From Bacillota bacterium (GTDB lineage Bacteria > Sysuimicrobiota > Sysuimicrobiia > Sysuimicrobiales > Segetimicrobiaceae): a DNA stretch of 64,000 bases. The notes under the pieces were generated by a model. The model worked only from the letters and a program-made list of their open reading frames with translations, did not search any database and was not told the DNA's origin. Numbering within the stretch: the stretch's first letter is position 1; every line of letters starts with the position of its first letter. The DNA is taken from assembly GCA_021324975.1 (NCBI GenBank), contig JAJPIA010000030.1:1-64000 (forward strand), in the 5' to 3' direction. Made by a program: the position numbers and the translations under genes. Below, in pieces: positions 1 through 64,000 of the stretch.

Positions 1-106
1 ACACGTTCGAGCCGTTCACAATGCTCCGAAACGACCGTTCACGATGGACCGAAACGGGCGTTCACGATGCTCCGAAATGAGCGTTCACGATGGACCGACG
101 CGCGCA
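1..106. mobile_element. IS21-family-like insertion sequence end with 23-bp repeat array
   Basis: Four copies of a GTTCACGATGgaCCGAAA-like unit start at 14, 37, 60 and 83, a strict 23-bp period, alternating between ...ATGCTCCGA and ...ATGGACCGA versions. The array ends in CGCGCA at 101-106; a CA terminus and multiple internal end repeats are typical of IS21-family elements. The element body would lie to the left, outside the window, so no transposase gene is visible. A matching array in inverse orientation lies at 12959-13005. The family assignment rests on the repeat pattern only. Confidence 0.6.
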
Positions 107-546
107 GGTGAGGACGTAACGAACTTCCGAACTGAACAGGAATAGCGCCGCCGTCGCGCACCATGCCGCGCCCCGAAGGACCCGCCCGATGTCTCCGGGC
201 ACCCCGACGAGCGTGCCGCTCATCGCAAAGACGCCCAGCACCAGGATGCCCCATCCGCGTCGGCCGTTAGCCACGCGAGCACCGTGCAACAACGGCACGA
301 GTCGGTAGAACACCCCCACGACCGTCATGCCGAAGAAGCCGCCAAGCCCGAGGGTCAAGTGGACCATAAGACCGCGATGGCACGGCAAGAGATCTGGCCA
401 GATGCCCATCGCAAGTTCGCGGCGAGCACGAGACCCCACACCAGGACGAGCAGGAAGCACACGAGCGCGATCGGGAGGTGCGGGCTTAGGGTGCGGTGGC
501 GTGCGCTGGTGGATGTCGGAATCGCAGAACTGGGGATGCCGCCCAC
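107..546 (-). pseudogene. Broken multi-pass membrane protein interrupted by the IS end
   Basis: Two hydrophobic stretches lie in different minus-strand frames. One starts near 546 and contains LPIALVCFLLVLVWGLVLAA. The other, about 390-116, contains GLGGFFGMTVVGVFYRLVP, and two further membrane-like segments follow. The second resembles the haem-copper-oxidase-like or NnrS-like integral membrane proteins in which HxxLGLxGFFG is followed by a YxLVP motif. A frameshift separates the parts, and the 3' end runs into the IS end at 106. I read this as a membrane protein gene that was disrupted and then decayed. The family is tentative. Confidence 0.45.
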
Positions 547-605
547 GTGTTCCGTCTGGCTGCCGCGACCGCGCGAACCTAACCAACAGGCGCTCCCCGT
601 ACGGT

Positions 606-827
606 TTATCGAGGCCGCTTGCGAATCTTTCGCAGGGCCGTCCCTTTGTGGATCGCGATGTGATCGGTCTTGTCGCTCTTGATGAGATATTGCGGCTCAG
701 CCCTCGATGCGTGCCTGCGGTAACCCTTGAAGACGACTGCCGAAGTGATCTTGCTGATGATGACACCGGTGACCCGGCAGGCTTCCGAGTTCCACGCGAC
801 GAGGTTCCCGATGCGCAGATTCGCCAC
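606..827 (-). CDS. DUF2945 / hypervirulence-associated TUDOR-domain small protein
   Basis: This 73-residue protein matches the pattern of the DUF2945 family: a VAWNSEACRVTGVI strand, FKGYRRHASRAEPQY in the middle and a KSDKTDHIAIHKG...LRKI end. The whole family is about this size, so the gene looks complete. The start is taken as GTG at 827, with an AGGAG-type ribosome site about 8 bases upstream; an ATG just upstream is in another frame. The fold is a small SH3/TUDOR-like barrel of unknown function, often found in soil bacteria. It stands alone between the decayed membrane gene and the molybdopterin oxidoreductase. Confidence 0.7.
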   Translation of the reverse strand: MANLRIGNLVAWNSEACRVTGVIISKITSAVVFKGYRRHASRAEPQYLIKSDKTDHIAIHKGTALRKIRKRPR

Positions 828-1009
828 GGCTTTGCGCTCCTGATGTTCTGAACCGACATTTCCGTCTTGATGTCTGCGCTCCTCCCGCCAAAGGTGCGCA
901 CCGCGCTGTCCCCCTTCCCGGGCCCCCCACCAGTCAACATGATTCCTTTTCAGTAACCCGGCGTGGACACAGCAACTGCGGGAAGGTCTTGCATGCTCAT
1001 TCGCGGGCG

Positions 1010-2116
1010 TCAGATTCCGGCGCGGTAGCCGAAGAACTCGTGATCCGCGTTGTAGCCACCGTGGCCTTTGCCGATGCTCGTGAACGATTCCACGAATTCG
1101 ATCCGCTGCACCCACTTGACCAGCTTGTAGCCCAGCTCGGCCTCGTTCCACAGCCGCAGCGGCGCGCCGTGAACGAGCCCGAGGGGCTCGTCATTGAGCT
1201 CGTAGGCCAGCATGGTCAGGTGATGGTACATGTGTGAGAGGTGATGCGCGTCGTAGTAGATGCCGTCGTCCGGCCCTTCGACGAACGAATAAAAGACGAC
1301 GTAGCGGACTTCGGGCTTCGGCTGAACGAGATCGCACAACACGCGCATCGGCACGCCGGTCCACTTCGCCACGCCCGACCAGCCCTGGATGCAGTGGTGA
1401 CACGTGATCTGCTCCTGGCGCGGGAGGGCTCTTACCTCGTGAAGCCTGAGCTCGATCGGACGGGCGACGCCCCCGTCGATTCGCAGGCGGTAGGCCGCGA
1501 AATTGTCTGCCGCCATCGCCGCGTACTGTTCCGTCGTCGGCATCTTGCCGTTGGGCCACAGGTGCGGGGCAATGTCCCGCTCTTTGTACTGACCGGGTTT
1601 CGGGTTCACATGCTCGAAGAGCCCCTGCACTGACCCGACGATCCGCTCGCCGACCCGCTGGATCAGGCGTGGGTGCGCGAGGGTGAGGGGTGTTGCCGCG
1701 ATCCAGGCCGCCACGCCGGCCGCCATCCAAAGGACATAGGTTTCGAAGCCGCCCCACCCGCCGGTGTCCCGCCCGAGGGTGATGTGGTTCAGGTTCGTGA
1801 GCAGCCCGGTGCTGTAGACCATGGCCGTGTGTAGCACGGTGAACACCACAAACCAGCACAACACCAGGAAATGGACGGACCGAGCCAACTGATGATTCAG
1901 GCGGCGGCCGGCGAGATGGATCCGGTTTGAGACGGCCGGGGACTGCAGCAGCCCGCTCACGAGAGCCAGGGGCGCCGCGATGAACACGGTGACGAAGTAC
2001 GACAGCAACTGCAGCCCATTGTATGCGATCCAGCCCTGATTCTGCGGGAAGTCCAGCGACAAGTACTGCAGCGCCACCGACGCCGCGCTCGGAAAGACGC
2101 CCCACGACATCGGCAC
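1010..2116 (-). CDS. Cytochrome b-type membrane domain fused to sulfite-oxidase-type molybdopterin oxidoreductase, probably 5'-truncated
   Basis: The N-terminal part, about residues 1-190, has several membrane segments of the cytochrome b561 type (ALQYLSL..., LLSYFVTVFIAAPLALVSGLL, HFLVLCWFVVFTVLHTAMV). The C-terminal part is a sulfite-oxidase/YedY-like Moco domain with the CIQGWSGVAKWTGVP motif, whose Cys is the expected molybdenum ligand, and a conserved GAPLRL...LGYKLVKWV block. Membrane electron transfer to a Moco site is inferred. The first recognisable codon is GTG at 2116, but the open frame continues upstream as LLIFASGHWQRLV, which reads like the family's own first helix. The usual N-terminal helix is missing and is replaced by the end of the 2158-2412 gene, so the 5' end appears lost. 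Confidence 0.75.
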   Translation of the reverse strand: MPMSWGVFPSAASVALQYLSLDFPQNQGWIAYNGLQLLSYFVTVFIAAPLALVSGLLQSPAVSNRIHLAGRRLNHQLARSVHFLVLCWFVVFTVLHTAMVYSTGLLTNLNHITLGRDTGGWGGFETYVLWMAAGVAAWIAATPLTLAHPRLIQRVGERIVGSVQGLFEHVNPKPGQYKERDIAPHLWPNGKMPTTEQYAAMAADNFAAYRLRIDGGVARPIELRLHEVRALPRQEQITCHHCIQGWSGVAKWTGVPMRVLCDLVQPKPEVRYVVFYSFVEGPDDGIYYDAHHLSHMYHHLTMLAYELNDEPLGLVHGAPLRLWNEAELGYKLVKWVQRIEFVESFTSIGKGHGGYNADHEFFGYRAGI

Positions 2117-2157
2117 CAGCCGCTGCCAATGTCCGGACGCGAAGATGAGGAGGCTGC

Positions 2158-2412
2158 TCAGCGCAGCAGGGGCAGGGCCTCCGGGGGCACGAGCAACTCG
2201 ATACTGCGAGCGACGCCCGGCTGACGTCGGATCAGTCCGGCGCGCTCCAATGTCAGCATCATCTGATGTACGCTCGGTGCGCTGACCTGGAACTTCCGCT
2301 GCATGTCCGCTTCTGCTGGCGCTCGCCCATGCACCCGCATGTAAGCATAGATGAACGCCAGGTACTGCCCCTGCTTCGGAGTGAAGATGCCAGACCGCGC
2401 CGAGCTCGCCAT
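2158..2412 (-). CDS. LexA-type winged-helix DNA-binding protein
   Basis: This 84-residue protein has the LexA N-terminal DNA-binding layout: TPKQGQYLAFIYAYMRVHGRAP, then a recognition-helix region VSAPSVHQMMLTLERAGLIRR, and a wing ending in SIELLVP. It lacks the LexA protease domain, so it is a stand-alone regulator and cannot autocleave. ATG at 2412 is chosen because upstream codons in frame (TTG at 2460) precede the conserved start of the domain and overlap the broken MgtC gene. Its stop nearly touches the open frame of the molybdopterin oxidoreductase. Target genes are unknown. Confidence 0.7.
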   Translation of the reverse strand: MASSARSGIFTPKQGQYLAFIYAYMRVHGRAPAEADMQRKFQVSAPSVHQMMLTLERAGLIRRQPGVARSIELLVPPEALPLLR

Positions 2413-2449
2413 CCTGCGGAATATACCGCCCGTGGTGTCTACAGTCCTA

Positions 2450-2855
2450 TTAACAGCCAATTCCCCTTGGGGTCACGACGTTAGGCCACAGGGCGACCAT
2501 GGGATTCCAGGCTAGCAACCCACCCCGCGCGACAAGGATACCCAGAAGCGCCGTTACTAGCAGGGCTATCGACGTCGTCATCTCAAGCGATCGGTCGCGC
2601 GCAACACTACGGACGTTCAGGCAGAGAGTCAGGGGAATTAGAGCTATCAAAGACACCGTAGGCTGCAGCAGAGGATTGCCATGCGGCTAGCGTGGCCATG
2701 AGCGGGACAGCGGTAAACGTACGGACACCGGTTATCTTCCCGATACTCCGCCGCTCGGACCCAATCATTGCACCGGCCAAGACCGAGGCGGAGGTCGCAG
2801 CTGCAGTCTGCCACGAAACCGACATCGGGTGAATGGGAGGCATTGTGCTTACCAT
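2450..2855 (-). pseudogene. MgtC/SapB (DUF4010-type) membrane protein remnant
   Basis: The fragment at 2855-2680 contains GAMIGSERRSIGKITGVRTFTAVPLMATLA, matching the MgtC/SapB signature G-LIG-ER.....GLRTF-LV. After a frameshift, 2656-2500 continues with CLNVRSVARDRSLEMTTSIALLVTALLGILVARG, which resembles the following segment in MgtC/DUF4010 proteins (TTEVALLLTFLLGALAG). It then stops without the rest of the protein. Both the frameshift and the missing C-terminal half indicate a dead gene. Confidence 0.55.
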
Positions 2856-2856
2856 G

Positions 2857-3332
2857 GCTCCGACGGCGCTATGCGGAGTACCGTGACATCGAGATCCGAC
2901 CGGAGCCCGAGGCAGTGACCATCAGTTGCGATGTTAGTCGATGACGGTCTTTCCCTTTGAGCGAGCAGCCTGGGCAGAACATGCCCGTGGAATCGGTGGA
3001 AATCGAGTTCCCGTTCCTTGAGATCCTCCCTATGACCTCGTTCCTAACTCAGGCGGTGGCGGCGAATTCCGGAGCGGCCTCGCATGGAGCGGATGTACCG
3101 GATCCTCAGCGATGACCTGGCCTTCAGGCTGCATTGCGACCGGCGCCGTCACAGCACTTCGGGGCTCTTCGGCGGCGGTCACGGACGCCGCGAACGCCGC
3201 GCCGGAGAACACATCAAGCGGGACGCCCGCGAAGGCTGCCAAGCCCGCGGCGCACCAGTCTCGCCGGCCGACGAGAACCTGTAGCCACGGGCGGCCCGAC
3301 CGCCGGCTGGACTGGCCGGCGTACCTCCACGC
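2857..3332. other. About 475 bases without a convincing gene
   Basis: Open frames here are short and do not resemble known proteins. A minus-strand frame at 3242-3030 starts with an Ala-rich, signal-like stretch (AFAGVPLDVFSGAAFAASV) but has no recognisable domain. It may be a remnant of an exported protein. No repeats or strong hairpins stand out. Confidence 0.4.
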
Positions 3333-4499
3333 CTACGGCCGCGCGGCCGCCGTTGTCGCGCTTTTGCGACCCGCGAAGTGGCCGATGACCGCGTCGGCGA
3401 CGCAGGCGAGCTTGTCGTCGGTCATATGCGGGCCGACCGGCAGCGACAGCGTCTCGTTGCACAGCCGTTCGGCGATCGGGAACTGTCCCGCCCGCGTCTT
3501 GTATTGCTCCATGACTGGCTTTAGCAAGTGGAGCGGCGTCGGATAGAGCGCAATCGCTTCGATTCCCTCCACGGCGAGCGTTTCGCGCAGCGCATCACGC
3601 TCAGGACTCCAAACCGTGTAATGCAGGTAGCACGGCGCGGCCCACGGCCGGGACGGCGGAAGCTGTAGCGGAACGCCGGCTTCCCGAAAGCGCATCGTGT
3701 AATATGCGGCCGCTCTGCGCCGGTGCTCGATGTACTGTGGCAGACGCCGCAGGTCGATGCAGGCGAGCGCCGCACATAGTTCGGTCAGATGCATGTTGTA
3801 GCCGACCCAACGCTGATCGTACCACCGGGAGTCGGTGCGCCGGACGAAACTGATCCGGTGATCCCGCACGCGTCCCTGGTCGCGGAGGCTCGAGACGTCC
3901 TCGGCCAAGCCGCGGTCGTCCGTCACCGCACCCCCGCCGGGTCCAAACGCGGTGATCATCTTGCCCGAGAAGCTGAAGAACCCCATATCACCAATGCCGC
4001 CCGCCGGTCGGCCCTTGTACTCGGCACCAAGCGCGTGCGCGGCGTCCTCGACGACGAACAGGCTATGCCGGTGCGCGATCTCCACGATCGGGTCCATGTC
4101 GCAAGGAAAGCCATAGCTGTGGATCGCGATGACCGCCCTCGTCCGAGGCGTGACCGCGGCCGCCACAGCATCCGGTCGGACATTGGACGTCTCGGCGTCG
4201 GCCTCTACAAACACTGGCATCGCACCGCGCTTCACGACCGCCGCCAGCACGCCCACGTAGCCATTCGCCGGCAGGATAACTTCGTCGCCTGTTCCGATCC
4301 GCTTCGCGTCGAGCGCGAGCAGGCAAATCGAGGTGCCAGAGTTCGCGGTCACCCCGTATCGACGCCCGCACCACGCGGCGAGCTCGGTCTCGAACCGCTC
4401 AGTGTCCTCGCCACCGTAGGTCTTGCCGGTCTCGAGTACCTCGAGCACCTTCTGCCGCTGATCGGATGTCGGGGCCATCACGCGGTTGGGGATTTTCAT
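3333..4499 (-). CDS. DegT/DnrJ/EryC1/StrS-family PLP-dependent aminotransferase
   Basis: The 388-residue product has the full DegT family layout: TYGGEDTERFETELAAWCG near the start, GDEVILPANGYVGVLAAVV, the VVEDAAHALGAEYKGRPAGGIGDMGFFSFSG block, and a Lys right after it (SGKMITAFGPGGG) at the expected Schiff-base position. The C-terminal part has YNMHLTELCAALA and a PTPLH motif. Such enzymes transfer an amino group to keto-sugars or make other amino-sugar precursors. The start is ATG at 4499, where the conserved N-terminus begins. No sugar-biosynthesis neighbours are present, so the substrate is unknown. A second, divergent family member lies at 58428-59582. Confidence 0.88.
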   Translation of the reverse strand: MKIPNRVMAPTSDQRQKVLEVLETGKTYGGEDTERFETELAAWCGRRYGVTANSGTSICLLALDAKRIGTGDEVILPANGYVGVLAAVVKRGAMPVFVEADAETSNVRPDAVAAAVTPRTRAVIAIHSYGFPCDMDPIVEIAHRHSLFVVEDAAHALGAEYKGRPAGGIGDMGFFSFSGKMITAFGPGGGAVTDDRGLAEDVSSLRDQGRVRDHRISFVRRTDSRWYDQRWVGYNMHLTELCAALACIDLRRLPQYIEHRRRAAAYYTMRFREAGVPLQLPPSRPWAAPCYLHYTVWSPERDALRETLAVEGIEAIALYPTPLHLLKPVMEQYKTRAGQFPIAERLCNETLSLPVGPHMTDDKLACVADAVIGHFAGRKSATTAAARP

Positions 4500-4926
4500 G
4501 TGCGCACCGCCTGGGTTGTCGGTCGTCGAGCGTAATAAGCGATGTTCAATGAGAGCACGCCGAGTCCTGCGTTTCGAGGAAGTCGCAGAGGGCGGCAGGA
4601 ACGCGCACGCTATGTCGGCTACCAATACCGAACGCCACCTCGCGGCATGGATGTCGGGTCTTCGCTTCCGCGTATCCCGGCCGCGGTCGGCGCCGAGTCG
4701 CATTCGTCGTGCTTACCTTGTCGGTTGCAACGTCGTCGGGAGCCGCGGCGACGGCATGCTGGCTTTTGCCGCATCACTCGGCCGGTGACGCTCACGGGGT
4801 CGCCGGTTCGGGCGGATCCAGCCGCGGCGGCGCTGTTCAACGCCGCCGCGATCGTGGCGCTGGAACTCGACGAAACGAACCTCTTCGCGAAGGGCCATCT
4901 GGGCGCGCAGGTGTGGCCCGCCGTGC
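4500..4926. other. Spacer with no supported gene, possibly the tail of the dead dihydropyrimidinase
   Basis: The only hint is a minus-strand stretch around 4890-4800 (FAKRFVSSSSSATIAAALNS) that weakly recalls the RFVELTSTNPA-IFGL region expected near the C-terminus of dihydropyrimidinase. It lies downstream of the better fragments at 4927-5389. The similarity is too weak to annotate as coding. The rest would contain the promoter of the aminotransferase gene that starts at 4499. Confidence 0.3.
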
Positions 4927-5389
4927 TCACGGCTGCGGAGGATGGCGGTCTTTCAGGCGCCGATTGGCGACACCATTTCGGACGGTCGCCACGGTGAGCG
5001 ACGGACCCGTCTTTTGGCGCAGCGTGCACGACGTGTGGTCACTGCACACCGCCTGGATGTCGCCACTCCGGAGCCTGGCCCACAGGGCGGCCACGTCCCG
5101 CCGCGCAGCGGCGGCGCGCCCCTGCCGCCCGCGATCGCGCCCCGCGAACCAGTCCAGAAGTCGTCTGCCCACAGTTCGCGTCCGCGCTCAGGCCGTGACG
5201 CCTGGCTCAGGTGGACGGGGATATCCGCCCCGCCGGGAACGCGTAGCGGCCTGCGGCATCGAGTTCGCGCCACCCGCGCGTCACGCCACCGATCTGCGTG
5301 ATGACGCCGTCACGAATTCTGATGTCAGCCGGGCTACAAGATGCGGCCGTGACGACGACGCCATCCCGAATCGCACGGCCACAGTCCAT
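4927..5389 (-). pseudogene. Dihydropyrimidinase/hydantoinase pseudogene with frameshift and internal deletion
   Basis: Starting at ATG 5389, six bases after the isochorismatase-like gene's stop, the frame reads as an amidohydrolase N-terminus (RAIRDGVVVTAA...DIRIRDGVITQIGG...DAAGRYAFPAG) and then stops at 5207. The neighbouring frame from about 5240 picks up GGADIPVHLSQA...ADDFWTGSRGAIAGG, matching the family's PGGIDPHTHL and DDFYTGTRAAIAGG blocks. A third piece at 5070-4990 reads ALWARLRSGDIQAVCSDHTSC, matching the family's LW..L..G.I..V.TDHCPF block that normally lies about 200 residues later. The catalytic HxH reads PVH. The gene is therefore dead: two shifts and roughly half the coding region deleted. 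Confidence 0.7.
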
Positions 5390-5394
5390 CAGGG

Positions 5395-6087
5395 TCAACT
5401 GGACAGTGCCGCGCCGTCTCGCACGCCAAGGCGCGCGAGGGGGTCGTCGGTCGAGTAAACCTTGGCGTAAATCTCCCGCATCGCGTAGACGGCCGCCTCC
5501 TGCATCTCGGGCGTCCAGGTGGCGCACGCGTCCGCCACCAGCACCACCTCGTAGCCGAGGTCGCTCGCGTCCCGCACAGTACATTCCACGCAGCCGCTCG
5601 TGATGACGCCGCAAGCGATCACGGTCTTGATCCCGATGTTGGTCAACACGTAGTGCAGCGGCGTGCCGTTGAAGGCGCTGCTGCAGGTCTTCTTGATGAT
5701 GATCTCGTCGTCGCGCGGCGCCAGGTCATCGACAATCGCCGCCTCCGGCGACCCGGGCCCATGATGAATGCCGAGGCGCTTGTGCTCGGCGCTGCGGTCG
5801 CGTCCGTCGCAGGTTAGGGACTCGACCACGACATACACCGTCTCCATGCCGCGCTGGCGGACCGCGGACAGCAGCTGCTTCGTGTTCGCGACGATCCTCT
5901 CGAGTCGGTCCATATAGTAGCCGGCAATATCCTGGAGCCCTCTCGCGACGAGCCGCTCCCGAACGCCGTAGGCCGGGTTGACGCCGTGGTTCTGCATGTC
6001 GATGATCAAGAGTGCTGTCCGCTCCGGCTCGAACGCCGGATCCAGGAGCGTGCCATAGCGGTGGCTCAGCCGTTCTCTCGTGTCCAT
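5395..6087 (-). CDS. Isochorismatase-family cysteine hydrolase
   Basis: The 230-residue product has the three catalytic elements of this family: Asp30 in LLIIDMQN, a Lys in IIIKKTCSSAF around residue 119, and the nucleophilic Cys in GVITSGCVECTVRDASDLGY around residue 155. The family hydrolyses amides and related bonds (N-carbamoyl amino acids, ureidoacrylate, nicotinamide, biuret). An AGGAGGT ribosome site lies six bases before ATG 6087. The adjacent dihydropyrimidinase fragment suggests that it once acted in a hydantoin or pyrimidine degradation pair, as an N-carbamoyl or ureido amidase. That role is inferred from context only. Confidence 0.85.
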   Translation of the reverse strand: MDTRERLSHRYGTLLDPAFEPERTALLIIDMQNHGVNPAYGVRERLVARGLQDIAGYYMDRLERIVANTKQLLSAVRQRGMETVYVVVESLTCDGRDRSAEHKRLGIHHGPGSPEAAIVDDLAPRDDEIIIKKTCSSAFNGTPLHYVLTNIGIKTVIACGVITSGCVECTVRDASDLGYEVVLVADACATWTPEMQEAAVYAMREIYAKVYSTDDPLARLGVRDGAALSS

Positions 6088-6312
6088 TCTAGACCTCCTA
6101 CTTGGGCTTATTCGGAAGAGCGATCACGGAGCACGCGGGCGAACAGTGTGGGCCCGGGGCCTGCAATGCCGTTCGTGCGGATGTGAAAGCCCGCGGCGGC
6201 CGCCAGATCCGCAAGGACCCTCCTGCGTCTCGGCATGCCGTGAGGTCTCCTGTCAGCATCTGGTCGCGCACCCGCACGAACCGGTCAGGCAGTGTCGCCG
6301 CGGACACCGCCA

Positions 6313-6900
6313 CTATCCTTTGCCGATCATGGAGTGTTCAACGTACCAGCCGGTCGTGTAGATCACGTCCTCGATGTTCGACCGGAAGGCGTACGACAAG
6401 ACAGGCTGATACATCAGGATGGACGGCCCGACATCCGCGATCCCGTGGTCGAGTTCCCGGTAGAGCGCAGTGTGTTTGACCGGGTCCGTCTCGACCTCCG
6501 CTCGTTCCCCGAGCTTGGCGATCTCCACCGCGTCTGGGTTGGAGTCAGGGAACCCGTTGAGCCGCTTGCCGATCGTACGGCCCGGCAGAAACACTAGGTA
6601 GCTGCTCACATCCATGTCGTCCTCGAGCCAGCCCACCCAGCCCAATGGAATCTTGTCGCCCCGGGACATCTAACCGGCATCCGTACGGGAGGTTCGATCT
6701 TCAGCCGGATATGGCGGCGAGGTCGTGCTGAATCTTTTGGGCGAGGACGCTCGTATCGATCTCCGTACGAGGCAAGCTTGCTCGAATAGTAGGTGAACGT
6801 CCCCTCGACGTCACCAAGGTTCGCCTCCTTGAGGAGCGTACGGGCGCGGTTAAAGTCCGTCTTTGCGTCTTTTGTCCGCGGTCGCGCGCCGGGACGGAAA
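6313..6900 (-). pseudogene. Truncated family-5 solute-binding protein (decayed duplicate)
   Basis: The readable part, 6669-6313, encodes the C-terminal end of a DppA-like protein: GWLEDDMDVSSYLVFLPGRTIGKRL, LYRELDHGIADVGPSILMYQP and VIYTTGWYVEHSMIGKG. It is clearly related to the end of the intact protein encoded at 7045-8691 (GWLADYMDQSDYLVFLPGQTVGHRL, VTYTTGWFVDYSTITMA). Just upstream, frames around 6700-6880 still show scraps of the same protein (ARTLLKEANLGDVEG-like) broken by shifts. About two thirds of the gene is missing. This is a tandem duplication in which one copy died. Confidence 0.75.
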
Positions 6901-7044
6901 GTACCCAGCCCCGATGACCAGCATGAGGCCCCCCCGCCGGAACACGGGAAGGGCGCGCCGGCTGATCTGTCGGTACGCGTTCACGCGGCCGGCCATCGCC
7001 CCACCCCCCCTGTGCGCTGCCTGTCCAACGGTCCTGCCGCCGTG

Positions 7045-8691
7045 CTACGCCATGGTGATCGTCGAGTAGTCCACGAACCAGCCGGTGGTGTATGTTACTC
7101 CCTTGAGGTTGGATCGGTACGCGATCGACACCGCAGGCTGGTAGAGTGGAATGTAGGGCCCGTCGGTCGAGAGTCGCCGATCGACCTGCTGGTACAGCGC
7201 GTTCGCCTTAGCTGGATCGGTTTCGCTTGCCGCCTGCTGCCCGAGTTTGGTGATCTCCCGCGCCTCGGGGCTCGAATCCGGTTCCCACTGGAGCCGGTGG
7301 CCGACGGTCTGCCCGGGAAGGAAGACGAGATAGTCGCTCTGGTCCATATAGTCAGCGAGCCAGCCGCCGATCCCCATGGGCACCTTGCCCTGCCGGTACG
7401 CTGTATTCTCGACAGCATAGGGCTCGTCCACGAGCTGCAGCTTGATGCCGATGGCCGCGAAATCCTGCTGAAGCTTCTGTGCGAGGATTGCCAGGTCGAG
7501 GCCGAAGCTCGCGTTGTTGCTCGAGTAGAAGAACTTGCCCTCGAGGTTTGTGAGATTCGCCTCATGCAGAATAGCTCGGGCGCGCGCTTTGTCCGTCTTG
7601 GTGGCCTCGCTCGTCGGCCGCGCGCCGGGGAAACTCGGCGGGATGATGCCGGCTGACCGCCGAGAGCCCGGCGTCGTTAGCGCCATCACGCCCTGGTAGT
7701 CAATCGCGTAGCGGATCGCCTCGCGCACCTTCGGATTCGCAAACGGGCCGCTGATTTGCGGGTTGGTATTGAAGAACAAATCAACGACGTTGAGCGCAGG
7801 AAACGACCTGACGACCACGCCCTCAGCATGGCGCAGTTCGCGCGCCTGGTCGGCCTGAATGTTGACGGCGATGTCCATGGAGCCCTTCTGAACCATTAGA
7901 GCCTGCGTGCTCGGGTCGACGATGTTCTGGATCACGACGCGGTCGAACTGCGACGGCCCCCGCCAATAATTGGGGTTCTTCATAAGCGCGATTTGCTGGT
8001 TGGGCACATACGATTCGAGAATAAACGCGCCCGTGCCCGCGGAGTGGGAGTTGAGGTAGGTTTCCGCCTTGTCTTTGTCCGCAGCGTCCGGTCCGGCATT
8101 GCCGCCATGCGCGACGACAACCTTGACGTCTAAGGGGGCCAGCGACGGCGTGGTGAGGATCGGCAGCAGCGCCGGCTTGGGCCGGTTCACCTTGATGACA
8201 AAGGTCGTCGGGTTTGGCGCCTCTACGCTCGAGACTCCATCCAGCAGCCAGGAGCCGTTCCCCTTGATGTTCATGAGCCGCTCGAAGGACCACTTGAAGT
8301 CGGCCGCGGTCAACGGGTTGCCGCTCGCAAACTTCACGTTCGGACGCAGGGTAAAGGTGTACGTGAGCCCATCCGGCGAGACCGCCCACCGGGTCGCGAG
8401 CAACGGCCGGATGGTTTTGAGATCCTCGCCTTCGAACGTCACGAGCGTGTTGTACGTCACGTGGTCGATGTTGTTCGTCTGGTTCTCCAGCGTGCGGCCG
8501 GGATCCAGCGTGTGGATGTTGAGCAACGTGGCGACCGTGAGTGTCTTGCTGCCGGCGGATTCTGCGAACGCCGGGCGGCTGTCCAGAGCGGATAGCAAAC
8601 CACCACCGAGCATGGTAAGCGATGCGGCTGCACCGTTCCGGAGGACCTGCCGCCGGGTCATCCGGTATGCCAATCGTTCGTCCAATAGCAT
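7045..8691 (-). CDS. Family-5 extracellular solute-binding protein (DppA/OppA type)
   Basis: The 548-residue product has a twin-arginine-like signal (MTRRQVLRNGAAASLTMLGGG) and the family-5 core: ADFKWSFERLMNIKG, PLAPLDVKVV, VREAIRYAIDYQGVM and a C-terminal YIPLYQPAVSIAYR. It would bind a peptide or other small solute outside the membrane and hand it to a two-permease ABC importer. No permease or ATPase gene lies nearby, so it is an orphan binding protein. A decayed copy follows at 6313-6900. The ATG at 8691 is one codon set upstream of the Tat-like motif. The ligand cannot be told from sequence. Confidence 0.85.
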   Translation of the reverse strand: MLLDERLAYRMTRRQVLRNGAAASLTMLGGGLLSALDSRPAFAESAGSKTLTVATLLNIHTLDPGRTLENQTNNIDHVTYNTLVTFEGEDLKTIRPLLATRWAVSPDGLTYTFTLRPNVKFASGNPLTAADFKWSFERLMNIKGNGSWLLDGVSSVEAPNPTTFVIKVNRPKPALLPILTTPSLAPLDVKVVVAHGGNAGPDAADKDKAETYLNSHSAGTGAFILESYVPNQQIALMKNPNYWRGPSQFDRVVIQNIVDPSTQALMVQKGSMDIAVNIQADQARELRHAEGVVVRSFPALNVVDLFFNTNPQISGPFANPKVREAIRYAIDYQGVMALTTPGSRRSAGIIPPSFPGARPTSEATKTDKARARAILHEANLTNLEGKFFYSSNNASFGLDLAILAQKLQQDFAAIGIKLQLVDEPYAVENTAYRQGKVPMGIGGWLADYMDQSDYLVFLPGQTVGHRLQWEPDSSPEAREITKLGQQAASETDPAKANALYQQVDRRLSTDGPYIPLYQPAVSIAYRSNLKGVTYTTGWFVDYSTITMA

Positions 8692-9260
8692 GGTATCGCC
8701 TCCCTGTTGGCTGTCGTTCAGTACACCGTACCGACACCTACGCTAGGGTGCCAACTAAGGCATAGGCATTCAACGCATAACGAGCGACCCGCCACTCGAT
8801 CCGGCCCCATTGATCGGCCGCGAAGGCCGCCATCCGCGCGCAGGCCGCTCGGTCACTCGCGTCGATCGCGAAAGCGACAACGTTTCATCCCACTCTGCGC
8901 TTGCGCTCGCAGCGGCCGCGCCGCGTTCTGCATCGCAGTTAGCGGTAAGCAAGTGGTGCCTAGCACCAATGAGGCCGCGGCCAAGCCGGAGTCCGAAGTG
9001 CAGTTTGCCACCCGTCACAATCGCAACACGTCCGGCAAGCGAAAACAGTTCCAGGATCGCCAACTTGAGCACCAGTGTGCCCGCCGAACCGGCCGCAAAT
9101 GGCAAGAGTAGGCTGACTCGCGATCCTGGGAACGGGCAAGGCAGTTGGAGTACAGGCACTGGCGAAATTGCGCCGCCTCGGTGCCTCACACCGACTCATA
9201 GATTTTGCATGATGAAGCCGCCACGATGAATAGCCGCCGCGCGGTTATCGGCTCGCGCGG
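8692..9260. other. About 570 bases of spacer between the binding protein and the lanthipeptide synthetase
   Basis: No frame in this stretch resembles a known protein and codon usage looks random. It must contain the promoter of the leftward binding-protein gene at 8691 and the 3' end of the lanthipeptide transcript. I looked for a transporter, a protease or a second precursor that would belong to the lanthipeptide locus and saw none. Confidence 0.5.
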
Positions 9261-12011
9261 TTAGCAGGAGCAGGGATCTAGCAGTAGGGGGAATCCTACG
9301 TCTTTGGCTCCCATTGACAAGCGCAAAAAGAAGTGTATGACGCTTCCTGAACCGACCATCAAATCAGCAGTCGCTACATAGGGGTCTTCGACCAGCCAGG
9401 TAACTGAACCAGAGTCCTTTTCGCGGCGAAGAGCCATCAGGACGGCTGCAATGTTCTCGGCTCGATCGAACCATTCTTGCTCGCCAAGTACCCGGCCCGC
9501 CTCCAAATAGATCTCGGCAAGCCCACTCAGGCCATGGCACTGGCTGAGGTTCGGGTATCGCATGTCGGCTGGATGTACTCGAAGTGCCTTCCTCGCAGTC
9601 TCGGCATAGATGCCGTTGCCAGTGTGGTCAACCAGCCTCAGAAATGTCAACGCAACACCCGGCGAGCCGTGACACCACCATTTCCACCGCTCTCGATGGA
9701 CATTACTGTACGGCCACTCGAGTGCCTCGCCGTCATCCGTGCCGACGGCTTGCTGCAGCAGCCAATTCACTCCCGCCTCACACGATTTCGACGCCTCCCA
9801 GCTACCAGTACGTCGCGCATATTCAGCCAAAAAATACACAATACCACTCACCCCATGGGCAAACCCCGTCAACGTCTCGCCGGACATTCCATCGACGCCA
9901 GCCGGCATTTCCCAGGACCCATCATCCTTCTGGCAATCCACGAGAAACGCCGCGCATCGATGCGCCAGACTGAGCACACTCGCGTCTCCAAGGCGATCGG
10001 CACAGTAGATTGCCGCCACCCCTTGACCGGCCGCACCGTGGGTGATGTCGGGCCAGTCAAGCCTCCCCGAGAGCGCGTTGGACAAAAAAGCGTTGACGCG
10101 GGCATCTCTGTCAATGAGCCGACCCGCGATGGCCTCGACTAGCGCGACAGCGATGCCAGCATCGCCGAAGTGGAGGCCCGGGAGCCGAATATCGCCGGGA
10201 GCGTGTTCCAAGAGGAGCCACTCCGTGGCTCGTCGGACTCGATCTCGTGCCGCTGCCGACGTATATCCAAATCTCGCCAGACGCCCAAGCAAGTATACGA
10301 TCCCGGCTACACCCCTGTTGGCATCCCGGCAAAGGCGAAAGGAGCCGCCAACTGCGCCGTGGCTCTCTACCCTACCAGCCGCGGACACCCACAAGCCGGA
10401 ATCATCGTCTGTGATCGCCTCCTGTAGCAATCCATCCAGGCCGCCCCTGATGAGATCAGCATACGTACCATCCCGTCTGCGCACGGTACGCCACAGAACG
10501 GGCCGTCCGGGCTCGATTCGTCGCAAGCCACCCCCCGCAGGATCGCGGAGGCAGTGCTGCAGTGTTGCTTTGATACGATCAAGGCTGGGGCGAGCGGTAG
10601 GATCTGGACTTACACATTGCGCGATCGTTTCCACAAGGCTGAACGGGGCGCTGTTGGTTAGGCTTAGCAATTGGTGGACGCGATCCTTATCACTGGAAAA
10701 AGGTACACGCCTGGGATCCAGGCCTGTGAGACACAGAAGCATGACACAGCCCAGCGCATAGATGTCGTCGGCGGGTGTGGGTGATTCGCCACGTTCCTGG
10801 GCGGGAGACATGAAGCCTGGTGTCCCTAACCCAAATGCGGGACTCTTGTCTCCCACGCGGCTTGCTAGTTCCAGATCGAGTAGGTAGACGCGCTCGTCTG
10901 CGCCGATCCAGATATTCGAGGCGGACAGGTCACGATGCACGTATCCATTCGCGTGCATCTGCTGAACACCCGCCACAAGTTGGTCAAGAAGGATCAAAAA
11001 GGTCATGTGTTCGTCAGGGGAAAGACTGGACCAGGCGCGGCTCTTTAGCGTCTTGAACACGAATGACTCGACCGTCTCGCCTGCGATATCCTCAAGCGGC
11101 AGATAACCATCGCCATCCACTTCAAAATATGGATCAGCCCGAGCAACTGGCACGAGACCGGCCAACGCGTCGTGCAGAGCTTCCTGATGCCGTAACCGCG
11201 TTCGGATGTCGCGACCCCATTCATCCGAAAGGCAATGTTGACGGCCCTGCTTGATGATCTTCGGGCCGATTTCTGCATAATCCCGTAAATCGATGGCGCG
11301 AAACACCGAGCCTTTCGGTCGGTGGGCGATGACTTCGAGAATCAGATATCCTGGACCAAAGAGCTTATCCGAAGATGATAGCACATGCAAAGGAGCGCCC
11401 GCATCCGGGCGCTCAGTCGCAGCGCGACCGTTGCTAACTGCCCAGTCCTTGAAGGGATTCGACACCCCCGCCGGCGGCGAAAACGGTACAGGTTGCGAGT
11501 CGACGCGCAATGTGCCATCCGGGGCCTTGATGCAGAGAAGCATCTGCCCCAGGCGATCGTGCATAATGAGCGGATCGAACGCTCCATAGCGCGTGTAGGT
11601 GATCTCGCCAAGCCGTAAGTCTGACACAATTATCGGGCCACGAAACCCTTCGGTCATTTCAATTAAGGTGGCTGCCAACTGTCTGGATTCGTCGTCGGAG
11701 CGTGGATATATGGTGAGGAATTTGCCGACTTGTGTAGCGCCCATCTCGCCCTCGTTGAGTCGTGAGAGCGTCGTCTCGTCCTTGGCCAACTTGAACGCAA
11801 CGCCGCATTGGGACAAACATGGAACCACGACGGATACTAACGCGCCGGCTTCCGTCGGAATCGTCGAGAGATGAAGCTTCCAACCTTGTAATCGGGTCGT
11901 CTTACCGATACCGGCCCAGGGACCTCGCACGGTAGGTACGAGCCCGAATTGCCTCAGGATCTCGCTGTAACTCGCTCCACGGTATTTCACAGAGGTTCTC
12001 CGCCGAGACAC
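9261..12011 (-). CDS. Class IV-type lanthipeptide synthetase (lyase + kinase + zinc cyclase)
   Basis: The 916-residue protein has three domains. Residues 1-220 form the phospho-Ser/Thr lyase region seen in class III/IV enzymes (WKLHLSTIP, CGVAFKLAKD, GKFLTIYPR, YTRYGAFDP). Residues about 225-500 are a Ser/Thr kinase with Lys near 252, HRDLSASN near 357 and DLE in place of DFG near 379. Residues about 540-916 are a LanC-like cyclase with WWCHGSPG near 779 and QCHGLSG near 824. These supply the Cys, Cys and His zinc ligands that class III enzymes lack, so class IV (LanL-like) fits best. It would phosphorylate and eliminate Ser/Thr of the precursor encoded just upstream, then close thioether rings. 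The start is GTG 12011, or GTG 11990 with a better ribosome site. Sampled GC is visibly lower than in the transporter operons, which suggests transfer. Confidence 0.92.
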   Translation of the reverse strand: MSRRRTSVKYRGASYSEILRQFGLVPTVRGPWAGIGKTTRLQGWKLHLSTIPTEAGALVSVVVPCLSQCGVAFKLAKDETTLSRLNEGEMGATQVGKFLTIYPRSDDESRQLAATLIEMTEGFRGPIIVSDLRLGEITYTRYGAFDPLIMHDRLGQMLLCIKAPDGTLRVDSQPVPFSPPAGVSNPFKDWAVSNGRAATERPDAGAPLHVLSSSDKLFGPGYLILEVIAHRPKGSVFRAIDLRDYAEIGPKIIKQGRQHCLSDEWGRDIRTRLRHQEALHDALAGLVPVARADPYFEVDGDGYLPLEDIAGETVESFVFKTLKSRAWSSLSPDEHMTFLILLDQLVAGVQQMHANGYVHRDLSASNIWIGADERVYLLDLELASRVGDKSPAFGLGTPGFMSPAQERGESPTPADDIYALGCVMLLCLTGLDPRRVPFSSDKDRVHQLLSLTNSAPFSLVETIAQCVSPDPTARPSLDRIKATLQHCLRDPAGGGLRRIEPGRPVLWRTVRRRDGTYADLIRGGLDGLLQEAITDDDSGLWVSAAGRVESHGAVGGSFRLCRDANRGVAGIVYLLGRLARFGYTSAAARDRVRRATEWLLLEHAPGDIRLPGLHFGDAGIAVALVEAIAGRLIDRDARVNAFLSNALSGRLDWPDITHGAAGQGVAAIYCADRLGDASVLSLAHRCAAFLVDCQKDDGSWEMPAGVDGMSGETLTGFAHGVSGIVYFLAEYARRTGSWEASKSCEAGVNWLLQQAVGTDDGEALEWPYSNVHRERWKWWCHGSPGVALTFLRLVDHTGNGIYAETARKALRVHPADMRYPNLSQCHGLSGLAEIYLEAGRVLGEQEWFDRAENIAAVLMALRREKDSGSVTWLVEDPYVATADLMVGSGSVIHFFLRLSMGAKDVGFPLLLDPCSC

Positions 12012-12317
12012 GTCGACGATAGCGGCATTCGGATGAGCCTAATCGGTGCCTTGCTCGCCCAACCCGCTGTGGGGATCGTTGATCTACTGAAGTCCGACGG
12101 TTCGGAAAGCTTTTTCACGGGGAGTTCGCGAACCTTAACTCAACTACGCTGGCTGACTGAGATTGCGCCTGCGCCGCTGCCAACATCAATGCTGCGAGGG
12201 GCACCGGCGGAAGCCGCTGTTTGTGCTCTGGTGAATGCCTGACGATCCAAATACGTCCCTCAGCGCGACGAATCAAGAACCGGGGCCCGCGACTCCACCC
12301 CCCCTGGCTCCGGAGGC

Positions 12318-12338
12318 CGACAGAGCATAGCTCGGTCG
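12318..12338 (-). promoter_or_regulatory. Hairpin between precursor stop and synthetase gene
   Basis: CGACAGAGC (12318-12326) and GCTCGGTCG (12330-12338) pair with one mismatch around a 3-base loop, directly after the precursor stop codon. There is no T-run on the minus-strand 3' side. It is well placed to act as a partial terminator or mRNA stabiliser that lets the precursor be made in excess over the synthetase, as is common in lanthipeptide operons. Function is inferred. Confidence 0.4.
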
Positions 12339-12339
12339 A

Positions 12340-12684
12340 TTAGCGCATTGCCACCTCCAAGGTCTGCCCACAACTGACCCCGCAGGTGTCTTTGCAGCTC
12401 AAGTTGTATGGACCACATGTCACGTTGCAGCTTACGGAACCGCAAGTCGAATCGCAACTCAGAGAGCACGTCGGATCGCATTCTTCCAGCTTAACGGCGC
12501 CCACCAACGGCGCTACGAGAAAACTGCCAGGCCGTATTGCGCGCAACCGTTTCTTCGTTGCTTCATCGACCCCTTCGAGACTGGCCAGTGCCTTTTCGGG
12601 ATCGAAAACGAGCGTGTGGAAGAACTCTTTATCTTCGCGAGCCTTCTGCACGATCTGTAGAATGATCTCTCGTGTTGTTGCCAT
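12340..12684 (-). CDS. Lanthipeptide precursor peptide with Cys-rich core
   Basis: The 114-residue peptide has a helical, charged leader of about 65 residues (IVQKAREDKEFFHTLVFDPE, then ALASLEGVDEATKKRLRAI). The core starts after LEE and contains nine Cys and twelve Ser/Thr before the tail LEVAMR. Eight of the nine Cys are directly preceded by Ser or Thr, in units such as PTC, LSC, STC, VSC, VTC and DTC, mostly spaced four residues apart. Such a Ser/Thr-Cys-rich C-terminus is what a lanthionine-forming enzyme acts on, and the synthetase gene lies 329 bases downstream on the same strand. The labionin spacing S-x-x-S-x-x-x-C is not seen. The start is ATG 12684, with AAAGGGG eight bases upstream; the GTG one codon earlier is less likely. 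Confidence 0.88.
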   Translation of the reverse strand: MATTREIILQIVQKAREDKEFFHTLVFDPEKALASLEGVDEATKKRLRAIRPGSFLVAPLVGAVKLEECDPTCSLSCDSTCGSVSCNVTCGPYNLSCKDTCGVSCGQTLEVAMR

Positions 12685-13497
12685 CACATGCCCCTTTCAT
12701 AAACTTCGCGTGCACCCATCTGAGTTGCACCATACTTTCCATCCTGGTTTGTGAACTCCTTTTATGGGAGAGTTCGTCCGCGCTTGTCGGGTGAGGTGTT
12801 ACAGTCCCTGTAAAAGTTGACGGCCTGGGCTAGTCTCCTGGTGTCGCCAAACACCGGCTCGGTGAGGAGCGCGAGGGGAGCCCAAGCCATGCCCAGGATA
12901 GCACCGAGCGCCCAGATTCGGGAAGAGATTGGCCGACTGCTCCAAAACGGCATACCAATGCGCGCTTCGGTCCATCGTGATCGGTCATTTCGGAGCATCG
13001 TGATCACCTGTTCGCTCGTGAGCACGCGTCGCTCTTTGGGGATTGACCGGACGCGGCGCTTGGACACCGAGACAAGCGCGGTGGCCCAACCCAAGCCCCT
13101 ATGCAGGCACTCGGGTTCGGCGGGATCCATCCGCGAAGCGCTGCGCGGCGACGACCCCTGAGAAATAGTTGCGGTGAGGCTGCGCGGAAGGGCACACAGC
13201 CTCACCGGGGGTGTTCCACCTGGCACGACGTCCCGCGCGGCGCTGTTAGCGCGGAGACGTAGCTGCACGCAGGAAGGCCGCTCTATCCCGTTCGACTGTC
13301 GACGTCCACGACTGCAGCGGCGTGACGTGCGATTTCACGACTCCCCAGACGGGAAGGTTCGTTAATAGGGTGCGCGCCCACCTCGACATACTCGCCGGTG
13401 ACGAGAAACCGCATCGGTTACCACCACCCCGGTTGATGACCGTCGCCTGCTCCCTCGCGCTTGGGGGATGGTGTGATTACCACTACTCGATGTCCCA
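12685..13497. other. Gene-poor stretch holding an IS end and unidentified remnants
   Basis: This stretch includes the promoter side of the precursor gene, the IS21-like end at 12959-13005 and scraps of open frame. The minus-strand part at 12958-12762 encodes a short hydrophobic run (IWALGAILGMAWAPLALLTE) that ends in a stop. It could be the tail of a gene broken by the insertion, but I cannot place it in a family. No transposase is recognisable on the IS side (13006 onward). Confidence 0.4.
12959..13005. mobile_element. Second IS21-family-like end, inverted relative to the one at 1-106
   Basis: Starting with TGCGCGC at 12959, two units (12965-12982 and 12988-13005) repeat with the same 23-bp period and nearly the same sequence as the array at 1-106, in reverse complement. 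TG...CA termini and repeated ends are the basis for the IS21 assignment. The element body would extend rightward from 12959, but only about 50 bases are recognisable and no transposase frame survives, so this is a relic. Confidence 0.55.
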
Positions 13498-13875
13498 TCA
13501 CCGCTTCCCGTATTGCTCGGCGCTCATTACCTCGATACCGACAAACGGTTCATTCCCCTCGACCCAGGCGTCATGGCCGGGCGGGATCGTATAGGACATG
13601 CCCTTCGTGATCATCTTCTGCGAGCCGTCGTTCATCTTGATAGTGATGCTGCCGGAGACCACGTAGCCGGCGTGGGTGGCTTGACAGGTGTCGGTTCCCA
13701 CGACCGGTTTCACGCACTCCGACCAGCGCCACCCAGGCTGGAAAATGAAGCGGCCGATCGTGACGCCTCCTCCAAGCCGCACAATCTCCACGCGGGTCTT
13801 GTTCGGGGTCCGGACTTCGTCGGGCGTATCGTGCGACTTCGCTTCCAATTTGTCAATTCGCATGCCGCTCGTCAT
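13498..13875 (-). CDS. Single-domain cupin protein
   Basis: The 125-residue protein has the two cupin motifs in relaxed form: motif 1 around RFIFQPGWRWSECVKP...CQATHAGYVVSGSITI and motif 2 around YTIPPGHDAWVEGNEPFVGIE. It retains His residues (ATHAG, PPGHD) that could bind one metal. A GGGAGGG ribosome site precedes ATG 13875. Small cupins of this kind often bind a small molecule or metal and have no assigned reaction. It is transcribed toward the IS relic and appears monocistronic. The substrate is unknown. Confidence 0.8.
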   Translation of the reverse strand: MTSGMRIDKLEAKSHDTPDEVRTPNKTRVEIVRLGGGVTIGRFIFQPGWRWSECVKPVVGTDTCQATHAGYVVSGSITIKMNDGSQKMITKGMSYTIPPGHDAWVEGNEPFVGIEVMSAEQYGKR

Positions 13876-14078
13876 GACGACCCTCCCTTACGTGTCGTTG
13901 TTGCACGAGCATCCGTAACGCAGGACGATGTCCCATCCGGATTCCAGACATTGATCAAGGGGATCGCCTCAACATGGCCACGCAACAGCTTGCGGGCGAG
14001 CGGAGGAAGTCCGCGGCGGGCAAAAGCCGGCCGGTGTGACCGGGACGCCCGACCCTGCGGGACTCTTGCACGATCCGC

Positions 14079-14528
14079 CTATACAGAACCTCCGGCCTTG
14101 GGTAGCGGCGCAGGGGTCAAGCCAAGCTGCTCCAGCATCGCGAGCCGGTCGAACACCAAGTTGAACGAGATATGTTTGCCATCGCGGAAGCGCAGGACCT
14201 GAATGTACTCGACCTTCACGGAACGGCCCGTCGGCGGAACGTCGCCGGCAGGGCCGTGGAGGACGCCGTTGTGAGTCCCGGTGAATGTGCCTTCCTCGAC
14301 GGCGACATCGCCGGTGATGTGCAGGCCATGGACACCGACATGCGCGTCAGGGAACGCCACGAGCCACCCGCCGTAGAAGGCCTTGCAGGCCGCTTTCCCT
14401 TTGCCGCGCACGCCACCGGGCGCTTCAAAGACAACGTCGTCAGCGAGCATCGCCTCAAATCCCTCAAGGTCGTGAGCGTTGAAGGTGGCGGTCTCCCGCT
14501 CAAATGCGTCGCGCACGTTCATCCCCAT
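14079..14528 (-). CDS. SnoaL-like NTF2-fold protein (ester cyclase/ketosteroid isomerase type)
   Basis: The 149-residue protein starts with FERETATFNAHDLEGFEAMLADDVVFEAPGG and continues with FPDAHVGVHGLHITGDVAVEEGTFTGTHNG and PPTGRSVKVEYIQVLRFRDGKHISFNLVFDRLAMLEQLGL, the standard SnoaL/predicted ester cyclase pattern. AGGGAGGTG lies just upstream of ATG 14528; the next ATG is two codons further in. The family includes cyclases and isomerases, but most members have no known substrate. It sits beside the cupin gene on the same strand, about 200 bases away. Confidence 0.82.
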   Translation of the reverse strand: MGMNVRDAFERETATFNAHDLEGFEAMLADDVVFEAPGGVRGKGKAACKAFYGGWLVAFPDAHVGVHGLHITGDVAVEEGTFTGTHNGVLHGPAGDVPPTGRSVKVEYIQVLRFRDGKHISFNLVFDRLAMLEQLGLTPAPLPKAGGSV

Positions 14529-14933
14529 TGAACACCTCCCTGATCGCCCTTGCTCCGCCCATTCGACCACTTGCATCGAGCAACGGAACCTACCGCGGGA
14601 CGGACCCATCCATGACCTCTCTTCGCATATGGGTGCTGCGCGATGGCGGCCGGCATATTGCCCGCGCGAGGTTAACCCGCAGCAGACAAAAGTTCGCTAT
14701 GCGTGGTCAGCTTCTCGGAGAACTGGGAGATGAGGCGGGAGGTGCGAGGATGTAGACCTATTCGTGGGAGTCGATGCTTCTCCTCTCTCCAACTTTCCAC
14801 ACCCACGCATTCCGCTCACCAGAGCCAGCCGCCTTCCGCGAAGGAGTCTTAACAGGGTAATCGAAAGAGCCTCAGCGCCATTTCCTGCGTCTTACAATGC
14901 TTGCTAGACAAGAGTGCGAACTAAACTCCTTAG
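14529..14933. other. Divergent intergenic region
   Basis: About 400 bases lie between the leftward SnoaL-like gene and the rightward toxin-antitoxin pair. It must hold both promoters. No open frame here resembles a protein. The right end turns AT-richer (14900-14960) and leads into the palindrome at 14934. Confidence 0.5.
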
Positions 14934-14952
14934 TGGTATCATTGTGATACCA
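14934..14952 (+). promoter_or_regulatory. Perfect palindromic operator of the toxin-antitoxin operon
   Basis: TGGTATCA (14934-14941) and TGATACCA (14945-14952) form a perfect 8-bp inverted repeat around TTG, in an AT-rich stretch 24 bases before the antitoxin start. FitA/VapB ribbon-helix-helix antitoxins bind such palindromes over their own promoter, so this is the likely autoregulatory site. Confidence 0.75.
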
Positions 14953-14975
14953 TTATGTTATCAGGGAGGAATGTG

Positions 14976-15209
14976 ATGGCGAACGTCCTGATCCGGAACC
15001 TCGACGATGCCATTCTAAGACAGCTGAAGGCGGCCGCCAAAGCGCACGGCCGATCGCTGCAGGCGGAAATTCACGAAGTGCTCCGCATGGCGAGTGCGCG
15101 ACAGGTCGCCGAAACGCGCCGTCTCTCTAACCAATGGCTCCATCGCCTCGGCGGTTCGCGACAAACCGATAGTGCGGCGTTAATTCGCGCGGATCGGGAT
15201 ACTCGGTGA
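14976..15209 (+). CDS. FitA/VapB-type ribbon-helix-helix antitoxin
   Basis: The 77-residue protein opens with MANVLIRNLDDAILRQLKAAAKAHGRSLQAEIHEVLRMA, the FitA-like ribbon-helix-helix pattern: a short DNA-binding strand, then two helices. The C-terminal tail (HRLGGSRQTDSAALIRADRDTR) would wrap the toxin. The ATG at 14976 has GGGAGGA five bases upstream. Its stop overlaps the toxin start by four bases (GTGA), so the pair is translationally coupled. It should neutralise the PIN toxin and repress the operon at the palindrome just upstream. Confidence 0.88.
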   Translation: MANVLIRNLDDAILRQLKAAAKAHGRSLQAEIHEVLRMASARQVAETRRLSNQWLHRLGGSRQTDSAALIRADRDTR

Positions 15210-15634
15210 GCCTATTTGTTATCGACGCGAGCGTGGTCATCAAGTGGTTTATCCCAGAAACCCACAGCGACGCTGCACGCCAACTGCTCATGTCGGCGCA
15301 TGAGTACTTTGCCCCGGACCTCTTGTTCGCCGAAACGGCCAATACAATCCGGAAGAAGATCCGTCGCGGCGAACTCAGCGTCGAAGATGGCCCGCGCTTG
15401 GTGGCGGATGTGGGCCGTGTTGCCGTGGAATCCGTGTCGTGCCGGACCTTGGCCGAGGATGCCCACGCCTTAGCAAACACCGCTGGCCAAACCGTCTACG
15501 ATGCACTCTATGTTGCCTTGGCCGTCCGACTTGAAACCAGTTTGATCACCGCGGACGACCGGCTCGCGGCCGCGCTTAGCAGAGTGCCAATGTTGGCCGG
15601 TCATGTCCAACTCGTCCAGGATTTGTTCTCTTGA
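15206..15634 (+). CDS. VapC-type PIN-domain ribonuclease toxin
   Basis: The 142-residue protein shows the PIN active-site acids: Asp7 (FVIDASV), Glu43 (FAETANTI), Asp99 (TVYDALYVALA) and Asp117 (ITADDRL). The length is usual for VapC. PIN toxins cut RNA, often tRNA or rRNA, and are held inactive by the partner antitoxin. The start is GTG at 15206, overlapping the antitoxin stop by four bases. The pair looks intact and may help maintain the accessory region it borders. Confidence 0.9.
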   Translation: MSLFVIDASVVIKWFIPETHSDAARQLLMSAHEYFAPDLLFAETANTIRKKIRRGELSVEDGPRLVADVGRVAVESVSCRTLAEDAHALANTAGQTVYDALYVALAVRLETSLITADDRLAAALSRVPMLAGHVQLVQDLFS

Positions 15635-15833
15635 GTCGACGTTCGAGCCCCGGCAGCGATGGTTACCTTGTCGTTTGCGGCTACATTTTCGTGAAGTATC
15701 GCCCAAACGCCATCATCCGTGATTAGGCACTACTCCGGCCGTGGCGCTTGCGCTGCCGGAGGCCGCAGAGCAGGGGTCGAAGACGACGCGGCGTACTATC
15801 GCGCGTAAGCACTCGAAGGAGGCCTGGAGATTG

Positions 15834-17387
15834 ATGCTGCGCAGACGCCCCCGACCGCATGGGCCCGCATCCGTCGCATCCGTCGTGCTCGCGACTCTCC
15901 TGGCGATCACCGCCGGCCCGGTACCGGCGCCCACTGACGCCGCCGGGGCGCCGGGCGCCGGCGGCATACCCTCCAAACTGGTCATCGACACCTACAGCGA
16001 TCCAGGCGTGCTCGATCCCGGCACGCAGTGGGGTGTGGGCAGCATCATCATCTACCGCAACATCTTCGACCAGCTTCTCCGGCGCGACCCCGCGAGCGGG
16101 AAGATCGAGCCCGGGGTCGCGACGAGCTGGAAGTCCGTCAACCCGACGACGTGGCGGTTTACGATCCGCCAGGGCATCAAGTTCACGAACGGCGCGCCGC
16201 TCACGGCCGAGGATGTCGCCTTCAGCCTGGCACGGATCCTCAATCCCGCCCTAAAGAGCGCGCAGTACGCCAACTACAGCGAGGTGCAAACGGCTTCCGC
16301 GGAAGGCAATGCGGTCACGATTACGACGAAGACGCCGTATCCGCTGCTGCTTCAATACCTCACTATCCTCAGCATCGTCCCGAAGGCCTATGTGACGGAA
16401 CACGGGGACGCGTACTTCAATCTGCACCCGATCGGATCCGGGCCGTACATGCTGGGGAGCTGGAATCAGGGCGCCACGGTCACGCTGGTCCGCAACCCGT
16501 CGTACTGGGACCGGCAGGGCGTCTTCGCGCAGGTGGAATACCGGGTCGTGACCAACGACGCGACCCGGGTGGCGGACCTCCAGTCCGGCGTCGCCGATCT
16601 CGCTTTGTCGCTGACCCCGGACGACGTCTCGACCCTGAAGTCCTCGGGCTCTCTCAAGCCGCTGGTCGTCCCATCCGAGTTCGTACAGCTGCTGTTCTAC
16701 AACACCTACCAGCCGCCGACCGACTCGCTCCAGGTCCGGCGCGCGCTCGGCTACGCGCTCGACATTCCCCTGCTGCTGAAGACCGTACTCAAAGGCTTCG
16801 GTCGGCCGGTCCGGGAGCCGCTCTCGCCAGTCGTCTTCGGCTACAGCCCGTCCGAGCCGGGCACGACCTACGACCCGGCGAAAGCCCGGGAGCTTCTGCA
16901 GGAAGCCCACTACAACGGCGCGCCGCTCGTGATGCTCGCCTCGGCGTTCATGAACCCGAACCTCGTCCAGGCGATCCAGTCTGAGCTCGCGGACGTCGGA
17001 TTGAAGGTGACGATCCAAAACGTCCCGGGCCCGACCTACCTCCTTAAAGTCCAAAGTCCGCAGCACAACTGGGGCAACCTGACGCTGCTCGGGTGGTCGT
17101 GTTCCTGCGGCGACGCCGGCGGCCTGTTGTATCCGCTATTTTATTCGAAAAGCATCTGGAGCAGCTGGTCCAACCCCGAGTTCGACGCGCACATTGCCGC
17201 GGCAGAGTCGACGCTCTCGGCGCAGCAGCGCAAGGCCGAGTTCAACCGGGCCCTGGCGATCATCGCGCAGCAGGCGCCGGCCATCGGCCTGTACCAGCAG
17301 GAGAGCATCTACGGCGCCAACGCGCACCTCGTCTGGCAGCCCAATCCTCAATCGAACATCTTCTTGAACGAGATGGGGTGGAAGTAG
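15834..17387 (+). CDS. Family-5 extracellular solute-binding protein
   Basis: The 517-residue lipoprotein-less exported protein has an Ala/Leu-rich signal segment (ASVASVVLATLLAITAGPVPA) and the family-5 fold: LTAEDVAFSLARILNP, LHPIGSGPYMLGSW, LQVRRALGYALDIPLLLKTV and a C-terminal QQAPAIGLYQQESIYG. It delivers its ligand to the two permeases that follow (17437 and 18345). The start is taken as ATG 15834, with AGGAGG ten bases upstream; the open frame extends 31 codons further but lacks a ribosome site. It is more divergent than the other binding proteins in the window, so its ligand probably differs. Confidence 0.88.
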   Translation: MLRRRPRPHGPASVASVVLATLLAITAGPVPAPTDAAGAPGAGGIPSKLVIDTYSDPGVLDPGTQWGVGSIIIYRNIFDQLLRRDPASGKIEPGVATSWKSVNPTTWRFTIRQGIKFTNGAPLTAEDVAFSLARILNPALKSAQYANYSEVQTASAEGNAVTITTKTPYPLLLQYLTILSIVPKAYVTEHGDAYFNLHPIGSGPYMLGSWNQGATVTLVRNPSYWDRQGVFAQVEYRVVTNDATRVADLQSGVADLALSLTPDDVSTLKSSGSLKPLVVPSEFVQLLFYNTYQPPTDSLQVRRALGYALDIPLLLKTVLKGFGRPVREPLSPVVFGYSPSEPGTTYDPAKARELLQEAHYNGAPLVMLASAFMNPNLVQAIQSELADVGLKVTIQNVPGPTYLLKVQSPQHNWGNLTLLGWSCSCGDAGGLLYPLFYSKSIWSSWSNPEFDAHIAAAESTLSAQQRKAEFNRALAIIAQQAPAIGLYQQESIYGANAHLVWQPNPQSNIFLNEMGWK

Positions 17388-17436
17388 CCGGGGACGACGC
17401 CGTCGCTTCCAGCCGGGTCGAGCCGAGGGCGCCCGC

Positions 17437-18348
17437 ATGCGTTTCGTGGTGATCCGGACCGCCCAGGCCGCGGCCTCGGTCTGGGGGGCGGTCACGATCG
17501 TCTTCCTGGCTCTACACCTGGCGGGCAACCCGGCGGCGATCATCGCGGGGCCGACCGCGACCGCGGAGCAGATCCGACTCATCGCGGTGCAGCTGGGACT
17601 CGACAGACCTCTCTACGTCCAATACCTGGCGTACCTCGCGCATCTTGTCACGGGCGACTTCGGCTTCTCGTACCAAGCCCAGCAGCCGGCGCTGGCCGTG
17701 TTCTTGAGCCGGCTCCGCTACACCGCGGCTTTGGCGTCGACGGGCTTCACGCTGGCACTGGTGCTCGGGCTCGCCTGCGGGCTGCTGATGGCCCGCTTCG
17801 GCGGCGTTGTGGAGCGCATCCTGATGGCGGTCGTGAGCGGCGCGCAGAGCCTCCCGAGCTTCTGGCTCGGCCTGCTCCTGATTCTCATCTTCAGCGTCAC
17901 GCTCCACTGGCTGCCATCCTCAGGCAGCGAGTCCTGGAAGTCCATGATCCTCCCCACCGTGACCATGGCCTCGTTCCTGTTTCCCGCCCTCGCCCGCATC
18001 ACCCGGCAGAGCCTGCTCGACGAGCTCCCCTCGGAATACGTCCGCACGGCGCGCGCGAAGGGGATGCCGGATGGCCTGATCTGGCGCAAGCACCTCCTGC
18101 GGAACGCGGCGCTGCCCATCGTCACCATCGCCGCCCTGCAGCTCGCCTACATGATCGGCGGCGCGGTCTTGACGGAGACGGTGTTCGCCTGGCCGGGGGT
18201 GGGACAGCTCACCGTGCAGGCGGTGCAGCAGCTCGACTTGCCCGTCGTCGAGACGATCGTCATCTTCGCCGCCGTCACCTTTGTCGGCGCGAACTTGCTC
18301 GCGGACCTGTTGTACTCGGTGCTCGATCCCAGGGTGACGTTCCGATGA
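17437..18348 (+). CDS. ABC permease, DppB/OppB type
   Basis: The 303-residue integral membrane protein has about six helices. The N-terminal helix plus PAAIIAGPTATAEQIRLIAVQLGLDRPLYVQY is typical of DppB. The EAA loop that contacts the ATPase reads EYVRTARAKGMPDGLIWRKHLLRNAALP. It ends in SVLDPRV, the usual DppB ending. It forms a heterodimeric channel with the next gene, whose ATG overlaps its stop (ATGA). It follows the binding-protein gene by 49 bases, giving an SBP-B-C operon without ATPase genes. Confidence 0.92.
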   Translation: MRFVVIRTAQAAASVWGAVTIVFLALHLAGNPAAIIAGPTATAEQIRLIAVQLGLDRPLYVQYLAYLAHLVTGDFGFSYQAQQPALAVFLSRLRYTAALASTGFTLALVLGLACGLLMARFGGVVERILMAVVSGAQSLPSFWLGLLLILIFSVTLHWLPSSGSESWKSMILPTVTMASFLFPALARITRQSLLDELPSEYVRTARAKGMPDGLIWRKHLLRNAALPIVTIAALQLAYMIGGAVLTETVFAWPGVGQLTVQAVQQLDLPVVETIVIFAAVTFVGANLLADLLYSVLDPRVTFR

Positions 18349-19220
18349 GCGCCGCACCGCCCGGGGCGGCACCGGAAGGCGCCCGGGGCGCACGGCGCCA
18401 GCGGTGGCGCGCTCTCGCGCCCCCCGTGATTGTGATCGGCCTGGCGCTGGCGGCCGCCGTGGTGCCGGGCTGGCTGGCGCCCTCCAATCCACTCGCCACG
18501 AACTTCGCGATGCGGCTGCAGCCGCTCGGCACGGTGGCCGGCGGCCACGTCTACTGGCTGGGGACCGACGGGCTCGGCCGCGACGTGCTGAGCCGGCTCA
18601 TCTACGGCACCCGCATCTCAATACTGACGGCGCTCGCGGCCGTCCTGGGCGCCGGCGTCATCGGTGGAGCCATGGGCCTGACGGCCGGGTTCTTCCGGCG
18701 GGGGCTCGGTGCGGCGATCATGCGGCTGGCCGACACGATGATGGCGATCCCGTTTCTCCTGCTCGCGATTCTCATCATCACGGAACTCGGCTCGAGCCTC
18801 CCCACCACCATCGTGGCGCTGATCGTGACCACCTGGCCGGTCTACGCGCGGACCGCCTACGCGACCACCCTCAAGACGATCCAGGCTGAGTTTGTCGACG
18901 CGGCCCGGGCGGCGGGCTCCACGACCGCGCGGCTGCTGTTCCGCCACGTCCTGCCGTTCATCACGTCCTCGCTGCTGGTGATCGGGACCCTGCAGGTCGC
19001 GACGATGATCCTGTACGAAGCCGGCCTGTCATTCCTCGGCCTGGGCGCGCAGCCGCCCACTCCGAGCTGGGGATCGATGCTCGCAGACGGAGAGGGCTAC
19101 GTGGCGACCGCCTGGTGGCTGATCACGTTCCCGGGCCTCGCGCTGTTCGCCCTCGTATGGGCGGTGAATCAGGGCGGGGACTACCTACAGACGGTCCTCA
19201 ACCCGCGCCTCCGCGACTAA
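18345..19220 (+). CDS. ABC permease, DppC/OppC type
   Basis: The 291-residue permease carries the DppC hallmarks: an N-terminal helix, LGTDGLGRDVLSRLIYGTRISI after the first loop, the EAA loop EFVDAARAAGSTTARLLFRHVLP, GLSFLGLGAQPPTPSWGSML, and the ending NQGGDYLQTVLNPRLRD. It is coupled to the DppB-type gene by a 4-base overlap. The operon ends here; the next gene is convergent, about 270 bases away, and no ATPase follows. The energy-coupling subunits must come from elsewhere in the genome. Confidence 0.92.
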   Translation: MSAAPPGAAPEGARGARRQRWRALAPPVIVIGLALAAAVVPGWLAPSNPLATNFAMRLQPLGTVAGGHVYWLGTDGLGRDVLSRLIYGTRISILTALAAVLGAGVIGGAMGLTAGFFRRGLGAAIMRLADTMMAIPFLLLAILIITELGSSLPTTIVALIVTTWPVYARTAYATTLKTIQAEFVDAARAAGSTTARLLFRHVLPFITSSLLVIGTLQVATMILYEAGLSFLGLGAQPPTPSWGSMLADGEGYVATAWWLITFPGLALFALVWAVNQGGDYLQTVLNPRLRD

Positions 19221-19489
19221 TCAAAGCGCGCATATCCTCGCGAGCACCCAGCAGAACCGGTCGATCTCGTCCTCGCCATCTTGTCGGTGATCGCCATCGT
19301 GGGGATCCTCTTTACCTCCAGGGTGATCGTCGCGCCATTTTGATCTACCCTCTCCCCTTGCTCAGCCTGCCCCCCGTGGCTCCCTTCGCGTTTCTCCGAG
19401 GCCATCGGCATCCGGCGTCGTCCACGGTCGCCCTTGTGCTCCTTTCCGAAGCCAGAGGAGCGATGATGGCAGCCGCCCCGCTTACCCGC

Positions 19490-20464
19490 TCACTGCGATA
19501 CCGGTGGACACTGCGCCGCCCAGAACCGTGCGATCTGATCGCGCCGGGCGATCCAGGCATCCCCACGACCACGGATGTAAGCCAGGAACCGAGCAATCGC
19601 GGCCGCGCGGGCGGGCCGCCCGGAGATGCGGCAGTGGAGGCCGATGGACATCATTCGTGGCACGCGGACACCTTCGTCACAGAGCCGATCGTACGTGGCC
19701 ACCAGATACTGGTAAAAGTCGTCCGGCGTTCCGAACCCCGGGGCGGTGAAGTAGCGCGCGTCATTGCTGTCCGCGGAATACGGGAGCACCAACCAGGGTC
19801 GACCCAGCACGGGGACATAGTACGGAAGGTCGTCATTGTACGCATCCGAATCGTAAACGAACCCGCCTTCCTCGACCAAAAGGCGTCGCGTGCGCTCGCT
19901 TGGGCCGTATCGGCAATACCAGCCCACTGGTCGCTCGCCGACGCAACGCTCGATCGCGGCGACCGCGGCCCGGATCTCTTGGCGCTCCTCGGCTTCGGTC
20001 ATGCGAAAATGCTCGCCCCAGTGATATCCGTGACTGCACGCTTCGTGCCCGAGCTCGCGCAGCGCCGGGCCGAGTTCGGGATTCCGCTCCAATGCGCGCG
20101 CACACGCGAAAAATGTCGTGTGCGCTTGCTGCGCCTGGAATACATCCAACAAGCGCCAGACGCCGACGCGGCTGCCGTATTCGTAGTTCGACTCGGCGGC
20201 CAGATCGCGCGTCCCCTCCGGCATCGGATACCGGATTTCTCCAAACGCCTCCGAAGACCGGTCCCCGTCCGGTACGCTGCGCTCCGCGCCCTCTTCATAG
20301 TTCACGACAAGACTCACGGCCACGCGGGCGCCATCGGGCCACCGCACGCGCGGCGGCGTCCTCCCGTACCCCACAAAGTCACGGGTGCGGCCCTGCGGGT
20401 CGGCCGCGGCCCTGTCGCGCGCGGCAGGTGATCGCCCATGCGGCTTATCCTTCGCGGACGTCAT
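19490..20464 (-). CDS. PuuE-type polysaccharide deacetylase family protein (cofactor-free allantoinase-like)
   Basis: The 324-residue protein follows the PuuE/allantoinase branch of the NodB deacetylases: FVGYGRTPPRVRWPDGARVAVSLVVNYEEGAERSV, ESNYEYGSRVGVWRLLDVF, ELGHEACSHGYHW, GWYCRYGPSERTRRLLVEEGGFVYDSDAYNDDLPYY and MMSIGLHCRISGRPARA. PuuE opens the hydantoin ring of allantoin, and related enzymes act on other cyclic or acetylated amides. The start ATG 20464 overlaps the binding-protein stop by 20 bases, so it is the last gene of the IclR-led operon. It may process the compound the operon imports. The specific substrate is not known. Confidence 0.85.
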   Translation of the reverse strand: MTSAKDKPHGRSPAARDRAAADPQGRTRDFVGYGRTPPRVRWPDGARVAVSLVVNYEEGAERSVPDGDRSSEAFGEIRYPMPEGTRDLAAESNYEYGSRVGVWRLLDVFQAQQAHTTFFACARALERNPELGPALRELGHEACSHGYHWGEHFRMTEAEERQEIRAAVAAIERCVGERPVGWYCRYGPSERTRRLLVEEGGFVYDSDAYNDDLPYYVPVLGRPWLVLPYSADSNDARYFTAPGFGTPDDFYQYLVATYDRLCDEGVRVPRMMSIGLHCRISGRPARAAAIARFLAYIRGRGDAWIARRDQIARFWAAQCPPVSQ

Positions 20465-22088
20465 ACCACTCCGGGTAGTAATGGTAGACATCGTACCGCA
20501 TCCCTTGCACCGACGCCTTCGCGCCATCGATTTGGAGCAAGTTGAACAGGGGCAGCGTCGCCGCTTGCTCCATGATGATCATCTGCACCCGGTGGTACAT
20601 GTCCAGCCGCTTTTGCTCGTCCAGCGTCGCGCGCGCAGTATCGAGCAGCTGGTCGACCTGGGCGTTCTTAAAATGTCCCATGTTCCACCCACCGATGTTC
20701 TTCGAGTGGAAGTGGACCGTAAGAATATCGGGGTCAATCCCCCTCCACTCCATAAAGGTCATGTTGCTCTTCCCCTGGCGGCCCAATTCCTCGGACGCCG
20801 GCAACGCCATCGTTTGAATCTCCAGGGCGATGCCGACCGACTTGAACATCCCCTGCATCGCCTCGAGCATCGAAACGGTCACGGGGTCCGTTTTCACGGC
20901 ACAGACCATGCGGCACGCGCGGCCGCCTTTCACGCGAATTCCGTCCGGGCCGACCTTCCATCCGGCCGCCTCCAGCAGTTCGCGCGCCTTGGCGGGGTCG
21001 TGTCTGTACAATTTCTCAACCGCCGGATTGTACCCCCACACCACCGGCTTCAACGGCCCCCAGGCCACCGGCGAGGTATTCGCGGTCCCGATCTTCGTAA
21101 TGACGGTCTTGTCGACGGCAAACTGCATCGCCTGGGCGACGGCGAGATCGTCGGTGGGGAACAACTGCCGGTTGATCAGAAACATCACGGGGTCGCCCGC
21201 GTACATGTTCTTGAACACGCGGTACTTGGGATCGCCCTGCACGCTTGCGAGGTTGACGGCGGGAATTCGATAAATGAAATCGGCCTCCCCGCTGCGAAGG
21301 GTGTCGAGCCGCGTTTGATCTTCAGGAATGATGCGGAACGTCAGCTGATCGAGATAGGCCGGTCCTTTGTGGGCGACCAGCGCCGAGGTGGTGACGTACT
21401 TGTCATTGCGGACTAAGGCCACATGGTCGTTGCGGACCCAGTCCTTAAACACGTAGGGGCCGGTGCCGACGGGATTCTGGCTGAAATCCTGGCCGTACTT
21501 CTTCACGGCCGCGGGCGACACGATGCCCAGCACCACGTCGGACGCGTTGAACAAGAACGGCGCGTACGGCTCCTTGAACGTCAGCTTCACGGTTCGCGCG
21601 TCAATAACCGTGCTCGACTGGAACGGGCCGATCTCCGAGAGCCCCGTTTGCGATTTGGTCGCAGGATCCAGGATCCGGTCGAACGAAAATTTGACCGCGT
21701 CGGCGTTGAACGGCGTCCCATCGTGAAAAGCAACGCCTTCACGCAACGTGAACGTCCATTCCCGCTGGTCCGGCGACAGCTTCCAACTCGTCGCCAGGCG
21801 CGGGTGCACCTTGCCCGCCTGATCTACCTCTACCAAGGGTTCGACGACATTCATCAGGACCGCCACGGCCGAGACGTACGTCACGCCCGCCGGATCCAGG
21901 TTGTTGGGGTCCAGGAACATGCTGGCCGTGAACGCACCGCCTTGGGCGGGCCCGGCCGCAGCGTCGTGCTGTGGCCGGGCGAACCCTTCAAGGCCCGTCG
22001 CCGCCAGGCCGAGCGCCAGCCCACCCTTGAGGATGCTCCGGCGACTCATGCGCCGCCCCTGCCACCTCGAATCCGATCCCCCGCCCAT
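20445..22088 (-). CDS. Family-5 extracellular solute-binding protein with Tat-like signal
   Basis: The 547-residue protein starts with a twin-arginine leader (MSRRSILKGGLALGLAATGLE) and has the family-5 core: TPFNADAVKFSFDRILDP, PVGTGPYVFKDWVRNDHVALVRN, LAVAQAMQFAVDKTVITKI and KARELLEAAGWKVGPDGIRVK. ATG 22088 is preceded by AAGGAGG at eight bases. It lies after the two permeases on the same strand and before the PuuE-type gene, within the operon that starts with IclR. Ligand unknown; an amide-containing heterocycle is plausible from the neighbour. Confidence 0.9.
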   Translation of the reverse strand: MGGGSDSRWQGRRMSRRSILKGGLALGLAATGLEGFARPQHDAAAGPAQGGAFTASMFLDPNNLDPAGVTYVSAVAVLMNVVEPLVEVDQAGKVHPRLATSWKLSPDQREWTFTLREGVAFHDGTPFNADAVKFSFDRILDPATKSQTGLSEIGPFQSSTVIDARTVKLTFKEPYAPFLFNASDVVLGIVSPAAVKKYGQDFSQNPVGTGPYVFKDWVRNDHVALVRNDKYVTTSALVAHKGPAYLDQLTFRIIPEDQTRLDTLRSGEADFIYRIPAVNLASVQGDPKYRVFKNMYAGDPVMFLINRQLFPTDDLAVAQAMQFAVDKTVITKIGTANTSPVAWGPLKPVVWGYNPAVEKLYRHDPAKARELLEAAGWKVGPDGIRVKGGRACRMVCAVKTDPVTVSMLEAMQGMFKSVGIALEIQTMALPASEELGRQGKSNMTFMEWRGIDPDILTVHFHSKNIGGWNMGHFKNAQVDQLLDTARATLDEQKRLDMYHRVQMIIMEQAATLPLFNLLQIDGAKASVQGMRYDVYHYYPEWYDVREG

Positions 22089-22126
22089 CAACGCCACCTC
22101 CTTGCGGCCAGCACGGCCGATATGTC

Positions 22127-23032
22127 CTATTTCAGCTGCGGATCAAGCGCGTCACGTAATCCGTCGCCGAACAGATTGATGGCCATCACACTTGTCATGA
22201 TCGCGAGGCCTGGGAAGACCGTGATCCACGGCGCGTTCTCGAGATAGACGCGCCCATTGCTCAGCATGTTGCCCCATTCGGCGGTCGGTGGTTGGGCCCC
22301 CAACCCCAGGAAGGACAGCGCGGCGCCTGTGATGATCGCCGCCGCCATGCCCGTGGTGATGAGCACCATGATCGGAGCAAAAATGTTGGGCAGAATGTGG
22401 CGCCCAAGGATTCGCGCGGTGGAGCACCCAACGACGTGGGCGGCGGCGACATAATCGGTCTCCTTCGCGGTGAGCACGCTGCCGCGGGCGACACGTGTGA
22501 ATTGAGGAATCGACGAGACGCCGACGGCGATCATGACCGGCGTGATGCCGGAGCCGAGCATCGACACGACCGCGAGCGCCAACAACATGCTCGGAAACGC
22601 CAACATCACATCCATCCAGCGCATGATGAGCGAATCGACCCATCCGGCGTAGTAACCGGCGATCAACCCCAGGAGTACCCCTGCGCCGGCCGCGATACAG
22701 ACGGCGATGACGCCGATCCGCAACGAGATGCGTCCCCCATAGATGACGCGCGACAACAAGTCGCGGCCCTGCTCATCGGTGCCAAAGGGGTGGCTCGCGC
22801 CCGGCGGAGCGAGCATCGCGGAGAAATCTTGGGCGTCCGGGGCGGTGGGCGCGAGCGTCGGGGCAAGGATCGCGGTAAGACCGACCATCGCGAAGATGAT
22901 CCCGCCCACCACCGCGGACCGGTTCCTCATGAACCGGAGCGCGAAGAGGCGCGCCCGGTTCGGGGCAAGACCGCGGGCCGCATGAGGCGGCCCAATCAGC
23001 ACCGCGTCGCCCTGCACCATTTGGGGCGTCAT
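22127..23032 (-). CDS. ABC permease, DppC/OppC type
   Basis: The 301-residue permease has the DppC features FGTDEQGRDLLSRVIYGGRISLRIG, the EAA loop DYVAAAHVVGCSTARILGRHILPN, ALSFLGLGAQPPTAEWGNMLSNG and the ending FGDGLRDALDPQLK. ATG 23032 overlaps the preceding DppB stop by four bases (ATGA). It pairs with that protein and with the binding protein encoded 38 bases downstream. No ATPase gene is present in this operon. Confidence 0.92.
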   Translation of the reverse strand: MTPQMVQGDAVLIGPPHAARGLAPNRARLFALRFMRNRSAVVGGIIFAMVGLTAILAPTLAPTAPDAQDFSAMLAPPGASHPFGTDEQGRDLLSRVIYGGRISLRIGVIAVCIAAGAGVLLGLIAGYYAGWVDSLIMRWMDVMLAFPSMLLALAVVSMLGSGITPVMIAVGVSSIPQFTRVARGSVLTAKETDYVAAAHVVGCSTARILGRHILPNIFAPIMVLITTGMAAAIITGAALSFLGLGAQPPTAEWGNMLSNGRVYLENAPWITVFPGLAIMTSVMAINLFGDGLRDALDPQLK

Positions 23033-23958
23033 TGGTAATGAATGCGTGGATCGAGCCACGCGTAGGACAGATCGATGGAAAGGTTGAGCAGGACGTAGAT
23101 GAGCGCGGCGAGCAAGACGATGCCCTGGACGAGAAAGTAGTCCTTGTACAGGATCGCCTCAACCGCGAGGCGGCCGATGCCCTGTCGCGCAAACACGGTC
23201 TCCACGACCACCGCGCCACCAAGGAGGCGCCCGGCATGGAGGCCGACGAGTGTGACAATGGGGATCATGGCCGCTTTGAGCACATGGCGCATCGTGACGG
23301 CACGCGGACTCAAGCCTTTGGCATAGGCGATGCGCACGTATTCCTGCCGCAGCACCTCCAGGACACTCGATCGCACCATCCGCGCGATGAACGCGGCCGC
23401 ATCATATCCCAGCGCCAGCGCGGGCAGCACCAGGGCTGCCCATCCCGTACCGCCAACCACGGGCACCCAGCGTAAGCGCACGGCAAACAGGTAGATGAGC
23501 ATCAGCCCGGACCAAAACATCGGGATCGACAGTCCGCCAAGAGAAAACACCATGGCCGCGCTGTCCATCCACGTGTCGCGGCGGAGGGCGGCGACGAGCC
23601 CGAGGGCGCCCCCGATGACGACGGCGAAGGTCAAGCCGGCCCCGGCCAGCTCCAGCGTGGCGGGCAATTGCTCGAGCACCGCCGACGTGACGCGTTGATT
23701 CGTATAATACGAGCGGCCCAAGTCACCGCGCAGCGCCCCTGCGACGAACTGTCCGTATTGCACGACCAGCGGACGGTCCAGCCCCAACTGGTGGCGGATG
23801 CGATTCTCCTGCGCCGGGGTCAGGCCGGCGAACGACCGCAGCGCGATGAGACTCACCAAGTCCCCCGGCACCGCATGCAGCATCGCGAACACCAGCACCG
23901 AGACCCCAAACAGGACCGGGACGGTCGCGCCGAGCCGCCGAACGATGTACGCGCCCAT
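23029..23958 (-). CDS. ABC permease, DppB/OppB type
   Basis: The 309-residue permease opens with YIVRRLGATVPVLFGVSVLVF, followed by the DppB periplasmic loop (GLTPAQENRIRHQLGLDRPLVVQY), the EAA loop EYVRIAYAKGLSPRAVTMRHVLKAA and the ending YAWLDPRIHYQ. Start ATG 23958 is favoured over the GTG one codon upstream. It lies 24 bases after the Gfo/Idh gene and is translationally coupled to the DppC-type gene. Confidence 0.92.
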   Translation of the reverse strand: MGAYIVRRLGATVPVLFGVSVLVFAMLHAVPGDLVSLIALRSFAGLTPAQENRIRHQLGLDRPLVVQYGQFVAGALRGDLGRSYYTNQRVTSAVLEQLPATLELAGAGLTFAVVIGGALGLVAALRRDTWMDSAAMVFSLGGLSIPMFWSGLMLIYLFAVRLRWVPVVGGTGWAALVLPALALGYDAAAFIARMVRSSVLEVLRQEYVRIAYAKGLSPRAVTMRHVLKAAMIPIVTLVGLHAGRLLGGAVVVETVFARQGIGRLAVEAILYKDYFLVQGIVLLAALIYVLLNLSIDLSYAWLDPRIHYQ

Positions 23959-23982
23959 CACCGTGTCACCGGGCGACCCGCC

Positions 23983-25092
23983 CTATGTCTCATCGACGTC
24001 CACCCATCGGCGTTCGTCCAACGAGGTGCGAATTGCGGCGAGGACGCGTTGGGCCGCCAGGCCGTCGTCGAACGTTGGGCCCGAAGTACGCCCCTCCCGG
24101 ATATCGTCGACGAAACTCGCGTCGAGGCGCGCGTTGTACCGCGCCAGCAGTCCCAAAGGGTGGATCCCGGCATCGGTAGCCGGGTCATAGGGCGGGGCAA
24201 ACTCGAACTCCACGCGAGGTTCCGGATGCTCCACGGTCGCGACCAGCAACCGCTCGCTTCGTCGGGTCGTGGGGTCAAGGTGCCAGGCCAGCGATCCCTT
24301 GGTCCCGTACACGCGAAGGCCGCCACCGCCGACCGGCAGCGACGCCCACCCTGTTCGGAAGACCCCCTCCGCGCCCGACGCGTATGTGGCGATCCAGGAT
24401 GACACGTCGTCCACATCGACGGGCACGTTGGTGCCGTCGTGGTGCCTGGCCGGCACCAGCGTCGCACCGTGCGCCACCACGCTCGTGATCGGGCCGCCAA
24501 ACCACAGCGCGAGATCAATGCTGTGGACGCCGTACTCGACAAAGACCCCGCCATTTGCGCGAGCGCGCTGCATCTTCCAATGCAGGGGTGCGGTGGGGTT
24601 CATGAACTGGGCATTGAGCACGATGCTCTCGAACAACTGGACGTCGCCGATGTACCCGTCTCGCACCAACTGCCGCATGCGTTCCACCACCGGCGAGTAT
24701 CGAAAGAGAAACCCGACCTTGCCCACCCGATTCGCGGCATGGAGCGCGTCCACCATCTCACGCGCTTCCGTGACCGTGTACGCAAGCGGTTTCTCGCACA
24801 ATACGTGAGCGCCACGCTGCACCGCCGCTCGGACGAGCCGACAGTGCGTGTCGGTGGGCGTGGCCAGCACCACGGCGTCGAGCCGTCCCACTTCTTGAAA
24901 CATCTGCTCGGCGTCTGTGTAGATATGCCTGACACCGTACTGTTGCGCCGCCGCTTCCACCGCCTCGCGACGCGGATCCACGAGGGCGGTGACCTCCACA
25001 TCGGGACGTTTCGCAAAGTTCGGGAGATGCGCGCGGGTGCCCCAGCTCCCGGCGCCAATCACGGCGAGGCGAATGCCGCCGGTCCCGGTCAT
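23983..25092 (-). CDS. Gfo/Idh/MocA-family NAD(P)-dependent oxidoreductase
   Basis: The 369-residue protein has an N-terminal Rossmann motif IRLAVIGAGSWGTRAH, the family signature CEKPLAYTVTEAREMVDAL around residues 98-115 (whose Lys is part of the active site), and a C-terminal alpha/beta domain with GVFVEYGVHSIDLALWF. Members oxidise or reduce sugars, inositols and related polyols or imines. It follows IclR by seven bases and precedes the transporter genes, so it probably acts on the imported compound. It is distinct from the two shorter family members at 42911 and 62541. Confidence 0.88.
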   Translation of the reverse strand: MTGTGGIRLAVIGAGSWGTRAHLPNFAKRPDVEVTALVDPRREAVEAAAQQYGVRHIYTDAEQMFQEVGRLDAVVLATPTDTHCRLVRAAVQRGAHVLCEKPLAYTVTEAREMVDALHAANRVGKVGFLFRYSPVVERMRQLVRDGYIGDVQLFESIVLNAQFMNPTAPLHWKMQRARANGGVFVEYGVHSIDLALWFGGPITSVVAHGATLVPARHHDGTNVPVDVDDVSSWIATYASGAEGVFRTGWASLPVGGGGLRVYGTKGSLAWHLDPTTRRSERLLVATVEHPEPRVEFEFAPPYDPATDAGIHPLGLLARYNARLDASFVDDIREGRTSGPTFDDGLAAQRVLAAIRTSLDERRWVDVDET

Positions 25093-25099
25093 TGAGGGC

Positions 25100-25897
25100 T
25101 CATCCGATGCCCACCGGTTTGCGCCGCGGATACCCAAGCCGCCGGGATACGACCTCCGCCGTTTCCACGACCTGCCGGGCATACTCGCGAATGCGTTGCT
25201 CGGTGAAGTCTTCCTGATAGCCGGCAATAGACACACTTGCGCAGCAGGACCCCGTACGATCAAAAATCGGTGCCCCGACGGCATACACATCGGGGTCAAC
25301 CTCGCCGCGATTGACCGCGAAACCTTTCGATCGCACCTCTCGGAGCTCGCGCCGCAGCGCAGCTTTATCCGTCGCGCCTGATAGAGCATCGACATACGCG
25401 CTGATCGCGCGGTCATCGAGGTGGGCCAGCAGGGCTTTGGCGGCCGCACCCCGGTGCAACGGCGCCCGGTGACCGATCCAATTAAAGCTCCGCACGACCT
25501 GCGCGGCCTGAATGCGGTCAATGTTCAGGATCTCCCGCCCGTGACGTACCGTGAGGTTCACCGTTTGCTGGCTCGCATCCGAAAGGCGCCGGAGATACGG
25601 CTCCGCGGTGCGCAGCAACTCGGAACGCCCGAGCACCGCGCCCGCCATGACTATGGTAGTCAGCCCAAGATGGTACCGACCCGGGGATGCGCGCTCGACC
25701 AAGCCTGCCCGCTCGAGTTGGACGAGGAGCCGCAAAGCGGTCGTCCGGTGGACCCCCAGATGGGTGGCCACATTCTTCAACATGGCAGGTTCGGTCAGGT
25801 CGGTCAGATACGCCAAGATGCGGCACGCCCGCTCAACAGACTTGATTGGACGCCCGCTTGGGCTCGATTCCCGTCCTCGTGCGCGCCGTTCGTCCAT
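25100..25897 (-). CDS. IclR-family transcriptional regulator
   Basis: The 265-residue protein has an N-terminal winged helix (SVERACRILAYLTDLTEPAMLKNVATHLGVHRTTALRLLVQLERAGLVER) and the IclR ligand-binding domain (HRGAAAKALLAHL, KGFAVNRGEVDPDVYAVGAPIFD, SVSIAGYQEDFTEQRIREYA). It is the first gene of a six-gene leftward cluster: IclR, Gfo/Idh, DppB, DppC, binding protein, PuuE-like. It likely controls that operon, and itself, through the repeated GTGCAAA sites just upstream (25910-25993), responding to a pathway metabolite. Confidence 0.9.
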   Translation of the reverse strand: MDERRARGRESSPSGRPIKSVERACRILAYLTDLTEPAMLKNVATHLGVHRTTALRLLVQLERAGLVERASPGRYHLGLTTIVMAGAVLGRSELLRTAEPYLRRLSDASQQTVNLTVRHGREILNIDRIQAAQVVRSFNWIGHRAPLHRGAAAKALLAHLDDRAISAYVDALSGATDKAALRRELREVRSKGFAVNRGEVDPDVYAVGAPIFDRTGSCCASVSIAGYQEDFTEQRIREYARQVVETAEVVSRRLGYPRRKPVGIG

Positions 25898-25909
25898 ATC
25901 ATTGAGCCC

Positions 25910-25993
25910 TTTGCACTATCATGATTAATTCTCTGTGCAAATTATGCATCTCCTGCCGTAAACTGATGCACAATGGGCATCACACTGTGCAAA
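25910..25993. promoter_or_regulatory. Cluster of GTGCAAA half-sites, likely IclR operator
   Basis: TTTGCAC at 25910-25916 and GTGCAAA at 25935-25941 form an inverted pair 18 bases apart. A third GTGCAAA lies at 25987-25993. Between them TGATGC (25964-25969) and GCATCA (25977-25982) form another inverted repeat. The cluster begins 13 bases upstream of the IclR start codon in an AT-richer stretch. The assignment to IclR is by position. Confidence 0.5.
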
Positions 25994-26224
25994 GCCATGA
26001 ACCGCCGATTGATCCCATAATGTCGGCGATAGGCGGATGCTCTAGCGGTCCGTGCCACTGCCTGCCAGAAGATTCTTCGCGCAGCATGAATGGCTCAAAC
26101 AGCTTGTACCGTCGTGAGTCCGTGAGAAGCGTCACGCAAGCCGTTTCATGCTAAGATCGTGACCAGCCGCCGCCACGGCGGTAGCGTGTAGTCGACCGCG
26201 ACCTGCGAATACAGGAGGTACTCC

Positions 26225-27025
26225 ATGTCGGATGCGACTGAACTGCACTGGTCCGATGAGCAGGCGGCCCGCATCGTGCGCGAAACATACGGAGCCGTCG
26301 TCCCCGTGGATACCGGCGTGGCCCAAAGCCTCTACACAGCTGATGAGCTGGCGCTCCTGCCCCCCTCAGCCACGGCGATGGCGCTCGGCCTCGGCAATCC
26401 CGTACGCTACGCAGAACTGCGTCCGGGCGATGTCGTCCTTGATTTGGGTAGCGGCGGCGGGATCGACACGCTGCTCGCGGCGCTCCAAGTCGGTCCCTCC
26501 GGAAAGGCGATCGGTCTCGACATGACTTCGGCGATGCTGGAGAAGGCCTGGGCGCACGCGAGGGCGATGGGAGCCGCCAACGTTGAGTTCATCGAGGGGC
26601 GCATGGAAGAGATCCCGCTGCCTGCCGGCGCGGTCGAGGTGGCGATCAGCAACGGCGTCATCAATCTCGTCACATCCAAGGGGAAGCTCTTTCGCGAGAT
26701 CTTTCGCGTGCTGCGGCCGGGGGGGCGGCTGGTGTTCGCCGATTCCGTGATCGACGGCTCGCTGCCCAAGGAGGTGCTGGAGAACGAAGCCGCGTACGCC
26801 GGCTGACTGGCCGGCGCGCTTGCGGAGCAAGCGCTTCTGGAGCACGGGCGCAAGGCGGGATTTAGCGACGCAAAGGTCGTCGGGGAGCGGGCGCCGTTGA
26901 CCAAAGAGCGGCTCAGGCTCTACCCGCTGTTCTCCGAGCAGTTCCTGGAGTGGCTCTTCGAACGCATTGACCCATCATGCAATCCGATCTACACGACGCA
27001 CTTCAGCATGAAGAAACCCGAGTAG
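26225..27025 (+). CDS. ArsM-like SAM methyltransferase, candidate selenoprotein (in-frame UGA at codon 194)
   Basis: The first 193 residues match the arsenite methyltransferase family: LYTADELALLPPSATAMALGLGNPV, then SAM motif VVLDLGSGGGIDTLLAA and IGLDMTSAMLEKA, then VEFIEGRMEEIPLP, ISNGVINL and RVLRPGGRLVFADSV. A TGA (26804-26806) follows AYAG. The same frame then continues LAGALAEQALLEHGRKAGF for 72 codons to a TAG at 27025. Relatives read AGC-IAGAL here, so the UGA replaces a conserved, metal-binding Cys. Third-position G/C holds in 59 of the 72 downstream codons, so the tail still looks coding. A hairpin fitting a bacterial SECIS follows the UGA. A second family Cys (ISNC) is Gly and the N-terminal Cys pair is absent, so the substrate may not be arsenite. 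The alternative is a simple nonsense mutation. ATG 26225 has AGGAGGT upstream. Confidence 0.65.
26816..26834 (+). promoter_or_regulatory. SECIS-like hairpin after the in-frame UGA
   Basis: GCGCTTGC (26816-26823) and GCAAGCGC (26827-26834) pair perfectly over 8 bp around a GGA loop. The loop begins 17 bases after the UGA. Known bacterial SECIS elements have a stem of this size, an apical loop roughly 16-37 bases after UGA and a G among the first loop bases; all three hold here. No selenocysteine machinery gene is in the window to confirm use. Confidence 0.55.
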
Positions 27026-27056
27026 AATCGCAGACGCGCCCCCTCAGTTTATTCGC

Positions 27057-27085
27057 TTGACTTGAGCGTTCGGACTTGATAACGT
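27057..27085 (+). promoter_or_regulatory. Possible sigma-70-type promoter
   Basis: TTGACT (27057-27062) is followed after 17 bases by TAACGT (27080-27085), which keeps the most conserved -10 positions (T, A and the final T). It sits just before a run of stable hairpins that ends in a strong terminator, so it is a reasonable promoter for that small transcript. Confidence 0.4.
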
Positions 27086-27091
27086 CGGTGC

Positions 27092-27224
27092 AACGAGGGG
27101 AGTATTCGGCGGTCTGCTTCTAGACCGACGATGCGCCGTCAGGACGGCGGGACATCGCCCGGCGCATCGCAGGGTGTCCTACGACGAGACCTCCGAAACG
27201 GATGAGCCGTTTCGGAGGGTTTTT
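27092..27224 (+). ncRNA. Short structured RNA or terminated leader of unknown class
   Basis: Between the promoter-like site and the terminator, about 130 bases fold into successive hairpins. CGGTCT/AGACCG (27110-27127) has a 6-base loop. CGATGCGCC/GGCGCATCG (27129-27137 with 27161-27169) is a perfect 9-bp stem enclosing a GGCG/CGCC inner hairpin. The 12-bp terminator stem follows. No protein frame runs through it. It could be a small RNA, or an attenuated leader or riboswitch ahead of the small frame at 27228. I compared it mentally with common riboswitches (fluoride, guanidine, ZTP, SAM) and found no convincing match. Confidence 0.45.
27190..27224 (+). terminator. Strong rho-independent terminator
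   Basis: CCTCCGAAACGG (27190-27201) pairs perfectly with CCGTTTCGGAGG (27107-offset positions 27207-27218) around ATGAG, followed by GTTTTT. A 12-bp stem plus T-run makes this a clear intrinsic terminator, the only one of this strength seen in the window. Confidence 0.9.
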
Positions 27225-27227
27225 CAT

Positions 27228-27677
27228 ATGTCGATGCTGTCCACGCCCATGGTCGGTTTGGCACCAAGACGGGGGCCAAGAATGAGGGTGTTGCCCAGAT
27301 TGTCTAGGCTCGGCATCTTATTCGCCACCGCGATTGCGATAACATCGCCGTTTCTTCCGCATCGGGCCGCGGAGACGTGGGTTGCCCACGCCACCGGTTC
27401 CCCGTTGCCGTGCGCCGCCGGCATGCCCGCGACGGGCGGCGACCTTCACTGGGCGGTCCAAACGGGCACCAGTCGATGGCAGGAAGCGGTCGCCCGGGAC
27501 CGCCGGATACCCCGACGACTAGTCCGCGGGCCGCACAACACACGTTGGATCAACGTACGAACACAAGCCCACCGCCCCGACGGACCCCAGGGTGATGTTG
27601 TCGCGGATGCGCTTGACGCAGGACGATCGCGCAGGGCAGCGCAACCGCGGCCTTACACGCTGGCACCTCCCGCCTGA
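27228..27677 (+). CDS. Doubtful small hypothetical protein with signal-like N-terminus
   Basis: An open frame of 149 codons starts right after the terminator. An internal ATG at 27282 would give MRVLPRLSRLGILFATAIAITSPFLPHRA, which looks like a signal peptide, but the remainder (GSPLPCAAGMPATGG, then Arg/Pro-rich) resembles no family. There is no good ribosome site. It may be a secreted small protein controlled by the upstream leader, or chance coding in GC-rich DNA. Confidence 0.25.
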   Translation: MSMLSTPMVGLAPRRGPRMRVLPRLSRLGILFATAIAITSPFLPHRAAETWVAHATGSPLPCAAGMPATGGDLHWAVQTGTSRWQEAVARDRRIPRRLVRGPHNTRWINVRTQAHRPDGPQGDVVADALDAGRSRRAAQPRPYTLAPPA

Positions 27678-27778
27678 TCTTTCCCGGGAAGAGCGGATCT
27701 CCGCTTAGCGGAGTCCCCGCCTTCGTACAGCTCTTGCGGTCGGACGGAGTACTCCAGGCGTGGTGGAGGTGATTTCCC

Positions 27779-28180
27779 ATGTTAGATTCGGGCGCGACTT
27801 TCCGCTGCTCCACTCACAGAGCTGCAAACGTCGCCGTGGTGCACGCTGAAGGCGAAATCGATCTCAGTACTGCCTCGAGTCTTGGGACGGCCGTTATGTC
27901 GGCCTTTGCGGAGAGTGGCTGCGTGATCGCCGACCTGAGCCGCGCCGAATATCTGGATGGGGCGGGCATTCGTGTCCTACGTCGCGCCGCAGAGATGAAC
28001 CCCAGTCGCGTTGTTGTCGTCGCGCCAAGACCCACTATTCGGCGTTTGTTCCGGATCCTGAATCTGGTCGAAACGCTGCCGGTTGTGGACACGTTGGAAG
28101 AAGCCTACGAATATCTCCGGTCACAAGGCGCGCGCCCGCACAACACCGGTGGTTCTCGCATGGGCGCGGCGTACACTTGA
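27779..28180 (+). CDS. STAS-domain protein (anti-sigma-factor antagonist type) lacking the phosphorylatable Ser
   Basis: The 133-residue protein has the STAS fold pattern: VAVVHAEGEIDLSTASSLGTAV, then CVIADLSRAEYLDGAGIRVLRRA, and an FRILNLVETLPVVDTLEEA end. SpoIIAA-type antagonists carry Asp-Ser-Ser/Ala-Gly at the middle motif, and the first Ser is phosphorylated by the anti-sigma kinase. Here it reads Asp60-Gly61-Ala62-Gly63, so that switch is gone. A GGAGGTGAT ribosome site precedes ATG 27779. No kinase (RsbW-like) or sigma factor gene is adjacent. It could bind a partner constitutively or belong to a non-phosphorylated STAS branch. Confidence 0.82.
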   Translation: MLDSGATFRCSTHRAANVAVVHAEGEIDLSTASSLGTAVMSAFAESGCVIADLSRAEYLDGAGIRVLRRAAEMNPSRVVVVAPRPTIRRLFRILNLVETLPVVDTLEEAYEYLRSQGARPHNTGGSRMGAAYT

Positions 28181-28319
28181 ACGTGGTTTCCGGACACCCT
28201 TGTGGCCCGGTCGCCTTGGGTGATCATTGATCGCTGCTTCGCCCTAATGTCGCACGTAGCGCAAGCGTGACCGTAGTGGTGTCAGTCCGGTTACCCACAA
28301 ATCGGAAGGGGGCGCAAGG

Positions 28320-29699
28320 ATGACGGCACAAGCGGCCATCGATACAGATCGTTTCAAGTCGCTCGCATCGACGTTTTCGGGCGTGCTGCTTCGGCCGGGA
28401 GACGACGGGTACGAAGATGCCCGCCGGATCCACAACGGCCTGATCGACAAGCGGCCGGCGCTGATCGCGCGCTGCCGCGGAACGGCCGACATCGCGGACG
28501 CCATCGCCTTTGCGCGAGAAAGCGGGCTCGAGATCTCCGTGCGCGGCGGCGGGCACAACGTGGCGGGCCGCGCCGTGACCGACGGCGGGGCCATGATCGA
28601 CCTCTCCCTGATGAAGGGCATCCACGTGGACCCGGGCGCGCGGACCGTCCGGGTGCAGGGCGGAGTCACGTGGCGTGAGTTCAACCGCGAAACGGCGCTC
28701 CACGGGCTGGCCACCACCGGTGGCGTGGTCTCGACCACCGGCGTTGCCGGGCTCACCCTCGGCGGCGGACTGGGCTGGCTGCTCGGGAAGCACGGGTTGT
28801 CGGTGGACAACCTCATATCCGTCGAACTGGTGACGGCCGCGGGCGACGTGCTGAACGTGACCGCTGATGAGCGTCCGGATCTCTTCTGGGCGCTTCGCGG
28901 CGGCGGGGGCAACTTCGGCGTCGCATCGTCCTTTGCGTTCCGGGCACACCCACTCCGGCAGGTCTACGGCGGCCTCGTGGCGCATCCGCTTGCGGCCGCG
29001 GCGGACGTACTCCGCTTCTATCGCGACTTCACCGGCGCGGTGCCCGATGAACTGACCGTCTTCGCCGCCTTGGCCCACGCGCCGGACGGATCCGGCACGC
29101 CCGTGGTTGCCCTGGTGGTCTGCCACTGCGGCGCCCCCGAACAGGCCGCGAAGGACGTTCGTCCGCTCCTGGAGTTTGGGACGCCCGTACTGGTGCAGGT
29201 CGGTCCAATGCCGTACCCTGTGATGAATACGATCCTCGATGAGGGGTTCCCACGGGGGGCACTCAACTACTGGAAGTCCAGCTTCATGAAAGCGTTGGAC
29301 GATGATGCCATCGGCACAATGATCGACCGCTTCGCGGCTTGTCCTTCGATGATGACCAATATCGTGCTTGAGCACTTTCACGGCGCAGTGACCCGGGTCG
29401 CCGTGACGGACACGGCGGTGCCGCACCGCGAGGCGGGATACAATTTCCTCGTCGCATCCGTATGGGCGGATCCTGGAACCACAGATGAGAATATCGCCTG
29501 GACGCGTGCGACGTATGCCGCCCAGGAACCCTTTTTGGCGCGGAAGCGTTACGTCAACTATCTCGACGACGACGAGCCCAGGGACGCGATCCCGAACGCC
29601 TATGGATCGAACTATGCCCGGCTCGCCGAGATCAAACGCCGGTACGATCCCGGCAATCTGTTCCGGTTGAACCAGAACATCGAGCCGCCGCGGGCCTAA
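28320..29699 (+). CDS. FAD-linked oxidoreductase of the berberine-bridge (BBE-like) family
   Basis: The 459-residue enzyme has the PCMH-type FAD-binding fold: ARCRGTADIADAIAFARESGLEISVRGGGHNVAG, with the His near residue 78 as the likely covalent FAD attachment site, then GLATTGGVVSTTGVAGLTLGGGLGWL and LFWALRGGGGNFGV. The C-terminal BBE motif reads RYVNYLDDDEP...AYGSNYARLAEIKRRYDPGNLFRLNQNI. Members oxidise sugars, alcohols or alkaloid-like substrates with O2. A GGAAGGGGG-type ribosome site precedes ATG 28320. The gene is monocistronic and ends at a hairpin shared with the convergent permease operon. Confidence 0.92.
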   Translation: MTAQAAIDTDRFKSLASTFSGVLLRPGDDGYEDARRIHNGLIDKRPALIARCRGTADIADAIAFARESGLEISVRGGGHNVAGRAVTDGGAMIDLSLMKGIHVDPGARTVRVQGGVTWREFNRETALHGLATTGGVVSTTGVAGLTLGGGLGWLLGKHGLSVDNLISVELVTAAGDVLNVTADERPDLFWALRGGGGNFGVASSFAFRAHPLRQVYGGLVAHPLAAAADVLRFYRDFTGAVPDELTVFAALAHAPDGSGTPVVALVVCHCGAPEQAAKDVRPLLEFGTPVLVQVGPMPYPVMNTILDEGFPRGALNYWKSSFMKALDDDAIGTMIDRFAACPSMMTNIVLEHFHGAVTRVAVTDTAVPHREAGYNFLVASVWADPGTTDENIAWTRATYAAQEPFLARKRYVNYLDDDEPRDAIPNAYGSNYARLAEIKRRYDPGNLFRLNQNIEPPRA

Positions 29700-29722
29700 G
29701 GCTAGCAGGTCGTTCCAGGTGG

Positions 29723-29751
29723 CGGGCGGCGGACTCACGAGCCGCCGCCCG
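29723..29751. terminator. GC-rich hairpin between convergent genes
   Basis: CGGGCGGCGG (29723-29732) and CCGCCGCCCG (29742-29751) form a perfect 10-bp stem with a 9-base loop, 24 bases after the FAD oxidoreductase stop and about 100 bases from the end of the opposing permease gene. There is no long T-run, so termination is likely but not certain; it could serve both strands. Confidence 0.55.
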
Positions 29752-29846
29752 TCCCCGGCCGGTCGGCCCCGCGATCGTTGCGGACGCGTCCTCGCGCGCA
29801 CAGTCCGCGACCGAGCGGCACGATGGTCGCCACAAATGTCCCTGGT

Positions 29847-30665
29847 CTACGTACGCAATTGCGGATCGAGCACATCGCGAAGGCCGTCTCCGAGGAGGTT
29901 GATCGCCAGCACCGTGACCATGATCGCCAGTCCCGGGAACGTGGCGATCCACCACGCGTCCAGCAGGAAGTTCCGCCCCTCACTGAGCAACGCTCCCCAC
30001 TCCGGTTCGGGAGGCTGCGCGCCCAGGCCCAGGAAACTCAGCGCGGCGGCCGCGATAATGGCGCCTGCCACACCGAGGGTCCCGAGCACGACAATCGGAG
30101 CCACCACGTTCGGCAGGATGTGCCGCAGCATGATGCGCCAATTTCTGCAGCCGATCGCTTGGGCCGCCTCCACGAAGAAGTGCGGTTTTGTTGACAATAC
30201 CGATGACCGAACCACTCGTGCGTAGGTTGGTGACGCGGAGATTCCAACGGCCAGCATTGCGTTGAACAGGCTGGGGCCCAAGATGGCCACGATCACGAGC
30301 GCCAGCAAGATGCCCGGAAACGTCAGCATCAGGTCGACCAGTCGCATCAGCAGCCGGTCGATCAGGCCGCCGTAAAAGCCGCTTGCCAGCCCCATCGGCA
30401 CCCCAATGACGATGGCAAGACTCACGGCGACAAGCCCCGTACGCAAGGACGTGCGTGCCCCAAAGAGGATCCGCGTCAGCACGTCACGGCCGAATTCGTC
30501 CGTGCCCAGCAGGTGGTGAGGGCCGGGGGGCAGCATCCTGTCCGTCGGGCTCAACGCAAGCGGATTGTACGGAGTGAGCAGCGGGGCAAGGAGCGTGGCG
30601 ACGATCACCAGGACGAGAAGCACCCCGCCAAGCATCAACCCTCGAGACCGCCACAACTTTCGCAC
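29847..30665 (-). CDS. ABC permease, DppC/OppC type
   Basis: The 272-residue permease shows LLGTDEFGRDVLTRILFGARTSLRTG, the EAA loop FFVEAAQAIGCRNWRIMLRHILPN, ALSFLGLGAQPPEPEWGALLSEG and the ending LLGDGLRDVLDPQL. It starts at GTG 30665. It is the last gene of a leftward SBP (33371)-DppB-DppC operon and lies 53 bases after DppB. No ATPase follows before the convergent hairpin. Confidence 0.92.
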   Translation of the reverse strand: MRKLWRSRGLMLGGVLLVLVIVATLLAPLLTPYNPLALSPTDRMLPPGPHHLLGTDEFGRDVLTRILFGARTSLRTGLVAVSLAIVIGVPMGLASGFYGGLIDRLLMRLVDLMLTFPGILLALVIVAILGPSLFNAMLAVGISASPTYARVVRSSVLSTKPHFFVEAAQAIGCRNWRIMLRHILPNVVAPIVVLGTLGVAGAIIAAAALSFLGLGAQPPEPEWGALLSEGRNFLLDAWWIATFPGLAIMVTVLAINLLGDGLRDVLDPQLRT

Positions 30666-30718
30666 GCCACCCGCCCCTTCCGCGCACGGTCAACCAGAAA
30701 CGGACTATCCTTGCCCTG

Positions 30719-31642
30719 TCACTCGAAGCGAATGCGGGGATCGAAGTACGCGTACGAAACATCGACCCCCAAGTTGATGAGCGTGTACGCTACCGCGATC
30801 AAGAGCACCACCCCTTGCACGACCGGAAAGTCCTTGTTCAGGATGGCGTCGACCAACAGCTTCCCGAGGCCCGGTCGAGCGAACACGGTCTCCGTGATGA
30901 CCGCTCCTGACAGCAAGTCCCCCAACTGCAGCCCCGCCACGGTGATCAGCAATATGAGGGCATTTCGCAAGACGTGGCGCCGGACGACATGCCCCTTAGC
31001 AAGCCCCTTGGCGCGAGCCGTTCGGATGTATGGCTGCCACAGGATTTCCAGCACGCTGGATCGGGCCAATCTGGCCAGCGTGGCAGACGTGAGCAGCCCC
31101 AACGTCACCGCCGGCAGCACCAGCCGCTCCCAACCGCCGAATCCCGTCGCGGGGAACCACCCCAGTTGGAGCGAAAACACGAAGATCAACATCAACCCCA
31201 GCCAGAAGATCGGCATGGAGACGCCGAGCAGCGCGAGGATCATGGCGGACGCGTCGAGCCACGTCCCTCGCGATAGGGCGGAGATGAGGCCAAGCCCAAT
31301 CCCCAACGTCACGGTCACAACGAAGGCCGCCCCCGCCAGCTGTGCGGACGACGGGAAGCGATATTGAATCTCGCCCAGGACGGTATCGTCATTCCGGAGC
31401 GAACGGCCAAGATCACCACGCACGAGCCGCGCTACGTAAGAGAGATATTGCGTTGACAGGGGACGATCGAGTCCCATCGCGTGACGAATCTGCGCGACGC
31501 GCGCGGGGGTTGCCGGCGTGTCCCCAAGGTAAATGATGGCGGGATCGCCGGGCGTGAGATAGAGCATCAAGAACACTACTATCGAAACTGCAACGATCGT
31601 GGGGACAATCAGCACGAACCGGCCGAGAATGTATTGGATCAC
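30719..31642 (-). CDS. ABC permease, DppB/OppB type
   Basis: The 307-residue permease begins MIQYILGRFVLIVPTIVAVSIVVF and has the DppB loop TPARVAQIRHAMGLDRPLSTQYLSYV, the EAA loop PYIRTARAKGLAKGHVVRRHVLRNA and the ending YAYFDPRIRFE. It starts at GTG 31642. It sits 100 bases after the binding-protein gene and is followed by the DppC partner on the same strand. Confidence 0.92.
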   Translation of the reverse strand: MIQYILGRFVLIVPTIVAVSIVVFLMLYLTPGDPAIIYLGDTPATPARVAQIRHAMGLDRPLSTQYLSYVARLVRGDLGRSLRNDDTVLGEIQYRFPSSAQLAGAAFVVTVTLGIGLGLISALSRGTWLDASAMILALLGVSMPIFWLGLMLIFVFSLQLGWFPATGFGGWERLVLPAVTLGLLTSATLARLARSSVLEILWQPYIRTARAKGLAKGHVVRRHVLRNALILLITVAGLQLGDLLSGAVITETVFARPGLGKLLVDAILNKDFPVVQGVVLLIAVAYTLINLGVDVSYAYFDPRIRFE

Positions 31643-31742
31643 TGGGTAGTGATTAGCTCCCCGGCGACGCAGCTTCCCCGGACCGCAACGCTATGGGCGG
31701 ACTTGCCCGTCTCTTGAACTCCCGCCGGGGCTGCCGGCAGGG

Positions 31743-33371
31743 TCAAGACGACAATCGGGTGTCGTAGAAATAGGGATAATTTCCGCCCCAATCGACCCAC
31801 AGGCCTGTGAGGCCACGACCGTAGGCGTAGAGTGACAGCGGATCGGCGAGGTACGCCATCACCGCATCGCTGATGACTTTCTGCTGGACCTTTGCGACCA
31901 GGTCTTTCCGCTTCTGTGGATTGGCTTCCGCGAGCACTTGTTGGATCATTTGATCGGTCTGCGCATTCCGGTAGAAGTTGCGATTGGTTCCGCCGTTTGC
32001 GTGCCGTGACGCGAAACATTCATCCAGCAGGAGGCCGGGATCCGTCGCCGTCTCCCACCAAAAGTTGAGATTCTGCTGACCGGTTCGCACTGCGGCGAAG
32101 TAGCCGCCGGGCGCGAGATTATGCAGGATCGTGTCCATCCCGACGACTTTGAGATTTGCTTGGATAAACGTGGCCATCTCCTGCGACCTGGGGAAGCGAT
32201 TGTGAAAGTAGAACTCCAGGCTCAGGCGTTGCCCGTTCTTCTGACGAACACCATCCGCCCCCAATTTCCAGCCCGCGTCCTCAAGCATTCGCTTCGATTG
32301 TTCAGGGTTGTACGCACCTTCGCCGCACGTCTTCGGGTCAAAGCCAAAGATGTTCGGCGTGATCGGGCCGCAGCCAGGCTTGGCTACCCCGTCCCAGACC
32401 GTCTTCACGAACCCCACTCTGTCGATGGCCAGCTGGATCGCTCGGCGCACCGCCAGTTCGGTGGTTGGATTCCGTTGTTCATTCATCATCAGGGAATAGC
32501 CGGTGCCCGCCTGCGGGATCTCCACGAGCACGATGTTCCGGTCGCTCTTCAACCGCTGATAGTCGCGGGTCGGCACGTTGACGATGAACTGCGTCTCCCG
32601 AGTTTGTAGCGTGGCGAGCCGGACGGCCTCCTCCGGAATGATGCGGAACGAAATACGTTCCAGGTATGCGGGCCCCTGGTGCTTGAAGATCGGCGAGGCC
32701 CAGTTGTAGTTGGGGTTGCGGACGAGCACGATCTCTGCATCCGGGCGATAGGACTGCATCATGTACGGCCCCGTACTGACAAAGGCAACGCTCCCAAAGT
32801 CCTTGCCGTACTTTGCGAGCGCAGCCGGCGACACGATGCCGAGATACGGCGTGCTCGCCGCGTCGAGAAACGCTGCATAGGGCTCTTTAAAATGGATGCG
32901 CACAATCGATGGGCCGACGACCTCCGTACGCTCGTAGGGGCCGATGAAGTTGAACGCGAGCTGCGACTTGGTGTCCGGGTTCACAACTCGATCAAACGTT
33001 GCTTTGATCGCGTCCCCGTTGAACGGTGTCCCGTCGTGGAACTTGACGTTCTCGCGGAGCTTGAAGGTGTAGGTCTTTGCGTCTGCCGACACGCTCCAGG
33101 AAGTCGCCAGCCCTGGAGCGTAGCGTCCGGCGCTCGGTTGCCACACCAGCGGATCGACCAGGTGCAGTCCAATGCGCCCCGTATCCGATGAGGTGGTGAC
33201 CGTCACGTCCATGGTCTCGGGCCCCATTGCCAGCCCGCACGTCAACGCCGCACCACTCTGCGCCAACGCCGGTGGCCTGCCCCAGTCGACGAGCTGTGAA
33301 CCGAGCGCGATCGCTCCCAGGTTCCAACCAGCCTTGCGTAGCAGCTCGCGACGCCGCATTCGCACTGCCAC
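31743..33371 (-). CDS. Family-5 extracellular solute-binding protein with Tat-like signal
   Basis: The 542-residue protein has a twin-arginine leader (MRRRELLRKAGWNLGAIALG) and the core signatures TPFNGDAIKATFDRVVNPDT, FVSTGPYMMQSYRPDAEIVLVRN, TELAVRRAIQLAIDRVGFVKTV and SKRMLEDAGWKLGADGVRQK. GTG 33371 is preferred over ATG 33359 because GGAGGTGA (33383-33376) lies at the right distance from it; longer upstream starts have no support. It heads an operon with two permeases and diverges from the SDR gene, with 185 bases between them for both promoters. Confidence 0.9.
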   Translation of the reverse strand: MAVRMRRRELLRKAGWNLGAIALGSQLVDWGRPPALAQSGAALTCGLAMGPETMDVTVTTSSDTGRIGLHLVDPLVWQPSAGRYAPGLATSWSVSADAKTYTFKLRENVKFHDGTPFNGDAIKATFDRVVNPDTKSQLAFNFIGPYERTEVVGPSIVRIHFKEPYAAFLDAASTPYLGIVSPAALAKYGKDFGSVAFVSTGPYMMQSYRPDAEIVLVRNPNYNWASPIFKHQGPAYLERISFRIIPEEAVRLATLQTRETQFIVNVPTRDYQRLKSDRNIVLVEIPQAGTGYSLMMNEQRNPTTELAVRRAIQLAIDRVGFVKTVWDGVAKPGCGPITPNIFGFDPKTCGEGAYNPEQSKRMLEDAGWKLGADGVRQKNGQRLSLEFYFHNRFPRSQEMATFIQANLKVVGMDTILHNLAPGGYFAAVRTGQQNLNFWWETATDPGLLLDECFASRHANGGTNRNFYRNAQTDQMIQQVLAEANPQKRKDLVAKVQQKVISDAVMAYLADPLSLYAYGRGLTGLWVDWGGNYPYFYDTRLSS

Positions 33372-33556
33372 CGGGTCACCTCCGCTCGCTGTGCCACGTC
33401 GAGAAACGTCGCCCCTGACATCGCTTTTCACCCCTGTGCTCTGCCGGTCCTGCGCAGCTCCGTTTGGAGGGCGAGATCCAGCGTCTGCCCAAGACATATG
33501 ACGTGGCCGTGGGGTGGCTTCTGTTCATTTCGAGGGCTGAAGGGGGACGCGCGAAG

Positions 33557-34366
33557 ATGAGCACGGCGGAATTCGCGGGCAAGGTCGTGGTGGTGTCGGG
33601 AGGGGCCTCGGGAATCGGCCGGGCTATCCTCGAGGCGTTCGCCCAGCAGGGTGCGACCGGCATCGTGGCGGACGTCGACACAGAGTGGGGGGCGGAGCGC
33701 GCCGACGCGTTGCGGAGTCAGGGGTACGATGTGACATTTGTCAAGACGGACGTGAGGAAAGCAGATGAGATCGCGCACCTTTTCCAGCAAGTCGCCACGG
33801 AGCGCAACGGCGTGGATATCGTCGTGAACAGCGCCGGGGTCGGCGTGCACAAGGAAGTGATTGATTTAACCGAGGAAGAATGGGACTTCCAAGTGGACGT
33901 CCAACTTAAGGGCGTGTTTCTCATGTGTCGAGAGGCAGCCCGGCAAATGATCTCACAAAAGCGCCGTGGCCGTATCATCAACGTGGGTTCCGGAGCGGCG
34001 ATTGTTGCGCGACCCCATGCCGGTCCCCATTGCGCGTCGAAGGCCGGCGCGGCACATCTCACCCGAGTCCTCGCGCTGGAACTGGGACGCCACGGCATTA
34101 CCGTCAATGTCGTCTCTCCCGGTTTGACGGACGTGGGCCCCATCTCCCACTATGGAGGAGCCACCCCGGACTATCAGCGCAATTTTCTCCCAGAGGTGCC
34201 GCTCGGGCGGTTGGCGCGCCCGCAAGAAATCGCCGACGCGGTGCTCTTCTTTGCGTCTGACCGGGCACAGTTCATTACGGGCCAACTGATCAACATCGAT
34301 GGCGGATACAGCGCCGGGAAGCTGGGGATTCGTGGGTCGCACCGGGCGACACCCTTGTTCACGTAG
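33557..34366 (+). CDS. Short-chain dehydrogenase/reductase with His in place of the catalytic Tyr
   Basis: The 269-residue protein is a classical SDR: VVVSGGASGIGRA (cofactor Gly motif, residues 14-21), ADVDTEWG after strand 2 (acidic, so NAD is favoured), NSAGVG, and RRGRIINVGSGAA. The active-site segment reads PHCASKAGAAHL, so position 158 is His where SDRs have Tyr in Y-x-x-x-K; Lys162 is kept. The end is FITGQLINIDGGYSAG, typical of the family. Either catalysis is altered, or the protein binds rather than reduces. It diverges from a transporter operon and precedes an amidohydrolase gene by 87 bases on the same strand. Confidence 0.88.
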   Translation: MSTAEFAGKVVVVSGGASGIGRAILEAFAQQGATGIVADVDTEWGAERADALRSQGYDVTFVKTDVRKADEIAHLFQQVATERNGVDIVVNSAGVGVHKEVIDLTEEEWDFQVDVQLKGVFLMCREAARQMISQKRRGRIINVGSGAAIVARPHAGPHCASKAGAAHLTRVLALELGRHGITVNVVSPGLTDVGPISHYGGATPDYQRNFLPEVPLGRLARPQEIADAVLFFASDRAQFITGQLINIDGGYSAGKLGIRGSHRATPLFT

Positions 34367-34453
34367 CATCGTGGCTTACCCTCGAAGTGCCTTGAGCCAG
34401 GCGCAGTTCTCGCACGACGTGATGGAGCACACACATACCGGCGGGGCAGGGAG

Positions 34454-35704
34454 GTGGAGAAGCTGCCGGCTGCTGACGCTCTGACGCTCCGATGCGGCAC
34501 ACTCATCGACGGCGCAGGAGGTTCCCATCGGAACATGGCGCTGCGCGTAACCGGCGGGCGGATCGCAGAAGCCGCTCCGTGGGGGGACATGCGACGGCCC
34601 GTGGGCGAGAGCATGGTGGATGCGGGGGCGATGACGGTCATGCCGGGGCTGTTCGATTGCCATGACCACCTGGCGACGCCCGCCAAAAATCTCGCTGAGC
34701 GCAGCGCCACCCCGCCTTCCCTCCACGTCCTCCGCGTTGCGGCGGTCATGCGGGACATGCTGCAGGCCGGGTTCACCACGGTTCGCGACGCCGGCGGCCT
34801 CGATCTGGGGCTCAAGATGGCCGTGGAGGAGGGCCTGCTCGCCGGGCCTCGGGTGCTCATCAGTCTCGCCATCATCACCCAGACCGCCGGCCTCTCAGAC
34901 TATACGAATGCGGTCGGCTTCAACACGGACGTGCTTCGGTTACCGGGCGTGCCCGACGGTGTTTGCGACGGCACGGACCAACTACGGGCGATGACACGGC
35001 GGCTCATCAGAGCAGGAGCCGATTTCATCAAGATCGCAACCACCGGCGGGCTGAGCTCACGGATCAGCGGCGTGCTCACGCGCGAGTTTTCGTTTGACGA
35101 AGTCCGGGCGGTCGTTGACGAGGCCAAAGCATTTGGCAAGCCGGTCGCGGCGCACGCGTACGGCGGGGAAGGACTCCGGAACGCCCTCAGGGCCGGCGTG
35201 CACTCGGTAGAGCACCTGGGGCCGCTCGAGGATGAAGACATCGCAACAATGGTGCGCCAAGGCACCTACCTCGTTCCAACCCTCCTCAACATGCACGTCC
35301 GTCTTCAGATGGCCCGGGAATCCGGGGGCTTGTCGCCGTACAGCATGCAAAAGGCTGAGGAATTGGCGCCTCTGCAGCGGGATGCATTTGCCCGCGCGCA
35401 CCGCGCGGGTGTGCGGATCGCGGCCGGCACGGACTCACGCGGATTACGGCCGGGTGGCAACGCCCGGGAGTTGAGCCTGCTCGTGCAGTACGGCATGGGC
35501 CCCGCCGAGGCGATTCGTGCGGCCACATCTGTCGCTGCCGCGTGCTGCAACATCCCGGATACTGGCACGCTTCGGCCGGGTATGCGCGCAGACCTCATCG
35601 CCGTCGACGGCAATCCGTTGGAGGAAGTGGAGGTCCTCGAGGATACCGAGCGAGTGATGTTTGTGATGCGCGGTGGGCATGTGTTCAAGAACCGCATCGG
35701 CTGA
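34454..35704 (+). CDS. Metal-dependent amidohydrolase (imidazolonepropionase/Xaa-Pro dipeptidase-like branch)
   Basis: The 416-residue enzyme has the amidohydrolase metal set: DCHDH after MPGLF, a candidate carboxylated Lys in ADFIKIATTGG, His in VAAHAYGG, His in SVEHLG and Asp in AAGTDS. The C-terminal beta-sandwich ends LRPGMRADLIAVDGNPLEEV. Members of this branch hydrolyse dipeptide-like amides and lactams. The start is uncertain: the GTG at 34454 lies immediately after the GGGAGG site, and the domain proper begins around LRCGTLIDGAG. The preceding SDR and nearby binding-protein operon suggest a small catabolic set. Confidence 0.88.
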   Translation: MEKLPAADALTLRCGTLIDGAGGSHRNMALRVTGGRIAEAAPWGDMRRPVGESMVDAGAMTVMPGLFDCHDHLATPAKNLAERSATPPSLHVLRVAAVMRDMLQAGFTTVRDAGGLDLGLKMAVEEGLLAGPRVLISLAIITQTAGLSDYTNAVGFNTDVLRLPGVPDGVCDGTDQLRAMTRRLIRAGADFIKIATTGGLSSRISGVLTREFSFDEVRAVVDEAKAFGKPVAAHAYGGEGLRNALRAGVHSVEHLGPLEDEDIATMVRQGTYLVPTLLNMHVRLQMARESGGLSPYSMQKAEELAPLQRDAFARAHRAGVRIAAGTDSRGLRPGGNARELSLLVQYGMGPAEAIRAATSVAAACCNIPDTGTLRPGMRADLIAVDGNPLEEVEVLEDTERVMFVMRGGHVFKNRIG

Positions 35705-35957
35705 GGATTGGCACACCCGAGACCGCCGCCACACGACGACTGTCGTCAATCGAACAGCTTCTGCATCCCGGCCGGCAGGGGTGCGGAGAGCTCTACGAAC
35801 AGGGATTCACGGCGGCCGAACAATGGAGCCGCTGGCGGTCGGAAAAGGGGGCGACGCGCTCAGGCTCGCAACCCGTCAGTCACAGCGTCGGGTAGCGCCT
35901 CCTGGGTAGCGCCGCCAGCGCCGGCGCGCGTCGAGACGGGCAGGACTACGGACGCGA

Positions 35958-36410
35958 CTAAGGACGGATCACGTTTGGTTTGCCCTGCCCGCCCATAAAC
36001 ACCGCGAGCACCTTGACCGGCCGCGCACCGCGATTCATGCCATTGTGCCACGTGTTCATGGATTCCATGAATCCCTGCCCCTGCGTGTAGACGGCAACGC
36101 CATGCCCCTCCGTCGCTACGGTCAACGTGCCGTCCAGGACATAGCCGAACACCGGAACCGGGTGCTTGTGGCGGCCCGTCTGTCCGCCCGGTGCAATGTT
36201 CACGATGAGCGCGGCAACTTCGGGGCTCGAGGTTGGGTATTGGATATCCTGGCCGATAGCGGTCTTCGAACTCTGGACGACGACCGTCGTTGTGACCCCA
36301 ACGGCGCCAGCCGCGCCGGAGTACTGGCCCCATGCGACCAGATTTTGAGCCAGGCCTCCCACCGGGAGAATCACGCTCGCAGCCAGTATTCCGATCAGAG
36401 CTCTCCGCAT
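35958..36410 (-). CDS. Secreted single-domain cupin
   Basis: The 150-residue protein starts with a cleavable signal (MRRALIGILAASVILPVGGLAQ). It has the cupin motif 1 GRHKHPVPVFGYVLDGTLTV, with two His and a candidate metal site, and a weaker motif 2 ending NTWHNGMNRGARPVKVLAVFMG. It would act outside the cytoplasm; the reaction is unknown. ATG 36410 is used because the only upstream in-frame option is TTG. It diverges from the DUF3830 genes. Confidence 0.82.
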   Translation of the reverse strand: MRRALIGILAASVILPVGGLAQNLVAWGQYSGAAGAVGVTTTVVVQSSKTAIGQDIQYPTSSPEVAALIVNIAPGGQTGRHKHPVPVFGYVLDGTLTVATEGHGVAVYTQGQGFMESMNTWHNGMNRGARPVKVLAVFMGGQGKPNVIRP

Positions 36411-36660
36411 CGTTTGTCCCCCCAACGATCGTGTTCGACCGACGTTCCGGAAACGCGTCGAATTTTAAGGGCATCGTGCCCGGCGCTGGCGCACGCCGGC
36501 GCCGTCGCGTTCCAAAGGTTCAAGTTTTGGACGCTGCCTGCCTTCTCTTCGTGGCGGAACACCGTGCACGAGCGTGTCATGTGCTGCGGTGCCACACCGT
36601 TGGCGACAAGGACAAACAGAAATCGACCGGGAAACCTTTGATCGGGGGAGGAGTGCATCG

Positions 36661-37152
36661 GTGTCCGATCAGCCACGTGATGCTCATGTCCAATCGCGAA
36701 AAATCCGGATTTCCTTTCCAAATGAAAGCATCTCTGCTGTCGCAGATCTTCTGGAGGCGGACTGTCCAAACACCTGTGAGGCCATATGGCACCTCCTACC
36801 CCTGCGCGTCAAGGCGATACATGACATCTGGTCCGGGCACCAGGTATTAGCCCACCTGGACAACAAGTTTGTGCTTCCGCCCGAGAACGTCCTCACCTAC
36901 CTTCCCATCCCGGGCGACATCTTCTATTACTACCGGCCCCCCCACTACTTCCGCGGCTCCCCCTACGGAAGATCCGAATCCGCGGAGATAGGTATCGTCT
37001 ATGATCGGGACACGAGGCCGCAGGGTCCGCGAGGGCCGGAAGCCGTGAGTCTCTTTGCGAACATCTCCTCTAATCTAGAAGGCTTCGCGCGGGCTTGCGA
37101 AGACATGATCTGCCGGGGCCAGAAGGACCTGCTCATCGAGAAGCTGGGGTGA
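36661..37152 (+). CDS. DUF3830 (cyclophilin-like fold) protein, copy 1
   Basis: The 163-residue protein has the DUF3830 pattern: ISFPNESISAVADLLEADCPNTCEAIWHLLP, then VKAIHDIWSGHQVLAHL, ENVLTYLPIPGDIFYYYRPP and a C-terminal FARACEDMICRGQKDL. The start is GTG 36661, with GGGGGAGGAG seven bases upstream. It is the first of three tandem paralogues (36661, 37158, 37708). Family members have a cyclophilin-like barrel and no established activity. They are often found in catabolic or transporter clusters like this one. Confidence 0.82.
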   Translation: MSDQPRDAHVQSRKIRISFPNESISAVADLLEADCPNTCEAIWHLLPLRVKAIHDIWSGHQVLAHLDNKFVLPPENVLTYLPIPGDIFYYYRPPHYFRGSPYGRSESAEIGIVYDRDTRPQGPRGPEAVSLFANISSNLEGFARACEDMICRGQKDLLIEKLG

Positions 37153-37157
37153 GCCGG

Positions 37158-37673
37158 ATGCGGAAGTTGCTCTTTGAGCTGGCCGGCACGAGCGCCGTGG
37201 CCGAGATGCACGACGACGTCGTGCCGAAGACGTGCGACGCGGTCTGGAACATGCTTCCGGTGGAAGGGATGGCCATCCACGCCAACTGGTCGAGCCGCGA
37301 GATCATGCTGCATCTACACGGCGAGAAGCTCCTGAGGCTTCCGCCCGAAGGGCCGGACCGGCGCGGAACCACCGCCCCCGGTGATGTCGTCTACTTCTGG
37401 CGATCGCCCCAGATGTCCCGCGGCAAGCAGTTGGCGTACAGCGCCGAGTTCCAGCGGGAGCTGTCAGAGCTCGCCATCTTCTACGGCGACCCCGCGGGCG
37501 GCGGTATGGCCGCGGATGACCCGGCGCGCAGCGGCCGCGACCTGAACTTACAGGTCGCCACGTTGTTCGCCACCTTGATCGATACCCCAAAGGAGTTCGC
37601 GCACAAGTGCGAAGACATCCGTCACAATGGCTTGCAGAAGCTGGTCGTGAGGAGGTTGGAGCGTTCGGCGTGA
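37158..37673 (+). CDS. DUF3830 protein, copy 2
   Basis: The 171-residue protein opens MRKLLFELAGTSAVAEMHDDVVPKTCDAVWNMLPVEGMAIHANWSSREIMLHL, the best match to the family consensus among the three copies, and ends with FAHKCEDIRHNGLQKLVVRRL, which mirrors the end of copy 1. Start ATG 37158 lies five bases after copy 1's stop. The middle (GDVVYFWRSP) holds the conserved PGD-x-x-YF element. The tandem arrangement suggests a hetero-oligomer. Confidence 0.85.
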   Translation: MRKLLFELAGTSAVAEMHDDVVPKTCDAVWNMLPVEGMAIHANWSSREIMLHLHGEKLLRLPPEGPDRRGTTAPGDVVYFWRSPQMSRGKQLAYSAEFQRELSELAIFYGDPAGGGMAADDPARSGRDLNLQVATLFATLIDTPKEFAHKCEDIRHNGLQKLVVRRLERSA

Positions 37674-37707
37674 CCAAGGCGAGGTCCTCGGGGGCGAGAC
37701 CGAATCA

Positions 37708-38157
37708 ATGACGAGGGTGAAGATTAGGCTGGGCAACGTCGAGGCGTTCGCGCAACTCGATGAAAGGGACGCGCCAAAGGCCACGAAATGGCTAAAGGAG
37801 ACGCTCCCGATTGACGGCCAGGCCATGCACAGCATGGAGAACGGCCGCGAGGTCTACGTGGTGCTCGACACTCCCCATCAGATCACGGAGGAGAATCAGA
37901 CGATCTACCAGACCGTCGGGGATTTGATCGTGTACTACAAACCTGCCATTTTCGTGCAGCCCCAGTGGCCCCGGCATATCCGCGACTTCCTCGTCATCGG
38001 ATTCATCTACGAGCGCGACAGCGCGATACGAGGGATGAGCGGCCCGCTCGCGACGAATCTTGTCGGGAAGATCACCGAGGGGATCGTTGCGCTCGCCCAC
38101 GAGGCCCCGCGGATGCGGAGGGAAGGTTTTGGGAAGTTGAGTTTTAGCCTGGCGTAG
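37708..38157 (+). CDS. DUF3830 protein, copy 3 (most divergent)
   Basis: The 149-residue protein reads MTRVKIRLGNVEAFAQLDERDAPKATKWLKETLPIDGQAMHSMENGREVYVVL, ENQTIYQTVGDLIVYYKP and a C-terminal ALAHEAPRMRREGFGKLSF. Layout and length match copies 1 and 2, but the conserved Cys of the KTC motif is replaced (PKATKW) and the PGD element is VGD. It lies 34 bases after copy 2 and 28 bases before the luciferase-like gene, so all four are probably one transcript. Confidence 0.78.
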   Translation: MTRVKIRLGNVEAFAQLDERDAPKATKWLKETLPIDGQAMHSMENGREVYVVLDTPHQITEENQTIYQTVGDLIVYYKPAIFVQPQWPRHIRDFLVIGFIYERDSAIRGMSGPLATNLVGKITEGIVALAHEAPRMRREGFGKLSFSLA

Positions 38158-38185
38158 AGAAGCGGAACGGAGCGCTTGACGCCTG

Positions 38186-39241
38186 ATGGTTAGGTTTGGT
38201 GTAGGGATGGCGCCGGTGGAGCCGCTCGCGAAGGTGGTTTCGGTGGCGAAGCTGGCCGAAGACCTCGGCTTCGAATACTTCGTGCACGCCGACCAGCGAT
38301 TCTCGGGCGAGAAAGACGTCTTCGTCACGCTTGCCGCCGACGCGCTGAATACCACGAAGATAAAGCTCGGCCCATGCGTGTCCGATCCGTTCAGTCGGAT
38401 CCCCGCGATGCTGGCCGCCGCCGTCGCGAGCCTCGACGAGCTTTCGCGGGGACGGGCACTGCTCGCCCTGGGCGCCGGAGGATCCGGGTTCGCCCAGATG
38501 CATCTCGAGCGGAGGCACGTCAACCAGGCCCTCCGCGAGACGGTCACCATGAGCCGGGCGTTGTTCAGCGGGGAAACCGTCAACTTCGACGGCAGATTGT
38601 ACAAGCTCACCGACGCCCGCCTGCGGTTCGACGTACGGCCCGACATTCCAATCCTCATCGCGAGCAGAAGCCCGCTCAACCTCGAGCTCGCCGGCGAGAT
38701 CGCGGACGGCGCGGTGATCGCGACCTACGTGTCCAAGGAACAGCTCGCTTTCGCGATCGAGCGAGTGCGGGCCGGCGCCAGGAAGGCGGGCAGGCGTTTG
38801 GAGGAGGTCCGATTGATTTCGTGGGTCTACACCTCGATCTCGGACGACGGACGCCAAGCCGTGGAGAACGTCAGGCCGTTCGTGACCCAGGCGCTCGTGA
38901 ACACCTCCCCCGAGGCCTACCCGGTCATTCTCGACGGCTTCCACGAAGCGTTGCCATCGTTCCTTAGCAAGTGCCGCAGCATGGGCCCGGCAGGACTAGA
39001 AACCGCGTACAAGGACCGGACGTACCTCACAGACGCGGTCATCAAGCGATTTTCTGTGGCGGGCACGGCCGAGGATTGCGTCAAGAAGATCGAGGAAATC
39101 ACATCGTTCGGGATCCACGAGATCTGGCTGCGGTGTTTTTCCGCACCGCGATCAGAAGTAGAACACGAGAAGGTGATCGTGCCCTTCGCCGAAAAGGTGA
39201 TGCCGCGCTTTACCACCGAGGCGCGGCACTCGCCCGCCTAA
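38186..39241 (+). CDS. LLM-class (bacterial luciferase-like) flavin-dependent oxidoreductase
   Basis: The 351-residue protein has the luciferase-like TIM-barrel pattern: FGVGMAPVEPLAKVVSVAKLAEDLGFEYFVHADQRF, IKLGPCVSDPFSRIPAMLAAAVASLDELSRGRALLALGAGG, DARLRFDVRPDIPILIASRSP and the C-terminal VAGTAEDCVKKIEEITSFGIHEIWL. Such enzymes use FMN or F420 to oxidise or desulfonate small substrates. It is the last gene after three DUF3830 genes. An SsuABC-like transporter is encoded convergently 21 bases away, which fits an alkanesulfonate-type or similar monooxygenase role, although the substrate is not shown. Confidence 0.87.
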   Translation: MVRFGVGMAPVEPLAKVVSVAKLAEDLGFEYFVHADQRFSGEKDVFVTLAADALNTTKIKLGPCVSDPFSRIPAMLAAAVASLDELSRGRALLALGAGGSGFAQMHLERRHVNQALRETVTMSRALFSGETVNFDGRLYKLTDARLRFDVRPDIPILIASRSPLNLELAGEIADGAVIATYVSKEQLAFAIERVRAGARKAGRRLEEVRLISWVYTSISDDGRQAVENVRPFVTQALVNTSPEAYPVILDGFHEALPSFLSKCRSMGPAGLETAYKDRTYLTDAVIKRFSVAGTAEDCVKKIEEITSFGIHEIWLRCFSAPRSEVEHEKVIVPFAEKVMPRFTTEARHSPA

Positions 39242-39262
39242 GGGATCCACCGGCTTCCGAGG

Positions 39263-40033
39263 TCAGGTCGCTGCCTCGACCCTCATGGCATGCAGCTCCA
39301 GGAGTTTCGCACGGACTCTGCCGGCCGCGGCAACGAATTCGAGGTTCGATCGCGTCGATGCGTCTCGGACGGCCGGGAGGTTCACCGGGATTTCTTCCAC
39401 AATCGCGCCCGGCCTGGGCGACATGACGAAGATCCGATCCGAGAGGAACACCGCCTCCTCGATGTCGTGGGTGACCAGCAGCGCCGTTGCGCGCAGTGTC
39501 CGGATCAGGTTCCCGAGCTCAGTCTGCAGGGCCTCTTTGGTTAGCTCATCCACCCCCGTGAACGGCTCGTCCATCAAGATGATCGACGGCTCGTGCACGA
39601 ATGCGCGCGCGATCGACACCCTGCGCTGCATGCCGCCGGAGAGCTCGATCGGATAGCTCCGCTCAAAGCCCTTCATGCCGATCAGGTCAATGAGCCGGTC
39701 GACATTCCCAAGGTCCCGTTTCTTGACGACCTCCAGCGGCAGCTTGATGTTGTCGTAGACGGTCCTCCACCGCATCAGGCTTGAATCCTGGAACACGTAG
39801 CCGACGATGAAATGCCCGCCGGCCGCCTCCCGGTGGATGCTCCCGCTGCTGGGGCGCTCCACGCCGGCGATCAGCCTGAGGAGCGTGCTCTTGCCGCATC
39901 CGCTCGGCCCGACGATCCCGACGGTCTCTCCCGTTTGCACCGACAGTGAGACGTCCTTGACAGCGTGGATCTCCTTGCCCTTGACGGTCGTATAGCGCTT
40001 GCCGACGTTCTCGAGGACGACGACGGAGGCCAT
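39263..40033 (-). CDS. ABC transporter ATP-binding protein, SsuB/TauB type
   Basis: The 256-residue ATPase has all motifs: Walker A GPSGCGKST, Q-loop YVFQDSSLM, signature ELSGGMQRR, Walker B IILMDEPF and switch VTHDIEEA. Sequence style (KPLEVVKKR-like spacer, ERPSSGSI) fits the nitrate/sulfonate/bicarbonate (NitT/TauT) family. Start ATG 40033 lies two bases after the permease stop, so the genes are coupled. It is the only ABC ATPase gene in the window, and it serves this system rather than the family-5 importers. Confidence 0.93.
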   Translation of the reverse strand: MASVVVLENVGKRYTTVKGKEIHAVKDVSLSVQTGETVGIVGPSGCGKSTLLRLIAGVERPSSGSIHREAAGGHFIVGYVFQDSSLMRWRTVYDNIKLPLEVVKKRDLGNVDRLIDLIGMKGFERSYPIELSGGMQRRVSIARAFVHEPSIILMDEPFTGVDELTKEALQTELGNLIRTLRATALLVTHDIEEAVFLSDRIFVMSPRPGAIVEEIPVNLPAVRDASTRSNLEFVAAAGRVRAKLLELHAMRVEAAT

Positions 40034-40035
40034 GC

Positions 40036-40821
40036 TCAACCAGACCGGTACCACGGCATCAGCTGGCGTGCGAGCACGATCACGGCAGCATACAGCAGCA
40101 GGCCCAGCACGGTCAGGATGGTAAACGCGCCGAACGCCGCCACGGTGTTGAACGTGTACTGGGAATTCAGAATGAGAAAGCCGAGGCCGCTGTTGGAGCT
40201 CACGAACTCCGCGACGATCGCCCCGACCAAGGCGCCCGACACCGCGATCTTCAATCCGTCAAAGAAGTACGGAAGAGAGTTGGGGAGGCGCACCTTGAAA
40301 AAGATCGTCGCCTGGCCGGCGCGCAGGGACTGAAGGAGGTAGATGAGGTTGCGATCGACATCGGTGAGACCGGTACTCACGTTGATCACGATCGGGAAGA
40401 ACGTGAGGATCACAATCAGCAAGACCCTCGACGTATTGGAGAAGCCCAGCAGGATGTAGATGATCGGCGCGATCGCCACCTTCGGCAACACCTGAAGCGC
40501 CACGATGTACGGCATGAGTATCTTCCTCAAGGGCGCCGAGAGCGTGATCACGACGGCGATCGCGAAGCCCACGATGACGCCGATCACGGCCCCGGTGACG
40601 GCCTCGTTCAACGTGATCCAAGTCTGCTGCAGCCAGTTGACGTGGCCGGTGAAGAAGACTTGGACGATCGCGGAGGGTGATGGAAACAGATAGGCGGGGA
40701 TACGGAATAGCGATATCAACAGCTGCCAGAGAACGACGCCGGCCACAAAGGAGATCACCGGAAGGCTGTACGCCGCCAGCCCCTGTAGGCTCAGCCTCGT
40801 CGTCCTGCCGACCCCCGCCAT
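40036..40821 (-). CDS. ABC transporter permease, SsuC/TauC type
   Basis: The 261-residue protein has about six helices, an N-terminal VISFVAGVVLWQLLISLFRIPAYLFPSPSAI (the usual LP-P---- segment of this family), and an EAA loop around LQSLRAGQATIFFKVRLPNSLPYFFDGLKIAVSGALVGAIVAEF. It forms the membrane channel for the binding protein encoded upstream (40834-41883). It lies 12 bases after that gene and two bases before the ATPase gene, in one SBP-permease-ATPase operon. Confidence 0.92.
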   Translation of the reverse strand: MAGVGRTTRLSLQGLAAYSLPVISFVAGVVLWQLLISLFRIPAYLFPSPSAIVQVFFTGHVNWLQQTWITLNEAVTGAVIGVIVGFAIAVVITLSAPLRKILMPYIVALQVLPKVAIAPIIYILLGFSNTSRVLLIVILTFFPIVINVSTGLTDVDRNLIYLLQSLRAGQATIFFKVRLPNSLPYFFDGLKIAVSGALVGAIVAEFVSSNSGLGFLILNSQYTFNTVAAFGAFTILTVLGLLLYAAVIVLARQLMPWYRSG

Positions 40822-40833
40822 GCCAGCAACCCG

Positions 40834-41883
40834 CTACGGGCGCTCGACGAACTGGTTCGTATACAGCGTGATCGGGTCGAACGTCCGGTTGATTTTGAAG
40901 AGCGTCTGGAGTTCTGGAAGTGTGGTCGCGACCAGATTGGGATCGAACCAACCCAGTTGGAGAGGCCTCACCTTCTGGATCTTCGCGGTGTCCAGCCCGT
41001 ACTGCGCCTTGAGCGCGATCTTCCACTCGGCCAGCGTCTGGTCGTAGTCACGCCCCGGGTTCTTGGCCACGAAGTCCTTGGTGCATTGCTCCGGCTTCGT
41101 CGCGCAGAAGTACAGCGCCTCTGTGAGCGCGGTGGCGACAGCCCCGGCGACCGCGGGATCTTTGTCCACGAGACTCTTCGGGACCACCACCGCCCCCAAG
41201 GGCGAGGGCATCTGATAGTCGCCAAAGAGGAAGGAGCCGACCCGCTGCCCCTGCTGCTGCGCGACGATGTTCAGGCTGGCCAATCCCCTGGCGAACTCGC
41301 AGATCGCGTCGACCCTTTTCTGCAGCAACGCCGGATGGAGCGCGGCAAAGCCGATGTTCTGAACCGTCACCTTGTCCTTCGCAATGCCCTGCTTCTGGAG
41401 GAAGATATCGAGGTACTGTTCGGATAGGCTGCCGGTGGGGACCCCGATCGTCTTGCCGGCGAGATCAGCAGGCCGTTTGATTCCACTCGACACCAGGAAT
41501 ATCAAGGCGACCGGATTGCGCGGCTCGGTGGCGGCGACGCCGATGAGCGCAGGCGCGCTGGGGTTCTTGTCTGCCAGCAGCATCTCGTCCAGGAGATCTC
41601 CCTGGGTAAAGGCGAAGCCCCGTCTGTCGGCCGCGACCGCTTGGACGGCCTGAGACGTGCCTTCCAGCGTCACGAAGTTCACCTTGAGGTTGTGCCTGGC
41701 AAAGATTCCCTCCGCATCCCCCGCAAAGTCCTGGGGCGCACTGCTTGTGATGCCACCCACGTAGTCGGTCACCGTCACCGTCGAGCTGAGCGTTGAGGGA
41801 CTGGAGAAACCGGTGCGGTACGCGAGGGCGACACCGATAATGATCACGACAACCACGATGCCGGCCGTGAGCGCTCGAGACAT
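40834..41883 (-). CDS. SsuA/NMT1-like substrate-binding protein (NitT/TauT family)
   Basis: The 349-residue protein has an N-terminal membrane anchor or signal (LTAGIVVVVIIIGVALAY) and the SsuA/THI5 pattern: DYVGGITSSAPQDFAGDAEGIFARHNLKVNFVTLEG, FAFTQGDLLDEMLL, IKRPADLAGKTIGVPTGSLSEQYLDIFLQKQGI and ALHPALLQKRVDAICEF. It would bind a small anionic or heterocyclic ligand such as a sulfonate or pyrimidine precursor. It heads the three-gene operon. The nearby luciferase-like enzyme suggests linked use of the ligand. Confidence 0.9.
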   Translation of the reverse strand: MSRALTAGIVVVVIIIGVALAYRTGFSSPSTLSSTVTVTDYVGGITSSAPQDFAGDAEGIFARHNLKVNFVTLEGTSQAVQAVAADRRGFAFTQGDLLDEMLLADKNPSAPALIGVAATEPRNPVALIFLVSSGIKRPADLAGKTIGVPTGSLSEQYLDIFLQKQGIAKDKVTVQNIGFAALHPALLQKRVDAICEFARGLASLNIVAQQQGQRVGSFLFGDYQMPSPLGAVVVPKSLVDKDPAVAGAVATALTEALYFCATKPEQCTKDFVAKNPGRDYDQTLAEWKIALKAQYGLDTAKIQKVRPLQLGWFDPNLVATTLPELQTLFKINRTFDPITLYTNQFVERP

Positions 41884-42227
41884 CCCCTACCTCCTCTGTC
41901 GCTAGCGTCTCCAGAGCAACGGGACTCGGCGGGGGGATCAGGCGCTCGGCGCCCGGCCAGGGACTACTCCCCAGAGGGTCGCACGATACCGGAGGACCCC
42001 GCAGCTTCGGTCGCGATTCAGCATATCCAGTGTTGGCGGCCCTGCCGCATGCCAAGCGCCGACCTTACAGCATCGGAACCCTGGGCCGGCGAGCACAGGA
42101 GCGGCAGGAGGTTGCGAACGTCTGGGGCCTGCTACGGGCTTTCGAGAGAAAACTGCCTCGAGATCGTGTCAACGCAATCTGTCACCTTATCCCTCTGCCG
42201 GTCTCTGTTAGGCGGTCGTCTTGACCC
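41884..42227. other. Spacer of about 340 bases, no gene
   Basis: This lies upstream of the leftward SsuABC-type operon and after the leftward NTF2-fold gene. No open frame resembles a protein and no strong hairpin or repeat was seen. It should contain the promoter of the transporter operon and the end of the long GntR-led transcript. Confidence 0.5.
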
Positions 42228-42788
42228 TCAGCGCGGCGCGGCCCGCTCGATGATGCCGTTCAGCGAGACCGTCCGGTCCAGGAGCCCGCGCGCTTGCTCC
42301 CCGCCGACCACCGGAAGCGCATCGGCGTTGAGCAGGCCCACCTGGGCGAGAGCCGAGGCTTGATCCCAGTAGATATGCTCGTGCGATACTTTGCCGTCTA
42401 CGAACTTCATCACGACGACGTGCGGCAGCACGACGCGCTTCCCGGTCGGCGGAATGCCCGGCAAGAAGATGTCCATCACCACGTCGTGTGTGAAACTCAC
42501 GATCAGTTCGTCCACGACCTGGTCTGTTCCGACGGTTCGCGAGACCCGGGTGACGGTTGTGTCCTTCGGCCACTTGCCGATAAAGTGACGGCTGTAGAAG
42601 TTGCGAACCCCCGCTGCACCCATTCCGCCCGTCATCGTGGGAACGTGGTAGACGTACGGGTCGGCCGTCATGGTCCCCATCGTCGCATCGACATCCCGGT
42701 CTTCAAACTCGTGCCGGACATGCGCATCGAAGACAGCGCCCAAGTCCGGGAGATGATCGCGCGCCGCCACTTTATCCAACACCTCCAT
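42228..42788 (-). CDS. NTF2-fold/SnoaL-like protein
   Basis: The 186-residue protein has the SnoaL-like layout: FDAHVRHEFEDRDVDATMGTMTADPYVYHVPTMTGG, GVRNFYSRHFIGKWP, DELIVSFTHDVVMDIFLPGIPPTGKRVVLPHVVVMKFVDGKVSHEHIYWDQASALAQVGLL. The PTGKR...F-DGK--HEHIYWDQAS pattern is common in small-molecule isomerase/cyclase-like proteins found in catabolic clusters. Start ATG 42788 has a weak AAGGG upstream; the frame extends 25 codons further. It is the last gene of the GntR-led cluster. Confidence 0.82.
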   Translation of the reverse strand: MEVLDKVAARDHLPDLGAVFDAHVRHEFEDRDVDATMGTMTADPYVYHVPTMTGGMGAAGVRNFYSRHFIGKWPKDTTVTRVSRTVGTDQVVDELIVSFTHDVVMDIFLPGIPPTGKRVVLPHVVVMKFVDGKVSHEHIYWDQASALAQVGLLNADALPVVGGEQARGLLDRTVSLNGIIERAAPR

Positions 42789-42910
42789 ATCCCTTAACCG
42801 GATATCGAGTCGGACCAACCTTCTGGGAGCATGATACAATCCCTTCCCAGCCCCTCGAGACATAGTTTGGCCACTCTGTGCCAGGCTGGACTGGAGGCGC
42901 AGCGGCCTGA

Positions 42911-43861
42911 CTAGGAAATAGCTCGGGAGGCACCCTCCGAGTACATCCTGAGCACGACGTCGAGCGCGGCGAAGCCGTCCTCGCCGTCCGGCTCGGGTGC
43001 GCGGCCCTCACGAAGAGCGGCGATGAATTCATTGGCCGCGCCGGAGAACCGGTCTTCGGGCGTCCCCGGTATCGTGATGACGTCACCGCCTGCCGTCCAG
43101 CGCATCTCGCGGCCGGTCGTGATGTGAAGCGATCCTGTCGAACCGAAGACCTGCGTCTCCCAGCCGCCGAGCGCAGCCGCAGGCGCCTTGTGCTGCACCA
43201 CCGTGCCCACAGCGCCGGACCGCAAGCCAAGCAGCGCGGCGGCGGTATCTTCAACCTGCACCTGGTACCCGAGCGTGCGGACCTCGGCCCGGACGGTCAC
43301 GATGTCTTCGCCAAGGAGAAAGCGCACGCGGTCGATCTGGTGGATGCCGTTGTAGAACATCATGCCGCCGCCGGCGTGGCGGCGGCTCCACACCCACAGC
43401 GGCATATCGCTCGTGCCGCTCGCCATGGTATCGACGATGAGCCTCGGCTGGCCGATGTCGCCGCGCGCGATCACGCGGCGGGCCGCGGCCACCTCAGGGC
43501 GGAACCGGTGGACGAAGGACACCATGATGAAGCGGCTGGCGCGCCGGGCGTGCTGGAGGACGGCCGCGGCGTCCTCGCGGCAGGTCGCCATCGGCTTTTC
43601 CATGAGGACGTGGCAGCCCGCGTCGATTGCACGCATCCCGGCCTGTGCGAGGTAGGCGTGAGGTACGGCAATGACAACGGCGTCCGGACGAGCGGCCAGG
43701 AGGTCGTCCAGGCTCGGGACAACGGGCACGCCTTCCGCCTCGGCCTGTCGCCGGCGATCAGCATCGATGTCGGCCGCAATCAGATCAACGCCCGAGATCT
43801 GACGAAACGCGCGGAGATGCCGCCCGCCGGCGGTTCCCATCCCTAGAATGCCGATCCGCAT
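42911..43861 (-). CDS. Gfo/Idh/MocA-family oxidoreductase
   Basis: The 316-residue enzyme starts MRIGILGMGTAGGRHLRAF (Rossmann) and has VVIAVPHAYLAQAGMRAIDAGCHVLMEKPMAT with the family's EKP Lys, then FVHRFRPEVAAARRVI, GGGMMFYNGIHQIDRVRFLLG and ALGGWETQVFGSTGSLHI. It is a closer relative of the protein at 62541 than of that at 23983. Its ATG directly follows the stop of the VOC gene, with no gap. It likely oxidises or reduces an intermediate in the pathway of this operon. Confidence 0.88.
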   Translation of the reverse strand: MRIGILGMGTAGGRHLRAFRQISGVDLIAADIDADRRRQAEAEGVPVVPSLDDLLAARPDAVVIAVPHAYLAQAGMRAIDAGCHVLMEKPMATCREDAAAVLQHARRASRFIMVSFVHRFRPEVAAARRVIARGDIGQPRLIVDTMASGTSDMPLWVWSRRHAGGGMMFYNGIHQIDRVRFLLGEDIVTVRAEVRTLGYQVQVEDTAAALLGLRSGAVGTVVQHKAPAAALGGWETQVFGSTGSLHITTGREMRWTAGGDVITIPGTPEDRFSGAANEFIAALREGRAPEPDGEDGFAALDVVLRMYSEGASRAIS

Positions 43862-44317
43862 CTAGGCGGTCCGGGGTCCTGCCTCGGGACCTTCACCCGG
43901 CTTATACACCTGCATGAATTCAGTCTCGAGCCCGGAGAGCCGATCCTGCAAGAACGCCACCCAGCCCTCGGAGTGTTTGTGCGCCCCGGTCACCTTGCAG
44001 GCGGCACAGGGCTTGAGCACGGCGCCCTTCGCGACCGCGGCAGCGAGCTCGCTCTCGATGTCGTCGGTTGTGTAGCAGACGTGGTGCACACCCTCGTCAT
44101 GATGTTCCTCGATGTAGCGGGCGAACCGGCCGCCCGCGTCCCACGATTGACAGAGCTGAATCTGGATACCTCCCAGCATGAAATGCGCCTCGCTGGAGCG
44201 AGCCTTCTCGAATTCGTGGCGCGTTACGGGGTGCACGCCGAGCACATCCTCATACTTCTTGAGCGCCGCGTCGACGTCACGCACGGCGATGGCCATGTGC
44301 TTGATCCCGGTGATCAT
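43862..44317 (-). CDS. VOC (glyoxalase/epimerase-fold) protein
   Basis: The 151-residue protein resembles methylmalonyl-CoA epimerase-type VOC proteins: IKHMAIAVRDVDAALKKYEDVLGV, HFMLGGIQIQLCQSWDAGGRFARYIEEHHDEGVHHVCYTTDDIESEL and a C-terminal GLETEFMQVYKP. His8, the HH of VHHVCY and the late Glu are candidate metal ligands. Start ATG 44317 follows an AAGGGGGG site. The stop abuts the Gfo/Idh start, showing tight coupling. It could be an epimerase, isomerase or dioxygenase acting on the operon's substrate. Confidence 0.82.
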   Translation of the reverse strand: MITGIKHMAIAVRDVDAALKKYEDVLGVHPVTRHEFEKARSSEAHFMLGGIQIQLCQSWDAGGRFARYIEEHHDEGVHHVCYTTDDIESELAAAVAKGAVLKPCAACKVTGAHKHSEGWVAFLQDRLSGLETEFMQVYKPGEGPEAGPRTA

Positions 44318-44485
44318 GGTCGCCCCCCTTCCCGTGTCGCGAGATACGAATCGGTCACGCGGATCGGGCATCCTTCATCGGCACACGACAGCCGCGTCAC
44401 CCCGCTGCGGGGTCCCGTCCAATCCGGCCGAGCACTTCCAGCCGGCGGCTCAGCCGATCCGGAACGATCGCCGCCTCAGGCGCGG

Positions 44486-45865
44486 TCACCCCGGCCGTAC
44501 CCATTCGCCCCAGCCCGGCTCGCCCGTGACGCGGCCATCACGCATGACGACGCGGCCACGCACGATGGTCATGACCGCGGCGCCCCGCAGCCGCATGCCG
44601 TCATACAGTAGCGCGGTATCGCGCGCTTTTGTGTACAGCCTGGCATGATCGTGGACCCACTCGGCCGCCGTATTGACGATCGTGATATCCGCGTCCGCCC
44701 CGACAATGAGTGCGCCCTTGCGCGGCCACAACCCGAACAGATGCGCGGGAGTCTCGCAGACGGCCCGTACGAGCTGCGACAGCGACAGCCGCTCTTCGTG
44801 CACGGCGGTGAGCATCAGCGGCAGAAACTCCTCGAGCCCGGGCAGGCCCGGCGGCGCGGCCCAGATGTCACCGTCGGGAGTACCTTTCTCGGCGGGAAGG
44901 AACGGCGAATGGTCCGTGCCGATCACGTCGATCCTGCCGCCGCGGAACGCGTTCCAGAGCCGCTCCACGGCAACCCGATCCCGCAGCGGAGGATTGCACT
45001 TCGCATACGGGCCCCATGCGCCGAGCGCCTCGTCCGTGAGCATGAGGTAGTGCGGGCACGTCTCCGCAGTCACCGCCAGGCCGCGGTCTTTTGCCGCCGC
45101 GACCATGTCGACGGCATCCGCGGCGCTCACATGGGCAATCTGGAGCCGCGCGCCCGTGGCGGCCGCGAGCGCGATTCCCTGCGCAACCGACGCCGTTTCC
45201 GCGACGGGCGGCCGGGCGGCTGCGTGGGCTCCGCCGTCCCGGCGCCCGCTGGCCTGAACGGCGGCGGCCGTCCGGTTGATGATCTGCTGCTCTTCGCAGT
45301 GGACGACATGCAGCAGGCCCGTGCGGGCTGTGCGCTCCATGACCCGCAACATGTCGCCGGCGTCCGGGCAACAGATGCCGATGAACTCATTCTCACGACC
45401 CGGCGGCGTATCCGTGCGAAACGTCTTGAAGGCAATCGCGCCGGCCGCGGCCAGCGCCTCGATCTCGTCCAGATTGTCGGGGTTGGCGCCGGCATAGAGG
45501 CCGAAGTTGACGATCGAGCGCGGGCCGAGGGCCGCCGCGCGCTCGCGCAGAATCCCGGCCGTATGCACCGGCGGGATCGCGATCGGCATCTCGAGGATCG
45601 TCGTGATGCCGCCGGCCGCGGCCGCCTGCGTGCCGGTGATCCAGTCTTCACGTTCAAGCCGGCCCGGCTCCCGCAGATGCACGTGCGTGTCGATAACGCC
45701 GGGCAGGACATGCCACCCCGTCGCGTCGATCGTTTCGCGTGCCGCCGGCAGCGCACCGTCCCGATCCACCGCGGCGATCTTGCCGTCGGTGATGGCAACT
45801 CCTCCGCGGCGAGCGCCGTTGCCCGTCACCAGCGTCCCGCCGCGGATCACCAGGTCGGCGATCAC
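44486..45865 (-). CDS. Cyclic amidohydrolase (dihydroorotase/allantoinase/hydantoinase group)
   Basis: The 459-residue enzyme keeps the whole binuclear metal site: DTHVHLREPG (HxH), a carboxylated-Lys candidate in AIAFKTFRTD, His in LLHVVHCEEQQ, His in LQIAHVSAADAVDMV, and Asp in DVIGTDHSPF. It also has ETCPHYLMLTDEAL and the allantoinase-like C-terminal PRKGALIVGADADITIVN. It opens a cyclic amide ring, such as a hydantoin or allantoin-like compound. GTG 45865 overlaps the AstE-like gene's stop by four bases. It is intact, unlike the dihydropyrimidinase fragment at 4927-5389. Confidence 0.9.
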   Translation of the reverse strand: MIADLVIRGGTLVTGNGARRGGVAITDGKIAAVDRDGALPAARETIDATGWHVLPGVIDTHVHLREPGRLEREDWITGTQAAAAGGITTILEMPIAIPPVHTAGILRERAAALGPRSIVNFGLYAGANPDNLDEIEALAAAGAIAFKTFRTDTPPGRENEFIGICCPDAGDMLRVMERTARTGLLHVVHCEEQQIINRTAAAVQASGRRDGGAHAAARPPVAETASVAQGIALAAATGARLQIAHVSAADAVDMVAAAKDRGLAVTAETCPHYLMLTDEALGAWGPYAKCNPPLRDRVAVERLWNAFRGGRIDVIGTDHSPFLPAEKGTPDGDIWAAPPGLPGLEEFLPLMLTAVHEERLSLSQLVRAVCETPAHLFGLWPRKGALIVGADADITIVNTAAEWVHDHARLYTKARDTALLYDGMRLRGAAVMTIVRGRVVMRDGRVTGEPGWGEWVRPG

Positions 45866-46851
45866 CCCGCGATCTCCTCTTCCACGACGCCGTAGAAGAC
45901 GCACCAATCGCCGAGCTGGACGGAGGGATTGGTCCGCATCCCGAATGGGATGCCGTCGAACGGCGCCCGCACGTCCGCGACCGCCTCGCCGGATAAGCTG
46001 TAGATGGTCGCGAGCCGCTCGCCCTGCCGCACGCGCTGGCGCAGCACCGACGGCTCCGACACCCACAGCCCCGACGCCGGGGCCAGCACCACCGTCTTCT
46101 GATAGCCGAGCATCCACCGCTCCGCGTACTGCGGCGCGCCATCGATCATCTTGTAGTGCCGCAGAATATTGGCAAAACCCTCGGCGAGCGCGTCGGCGTT
46201 GCCTTGAAACCGGCCGGGAAACGTATCGCACAGGCCGCCGAGTTCCACCGTGATTGCCGGCTTGCCGTGCTGCCGCATCGCGGCCTGGGGGCTGCCGCGC
46301 TCACTCGTTTGCTTCAACAACAGGTCCCACCGGGGGCCCATGGCCTTTGCGAGCTCGAGCCCTGCCGGCGTCGCAGTGTAGAACATCGCGTAGGCGAGGT
46401 ACGAATGGGCGCCGCCGGAGTGCACGGCGACTTCCAGATCGGCGTGCTCCACCATCGTTGTGTAATGGGCATACGCGATCCGCTCCGTGAGGTGGCCGTC
46501 CGGCCGCCCGGGGTAGATACGGTTCAGATCGTAGGTGAACAGATCGCCCGGGTTGCCACGGGCACTAAATTCAAACGCGCCAACGTTGACCACGGGCACG
46601 CCGACCACGGTGCCACGCAGGCGGCCCGGATCCAGGCGTTCCAGCAAGCGCAGGACAGCCAGCGGTCCTTCGGGCTCGTCCCCGTGCACGGCGCCGTCCA
46701 GCCAGAGCAGCGGCCCTTCTTCCGCGCCGTTCACGACGATGAGCGGAATCTCGATCGGCCCGCCGCCGGGCCGCCGGCCCACCGGGATGGCGCCTGTCGC
46801 TCGCGTGCCGGCGTTCGCGCGCGCCGTGCCAATCACACACTCCTTTTTCAT
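45862..46851 (-). CDS. Succinylglutamate desuccinylase/aspartoacylase-family deacylase
   Basis: The 329-residue protein has the zinc carboxypeptidase-like core of the AstE/AspA family: IPLIVVNGAEEGPLLWLDGAVHGDEPEGPLAVLRLL (His and Glu zinc ligands), RIYPGRPDGHLTERIA, LEVAVHSGG (third ligand His), and ITVELGG (candidate catalytic Glu). The C-terminal domain reads like a lipoyl-type hairpin (APASGLWVSEPSVLRQRVRQGERLATI...VRAPFDGI). It removes an acyl group from an N-acyl amino compound. ATG 46851 has GGAGGGCGGAG upstream. It is coupled to the cyclic amidohydrolase gene, which suggests ring opening and deacylation in sequence. Confidence 0.88.
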   Translation of the reverse strand: MKKECVIGTARANAGTRATGAIPVGRRPGGGPIEIPLIVVNGAEEGPLLWLDGAVHGDEPEGPLAVLRLLERLDPGRLRGTVVGVPVVNVGAFEFSARGNPGDLFTYDLNRIYPGRPDGHLTERIAYAHYTTMVEHADLEVAVHSGGAHSYLAYAMFYTATPAGLELAKAMGPRWDLLLKQTSERGSPQAAMRQHGKPAITVELGGLCDTFPGRFQGNADALAEGFANILRHYKMIDGAPQYAERWMLGYQKTVVLAPASGLWVSEPSVLRQRVRQGERLATIYSLSGEAVADVRAPFDGIPFGMRTNPSVQLGDWCVFYGVVEEEIAG

Positions 46852-46874
46852 CCTCCGCCCTCCCCTACGACTAC

Positions 46875-47882
46875 TCACCGTCCCAGACCGGACTGCGTAC
46901 CGGCCACTTCGCGGAACCGCCGCAGCCACTGCACGGTCTCTCGCAAGCCGTCGCCCAACGTGTACCGCGGCACGAATCCGAGCGCCCGGATCCTGGTTGT
47001 GTCCAGCGGCCCGCGGCGTTGCACTCCGTCCCCATCGACGTCCACCGTCCCCGCGCACGGCGCGCCTGCGCCCGGCAGCCGCCAGGAAAACGCGGGCTCG
47101 ATGCGCCGTAGCGCGTCCGCGACCGCGGACAACGGCGCTGCGACACCGGACGACACGTTGTAGCATCGGTACGGCAGTTCCGGCGCGTCGATGAGCAGCT
47201 CCGCGGCGCGCGCGATGTCGCCGGCGTACGTCCAGTCGCGCGCGCGGTTGGCGCCGCGCAGCCGAACCGCCCGGCCGTCGACCGCGGCGTTGACGAGAGC
47301 GTAGATGACCGACATTATCGTGCGCGCGCCGGTCGGCCGCTCCGTCGGGCCGTAGGGAGCCCCAATACGGAGCGTCGCCGCGCTGAGGCCGGGGCTGTTC
47401 GCCGCGGCTACGAGCTGCTCGCTGGCGTACTTCGTCATCGCGTAAAGGCTGCCGAGCCGCACCGGCGCCGTCTCGGACAAGCCGACGGCGGGATCGGTCT
47501 CGCCGTAGACGCCGGACGAGCTGATGTAGATGAAGCGGCGTGTCCGCGTCCGCTCGGCCAGTTTCAGCATGTGCGCGGTCGCCAAGAGGTTGACGCCGAC
47601 CACCCGCTCGGGCTGGGAGACCTCGACGTCCGGTGTGGACGTCACGGCCGCGGCGTGTACGATGGCGTCCGGTGTTTCGGCCGCCGCGGCCTCAAGCTGG
47701 TCCGCCGCGGTGAGGTCCAGCCGAATGAAGCGGACGCGTGCACCGGTCGCCCCCAGAAAACACTCGGCGCGACCATCCGGCGGATTGATGTCCACCGCAA
47801 CCACGCGCCGGCCCGTGGCGGCCAACTGCTTGGCCAGGTGCAGGCCGATGAAGCCGGTCGCACCGGTCACGAGGACCGTCAT
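46875..47882 (-). CDS. NAD-dependent epimerase/dehydratase (extended SDR)
   Basis: The 335-residue protein starts MTVLVTGATGFIGLHLAKQL (NAD-binding TGxxGxxG) and has VHAAAVTSTPDVEVSQPERVVGVNLLATAHMLKLA, YISSSGVYGE and the catalytic YAMTKYASEQL (Y-x-x-x-K). It ends with a substrate-binding domain containing RIGAPYGPTERP and NRARDWTYAGDIARAAELL. It is paralogous to the protein at 53381-54373. ATG 47882 lies two bases after the Ldh2-type gene stop. Substrates are usually nucleotide sugars or sugar acids; here it may act on a free or acylated sugar-like intermediate. Confidence 0.9.
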   Translation of the reverse strand: MTVLVTGATGFIGLHLAKQLAATGRRVVAVDINPPDGRAECFLGATGARVRFIRLDLTAADQLEAAAAETPDAIVHAAAVTSTPDVEVSQPERVVGVNLLATAHMLKLAERTRTRRFIYISSSGVYGETDPAVGLSETAPVRLGSLYAMTKYASEQLVAAANSPGLSAATLRIGAPYGPTERPTGARTIMSVIYALVNAAVDGRAVRLRGANRARDWTYAGDIARAAELLIDAPELPYRCYNVSSGVAAPLSAVADALRRIEPAFSWRLPGAGAPCAGTVDVDGDGVQRRGPLDTTRIRALGFVPRYTLGDGLRETVQWLRRFREVAGTQSGLGR

Positions 47883-47884
47883 CG

Positions 47885-48940
47885 TCACGGCAGCGGCTCG
47901 GGAAACGGCACGCCCACCTCGTCGCCAATCCCGCGCAGCCGCTCGACCGTGTCGTCCAGGAGTTCGGCGCCCCGGCCGATGCTGTCGTCCTGGCGCTCCC
48001 ATTCCGGGTCCCCCGGGAGACGGACAGCGTCGACGCCGGGCTGCTTCGGGGCGCCGTGCACTTCACGCGACACCGCCTCGACCCTGGCGCGCAGCTCCGC
48101 CAGCCCGCCGAACGCGTCGGGATCGAGTGCGAGGAGCAGATGGCTCACTCCCTGCGGCCGGCCGAACTCGTAGGGCGAGCCGACCGCAGAACCGATGAGG
48201 CCGCCCGCGAGTCCACCGGTGAGGAGATCCACCATGACGGCGATGCCATACCCCTTGTAGCCGCCCATCGGCGCGAGCAGCGCATCGACAGCGGCGCCCG
48301 CGTCGGTCACCGGCCGACCGCCGGAGTCTATGGCCCAACCCGCCGGGATGCTGCGGCCCGCGGCCGCATACTGGCGGATCACACCTTTGCCCGATGACGC
48401 GTTTGAGAGATCCAGTACGACTGGCCGGTCCCCAGGACCGGGAACCGCGATGCTCCACGGATTCGTGCCTACAAGCGCGACGGAGGCGCCCCACGCGGGC
48501 ATTTCGGGGCTGGCGTTGGTGAACGCGAGTCCGACAAGTCCCGTATGTGCGGCCATCAGGGCGAAGTACGAGGCCGCGCCGAAGTGGTTGCTGTTGCGTG
48601 CGGCGACTGCACCGACCCCGCCGCCTCGAGCCTTGCCCATTGCCAGCGCCATCGCGCGGTACGCGACGACCTGGCCGAACCCATCGCCGCCGTCAAGGAG
48701 CGCCGTGGCCGGGCGATCGAGCACCACACGGATTTCGGCGCGCGGCGTGATACCGCCCTCGAGAACTCGCCGCGCGTAGATCGCGAAGCGGACGACCCCC
48801 TGGTTCTGGAATGGGGCCGTCCGCAACTGCGCGTCGATCAAGCAATCCGTGAGGATTCGCGCCTCATCGGGACCCGCACCTACAGCGGCCAACACGCGGA
48901 GACCGAACGTCCGGAGCGCCTCAATGGCATAGCGCCGCAC
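47885..48940 (-). CDS. Malate/L-lactate dehydrogenase family (Ldh2-type) oxidoreductase
   Basis: The 351-residue protein has the Ldh_2 features: AQLRTAPFQNQGVVRFAIYARRVLEGG, the ARNSNHFGAASYFALMAA block with its catalytic His, TNASPEMPAWG, LVGTNPWSIAVPGPG, VVLDLSNASSGKGVIRQYA and MGGYKGYGIAVMVDLLTGGLAGGL. It reduces 2-keto acids or imino acids (malate, ureidoglycolate, delta-1-piperideine-2-carboxylate) with NAD(P)H. The start is taken as GTG 48940, eight bases after the DppC stop. Ureidoglycolate dehydrogenase (AllD) belongs to this family, which fits the allantoinase-like neighbours. Confidence 0.87.
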   Translation of the reverse strand: MRRYAIEALRTFGLRVLAAVGAGPDEARILTDCLIDAQLRTAPFQNQGVVRFAIYARRVLEGGITPRAEIRVVLDRPATALLDGGDGFGQVVAYRAMALAMGKARGGGVGAVAARNSNHFGAASYFALMAAHTGLVGLAFTNASPEMPAWGASVALVGTNPWSIAVPGPGDRPVVLDLSNASSGKGVIRQYAAAGRSIPAGWAIDSGGRPVTDAGAAVDALLAPMGGYKGYGIAVMVDLLTGGLAGGLIGSAVGSPYEFGRPQGVSHLLLALDPDAFGGLAELRARVEAVSREVHGAPKQPGVDAVRLPGDPEWERQDDSIGRGAELLDDTVERLRGIGDEVGVPFPEPLP

Positions 48941-48948
48941 CGCTGCGA

Positions 48949-49848
48949 TTACCGCCCTTTCAGGCGCGGGTCCAGCACCGCGCGGAGATAGTCGCCCACA
49001 AGATTGATCGCCACCACGGTGACGAACACCAGCATGCCGGGGAAGAGCATGAGCCAGGGCGCGTAACGCATGAACTCGCGTCCCTCGCTCAGCATCGTGC
49101 CCCATTCGGGCGTTGGCGGCTGAACGCCGAGCCCCAAAAATCCGAGTGATGAGGTGTCGAGGATCGCGGAACCGACATACAGGGTAGCCAGCACGATGAT
49201 CGGCGGAAGCGCGTTCGGCAGCACATGCCGCCGGATGAGACGCGCCGCGCTCGCGCCTATCGCGTGGCCGGCTTCGATGTACGTATGCTCGCGAATCGCG
49301 AGCGCCGTCCCGCGCACAATGCGCGCAAACCGCGGGATGCCCGCCACGCCGATCGCGATGACGACGTTTTGGATGCCGACGCCCAGCACGGCGATGATCA
49401 ACAGCGCAAGCATGATGGGCGGGAAACCGAGCATGATATCGATGACGCCCGATCCGACGGTGTCGATGCGTCCGCCGAGGAACCCCGCGGCCAGGCCGAG
49501 GAACGATCCCAGCACGACGGACACCGAGACGGCCATCACCCCAATCGGGAGCGAGATGCGGGCTCCGAACAGCAAGCGGCTCAAGAGATCTCGGCCGTAC
49601 CGGTCCGTGCCGAACCAATGCGCCGGGCTCGGCGGCGACAGGGCGGGACCAGTCGCCATTGCGGCCGGATCGTACGGGCTCAGCACCGAGGCCAGGGCGG
49701 CGGCAAGCGCCAAGATCGCGAGCACGGCCGTCGCGACCATGGCGACTGGATACCGGCGCAGATGAATCAGGCGGCGGCACCGGCCGCCCGTGGCAGGGCT
49801 GCGCGACCCATCTGTCCCCTCCGCGAGCGCAAGCGGCCTGCTAGCCAT
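48949..49848 (-). CDS. ABC permease, DppC/OppC type
   Basis: The 299-residue permease has WFGTDRYGRDLLSRLLFGARISLPIG, the EAA loop TYIEAGHAIGASAARLIRRHVLPN, SSLGFLGLGVQPPTPEWGTMLSEG and NLVGDYLRAVLDPRLKGR. Its ATG overlaps the DppB stop by eight bases. It is followed closely by the Ldh2-type gene rather than by ATPase genes. Confidence 0.92.
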   Translation of the reverse strand: MASRPLALAEGTDGSRSPATGGRCRRLIHLRRYPVAMVATAVLAILALAAALASVLSPYDPAAMATGPALSPPSPAHWFGTDRYGRDLLSRLLFGARISLPIGVMAVSVSVVLGSFLGLAAGFLGGRIDTVGSGVIDIMLGFPPIMLALLIIAVLGVGIQNVVIAIGVAGIPRFARIVRGTALAIREHTYIEAGHAIGASAARLIRRHVLPNALPPIIVLATLYVGSAILDTSSLGFLGLGVQPPTPEWGTMLSEGREFMRYAPWLMLFPGMLVFVTVVAINLVGDYLRAVLDPRLKGR

Positions 49849-50761
49849 ACCGAATACGCGGATCGATCACGCCGTACACGACGTCCACCAGCACATTGGC
49901 AAAGACGTAGGCGGCCGTCGTGAGGAGCAGCAGGGCCTGCACGACGGGGTAGTCCTTCGTGAGGATCGACGTGACCAGCAGCGCGCCGATGCCTTGGCGT
50001 GCGAACACCGTCTCGGTGATGACGCCGCCGCCGATGAAGAGCCCCAGGAGCAGCCCCGTCATCGTCACGACCGGGAACAACGCGTTCCGCAGAGCGTGCC
50101 GCAGCACGACGACCCGCTCGACCAGTCCTTTGGCTCTGGCGGTGCGGATGTAGTCTTCGCCCCGCACGTCGAGGATGCTCGATCGAACCAGCCGTGCGAG
50201 GTTGCCGATGGCATACGAGCCGAAGACGACGGCGGGCAGGATAAGCGCGGGCACGCCGCTGCCGACGATCGGCACCCAGCCGAGGCGGAGGCCGAAGAGG
50301 TAGATGAGGAGCATTGCGATCCAGTATCCGGGCATCGAAATACCCACCAGCGCGAGGAACATCGCCGCGGCGTCGACTGCGGTGTTCGGGTACAGGCCGG
50401 CCGCGATGCCCAGCGTCAAGCCGCCGCCGACCCCGACGATGAATCCCGCGCCGGCGAGTTGAAGGCTGGCCGGCAGTTGCTGCGCGATGACCTGCGAAAC
50501 GGGCTGGCCGGTGGCGAACGACTCCCCGAAGTCGCCGTGGAGGGCATGCAGCGCGAAATAGACGTACTGAGCGGGCAGCGGCCGGTTGAGGCCGAGCTTG
50601 GCTCTCAGGTTCTCCCGCACCCGTTCGGAGGCGGGCCGCCCCGACAGCATCAGGTTGACGGGATCGCCCGGGATGAGATGCAAGACCAGAAATGCGCAGG
50701 TCGTCGCCACAACCAGCACGGGGACGGCCCACATCAGTTTGCGCAGTACGTATTGCGACAT
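49841..50761 (-). CDS. ABC permease, DppB/OppB type
   Basis: The 306-residue permease begins MSQYVLRKLMWAVPVLVVATTCAFLVLHLIPGDP, has the DppB loop ASERVRENLRAKLGLNRPLPAQYVYF, the EAA loop DYIRTARAKGLVERVVVLRHALRNA and the ending YGVIDPRIRYG. It follows the binding-protein gene by 78 bases and overlaps its DppC partner. Confidence 0.92.
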   Translation of the reverse strand: MSQYVLRKLMWAVPVLVVATTCAFLVLHLIPGDPVNLMLSGRPASERVRENLRAKLGLNRPLPAQYVYFALHALHGDFGESFATGQPVSQVIAQQLPASLQLAGAGFIVGVGGGLTLGIAAGLYPNTAVDAAAMFLALVGISMPGYWIAMLLIYLFGLRLGWVPIVGSGVPALILPAVVFGSYAIGNLARLVRSSILDVRGEDYIRTARAKGLVERVVVLRHALRNALFPVVTMTGLLLGLFIGGGVITETVFARQGIGALLVTSILTKDYPVVQALLLLTTAAYVFANVLVDVVYGVIDPRIRYG

Positions 50762-50839
50762 ACGACCTCGTGGCGGTCACGCGGGGCGGCGGCGTCGCCG
50801 CCCGCCGCGCATGTCATATGAGCGAGCGCCGGCGCTGTT

Positions 50840-52474
50840 TCAGTCCACCGACGCGCCGTAGAAAAGTACCTGCCAGTAGCCCTGGGCGAATTTCAAGTTG
50901 CGCACGGCCCGCCGAAACCCGATCGGCTGCGGGCTGACGTGAACCGGGAACATCAACCCTCGCTGCAGCACAAACTGCTGGATCTCGGCCAGCGTCTTGT
51001 CCCGCTGTTTGACGTCGATCTGCCCATCGGCAAGCCGCAGCATCCGGTCGAGCTCCGGGGAGCCGAAACGCGACCAGTTGAACTTGAACTTGCCGGGGGC
51101 CGGGACGTTGCGTGAGAAGAACGGAATGTCGAGGACGCTCGGGTCGACGGCCACCCATCGGATCTCGCCGACGTTGTACTGGCCGTGCATCACCATTTCG
51201 TCCTGGTGTGCCTTGGTTACCCGCTCCACGTTGAGCTTGATGCCGACGTCCTTGACGGCCGCCTGCACCGCTACTTCCAGATCGGGCTCGAGCAGGGTGA
51301 TGAAGTGGATCTCGAGCGGCCGCCCGTTCTTCGTCCGGATGCCGCCCGGGCCCACCTTCCAGCCGGCCTCGTCGAGCAGCTGCCGCGCCTTAGCCGGATC
51401 ATACGTAAACAGCTTCTCGACCCCTGGCCAGTAGCCGGGGGTGGTGGGTGTGATCGGCCCGTACGCCGGCTTCGCGACGCCGAAAAAGACCTGCTGCACG
51501 ACCTGCGGCCGGTTGATCGCGTACATGTAGGCCTGCCGGACGCGCAAATCATCCGTCGGTTCGAGCTGCGTGTTGATGAGGTGGGCCAGCGGGATCCCGG
51601 AGACCTCGCCGATCATCATATCGAAGCCTTGGCCGCCCTGGATCCGCTTGACTTCGATCGGCGGCACCTGATCGCAGATGTCGATCTCGCCCCGGTCGAG
51701 AGCGGCAACGCGCGTGGAATCGTCGGGGATGATCCGGATGACAATCCGCTTGAGCGCGCTCGGCCCCTGGCGTTTGAACGGACTTGGCGCCCAATTATAG
51801 GCGTCATTCCGCTCCATCACAACGTGGACGCGCGGCACCCACTCCATGAACTTGAACGGTCCCGTACCCACAGGGCTGCGCGCGAACCCATTGTTCCCGA
51901 GTTTGCGGACCGCCGTCGGCGAGACGATGCTCAGCAGCCACGGGTTGCTCAGATTTGTGAGGGCCGCCGCGAACGGCTCCGTCCAATTCACCCTGACCGT
52001 GTACGGATCGATCACGTCGGTGGATTTGTACGGTCCGAGAAAGTCGATCGCGCCCTGCGAACCCAGCTTGGGATCCATGATGGTGTCGAACGTGAACTTG
52101 ACGGCCTCCGCGTTGAACGCCGTGCCGTCATGGAACTTTACATCCCGGCGCAGCGCAAATGTGATGCTCTTGCCGTCCTTGGAGTATTGCCACCGCTGCG
52201 CCAGCCAGGGGTAAAATCGTCCGTCGGTGTCGAGGAAGAGCAGGCTTTCGAACATCTGCATAATGGCCTGCGCCTCGTGCCGCGACTGGGTGACGCGAGG
52301 GTCCAGCGTGGCATAATCTTGATCCTCACCCCAGGTCAGCGTCGCGTCCGTTCGAGATGCCTGCGCGGCGGCCGCGGTGAGCATCCCGCCCATCGGTCCG
52401 CCCGCCAAGGCCGCAGCCATGGTCCCCTTGATGAACCCACGCCGCGAGAATCTCGCGCGCCCGCCGTTCGTCAT
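50840..52474 (-). CDS. Family-5 extracellular solute-binding protein with Tat-like signal
   Basis: The 544-residue protein has a twin-arginine leader (FSRRGFIKGTMAAALAGG) and the family core TAFNAEAVKFTFDTIMDPK, FARSPVGTGPFKFMEWVPRVHVVMERN, DLRVRQAYMYAINRPQVVQQV and KARQLLDEAGWKVGPGGIRTK. ATG 52474 starts 43 bases after the GntR gene. It delivers the ligand to the permeases at 49841 and 48949, and the enzymes downstream on the same transcript would then break that ligand down. Confidence 0.9.
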   Translation of the reverse strand: MTNGGRARFSRRGFIKGTMAAALAGGPMGGMLTAAAAQASRTDATLTWGEDQDYATLDPRVTQSRHEAQAIMQMFESLLFLDTDGRFYPWLAQRWQYSKDGKSITFALRRDVKFHDGTAFNAEAVKFTFDTIMDPKLGSQGAIDFLGPYKSTDVIDPYTVRVNWTEPFAAALTNLSNPWLLSIVSPTAVRKLGNNGFARSPVGTGPFKFMEWVPRVHVVMERNDAYNWAPSPFKRQGPSALKRIVIRIIPDDSTRVAALDRGEIDICDQVPPIEVKRIQGGQGFDMMIGEVSGIPLAHLINTQLEPTDDLRVRQAYMYAINRPQVVQQVFFGVAKPAYGPITPTTPGYWPGVEKLFTYDPAKARQLLDEAGWKVGPGGIRTKNGRPLEIHFITLLEPDLEVAVQAAVKDVGIKLNVERVTKAHQDEMVMHGQYNVGEIRWVAVDPSVLDIPFFSRNVPAPGKFKFNWSRFGSPELDRMLRLADGQIDVKQRDKTLAEIQQFVLQRGLMFPVHVSPQPIGFRRAVRNLKFAQGYWQVLFYGASVD

Positions 52475-52517
52475 CCGCGCACCCCCGTTCCGTCTTCCGG
52501 TATCCCGAAGCCGCCGA

Positions 52518-53204
52518 TCATTCCGCGGCGCCGCGACGGTTCGTGACCTCCCGCCAGTACGCGAGCCGCTCATCGATTCGTCCCTCGATATGTTCACGCA
52601 CCCGCTGCTCTGCCCGATCGGCGTCGCCGGAGGAGATTGCCTCCGCGAGCCCGCGATGCTGCTCGGCGAGGCGCTCAGGATCGCGATAGACTTGATCGCG
52701 CGTCAGCGAGAGCACGAGCCGCATCTGCGCCTCGAGCGCGCGCCACGCGCCGAGCAGCCGTGCGTTTCCCGGGAGGCCGACGAGCACCCGATGGAACTTC
52801 ACATCGGCTTCGATGAGTCCCGACATGTCACCGGACCGAAATGCCTGATCCATCTCGCCGAGCACGGATTGGAGCGTCGCGACGTTCCGGTCGGTCCGGC
52901 GGGCGGCATAGCCCTCGAGCGCCGCACGGACGCCGTAGATTTCGCGAATGTCTTCCTCCGTGAGCGTAGCAACGAACGTTCCGCCGGCCGGAACGATCCG
53001 GACCAACCCTTCCTGCTCAAGTCGCCGTAGCGCCTCTCGCACCGGACCGCGGCTGACCCGCAGCGACTCGGCGAGGTCGCCTTCCACGAGCCGCGTGCCT
53101 GGGACGGCCGTACCGTCGACGACTGCGTTGCGAATCGCAACGGTGACTTGATCAACGAGCAGCGTGCGGCTTGCGGGTGCGACCTGGATGCCTTGCTGCT
53201 TCAT
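52518..53204 (-). CDS. GntR-family regulator, FadR/FCD subgroup
   Basis: The 228-residue protein has an N-terminal winged helix (VVDGTAVPGTRLVEGDLAESLRVSRGPVREALRRLEQEGLVRIVPAGGTFV) and an FCD effector domain with Asp/His metal-ligand positions (EADVKFHRVLV, AEQHRGLAEAI, VREHIEGRI). It is the first gene of an 11-gene leftward cluster ending at 42228 and is probably its repressor. Direct repeats 32-62 bases upstream of its start are candidate binding sites. Confidence 0.9.
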   Translation of the reverse strand: MKQQGIQVAPASRTLLVDQVTVAIRNAVVDGTAVPGTRLVEGDLAESLRVSRGPVREALRRLEQEGLVRIVPAGGTFVATLTEEDIREIYGVRAALEGYAARRTDRNVATLQSVLGEMDQAFRSGDMSGLIEADVKFHRVLVGLPGNARLLGAWRALEAQMRLVLSLTRDQVYRDPERLAEQHRGLAEAISSGDADRAEQRVREHIEGRIDERLAYWREVTNRRGAAE

Positions 53205-53235
53205 CGCACTAATTTGGAAGCTCCTCGTTTCGGCT

Positions 53236-53267
53236 GACAGTTTTCCGTCAACGGTTAACAGTTTTCC
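53236..53267. promoter_or_regulatory. Direct repeat upstream of the GntR-led operon
   Basis: ACAGTTTTCC occurs at 53237-53246 and again at 53258-53267, 21 bases apart (two helical turns), with GTCAACGGTTAAC between. The AT-rich stretch lies 32 bases upstream of the GntR start codon. It probably contains the promoter and operator of the long operon. The repeat is seen directly; binding by GntR is inferred. Confidence 0.5.
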
Positions 53268-53380
53268 CTATCGGCCTGCCACATACCTGCGTTGGCGCTT
53301 CTTCCTTTATTAAGACCCACGCAAGACCTTCAATCCAGAGGATTCGACATGGAGGACTACAGAGCTAATAAACGCTCGCC

Positions 53381-54373
53381 CTAAGGGTTTGCGCACCGGG
53401 TAGCCAGCAGCCAATCGACATACCTCCGCAGGCCTGTCTCGAGATTGATCTCCGGCCTGTATGGCGTGTCCACCAGAAGCCGGTCAATGCTGAGCGGGCC
53501 CCGGCGCTTACGGGTGAGCGCCTCGTCCACGTTCGGAGGATGCTCGTGGTCGGCCGCTCGATAGCTCACCGGAACAATCCGGCTCAGAGTCTCCAACAAC
53601 TCTCGATGCGTGTAGCCGCGTGGACCGGCGATATTGTACAGGTGATGGCGCGGCGATTCCATCGCGAGCAAAGTCGCAACGGCACGTGCGAGATCGCCGA
53701 CGTAAATCCAATCACGGACCGCACTGAGTTCGCCAAGGCACACTTCGCGACCCGCCAGCGCGGCGTGAACGCAGTCGTACACGAGCGACATGCGCTCGCG
53801 GGAACCGGCGAGCGGGCGTTCCATCGGCCCGTACACCCAGCCGACGCGGACTGAAACGGTCTCCAGCCGATGGAGTTCCGCGTAGCGCTGGCACAACCGC
53901 TCCGCCGCGTGTTTCGTGACCGCGTAGAGCCCCGTTCCGGTCTCCGGGACCGCCTCAGTCAGCGGCGACGCCTCGTCCGCGTCCCCGTAGACGCCCGCGG
54001 AGCTTACGTACACGAACCTCCGCGCGCCGCCGCTGACCGCCGCCTCCAGCACGTTCACCGTGCCCATTACGTTGGCTTCGACGATCGCGCGCCCCATGGA
54101 CCGTTCCTTGTCCACGCTCGGTGTGATCGTTGCCGCATGGATGACGCGGCTCGGCGCGTAGCGTCGCCACACCGCTTCGATGTCGCACAACCGCCGCACA
54201 TCTCCCGAGACGAGCGCGATCCGTTCGCGAACGGGGGCAATAAACGCGTCGCGGACACTGTCCCGATCGGCCGCGTGACGCGAAAGACAGACCACGCGAT
54301 GGCCTTCGTGCGCGAGGCGGCGGGCGATGTTGATGCCCACAAATCCCGTGCCCCCTGTGATGAGGACCGTCAT
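53381..54373 (-). CDS. NAD-dependent epimerase/dehydratase (extended SDR)
   Basis: The 330-residue protein starts MTVLITGGTGFVGINIARRLA and has VIHAATITPSVDKERSMGRAIVEANVMGTVNVLEAA, YVSSAGVYGDADEASPL and the catalytic YAVTKHAAERL, followed by VRVGWVYGPMERPLAGSRERMSLVYDCVHAAL. It is clearly related to the epimerase at 46875. It is last in an aminotransferase-RpiR-epimerase run on the minus strand. RpiR regulators usually sense phosphosugars, so a sugar-type substrate is plausible. Confidence 0.9.
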   Translation of the reverse strand: MTVLITGGTGFVGINIARRLAHEGHRVVCLSRHAADRDSVRDAFIAPVRERIALVSGDVRRLCDIEAVWRRYAPSRVIHAATITPSVDKERSMGRAIVEANVMGTVNVLEAAVSGGARRFVYVSSAGVYGDADEASPLTEAVPETGTGLYAVTKHAAERLCQRYAELHRLETVSVRVGWVYGPMERPLAGSRERMSLVYDCVHAALAGREVCLGELSAVRDWIYVGDLARAVATLLAMESPRHHLYNIAGPRGYTHRELLETLSRIVPVSYRAADHEHPPNVDEALTRKRRGPLSIDRLLVDTPYRPEINLETGLRRYVDWLLATRCANP

Positions 54374-54454
54374 CGGGCCGAAGCAGCCGAGCCCGAATTG
54401 TGGAACCGGTGTAAGCGCGGGCCGGGCAAGCGCTGAATCGGCGGCCCGAAGCGT

Positions 54455-55357
54455 CTACTGGCCGTTGCTGCCCCCGAAGAATTCTTCGTCCGGCAGCAGG
54501 CCGTCGAGCGTCTCGAGCGCTCGGCGGCTTTCCGTGAGGCGGCGGTTCACCGCGGCCGTGATGAGCGCGTTGATGATCGCCACGGCAGCCGTGTACGAGT
54601 GGAAAAACGACGCCGCCCGCACCGCGCAGACTAACGAGACGGTAGCCGCCTGGGCGGCCGGCGAGGCCAGGGAATCGGCGATGACCAGCGTGCGCGCCCC
54701 TCGGCGACGAGCCAGGTCTATCGCGTCCACCGTGCGTTTGGTATAGCGCTCGAAGGAAAACGCCACGAGCACATCCCGGCGCCCGATGTACCGCAGCCGC
54801 TCGAACAGCGCGGCGTCGCCGTGTGTGAGGACGTGGGTTCGCGTGCCGGACGTCGTGAGAAGGAAGCCGAGCAGAACTGCCAGGCTGCCCAAGCCGCGCA
54901 AGCCGAGCGCGTACACATCGTCCGCTCGCACAAGGAGATCCACCGCGCGGGGAAAGGACGCGATCGTCATGGGGTCACTGGCAGTGACCTGGAGGTTTTC
55001 GATGTCCGAGGTCACCGTCTGACGCAAGACGTCGTCACTGCGCCCGGCCGTGCCCCGGGCAGCCTGCTCGCCTTCAAGCCGATGGAACGGCGCGAGTTCA
55101 TTCTTGACGATCTTTTGAATGGCGCGGAGCAACTCCGGATATCCGCTGTAGCCAAGGGCGCCGGCAAATCGGATCACCACGGACTCGCTGACGCCGACGT
55201 CGACCGCGACCCTGGCGGCGGGCAGGAACGCGGCATCGCGGTGCCGCTCGAGGAGATAGTCCGCGAGTTTTCGGAAGCTGGGGCTCAACGTCTGATACTG
55301 TGAGCGGATGCGCTGGAACACTTCGAGGTGGTCGCCGCCGTCCGCGCCCAGACCCAC
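54455..55357 (-). CDS. RpiR-family regulator (HTH + SIS domain)
   Basis: The roughly 300-residue protein has the RpiR N-terminal helix-turn-helix (FQRIRSQYQTLSPSFRKLADYLLERHRDAAFLPAARVAVDVGVSESVVIRFAGALGYSGYPELLRAI) and a C-terminal SIS sugar-isomerase fold (DDVYALGLRGLGSLAVLLGFLL, DVLVAFSFERYTKRTVDAIDLARRRGARTLVIAD). The start is uncertain: GTG 55357 avoids overlap with the aminotransferase stop, while a longer frame runs to 55432. It likely controls the aminotransferase/epimerase run or the divergent binding-protein gene. Confidence 0.87.
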   Translation of the reverse strand: MGLGADGGDHLEVFQRIRSQYQTLSPSFRKLADYLLERHRDAAFLPAARVAVDVGVSESVVIRFAGALGYSGYPELLRAIQKIVKNELAPFHRLEGEQAARGTAGRSDDVLRQTVTSDIENLQVTASDPMTIASFPRAVDLLVRADDVYALGLRGLGSLAVLLGFLLTTSGTRTHVLTHGDAALFERLRYIGRRDVLVAFSFERYTKRTVDAIDLARRRGARTLVIADSLASPAAQAATVSLVCAVRAASFFHSYTAAVAIINALITAAVNRRLTESRRALETLDGLLPDEEFFGGSNGQ

Positions 55358-55382
55358 CGCTCGGCCGCGACGCGCGGCGCGG

Positions 55383-56576
55383 CTACGCGCGCGCGTCACG
55401 ATACCGGTGCACCGCCTCCGCGAAACGTGCAAGACCCTCGCGGAGTGTCTCGGTCGGTACGGCGAGCGAGCCCCGGACGTAGGAGTCCCACTCCGGTCCG
55501 ATCCTGCCGCCGGACCCGATCACGAGCCGGTATTCTTCGCGCACGCGCTGGCCGAATTCCGCGGCTGAGAGCCCGGTCGCTCCCACGTTGATGTAGATGT
55601 AATACGCGCCCTGAGGCCGACCGTACGAAAGACCCATGCCGTCGAGCGCCTCTATCCATAAATGCCGCCGGCGATCGTACTCCGCGAGCACGCCGCGGAA
55701 CCACTCCTGCGGCCCGGTGAGCGCCGCGACCGCCGCCCACTGGGAGATCGACGGCGCGCAGATCGTCATGCCGTGCTTGATCGGCAGCATCGCGCGCACG
55801 AACTCGGCGGGCGCCGCGATGTAACCGATGCGAAAACCGGTCATGGCAAAGGCCTTCGAAAAACCGTTGATCGTGACCGTCCGTGCAAACATTCCGGGCA
55901 TCGCCGCGATACTGTGGTGGCGGTGTCCCTCGTACACGTACTTCTCGTACAGCTCATCCGCGATCACCACGAGGTTGCGTTCGGCCGCCAGCGCGGCGAC
56001 ACGCTCCAACACGGCGCGCGACTGCACAGTGCCCGTCGGATTGCTCGGTGAAATCACGATCACAGCCTTGGTGCGCTCGGTGATGCGCGCCGCCAGCGCG
56101 TCCACATCGATCGCGAAGTTGTCGGGTTGCCGGCTTGGCACGGACACGAGCCTCGCGCCGGCCATGAGGGCGTCACGGCGGTACTCGTCGTAGTACGGGG
56201 CGGAGACAAGGATCTCGTCGCCCGGGTCAAGGAGCGCCTGGCACACCACCTGCAGCGCCTCCTGCGTTCCGGTGGTCACGAGCACGTCTGAATCGGGGTC
56301 CACGGTGATCCCGTTGTCCTGCGCCAGTTTGGCGGCGATGGCGCGACGCAGCTCGGGGATCCCCGTCCACGGCGTATAGGCCGTGTCGCCACGGTCCAGC
56401 GCCCGTTTTGCGCCGTCGAGGATGTGCGGTGGAACCGGGAAATCGGGTGTGCCGCTCGACAGTGTCATGAATCCGGACGTCGGCACGGACGTCTGTCGTG
56501 GAAACCCCTGTCCGAGCTCGCGAGCGCGCCGAGACATCACCCGCTCGATCAGCGTCGCCGGTGCAACTTCTGGCAT
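55383..56576 (-). CDS. Class I/II PLP-dependent aminotransferase
   Basis: The 397-residue enzyme is of the aspartate aminotransferase fold type I: FMTLSSGTPDFPVPPHILDGAKRAL, TAYTPWTGIPELRRAIAAKL, VLVTTGTQEALQVVCQALLDPGDEILVSAPYYDEY, ISPSNPTGTVQ, IADELYEKYVYEG, the Schiff-base Lys in INGFSKAFAMTGFRIGY, and a C-terminal Arg motif in YVRGSLAVP. It moves an amino group between an amino acid and a keto acid. It starts the run with RpiR and the epimerase and diverges from the binding-protein gene at 56757. Confidence 0.92.
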   Translation of the reverse strand: MPEVAPATLIERVMSRRARELGQGFPRQTSVPTSGFMTLSSGTPDFPVPPHILDGAKRALDRGDTAYTPWTGIPELRRAIAAKLAQDNGITVDPDSDVLVTTGTQEALQVVCQALLDPGDEILVSAPYYDEYRRDALMAGARLVSVPSRQPDNFAIDVDALAARITERTKAVIVISPSNPTGTVQSRAVLERVAALAAERNLVVIADELYEKYVYEGHRHHSIAAMPGMFARTVTINGFSKAFAMTGFRIGYIAAPAEFVRAMLPIKHGMTICAPSISQWAAVAALTGPQEWFRGVLAEYDRRRHLWIEALDGMGLSYGRPQGAYYIYINVGATGLSAAEFGQRVREEYRLVIGSGGRIGPEWDSYVRGSLAVPTETLREGLARFAEAVHRYRDARA

Positions 56577-56724
56577 TGGTCGACGGCCCTCCGCGTGGAG
56601 CGTGGCGTCCGGCCGGACATGGGACCGAGAGCCACGGCAATACTTGCTTCATTGATTAGTGTCGCCGGCAGGATTTCCTGCATGACCCCGGGTATTACGG
56701 CGATGGGCCGGTCTGCGAGCCCGA

Positions 56725-56746
56725 CGACGCGGCGGTAGCCGCGTCG
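56725..56746 (+). promoter_or_regulatory. Perfect palindrome just before a binding-protein gene
   Basis: CGACGCGGC (56725-56733) and GCCGCGTCG (56738-56746) form a perfect 9-bp inverted repeat with a GGTA loop, ending 10 bases before the binding-protein start. It can be read as an operator for the nearby RpiR protein or as an mRNA hairpin near the ribosome site. In DNA this GC-rich, chance pairing is possible. Confidence 0.4.
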
Positions 56747-56756
56747 CGGTGAGGGG

Positions 56757-58373
56757 GTGGACGGCGTGTGGAATGCAAGACGGATCGCGAAAACCGGATG
56801 GGTGATTGTCGCCGCGATACTGGTGGCGGCGGCCGCGATACCGGCGCAACCGGCGGCCGTGCCGGGAGGCGCGCTCACGATCGCATGGCCGGCGGATGAG
56901 GAACCGGCGAATCTTGATGCGCAGGTCGACCCCTACGACAGCACCAAGCTCCTGAACTCGTTCATTGCGGACCCGTTGATCCGCCTGAACTGGGACGGCC
57001 GGTACATTCCGGCGCTGGCCGCGGGGTGGACCATTTCGGCCGACGGGAAGATCTGGACGCTCACGCTGCGCAAGGGCATCAAATTCGCGGACGGCACGCC
57101 GTTGAACGCCGCCGCCGTCAAGTTCAACATCGACCGCATCATGAATCCCGACACGCACTCGGCCGAACTCGCCAATTTCCTCGGCGCGTCGAACTTCAAG
57201 CGCACGGAAGTCGTTAACGACGCCACGGTGCGGATCGTCTATTCGGGGCCTGTCCCGATCGCGCTGTGGGGCCTTAGCGTCGCGCCGATGTGGTCCCCCG
57301 CCGCCGTCAGACGGTACGGCACCGCGTTTCCTCAACACCTCACCGGTGCCGGTCCGTTCACGCTCGTCGAATGGACGCGGGGCGACCATATCCGGTTCGT
57401 GAAGAACCCGGCGTACGCGGGAGTCGGGCCGACGGGGGCGCACGCGGGTCCGCCGTATCTCGGCCAGATGACCGTTCGTTTCGTCGGTGACAAAGGCGTG
57501 CTCGGGCAGGTGCTCAAGTCCGGCGAAGCCAACCTCGTCGTCGAGCTCCCGACGGACGCGCTCCCGGACTATCGGAACAACCCGAACTACCACGTCGTGT
57601 TGGGCTACCAGCCCGGCACCGGAATGCAGTTCGTCATGAACACGAGCCGCCCCGGGTTGAACGATCTTCGTGTGCGCAAGGCGCTCCGTCTAGCGTACGA
57701 CCCGAACAAGATCAACCAAACCCTCTACGGCGGCGATTACGTGACCGTGCGCGGTCCGCTGACGCCGTCGAGCCGATTTTATTGGAAGGGCGGGGACGGC
57801 GCGTACCAATACAATCCGGCCGGAGCCCGCGCGCTCCTGGACGAAGCCGGCTGGAAGCTGAACCCGCAAACGGGTCTCCGTGAAAAGGACGGCCGGCCGC
57901 TTTCCCTCACGTTTGTCATGCTGCACCACAAGGAGATCGGCGAGTACCTCTCAGCGCAATTCAAGCAAGTCGGCGTCGATTTGAAGGTCGTGGTCGTGCC
58001 CGGTCCCGTGCAGCTCCAGCGTGCGCAGAGCGGCGATTTCGACCTCATCTACGAACGGCAGCGCACATTTGAGCCCGACGGCAGCCTTTTTGCGATCTGG
58101 TATTCGAAGAACGACAAGCCCGGCGGGTGGGCGTGGTCCCGGTTCCACAACGACGCCCTCGACGCGGTGCTGCTGAAGACGCAGTCCGCATCGTCTCAGC
58201 AGGAACGGCAGGCGTTGTGGACGCAGGCGCAAAAAATGATCAGCGACAACGTGTTGTCGCTCCCGACGGTGGACGACCCGGTGTACTACGGGATGCAGAG
58301 CAGCGTGAAAGGCTTCAAGCTCGGCGCGATCGGCGACTGGTTCTTTGTCAACGATGTCGACGTCCAGCGGTAG
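56757..58373 (+). CDS. Family-5 extracellular solute-binding protein (paralogue A)
   Basis: The 538-residue protein has a Sec-type signal (GWVIVAAILVAAAAIPAQPAA) and the core TPLNAAAVKFNIDRIMNPDTHSAEL, HLTGAGPFTLVEWTRGDHIRFVKNPAY, LNDLRVRKALRLAYDPNKINQTLYGGDYV and PVQLQRAQSGDFDLIYERQRTFEPD. It shares long stretches with the protein at 59641 (for example NQTLY-G-YV--YGPLT-like and VVVPGPVQLQRAQSGDFDLIYER), so the two arose by duplication. The start is GTG 56757, or GTG 56766, which has better ribosome-site spacing. Confidence 0.9.
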   Translation: MDGVWNARRIAKTGWVIVAAILVAAAAIPAQPAAVPGGALTIAWPADEEPANLDAQVDPYDSTKLLNSFIADPLIRLNWDGRYIPALAAGWTISADGKIWTLTLRKGIKFADGTPLNAAAVKFNIDRIMNPDTHSAELANFLGASNFKRTEVVNDATVRIVYSGPVPIALWGLSVAPMWSPAAVRRYGTAFPQHLTGAGPFTLVEWTRGDHIRFVKNPAYAGVGPTGAHAGPPYLGQMTVRFVGDKGVLGQVLKSGEANLVVELPTDALPDYRNNPNYHVVLGYQPGTGMQFVMNTSRPGLNDLRVRKALRLAYDPNKINQTLYGGDYVTVRGPLTPSSRFYWKGGDGAYQYNPAGARALLDEAGWKLNPQTGLREKDGRPLSLTFVMLHHKEIGEYLSAQFKQVGVDLKVVVVPGPVQLQRAQSGDFDLIYERQRTFEPDGSLFAIWYSKNDKPGGWAWSRFHNDALDAVLLKTQSASSQQERQALWTQAQKMISDNVLSLPTVDDPVYYGMQSSVKGFKLGAIGDWFFVNDVDVQR

Positions 58374-58377
58374 AGGC

Positions 58378-58414
58378 CGGCAGGCCGCCGAACACTGAGT
58401 TCGGCGGCCTGCCG
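58378..58414 (+). terminator. Long perfect hairpin after the binding-protein gene
   Basis: CGGCAGGCCGCCGAA (58378-58392) pairs perfectly with TTCGGCGGCCTGCCG (58400-58414) around CACTGAG, four bases after the stop codon. A 15-bp stem without a T-run could end or slow transcription, or protect the binding-protein mRNA from decay, before the DegT gene starts 14 bases later. Confidence 0.5.
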
Positions 58415-58427
58415 CGTCCCCGTATCC

Positions 58428-59582
58428 GTGCGACCGCTCCGTGTGCCGATGTACGACCTGCGGGCCGAGTATCTGGAGATGCGCCCGGCGATCGACGAGG
58501 CGATCCGGCGTGTCCTGGAGAGCGGCACGCTCGTCATGGGGCCTGAGCCGGCCGCGTTCGAAGAGGAGTTTGCACACTATTGCGGCGCGCGTGAGGCGGT
58601 GGGGGTAGGCTCCGGGTCCGCCGCGGTTCAGCTCGCCTTGCTTGCCTGCGGCATCGGTCCGGGCGACGAGGTTATCACGGTTCCGAATACCGACATCCCT
58701 ACCACGATGGCGATCAGCCATTGCGGAGCCCGCATCACTTGGGTCGACGTGGACCCCCGAACGTTCACCATCGCACCGGAGCGCATTCGCGATCGGCTCA
58801 CGTCGCGCACGCGGGCAATCCTGCCTGTACACTTGTTCGGGCACCCGGCGGACATGGATCCAATCATGGAGCTGGCCCGCCGTGAAGGCCTGCACGTGAT
58901 CGAGGACGCCGCGCTCGCCACGGGCGCGACGTACCGCGGCCGCAAGGTTGGGACCATCGGCGACGTTGGGTGTTTCAGTCTGGCGCCCACGAAGATCCTC
59001 GGCGCCACCGGCGATGCGGGCGTGGTGACGACCGATCGGCGGGACCTTGCGGACCGTGTCCGAGTGCTCCGGAACTACGGACACGACCTCTGCATGGACG
59101 GCCAGGAAGGTCTCGTGGCAGGCGTGCGGCTGTGGAAACTGATCGCCGAAGGCTACAATGAGCGGCTCGATCCTCTGCACGCCGCGGTCGTACGAGTCAA
59201 ACTTCGGTCGCTCGAGCATCGCATCGAGCGGCGGCGGCGCATCGCCGCGCTGTACGGGGAACTGCTGCGCGGATTGGATCTCACCCTGCCCCTCGAAGCG
59301 CCGGGCGCCAGGCACGTCTACCGGGCATACCCGGTTCTGGTTCGAGATCGAGACCGGATCAGGCGGCACCTGGCCGCGCGGGGCATCGCAACGCAAGCGT
59401 ACTACACGCCGCTGCTGCACTTACAGCCGGTGTATCGCCACCTCGGATGCGCCACCGGCTCCTTCCCCATCGCGGAGGACATCGCGAACCGGCTGATCTG
59501 CCTGCCGGTGTTTCCGTCCATGACGAACGAGCAGGTACACGAAGTGGCCGCGGCGGTGCGCGAGTGCCTCTCGGCCGGCTAG
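58428..59582 (+). CDS. DegT/DnrJ/EryC1/StrS-family PLP-dependent aminotransferase
   Basis: The 384-residue enzyme has the family layout VPMYDLRAEYLEMRPAIDEAIRRVLESGTLVMGPE, VGVGSGSAAVQLALLACGIGPGDEVITVPNTDIPTTMAI, HLFGHPADMDPIMELARREGLHVIEDAALATGATYRGRKVGTIGDVGCFSLAPTK (Schiff-base Lys at the end) and YYTPLLHLQPVYRHLG. The common His before the Lys (SFH-SKN) is not present. It starts at GTG 58428. Such enzymes aminate keto-sugars. Placed between two paralogous binding proteins, it may modify what they import. It is only distantly similar to the DegT protein at 3333-4499. Confidence 0.9.
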   Translation: MRPLRVPMYDLRAEYLEMRPAIDEAIRRVLESGTLVMGPEPAAFEEEFAHYCGAREAVGVGSGSAAVQLALLACGIGPGDEVITVPNTDIPTTMAISHCGARITWVDVDPRTFTIAPERIRDRLTSRTRAILPVHLFGHPADMDPIMELARREGLHVIEDAALATGATYRGRKVGTIGDVGCFSLAPTKILGATGDAGVVTTDRRDLADRVRVLRNYGHDLCMDGQEGLVAGVRLWKLIAEGYNERLDPLHAAVVRVKLRSLEHRIERRRRIAALYGELLRGLDLTLPLEAPGARHVYRAYPVLVRDRDRIRRHLAARGIATQAYYTPLLHLQPVYRHLGCATGSFPIAEDIANRLICLPVFPSMTNEQVHEVAAAVRECLSAG

Positions 59583-59640
59583 CCGGATCCCGAACGGGCG
59601 CAGAGATCAGATGGCGGGGCCACGCGTGGGAGGTGTGGGC

Positions 59641-61254
59641 ATGACGTCGAGCGTAAAGCTGACACGCCGGCAGCTTATGTACGGGGCGGCGGGAGGGCTC
59701 GCCGCGCTCTGGGCCGGCTCATTCCCGGTCGCGACGCGTGCGGCCGCGCGGAGCGGCAGTCTCGTCCTCGCAACGCCGGCGGATAACGAGCCGGCGTCCC
59801 TCGACGCCCAGGTCGACCCGTACACTTCCACATTCCTGTTCGATTCCTTTGTCAGTGACCCGCTGGTGGTGCTCACCGCTGACCGGAAATTCGTCCCGGG
59901 GGTCGCGTCGAGCTGGACGGCGGCCGCGGAAGGCCGGGTGTGGACCTTTACCATCAAGGACGGACTCACGTTCCAGGACGGTACACGATGCGACGCGGAC
60001 GCGGTGCGATACAACATCGAACGGGTGATGAGCCCTGACACGCACTCGGCGCTGATGGCGACCGATCTCGGCCAGCCGACGTTTCTTCGGGCCGAGGTGG
60101 TCGGGAAGAATCAGGTGCGTTTGCTCTACGGGGAGCCCTTCCCAGAGTTGCTCAGCGGGATGAGCATTTTCCCGATCTGGTCGCCCGCCGCGGTGAAGCA
60201 GTACGGGGCGTCGTTTCAGCAGCACCTGGTCGGCGAAGGGGCCTTCCGGATGACGTCGTGGGTGCGGGGGGACCATATCAGCTTCGCGCGCAATCCCGCG
60301 TACCCGGGCGGGACAACGGTGCAGCACCACGCCGGACCAGCGTACCTCGATGGCATCACCGTCAAGTTCGTCGGCAGCGCCGGCGTGCTTGGCGAGATTC
60401 TCAAGACCGGCGAGGCGAATCTCGTCATGGGACTCCCGTCCCAGGCTCTGCCCGATTATGCGCACAATCCCAAGTATCAGGTCGTAACCGGGTACCAGCC
60501 GGGCAACGGCCTGATGTTTACGATGAACACCGGCCGGGCGCCGCTCAACGACATCCGGGTGAGACAGGCTCTGCGCTACGCGTACGATCAGCAGCGCATG
60601 AACCAAACCTTGTACGCGGGGACCTACGTCGACGTCTACGGGCCGCTGACCAGGTACACTCTGTACTATTGGAAGGGCGCCGAAACGGCGTACCGCTACG
60701 ACCAAGCCAAGGCACGCGCACTGTTGGACGCGGCCGGATGGAAGCCCGCGGGCTCGGGGATCCGCGAGCGCGACGGGAAACCGTTGACGTTGACGATGGT
60801 GATGCTCCACCACCGTGAGATCGGCGAGTACCTCGCGGCGCAGTTCAAGGCGATCGGCGTGGACCTTCGCCCCGTGGTGGTGCCCGGACCCGTGCAACTG
60901 CAACGCGCCCAGAGCGGTGACTTTGACCTCATCTATGAACGACTGCGAACGCTCGAACCGGACATTCTGTACAGCGAATTCTATTCCAAAAACGCGGGGA
61001 AACCGGGGGGCTGGGCCTGGTCGGGATTCCATGACGCGCAGGTGGACGACGCGCTCCTCCGAACGCAACAGACCGCAGACCCCCAGGTGCGTGCCAGGTA
61101 TTTTGCGGAGGCACAACGCCTGTTGACGCAGTCCGCGGTCTACTTGCCGACCCTTGACGACCCGCAATTCTTCGCCATGCCCGCCACCATAAAGGGATTT
61201 CAGCTAGGAGCCACGGGCGCGTGGTTCTTTGCGAACGACATGTACGTAGAATGA
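59641..61254 (+). CDS. Family-5 extracellular solute-binding protein (paralogue B)
   Basis: The 537-residue protein has a twin-arginine-like leader (LTRRQLMYGAAGGLAALWAG) and the core TRCDADAVRYNIERVMSPDTHSALM, HLVGEGAFRMTSWVRGDHISFARNPAY, LNDIRVRQALRYAYDQQRMNQTLYAGTYV and VVVPGPVQLQRAQSGDFDLIYERLRTLEPD. It is a duplicate of the protein at 56757, but with a Tat-like instead of a Sec-like leader. ATG 59641 follows GGGAGGTG. Its stop overlaps the next amidohydrolase start (ATGA), so the two are coupled. Confidence 0.9.
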   Translation: MTSSVKLTRRQLMYGAAGGLAALWAGSFPVATRAAARSGSLVLATPADNEPASLDAQVDPYTSTFLFDSFVSDPLVVLTADRKFVPGVASSWTAAAEGRVWTFTIKDGLTFQDGTRCDADAVRYNIERVMSPDTHSALMATDLGQPTFLRAEVVGKNQVRLLYGEPFPELLSGMSIFPIWSPAAVKQYGASFQQHLVGEGAFRMTSWVRGDHISFARNPAYPGGTTVQHHAGPAYLDGITVKFVGSAGVLGEILKTGEANLVMGLPSQALPDYAHNPKYQVVTGYQPGNGLMFTMNTGRAPLNDIRVRQALRYAYDQQRMNQTLYAGTYVDVYGPLTRYTLYYWKGAETAYRYDQAKARALLDAAGWKPAGSGIRERDGKPLTLTMVMLHHREIGEYLAAQFKAIGVDLRPVVVPGPVQLQRAQSGDFDLIYERLRTLEPDILYSEFYSKNAGKPGGWAWSGFHDAQVDDALLRTQQTADPQVRARYFAEAQRLLTQSAVYLPTLDDPQFFAMPATIKGFQLGATGAWFFANDMYVE

Positions 61255-62570
61255 CGCCGGCTGTGCATAACGCTCCGCATCTCGCGCTCCGTGTTGGATG
61301 CCTCATCGACGGCACCGGGGCCGCGCCGCGCCGCGGCGTGACCATCGTCCTGGCCGGCGATCGCATCGATGGCGTTCGTTCGTCGGCGCCGGGGCCCGCA
61401 GAACCGGGCACCATCTGGGATTTGTCACGCTATACGGCGCTGCCGGGACTGATCGACGCCCATGTCCACGTTTTCGGCAGCGGAGACCCCCGCGAGCCCA
61501 ACTGGTTCGTGCGCGAGGTGACGGAGCTCGTCCCCACGGTCGCCTTCAATTGCCTGATCAACGCGCAGCGGAATTTGGCGCACGGCTTCACCACGATCAG
61601 AGATCTGGCGTGCCGCCACTATGCCGACGTCGCGCTGCGAAACGCGATCGATGCGGGCCGCCTGGAGGGTCCGCGGATGAAGGTGTGCGGCGTCGGCCTG
61701 ACGAGCACGGCCGGGCACATGGACCGGGCCAAGGGCTTCGCGCCCGGCGTCGTTGTGCCGGGACCCAGCGCGATCGTCGATGGCCCGGATGAGGGGCGGC
61801 GCGCCGTGCGCGCCAATCTGAGATACGGTGTGGATTTCATCAAGATCAACGCGACACTGAGCGAACTCGTCCGGCCGCTCGGCGGATTGTGTTCTCCGGA
61901 AATGACGCGCGAGACGATGGCGGCGATCTGCGAGACTGCGCACGCCCACGGCCGGAAGGTCGCCGCCCACTGCCACGGCGGCATCGGCGTCACGTGGGCC
62001 CTGGAAGCCGGCGTCGACGTGCTCGAACACGGGCGGTTCTTGACGGATGACCACCTGGATACGATGGCGGCCAGGGGAGTGTTTCTCTGCCCCACGTTGA
62101 GCCCTGAGGCCAAAGCGCGGGATCTCGACATCGTGCCCCCCGATCCCCACCTCGCGCGCTGGCAAGAGCGCGCGCGTGACGCCATGTATGAGACAGTCGG
62201 GAGGGCGCGCCGCGCCGGCGTGACGATCGTCAACGGCAGCGACGCCGCGATGCCGGGCGTCCGCCACGGCGAGGGCGGCGCGTACGAAATGGCTCAACTC
62301 GTGGGCGCAGGGCTCTCTTCGATGGAGGCGGTGATCGCCGCCACCAGCGCGGCCGCGCGCTGTTTGGACATGGAAAGCGAGATCGGCACGGTCGAACCCG
62401 GGAAGCTGGCTGACTTGATCCTGGTTGACGGAGACCCACTCGAGCGGATCGAGCTCTTGCAGGACCTGGAGCGAGTGCCGGTCGTGATCAAGGGCGGCCG
62501 GATCGTTGCGAACCGCCTGCCGGCCGCGGAGGCCGCATCATTACCGGCCGGCTTCGTGCCATCCCGCTGA
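61251..62570 (+). CDS. Metal-dependent amidohydrolase (Xaa-Pro dipeptidase/imidazolonepropionase-like)
   Basis: The 439-residue enzyme has PGLIDAHVHVFGSGD (HxH), GFTTIRDLA, VDFIKINATLSE (candidate carboxylated Lys), VAAHCHGG, VLEHGRFL and VNGSDAAMPG (last Asp), and ends IGTVEPGKLADLILVDGDPLERIELLQDLERV. It is related to the amidohydrolase at 34454. ATG 61251 overlaps the binding-protein stop by four bases, which suggests that the imported compound is its substrate. Its 3' end overlaps the convergent Gfo/Idh gene by 30 bases. Confidence 0.9.
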   Translation: MTPAVHNAPHLALRVGCLIDGTGAAPRRGVTIVLAGDRIDGVRSSAPGPAEPGTIWDLSRYTALPGLIDAHVHVFGSGDPREPNWFVREVTELVPTVAFNCLINAQRNLAHGFTTIRDLACRHYADVALRNAIDAGRLEGPRMKVCGVGLTSTAGHMDRAKGFAPGVVVPGPSAIVDGPDEGRRAVRANLRYGVDFIKINATLSELVRPLGGLCSPEMTRETMAAICETAHAHGRKVAAHCHGGIGVTWALEAGVDVLEHGRFLTDDHLDTMAARGVFLCPTLSPEAKARDLDIVPPDPHLARWQERARDAMYETVGRARRAGVTIVNGSDAAMPGVRHGEGGAYEMAQLVGAGLSSMEAVIAATSAAARCLDMESEIGTVEPGKLADLILVDGDPLERIELLQDLERVPVVIKGGRIVANRLPAAEAASLPAGFVPSR

Positions 62571-63584
62571 GCCACGGTCGACCCGCTCCGGCCGCCCGGT
62601 AGCGGCCGACCGGTACAGTGCCAGCGCGACCTCCAGCCCCCGCAGGCCGTCGTCGCCGGTTACCGAGGGGGGACGGTCCTCTTTCAGCGCCGCTATGAAT
62701 TCCGCCGCCTGCCGTTCGAAGCGGTGGTCCGGGCCGTACGTCCAGCGATGCGCGCCGTCTCGGCCGCGATATTCGAGGGCGGTTCCTGTCGTCAATGTCA
62801 GCGCGCCCTCGCTGCCGAAGATCTCGGTCACCCAACCGCCCAAGCGGCCGTAGCCTGGGGCGTTCTCCGACAAAACGGCCATCGCTCCGCCAGCGAACGT
62901 CAGGACCGCGCTTACGCCGTCTTCTACGTCCGCAGGATTCGAGTACGTGGCAAGCCGTGCATACACTTCGGCCACCTCGTCATCGAGCAGCCAGCGCAGC
63001 CGATCGATCGCATGAACGCCTCCGTACATGATCACGCCGCCCCCGGCGTCAGCCCGGTTCCACACCCACCGCGGCGTCTCGGCCATGCCGCCGCTCATGA
63101 AACGGTCCAGCGCAGTCGCCGGCCGCCCAAGGCGGCCTTGAGCGATGAGAGAGCGCGCGGCCTCCGTCTCCGGCCGGAAGCGGTGAACGTATCCCAACAT
63201 CAGCCGCACACCCGCCCGCTCGACAGCCCCGAGCATCGCATGCGCGTCATCGAGCGTGGTGGCCAGCGGCTTTTCAAGCAGTAGGTGCACCCCCGCGGCC
63301 GCAGCCTCCAGGACGCAGGCGCGGTGCAGCGCGTGCGGAACGGCAACCACCACGGCATCGATCGGCTCGGCCAGCATGTCGCGGTAGTCGACATAGTGGA
63401 CGGCGCCGAACCGGCGGGCGAAGGCGTGTCCGCGGTCCGGGTCCAACTCGGACACAGCCGTAACCGTGGCGTCCGCGCGCGCGGCAAACGCCTCGGCATG
63501 CCGCTCGCCGGCAATGCCCGCACCGACAATGCCGATCCGCACCGGTGACACGTTCATCGGACGGGACGGCGCCGGCCGGTTCAT
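62541..63584 (-). CDS. Gfo/Idh/MocA-family oxidoreductase
   Basis: The 347-residue enzyme has VRIGIVGAGIAGERHAEAFAAR (Rossmann), VVVAVPHALHRACVLEAAAAGVHLLLEKPLATTLDDAHAMLGAV with the EKP Lys, GYVHRFRPETEAARSLIAQGRLG, GGGVIMYGGVHAIDRLRWLL and GRLGGWVTEIFGSEGALTL. It closely parallels the protein at 42911. ATG 63584 overlaps the permease stop (ATGA). The permease-dehydrogenase coupling repeats the transporter-plus-Gfo/Idh theme of the window. Confidence 0.88.
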   Translation of the reverse strand: MNRPAPSRPMNVSPVRIGIVGAGIAGERHAEAFAARADATVTAVSELDPDRGHAFARRFGAVHYVDYRDMLAEPIDAVVVAVPHALHRACVLEAAAAGVHLLLEKPLATTLDDAHAMLGAVERAGVRLMLGYVHRFRPETEAARSLIAQGRLGRPATALDRFMSGGMAETPRWVWNRADAGGGVIMYGGVHAIDRLRWLLDDEVAEVYARLATYSNPADVEDGVSAVLTFAGGAMAVLSENAPGYGRLGGWVTEIFGSEGALTLTTGTALEYRGRDGAHRWTYGPDHRFERQAAEFIAALKEDRPPSVTGDDGLRGLEVALALYRSAATGRPERVDRGSAGWHEAGR

Positions 63585-64000
63585 CGGTAGATCGATCGCG
63601 GGTCAAGCGCCGCGCGCAGGCCGTCGCCGAGGAGATTGACCGCCATGGCGGCCGAGAAAATGGCAAACCCGGGAAACGTCGACATCCACCACGCCCCTGC
63701 GAGATATGCCTGGCCGTCCGCCGTCATCAGGCCCCACTCCGGGGTCGGCGGCTGGGCGCCCATGCCAAGGTAGCTCAAGGCGGATCCGACCAGGATCGCA
63801 TTGCCGACCTGCAGCGTCGACAGGACAATGAGGGGACCGAGCACGTTAGGCACGATGTGGTGGAGGATCACGCGGCGATCAGATCCGCCGAGCGCTCGGG
63901 CCGCCTGCACGTACTCCACCTCGCGGACCGTCAGGCACGACCCTCGCACCAGCCGCGCGTACAGCGGAACGGACGAGACCCCGACGGCCAGCATGACGTT
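63581..64000 (-). CDS. ABC permease, DppC/OppC type (cut by window end)
   Basis: The visible 139 codons are the C-terminal half of a DppC-like permease: SVPLYARLVRGSCLTVREVEYVQAARALGGSDRRVILHHIVPNVLG (EAA loop), SALSYLGMGAQPPTPEWGLMTADG and NLLGDGLRAALDPRSIYR. The N-terminus lies beyond position 64000. It probably belongs with a DppB and a binding protein to the right, or with the two binding proteins at 56757 and 59641. Confidence 0.9.
   Translation of the reverse strand, partial: NVMLAVGVSSVPLYARLVRGSCLTVREVEYVQAARALGGSDRRVILHHIVPNVLGPLIVLSTLQVGNAILVGSALSYLGMGAQPPTPEWGLMTADGQAYLAGAWWMSTFPGFAIFSAAMAVNLLGDGLRAALDPRSIYR

Follow-up and report, generated by a model that had tools for sequence, protein, structure and literature searches.

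Reading frame and the in-frame UGA codon

The locus studied here raises the question of whether a UGA codon within an ArsM-like methyltransferase gene ends the protein or is read as selenocysteine (Sec), and what such a residue would do in an enzyme of this family. The gene lies in a stretch of 64,000 nucleotides that was analysed as a whole (hereafter the window), and the features on which the reading frame depends are as follows.

26225..27025, + strand: predicted ArsM-like class I SAM methyltransferase gene, 266 aa, Sec at residue 194 (translation with TGA as U, full-length homologue alignment, structure model)
26213..26219, + strand: ribosome binding site AGGAGG ahead of the ATG at 26225 (sequence)
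26804..26806, + strand: UGA codon, predicted U194, aligned to Cys224 of CmArsM (TGA column in 11 homologues of the phylum and in the Acidobacteria homologue L078, TGC/TGT in Cys forms, alignment to 5eg5)

The frame starts with the ATG at 26225, is interrupted by the TGA at 26804-26806 and then remains open until the TAG at 27023-27025, which bears out the original prediction on both the interruption and the open frame beyond it. The coding-like character claimed for the downstream part was also recovered, as codons ending in G or C make up 82% of those 3' of the TGA, 81% of those 5' of it and 79% in neighbouring genes. Comparison of the nearest copies gave pN/pS values of 0.26-0.33 for the codons downstream of the TGA, and these codons are under purifying selection.

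Exchange of Sec and Cys and the selenocysteine machinery

Across the 43 genomes of the phylum, 11 other homologues were found to have exactly one TGA, always in the same column. Four of these belong with the window copy to clade 1 (five copies in all, the others having 70-84% identity to it) and seven Sec forms make up clade 2, at about 50% identity. A further homologue, in genome G034, has TGC (Cys) at the Sec column and in the tree is nested next to a Sec form, that of G022, a genome of the same family. The column is occupied by TGA in a second phylum as well, in an Acidobacteria MAG (L078) with selB and tRNA-Sec, and by Cys in four Actinomycetota homologues (L080, L083, L086 from Streptomyces jeddahensis, and L087), whose genomes yielded no selB over the cut-off in 4/4 cases. 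The UGA/Cys exchange that had been expected among homologues is hence present, and no frameshifts or random stops, named beforehand as the sign of a dead gene, were seen in the relatives, in which the downstream part is open without TAA or TAG. The viral contigs encoded no relative.

The genome of the window (4.43 Mb, 96% complete) has the selA, selB, selC and selD genes that the prediction of a selenoprotein had placed in the same genome. One contig (C119) carries selA (535 bits), selB (336 bits) and tRNA-Sec (74 bits), the tRNA being assigned by ARAGORN as SeC with anticodon tca, and selD (380 bits) is located on contig C97 (L054, G000:C97:34566-35486), where it contains an in-frame TGA as well and is probably itself translated as a selenoprotein. 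A second match to the tRNA-Sec model in this genome, at C12, was rejected as a tRNA-Ser, and for this reason the matches of about 50 bits in genomes without selA and selB are probably tRNA-Ser too.

Neither selA nor selB over the cut-off was found in G034 (72% complete), and in its genus three further members (94-95% complete) lacked selB over the cut-off, with no selA found in 4/4. The genome G017, which has a TGA copy, yielded no selA, selB or tRNA-Sec (72% complete, 620 contigs). Sec in the presence of the machinery and Cys in its absence is, on these comparative grounds, the classical pattern of Sec/Cys exchange, with G017 as the single exception. By sequence matches to public records, G034 corresponds to 'Bacterium HR32' (BEII01) and G017 to an 'Armatimonadetes' groundwater MAG (JACQTN01). 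In the GTDB scheme these matches point to Sysuimicrobiota (CSP1-3) as the probable phylum.

Two further observations concern the machinery elsewhere in the data set. In G014, a 100% complete relative, selA is split into three matches and selB is a fragment (G014:C12:42290-43594), which may mean that this relative is losing its Sec machinery. In G008 selB is matched over its full length twice, both times above the cut-off (452 bits on C34 and 349 bits on C11), and the second match may be foreign because contamination of this genome amounts to 6%.

Hairpin downstream of the UGA codon

26816..26834, + strand: SECIS-like hairpin with an 8-bp stem and its GGA apical loop at 26824-26826 (MFE, pair conservation in five copies, bSECIS constraints)

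The hairpin, GCGCTTGC-GGA-GCAAGCGC (its arm also written GCGCUUGC-GGA-GCAAGCGC), has 8 perfect pairs, with nine bases between the TGA and the stem and 17 nt between the TGA and the GGA loop, in full agreement with the geometry first proposed. The claimed match to bacterial SECIS rules also held against the constraints quoted in PMC13188914, namely a loop of 3-9 nt, a stem of 4-16 bp, G in the first two loop positions, a distance of 16-37 nt from the UGA and an MFE <= -7.5, all of which the window hairpin satisfies.

Folded in isolation it has an MFE of -12.3 kcal/mol, a value that 0 of 200 shuffles equalled. Under codon-preserving shuffles, in which the protein and the gene's own codons were kept, the window fold by itself was not significant (p 0.08-0.12), and the G017 copy gave p 0.001-0.003. 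Fold stability alone is therefore weak evidence for the window copy, and conservation is the better evidence. In the five copies of clade 1 standard pairs fill each of the 40 pair cells, including one compensatory change from G-C to A-U and one G-U, so that the conservation looked for was found, at a level that is not significant against shuffles of the copies' own columns (79/500, 5 sequences). The compensatory change occurs in G017, where it involves Ala to Thr on one arm and Leu CTT to TTG on the other. The codons CTT GCG GAG CAA are the same in 5/5 close copies while silent sites elsewhere have diverged, and CTT accounts for only 9% of the Leu codons in neighbouring genes.

The hairpin of clade 2 is different, with 9 bp and a CGUGU loop that most members have 21 nt downstream of the UGA; it keeps 98% of pair cells and conforms to the same published constraints (PMC13188914). 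Covariation was not significant against shuffles in the hairpins of clade 1 (5 sequences) or clade 2 (6 sequences), because the variable pairs are too few. In L078 the hairpin GCAGTCG-AGTTG-CGACTGC (7 bp, 16 nt after the TGA) is unrelated to that of the window. We propose that the UGA at 26804 would be read as Sec by SelB with Sec-tRNA, directed by the hairpin at 26816-26834.

Fold, ligand residues and relation to known ArsM proteins

26432..26467, + strand: SAM-binding motif VVLDLGSGGGID, residues 70-81 (Pfam Methyltransf_31/11/25; D73, G75, G77-79, I80 and D81 invariant in 20 proteins)
26645..26668, + strand: ISNGVINL, with Gly144 at the place of Cys174 of CmArsM, its second As-binding Cys (pairwise and 20-protein alignments)

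Pfam and NCBIfam place the protein among ArsM-like class I methyltransferases, and a Foldseek search with its AlphaFold model (pLDDT 92.5) returned ArsM/AS3MT structures as all of the best 13 PDB matches, several with arsenicals bound. The top matches by sequence and fold were CmArsM (PDB 4fsd, 6cx6, 5eg5) and CrArsM (5evj), to which the identity is 30-32%. In the alignment with CmArsM (5eg5) Sec194 corresponds to Cys224 and Gly144 to Cys174, confirming that the UGA stands at a conserved Cys and that Gly replaces the Cys of ISNC, and no equivalent of the N-terminal Cys of ArsM is left. Residue 194 is the only Cys/Sec conserved throughout 20 aligned proteins, which fits the suggestion that any metal or redox function would fall to a lone Sec. 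Recoding, fold and position of Sec are shown here by comparison, and the product would be a SAM-dependent methyltransferase of ArsM fold, with Sec194 where ArsM has Cys224 as a catalytic or As-binding residue. It would have lost the remaining conserved cysteines that bind As.

The ArsM fold and the SAM-binding domain of arsenite methyltransferases are present, and against the NCBIfam ArsM model NF008823 the protein scores 230.5 bits, below the cut-off of 263, as do the other tested members of its subfamily (212-240 bits). It also does not retain at least two of the conserved As-binding cysteines (Cys174, Cys224 and N-terminal). The protein is thus ArsM-like by fold and Sec position, yet departs from the NF008823 family in two of its defining features. 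A canonical all-Cys ArsM paralogue on contig C120 of the same genome scores 353 bits with this model. A PADLOC match to mad2 was rejected as a sign of defence, as it covers the methyltransferase domain only.

A Sec-containing arsenite methyltransferase with the motif UxxG has already been listed as a selenoprotein family (PMC13188914, referring to Fomenko et al. 2007). The selenoprotein of NF008823 (UxxG, WP_011987699.1) shares with the window protein the ArsM family and a UxxG-type motif, here U194-L-A-G197; by the family model, which was used for the comparison in place of the WP_011987699.1 sequence, the window protein differs in scoring below the cut-off and in lacking ISNC and the N-terminal cysteines. 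The families ArsM_AhpD_UU (NF041537), ArsM_DUF2284_UU (NF041536) and MTase_UXPK_star (NF047649) are likewise selenoproteins with an ArsM-type domain and UxxG (PMC13188914), but they have extra fused domains and two or three Sec, whereas the window protein is unfused with one Sec and falls far short of the cut-offs of these models. TtArsM of Thermus thermophilus HB27, a single-Cys ArsM that methylates As(III) and is described as evolutionarily distant from other ArsM (PMC8649762), resembles the window protein in its single-ligand form, but its Cys is at position 77 and not at the place of Cys224, and it has no Sec. The Actinomycetota homologues share with the window subfamily the SNG motif, a single conserved Cys, here in place of Sec, and the YPLF C-terminal part.

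The claim of a new selenoprotein therefore needs to be narrowed. Sec-ArsM with UxxG was catalogued earlier and NCBIfam holds three fused Sec-ArsM families, so that novelty at this level does not stand; what does stand is a distinct subfamily that keeps only one ligand. Among the curated models we found no one-Sec subfamily devoid of other conserved thiols, and the new part appears to be a subfamily that falls under the NCBIfam ArsM cut-off and conserves no metal ligand other than Sec. The paper on the phylum (PMC11604079) does not mention selenoproteins.

Gene neighbourhood and possible substrates

27190..27218, + strand: terminator-like hairpin, 12 bp, with GTTTTT behind it, some 165 bp past the TAG (consensus match only)

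The window copy stands alone, with a divergent IclR regulator upstream and, after the terminator-like hairpin, a gene for a STAS protein; no ars genes lie beside it. In clade 2 all eight loci (L063-L070), including the Cys form, have an operon in which an ECF sigma factor and a zf-HC2 anti-sigma factor are directly followed by the ArsM-like methyltransferase, and the same arrangement is found in 4/4 Actinomycetota Cys loci. Genes for OsmC, AhpD-like or cupin proteins occur nearby in most clade-2 loci and in two Actinomycetota loci. The operon is absent from the window copy and its clade-1 relatives, and a limited literature search returned no published account of an ECF sigma/methyltransferase operon. 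Elsewhere in the window, far from the methyltransferase, 13519-13848 on the minus strand encodes a cupin with 46% identity to the clade-2 operon cupin. In the Actinomycetota loci L087 and L080 another ArsM-like methyltransferase lies after the first, at 6889-7674 and 6513-7196 respectively, and that of L087 also has the SNG motif.

In the proposed mechanism the lone selenolate would face the methyl group of SAM and bind a single substrate, a soft electrophile. Trivalent arsenicals are the most likely candidates, for instance methylarsenite or arsenic bound to a thiol, and methylation would serve to detoxify them. We hold an arsenical substrate only tentatively, at rather less than an even chance; the substrate could also be another metalloid or a small chalcogen compound, and binding of plain As(III) is less favoured because Cys174 is lost. 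Gene context does not support an arsenic substrate, given the lack of adjoining ars genes and the canonical all-Cys ArsM in the same genome.

A selenoprotein in which Sec serves redox or electrophile-stress chemistry, or in which an organic or thiol substrate is methylated, is a serious contender that falls just short of an even chance and competes with the substrate part only. The operon of the related clade, with OsmC, AhpD-like and cupin genes, is a context of thiol or peroxide stress and suggests that its members serve in thiol, peroxide or electrophile stress, a role that might be carried over to the window copy; the loss of Cys174 and of the N-terminal Cys pair points the same way. The best structural and sequence neighbours are, however, all arsenite methyltransferases, a single Cys suffices for methylation of As(III) in T. 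thermophilus (PMC8649762), and the window copy itself is outside the stress operon.

Alternative readings of the UGA codon

That the UGA is a genuine stop, leaving a truncated or decaying pseudogene, is highly improbable. UGA is an ordinary stop in this lineage and ends some of the homologous genes, and in distant pairs the part after the TGA varies more than the part before it, as decay would have it. Against this, a single TGA recurs at the same catalytic column across the phylum with the downstream part open, conserved and uninterrupted, the sel genes are present and the Cys form occurs where they are absent, and truncation would delete the Sec/Cys together with all residues beyond it.

UGA is known to encode Trp or Gly in some other genomes, and an in-frame TGA by itself does not separate these routes, but a code change to Trp, Gly or Cys is barely credible here, and so is general near-cognate read-through, as TGA also terminates genes, the residue replaced is the catalytic Cys and not Trp or Gly, TGA tracks selB in two phyla except in G017, and the complete Sec copies examined have a SECIS-type hairpin after the codon.

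The reading that we prefer, in which the gene encodes a full-length selenoprotein that is also an ArsM-like methyltransferase, is very probably correct on this comparative evidence. An annotation that treats the UGA as a stop would report a truncated methyltransferase of 193 residues.

Implications for the family

The wider proposal is of a separate ArsM-like selenoenzyme subfamily whose sole ligand for a metalloid or electrophile is a single selenolate, with a sister clade in an ECF sigma/zinc-finger anti-sigma/OsmC/AhpD stress regulon, and within which Sec and Cys forms interchange as lineages keep or lose Sec decoding; we consider it evenly balanced between true and false. On this proposal the enzyme would be the first of ArsM type with a demonstrated lone-selenolate mechanism. 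To the Sec-containing methyltransferases the locus adds a distinct subfamily that is not yet curated, and it offers, inside one phylum, a clean natural series of Sec/Cys swaps, Sec with the machinery and Cys without. It also raises the question of whether one selenolate can replace the two or three thiolates of ArsM.
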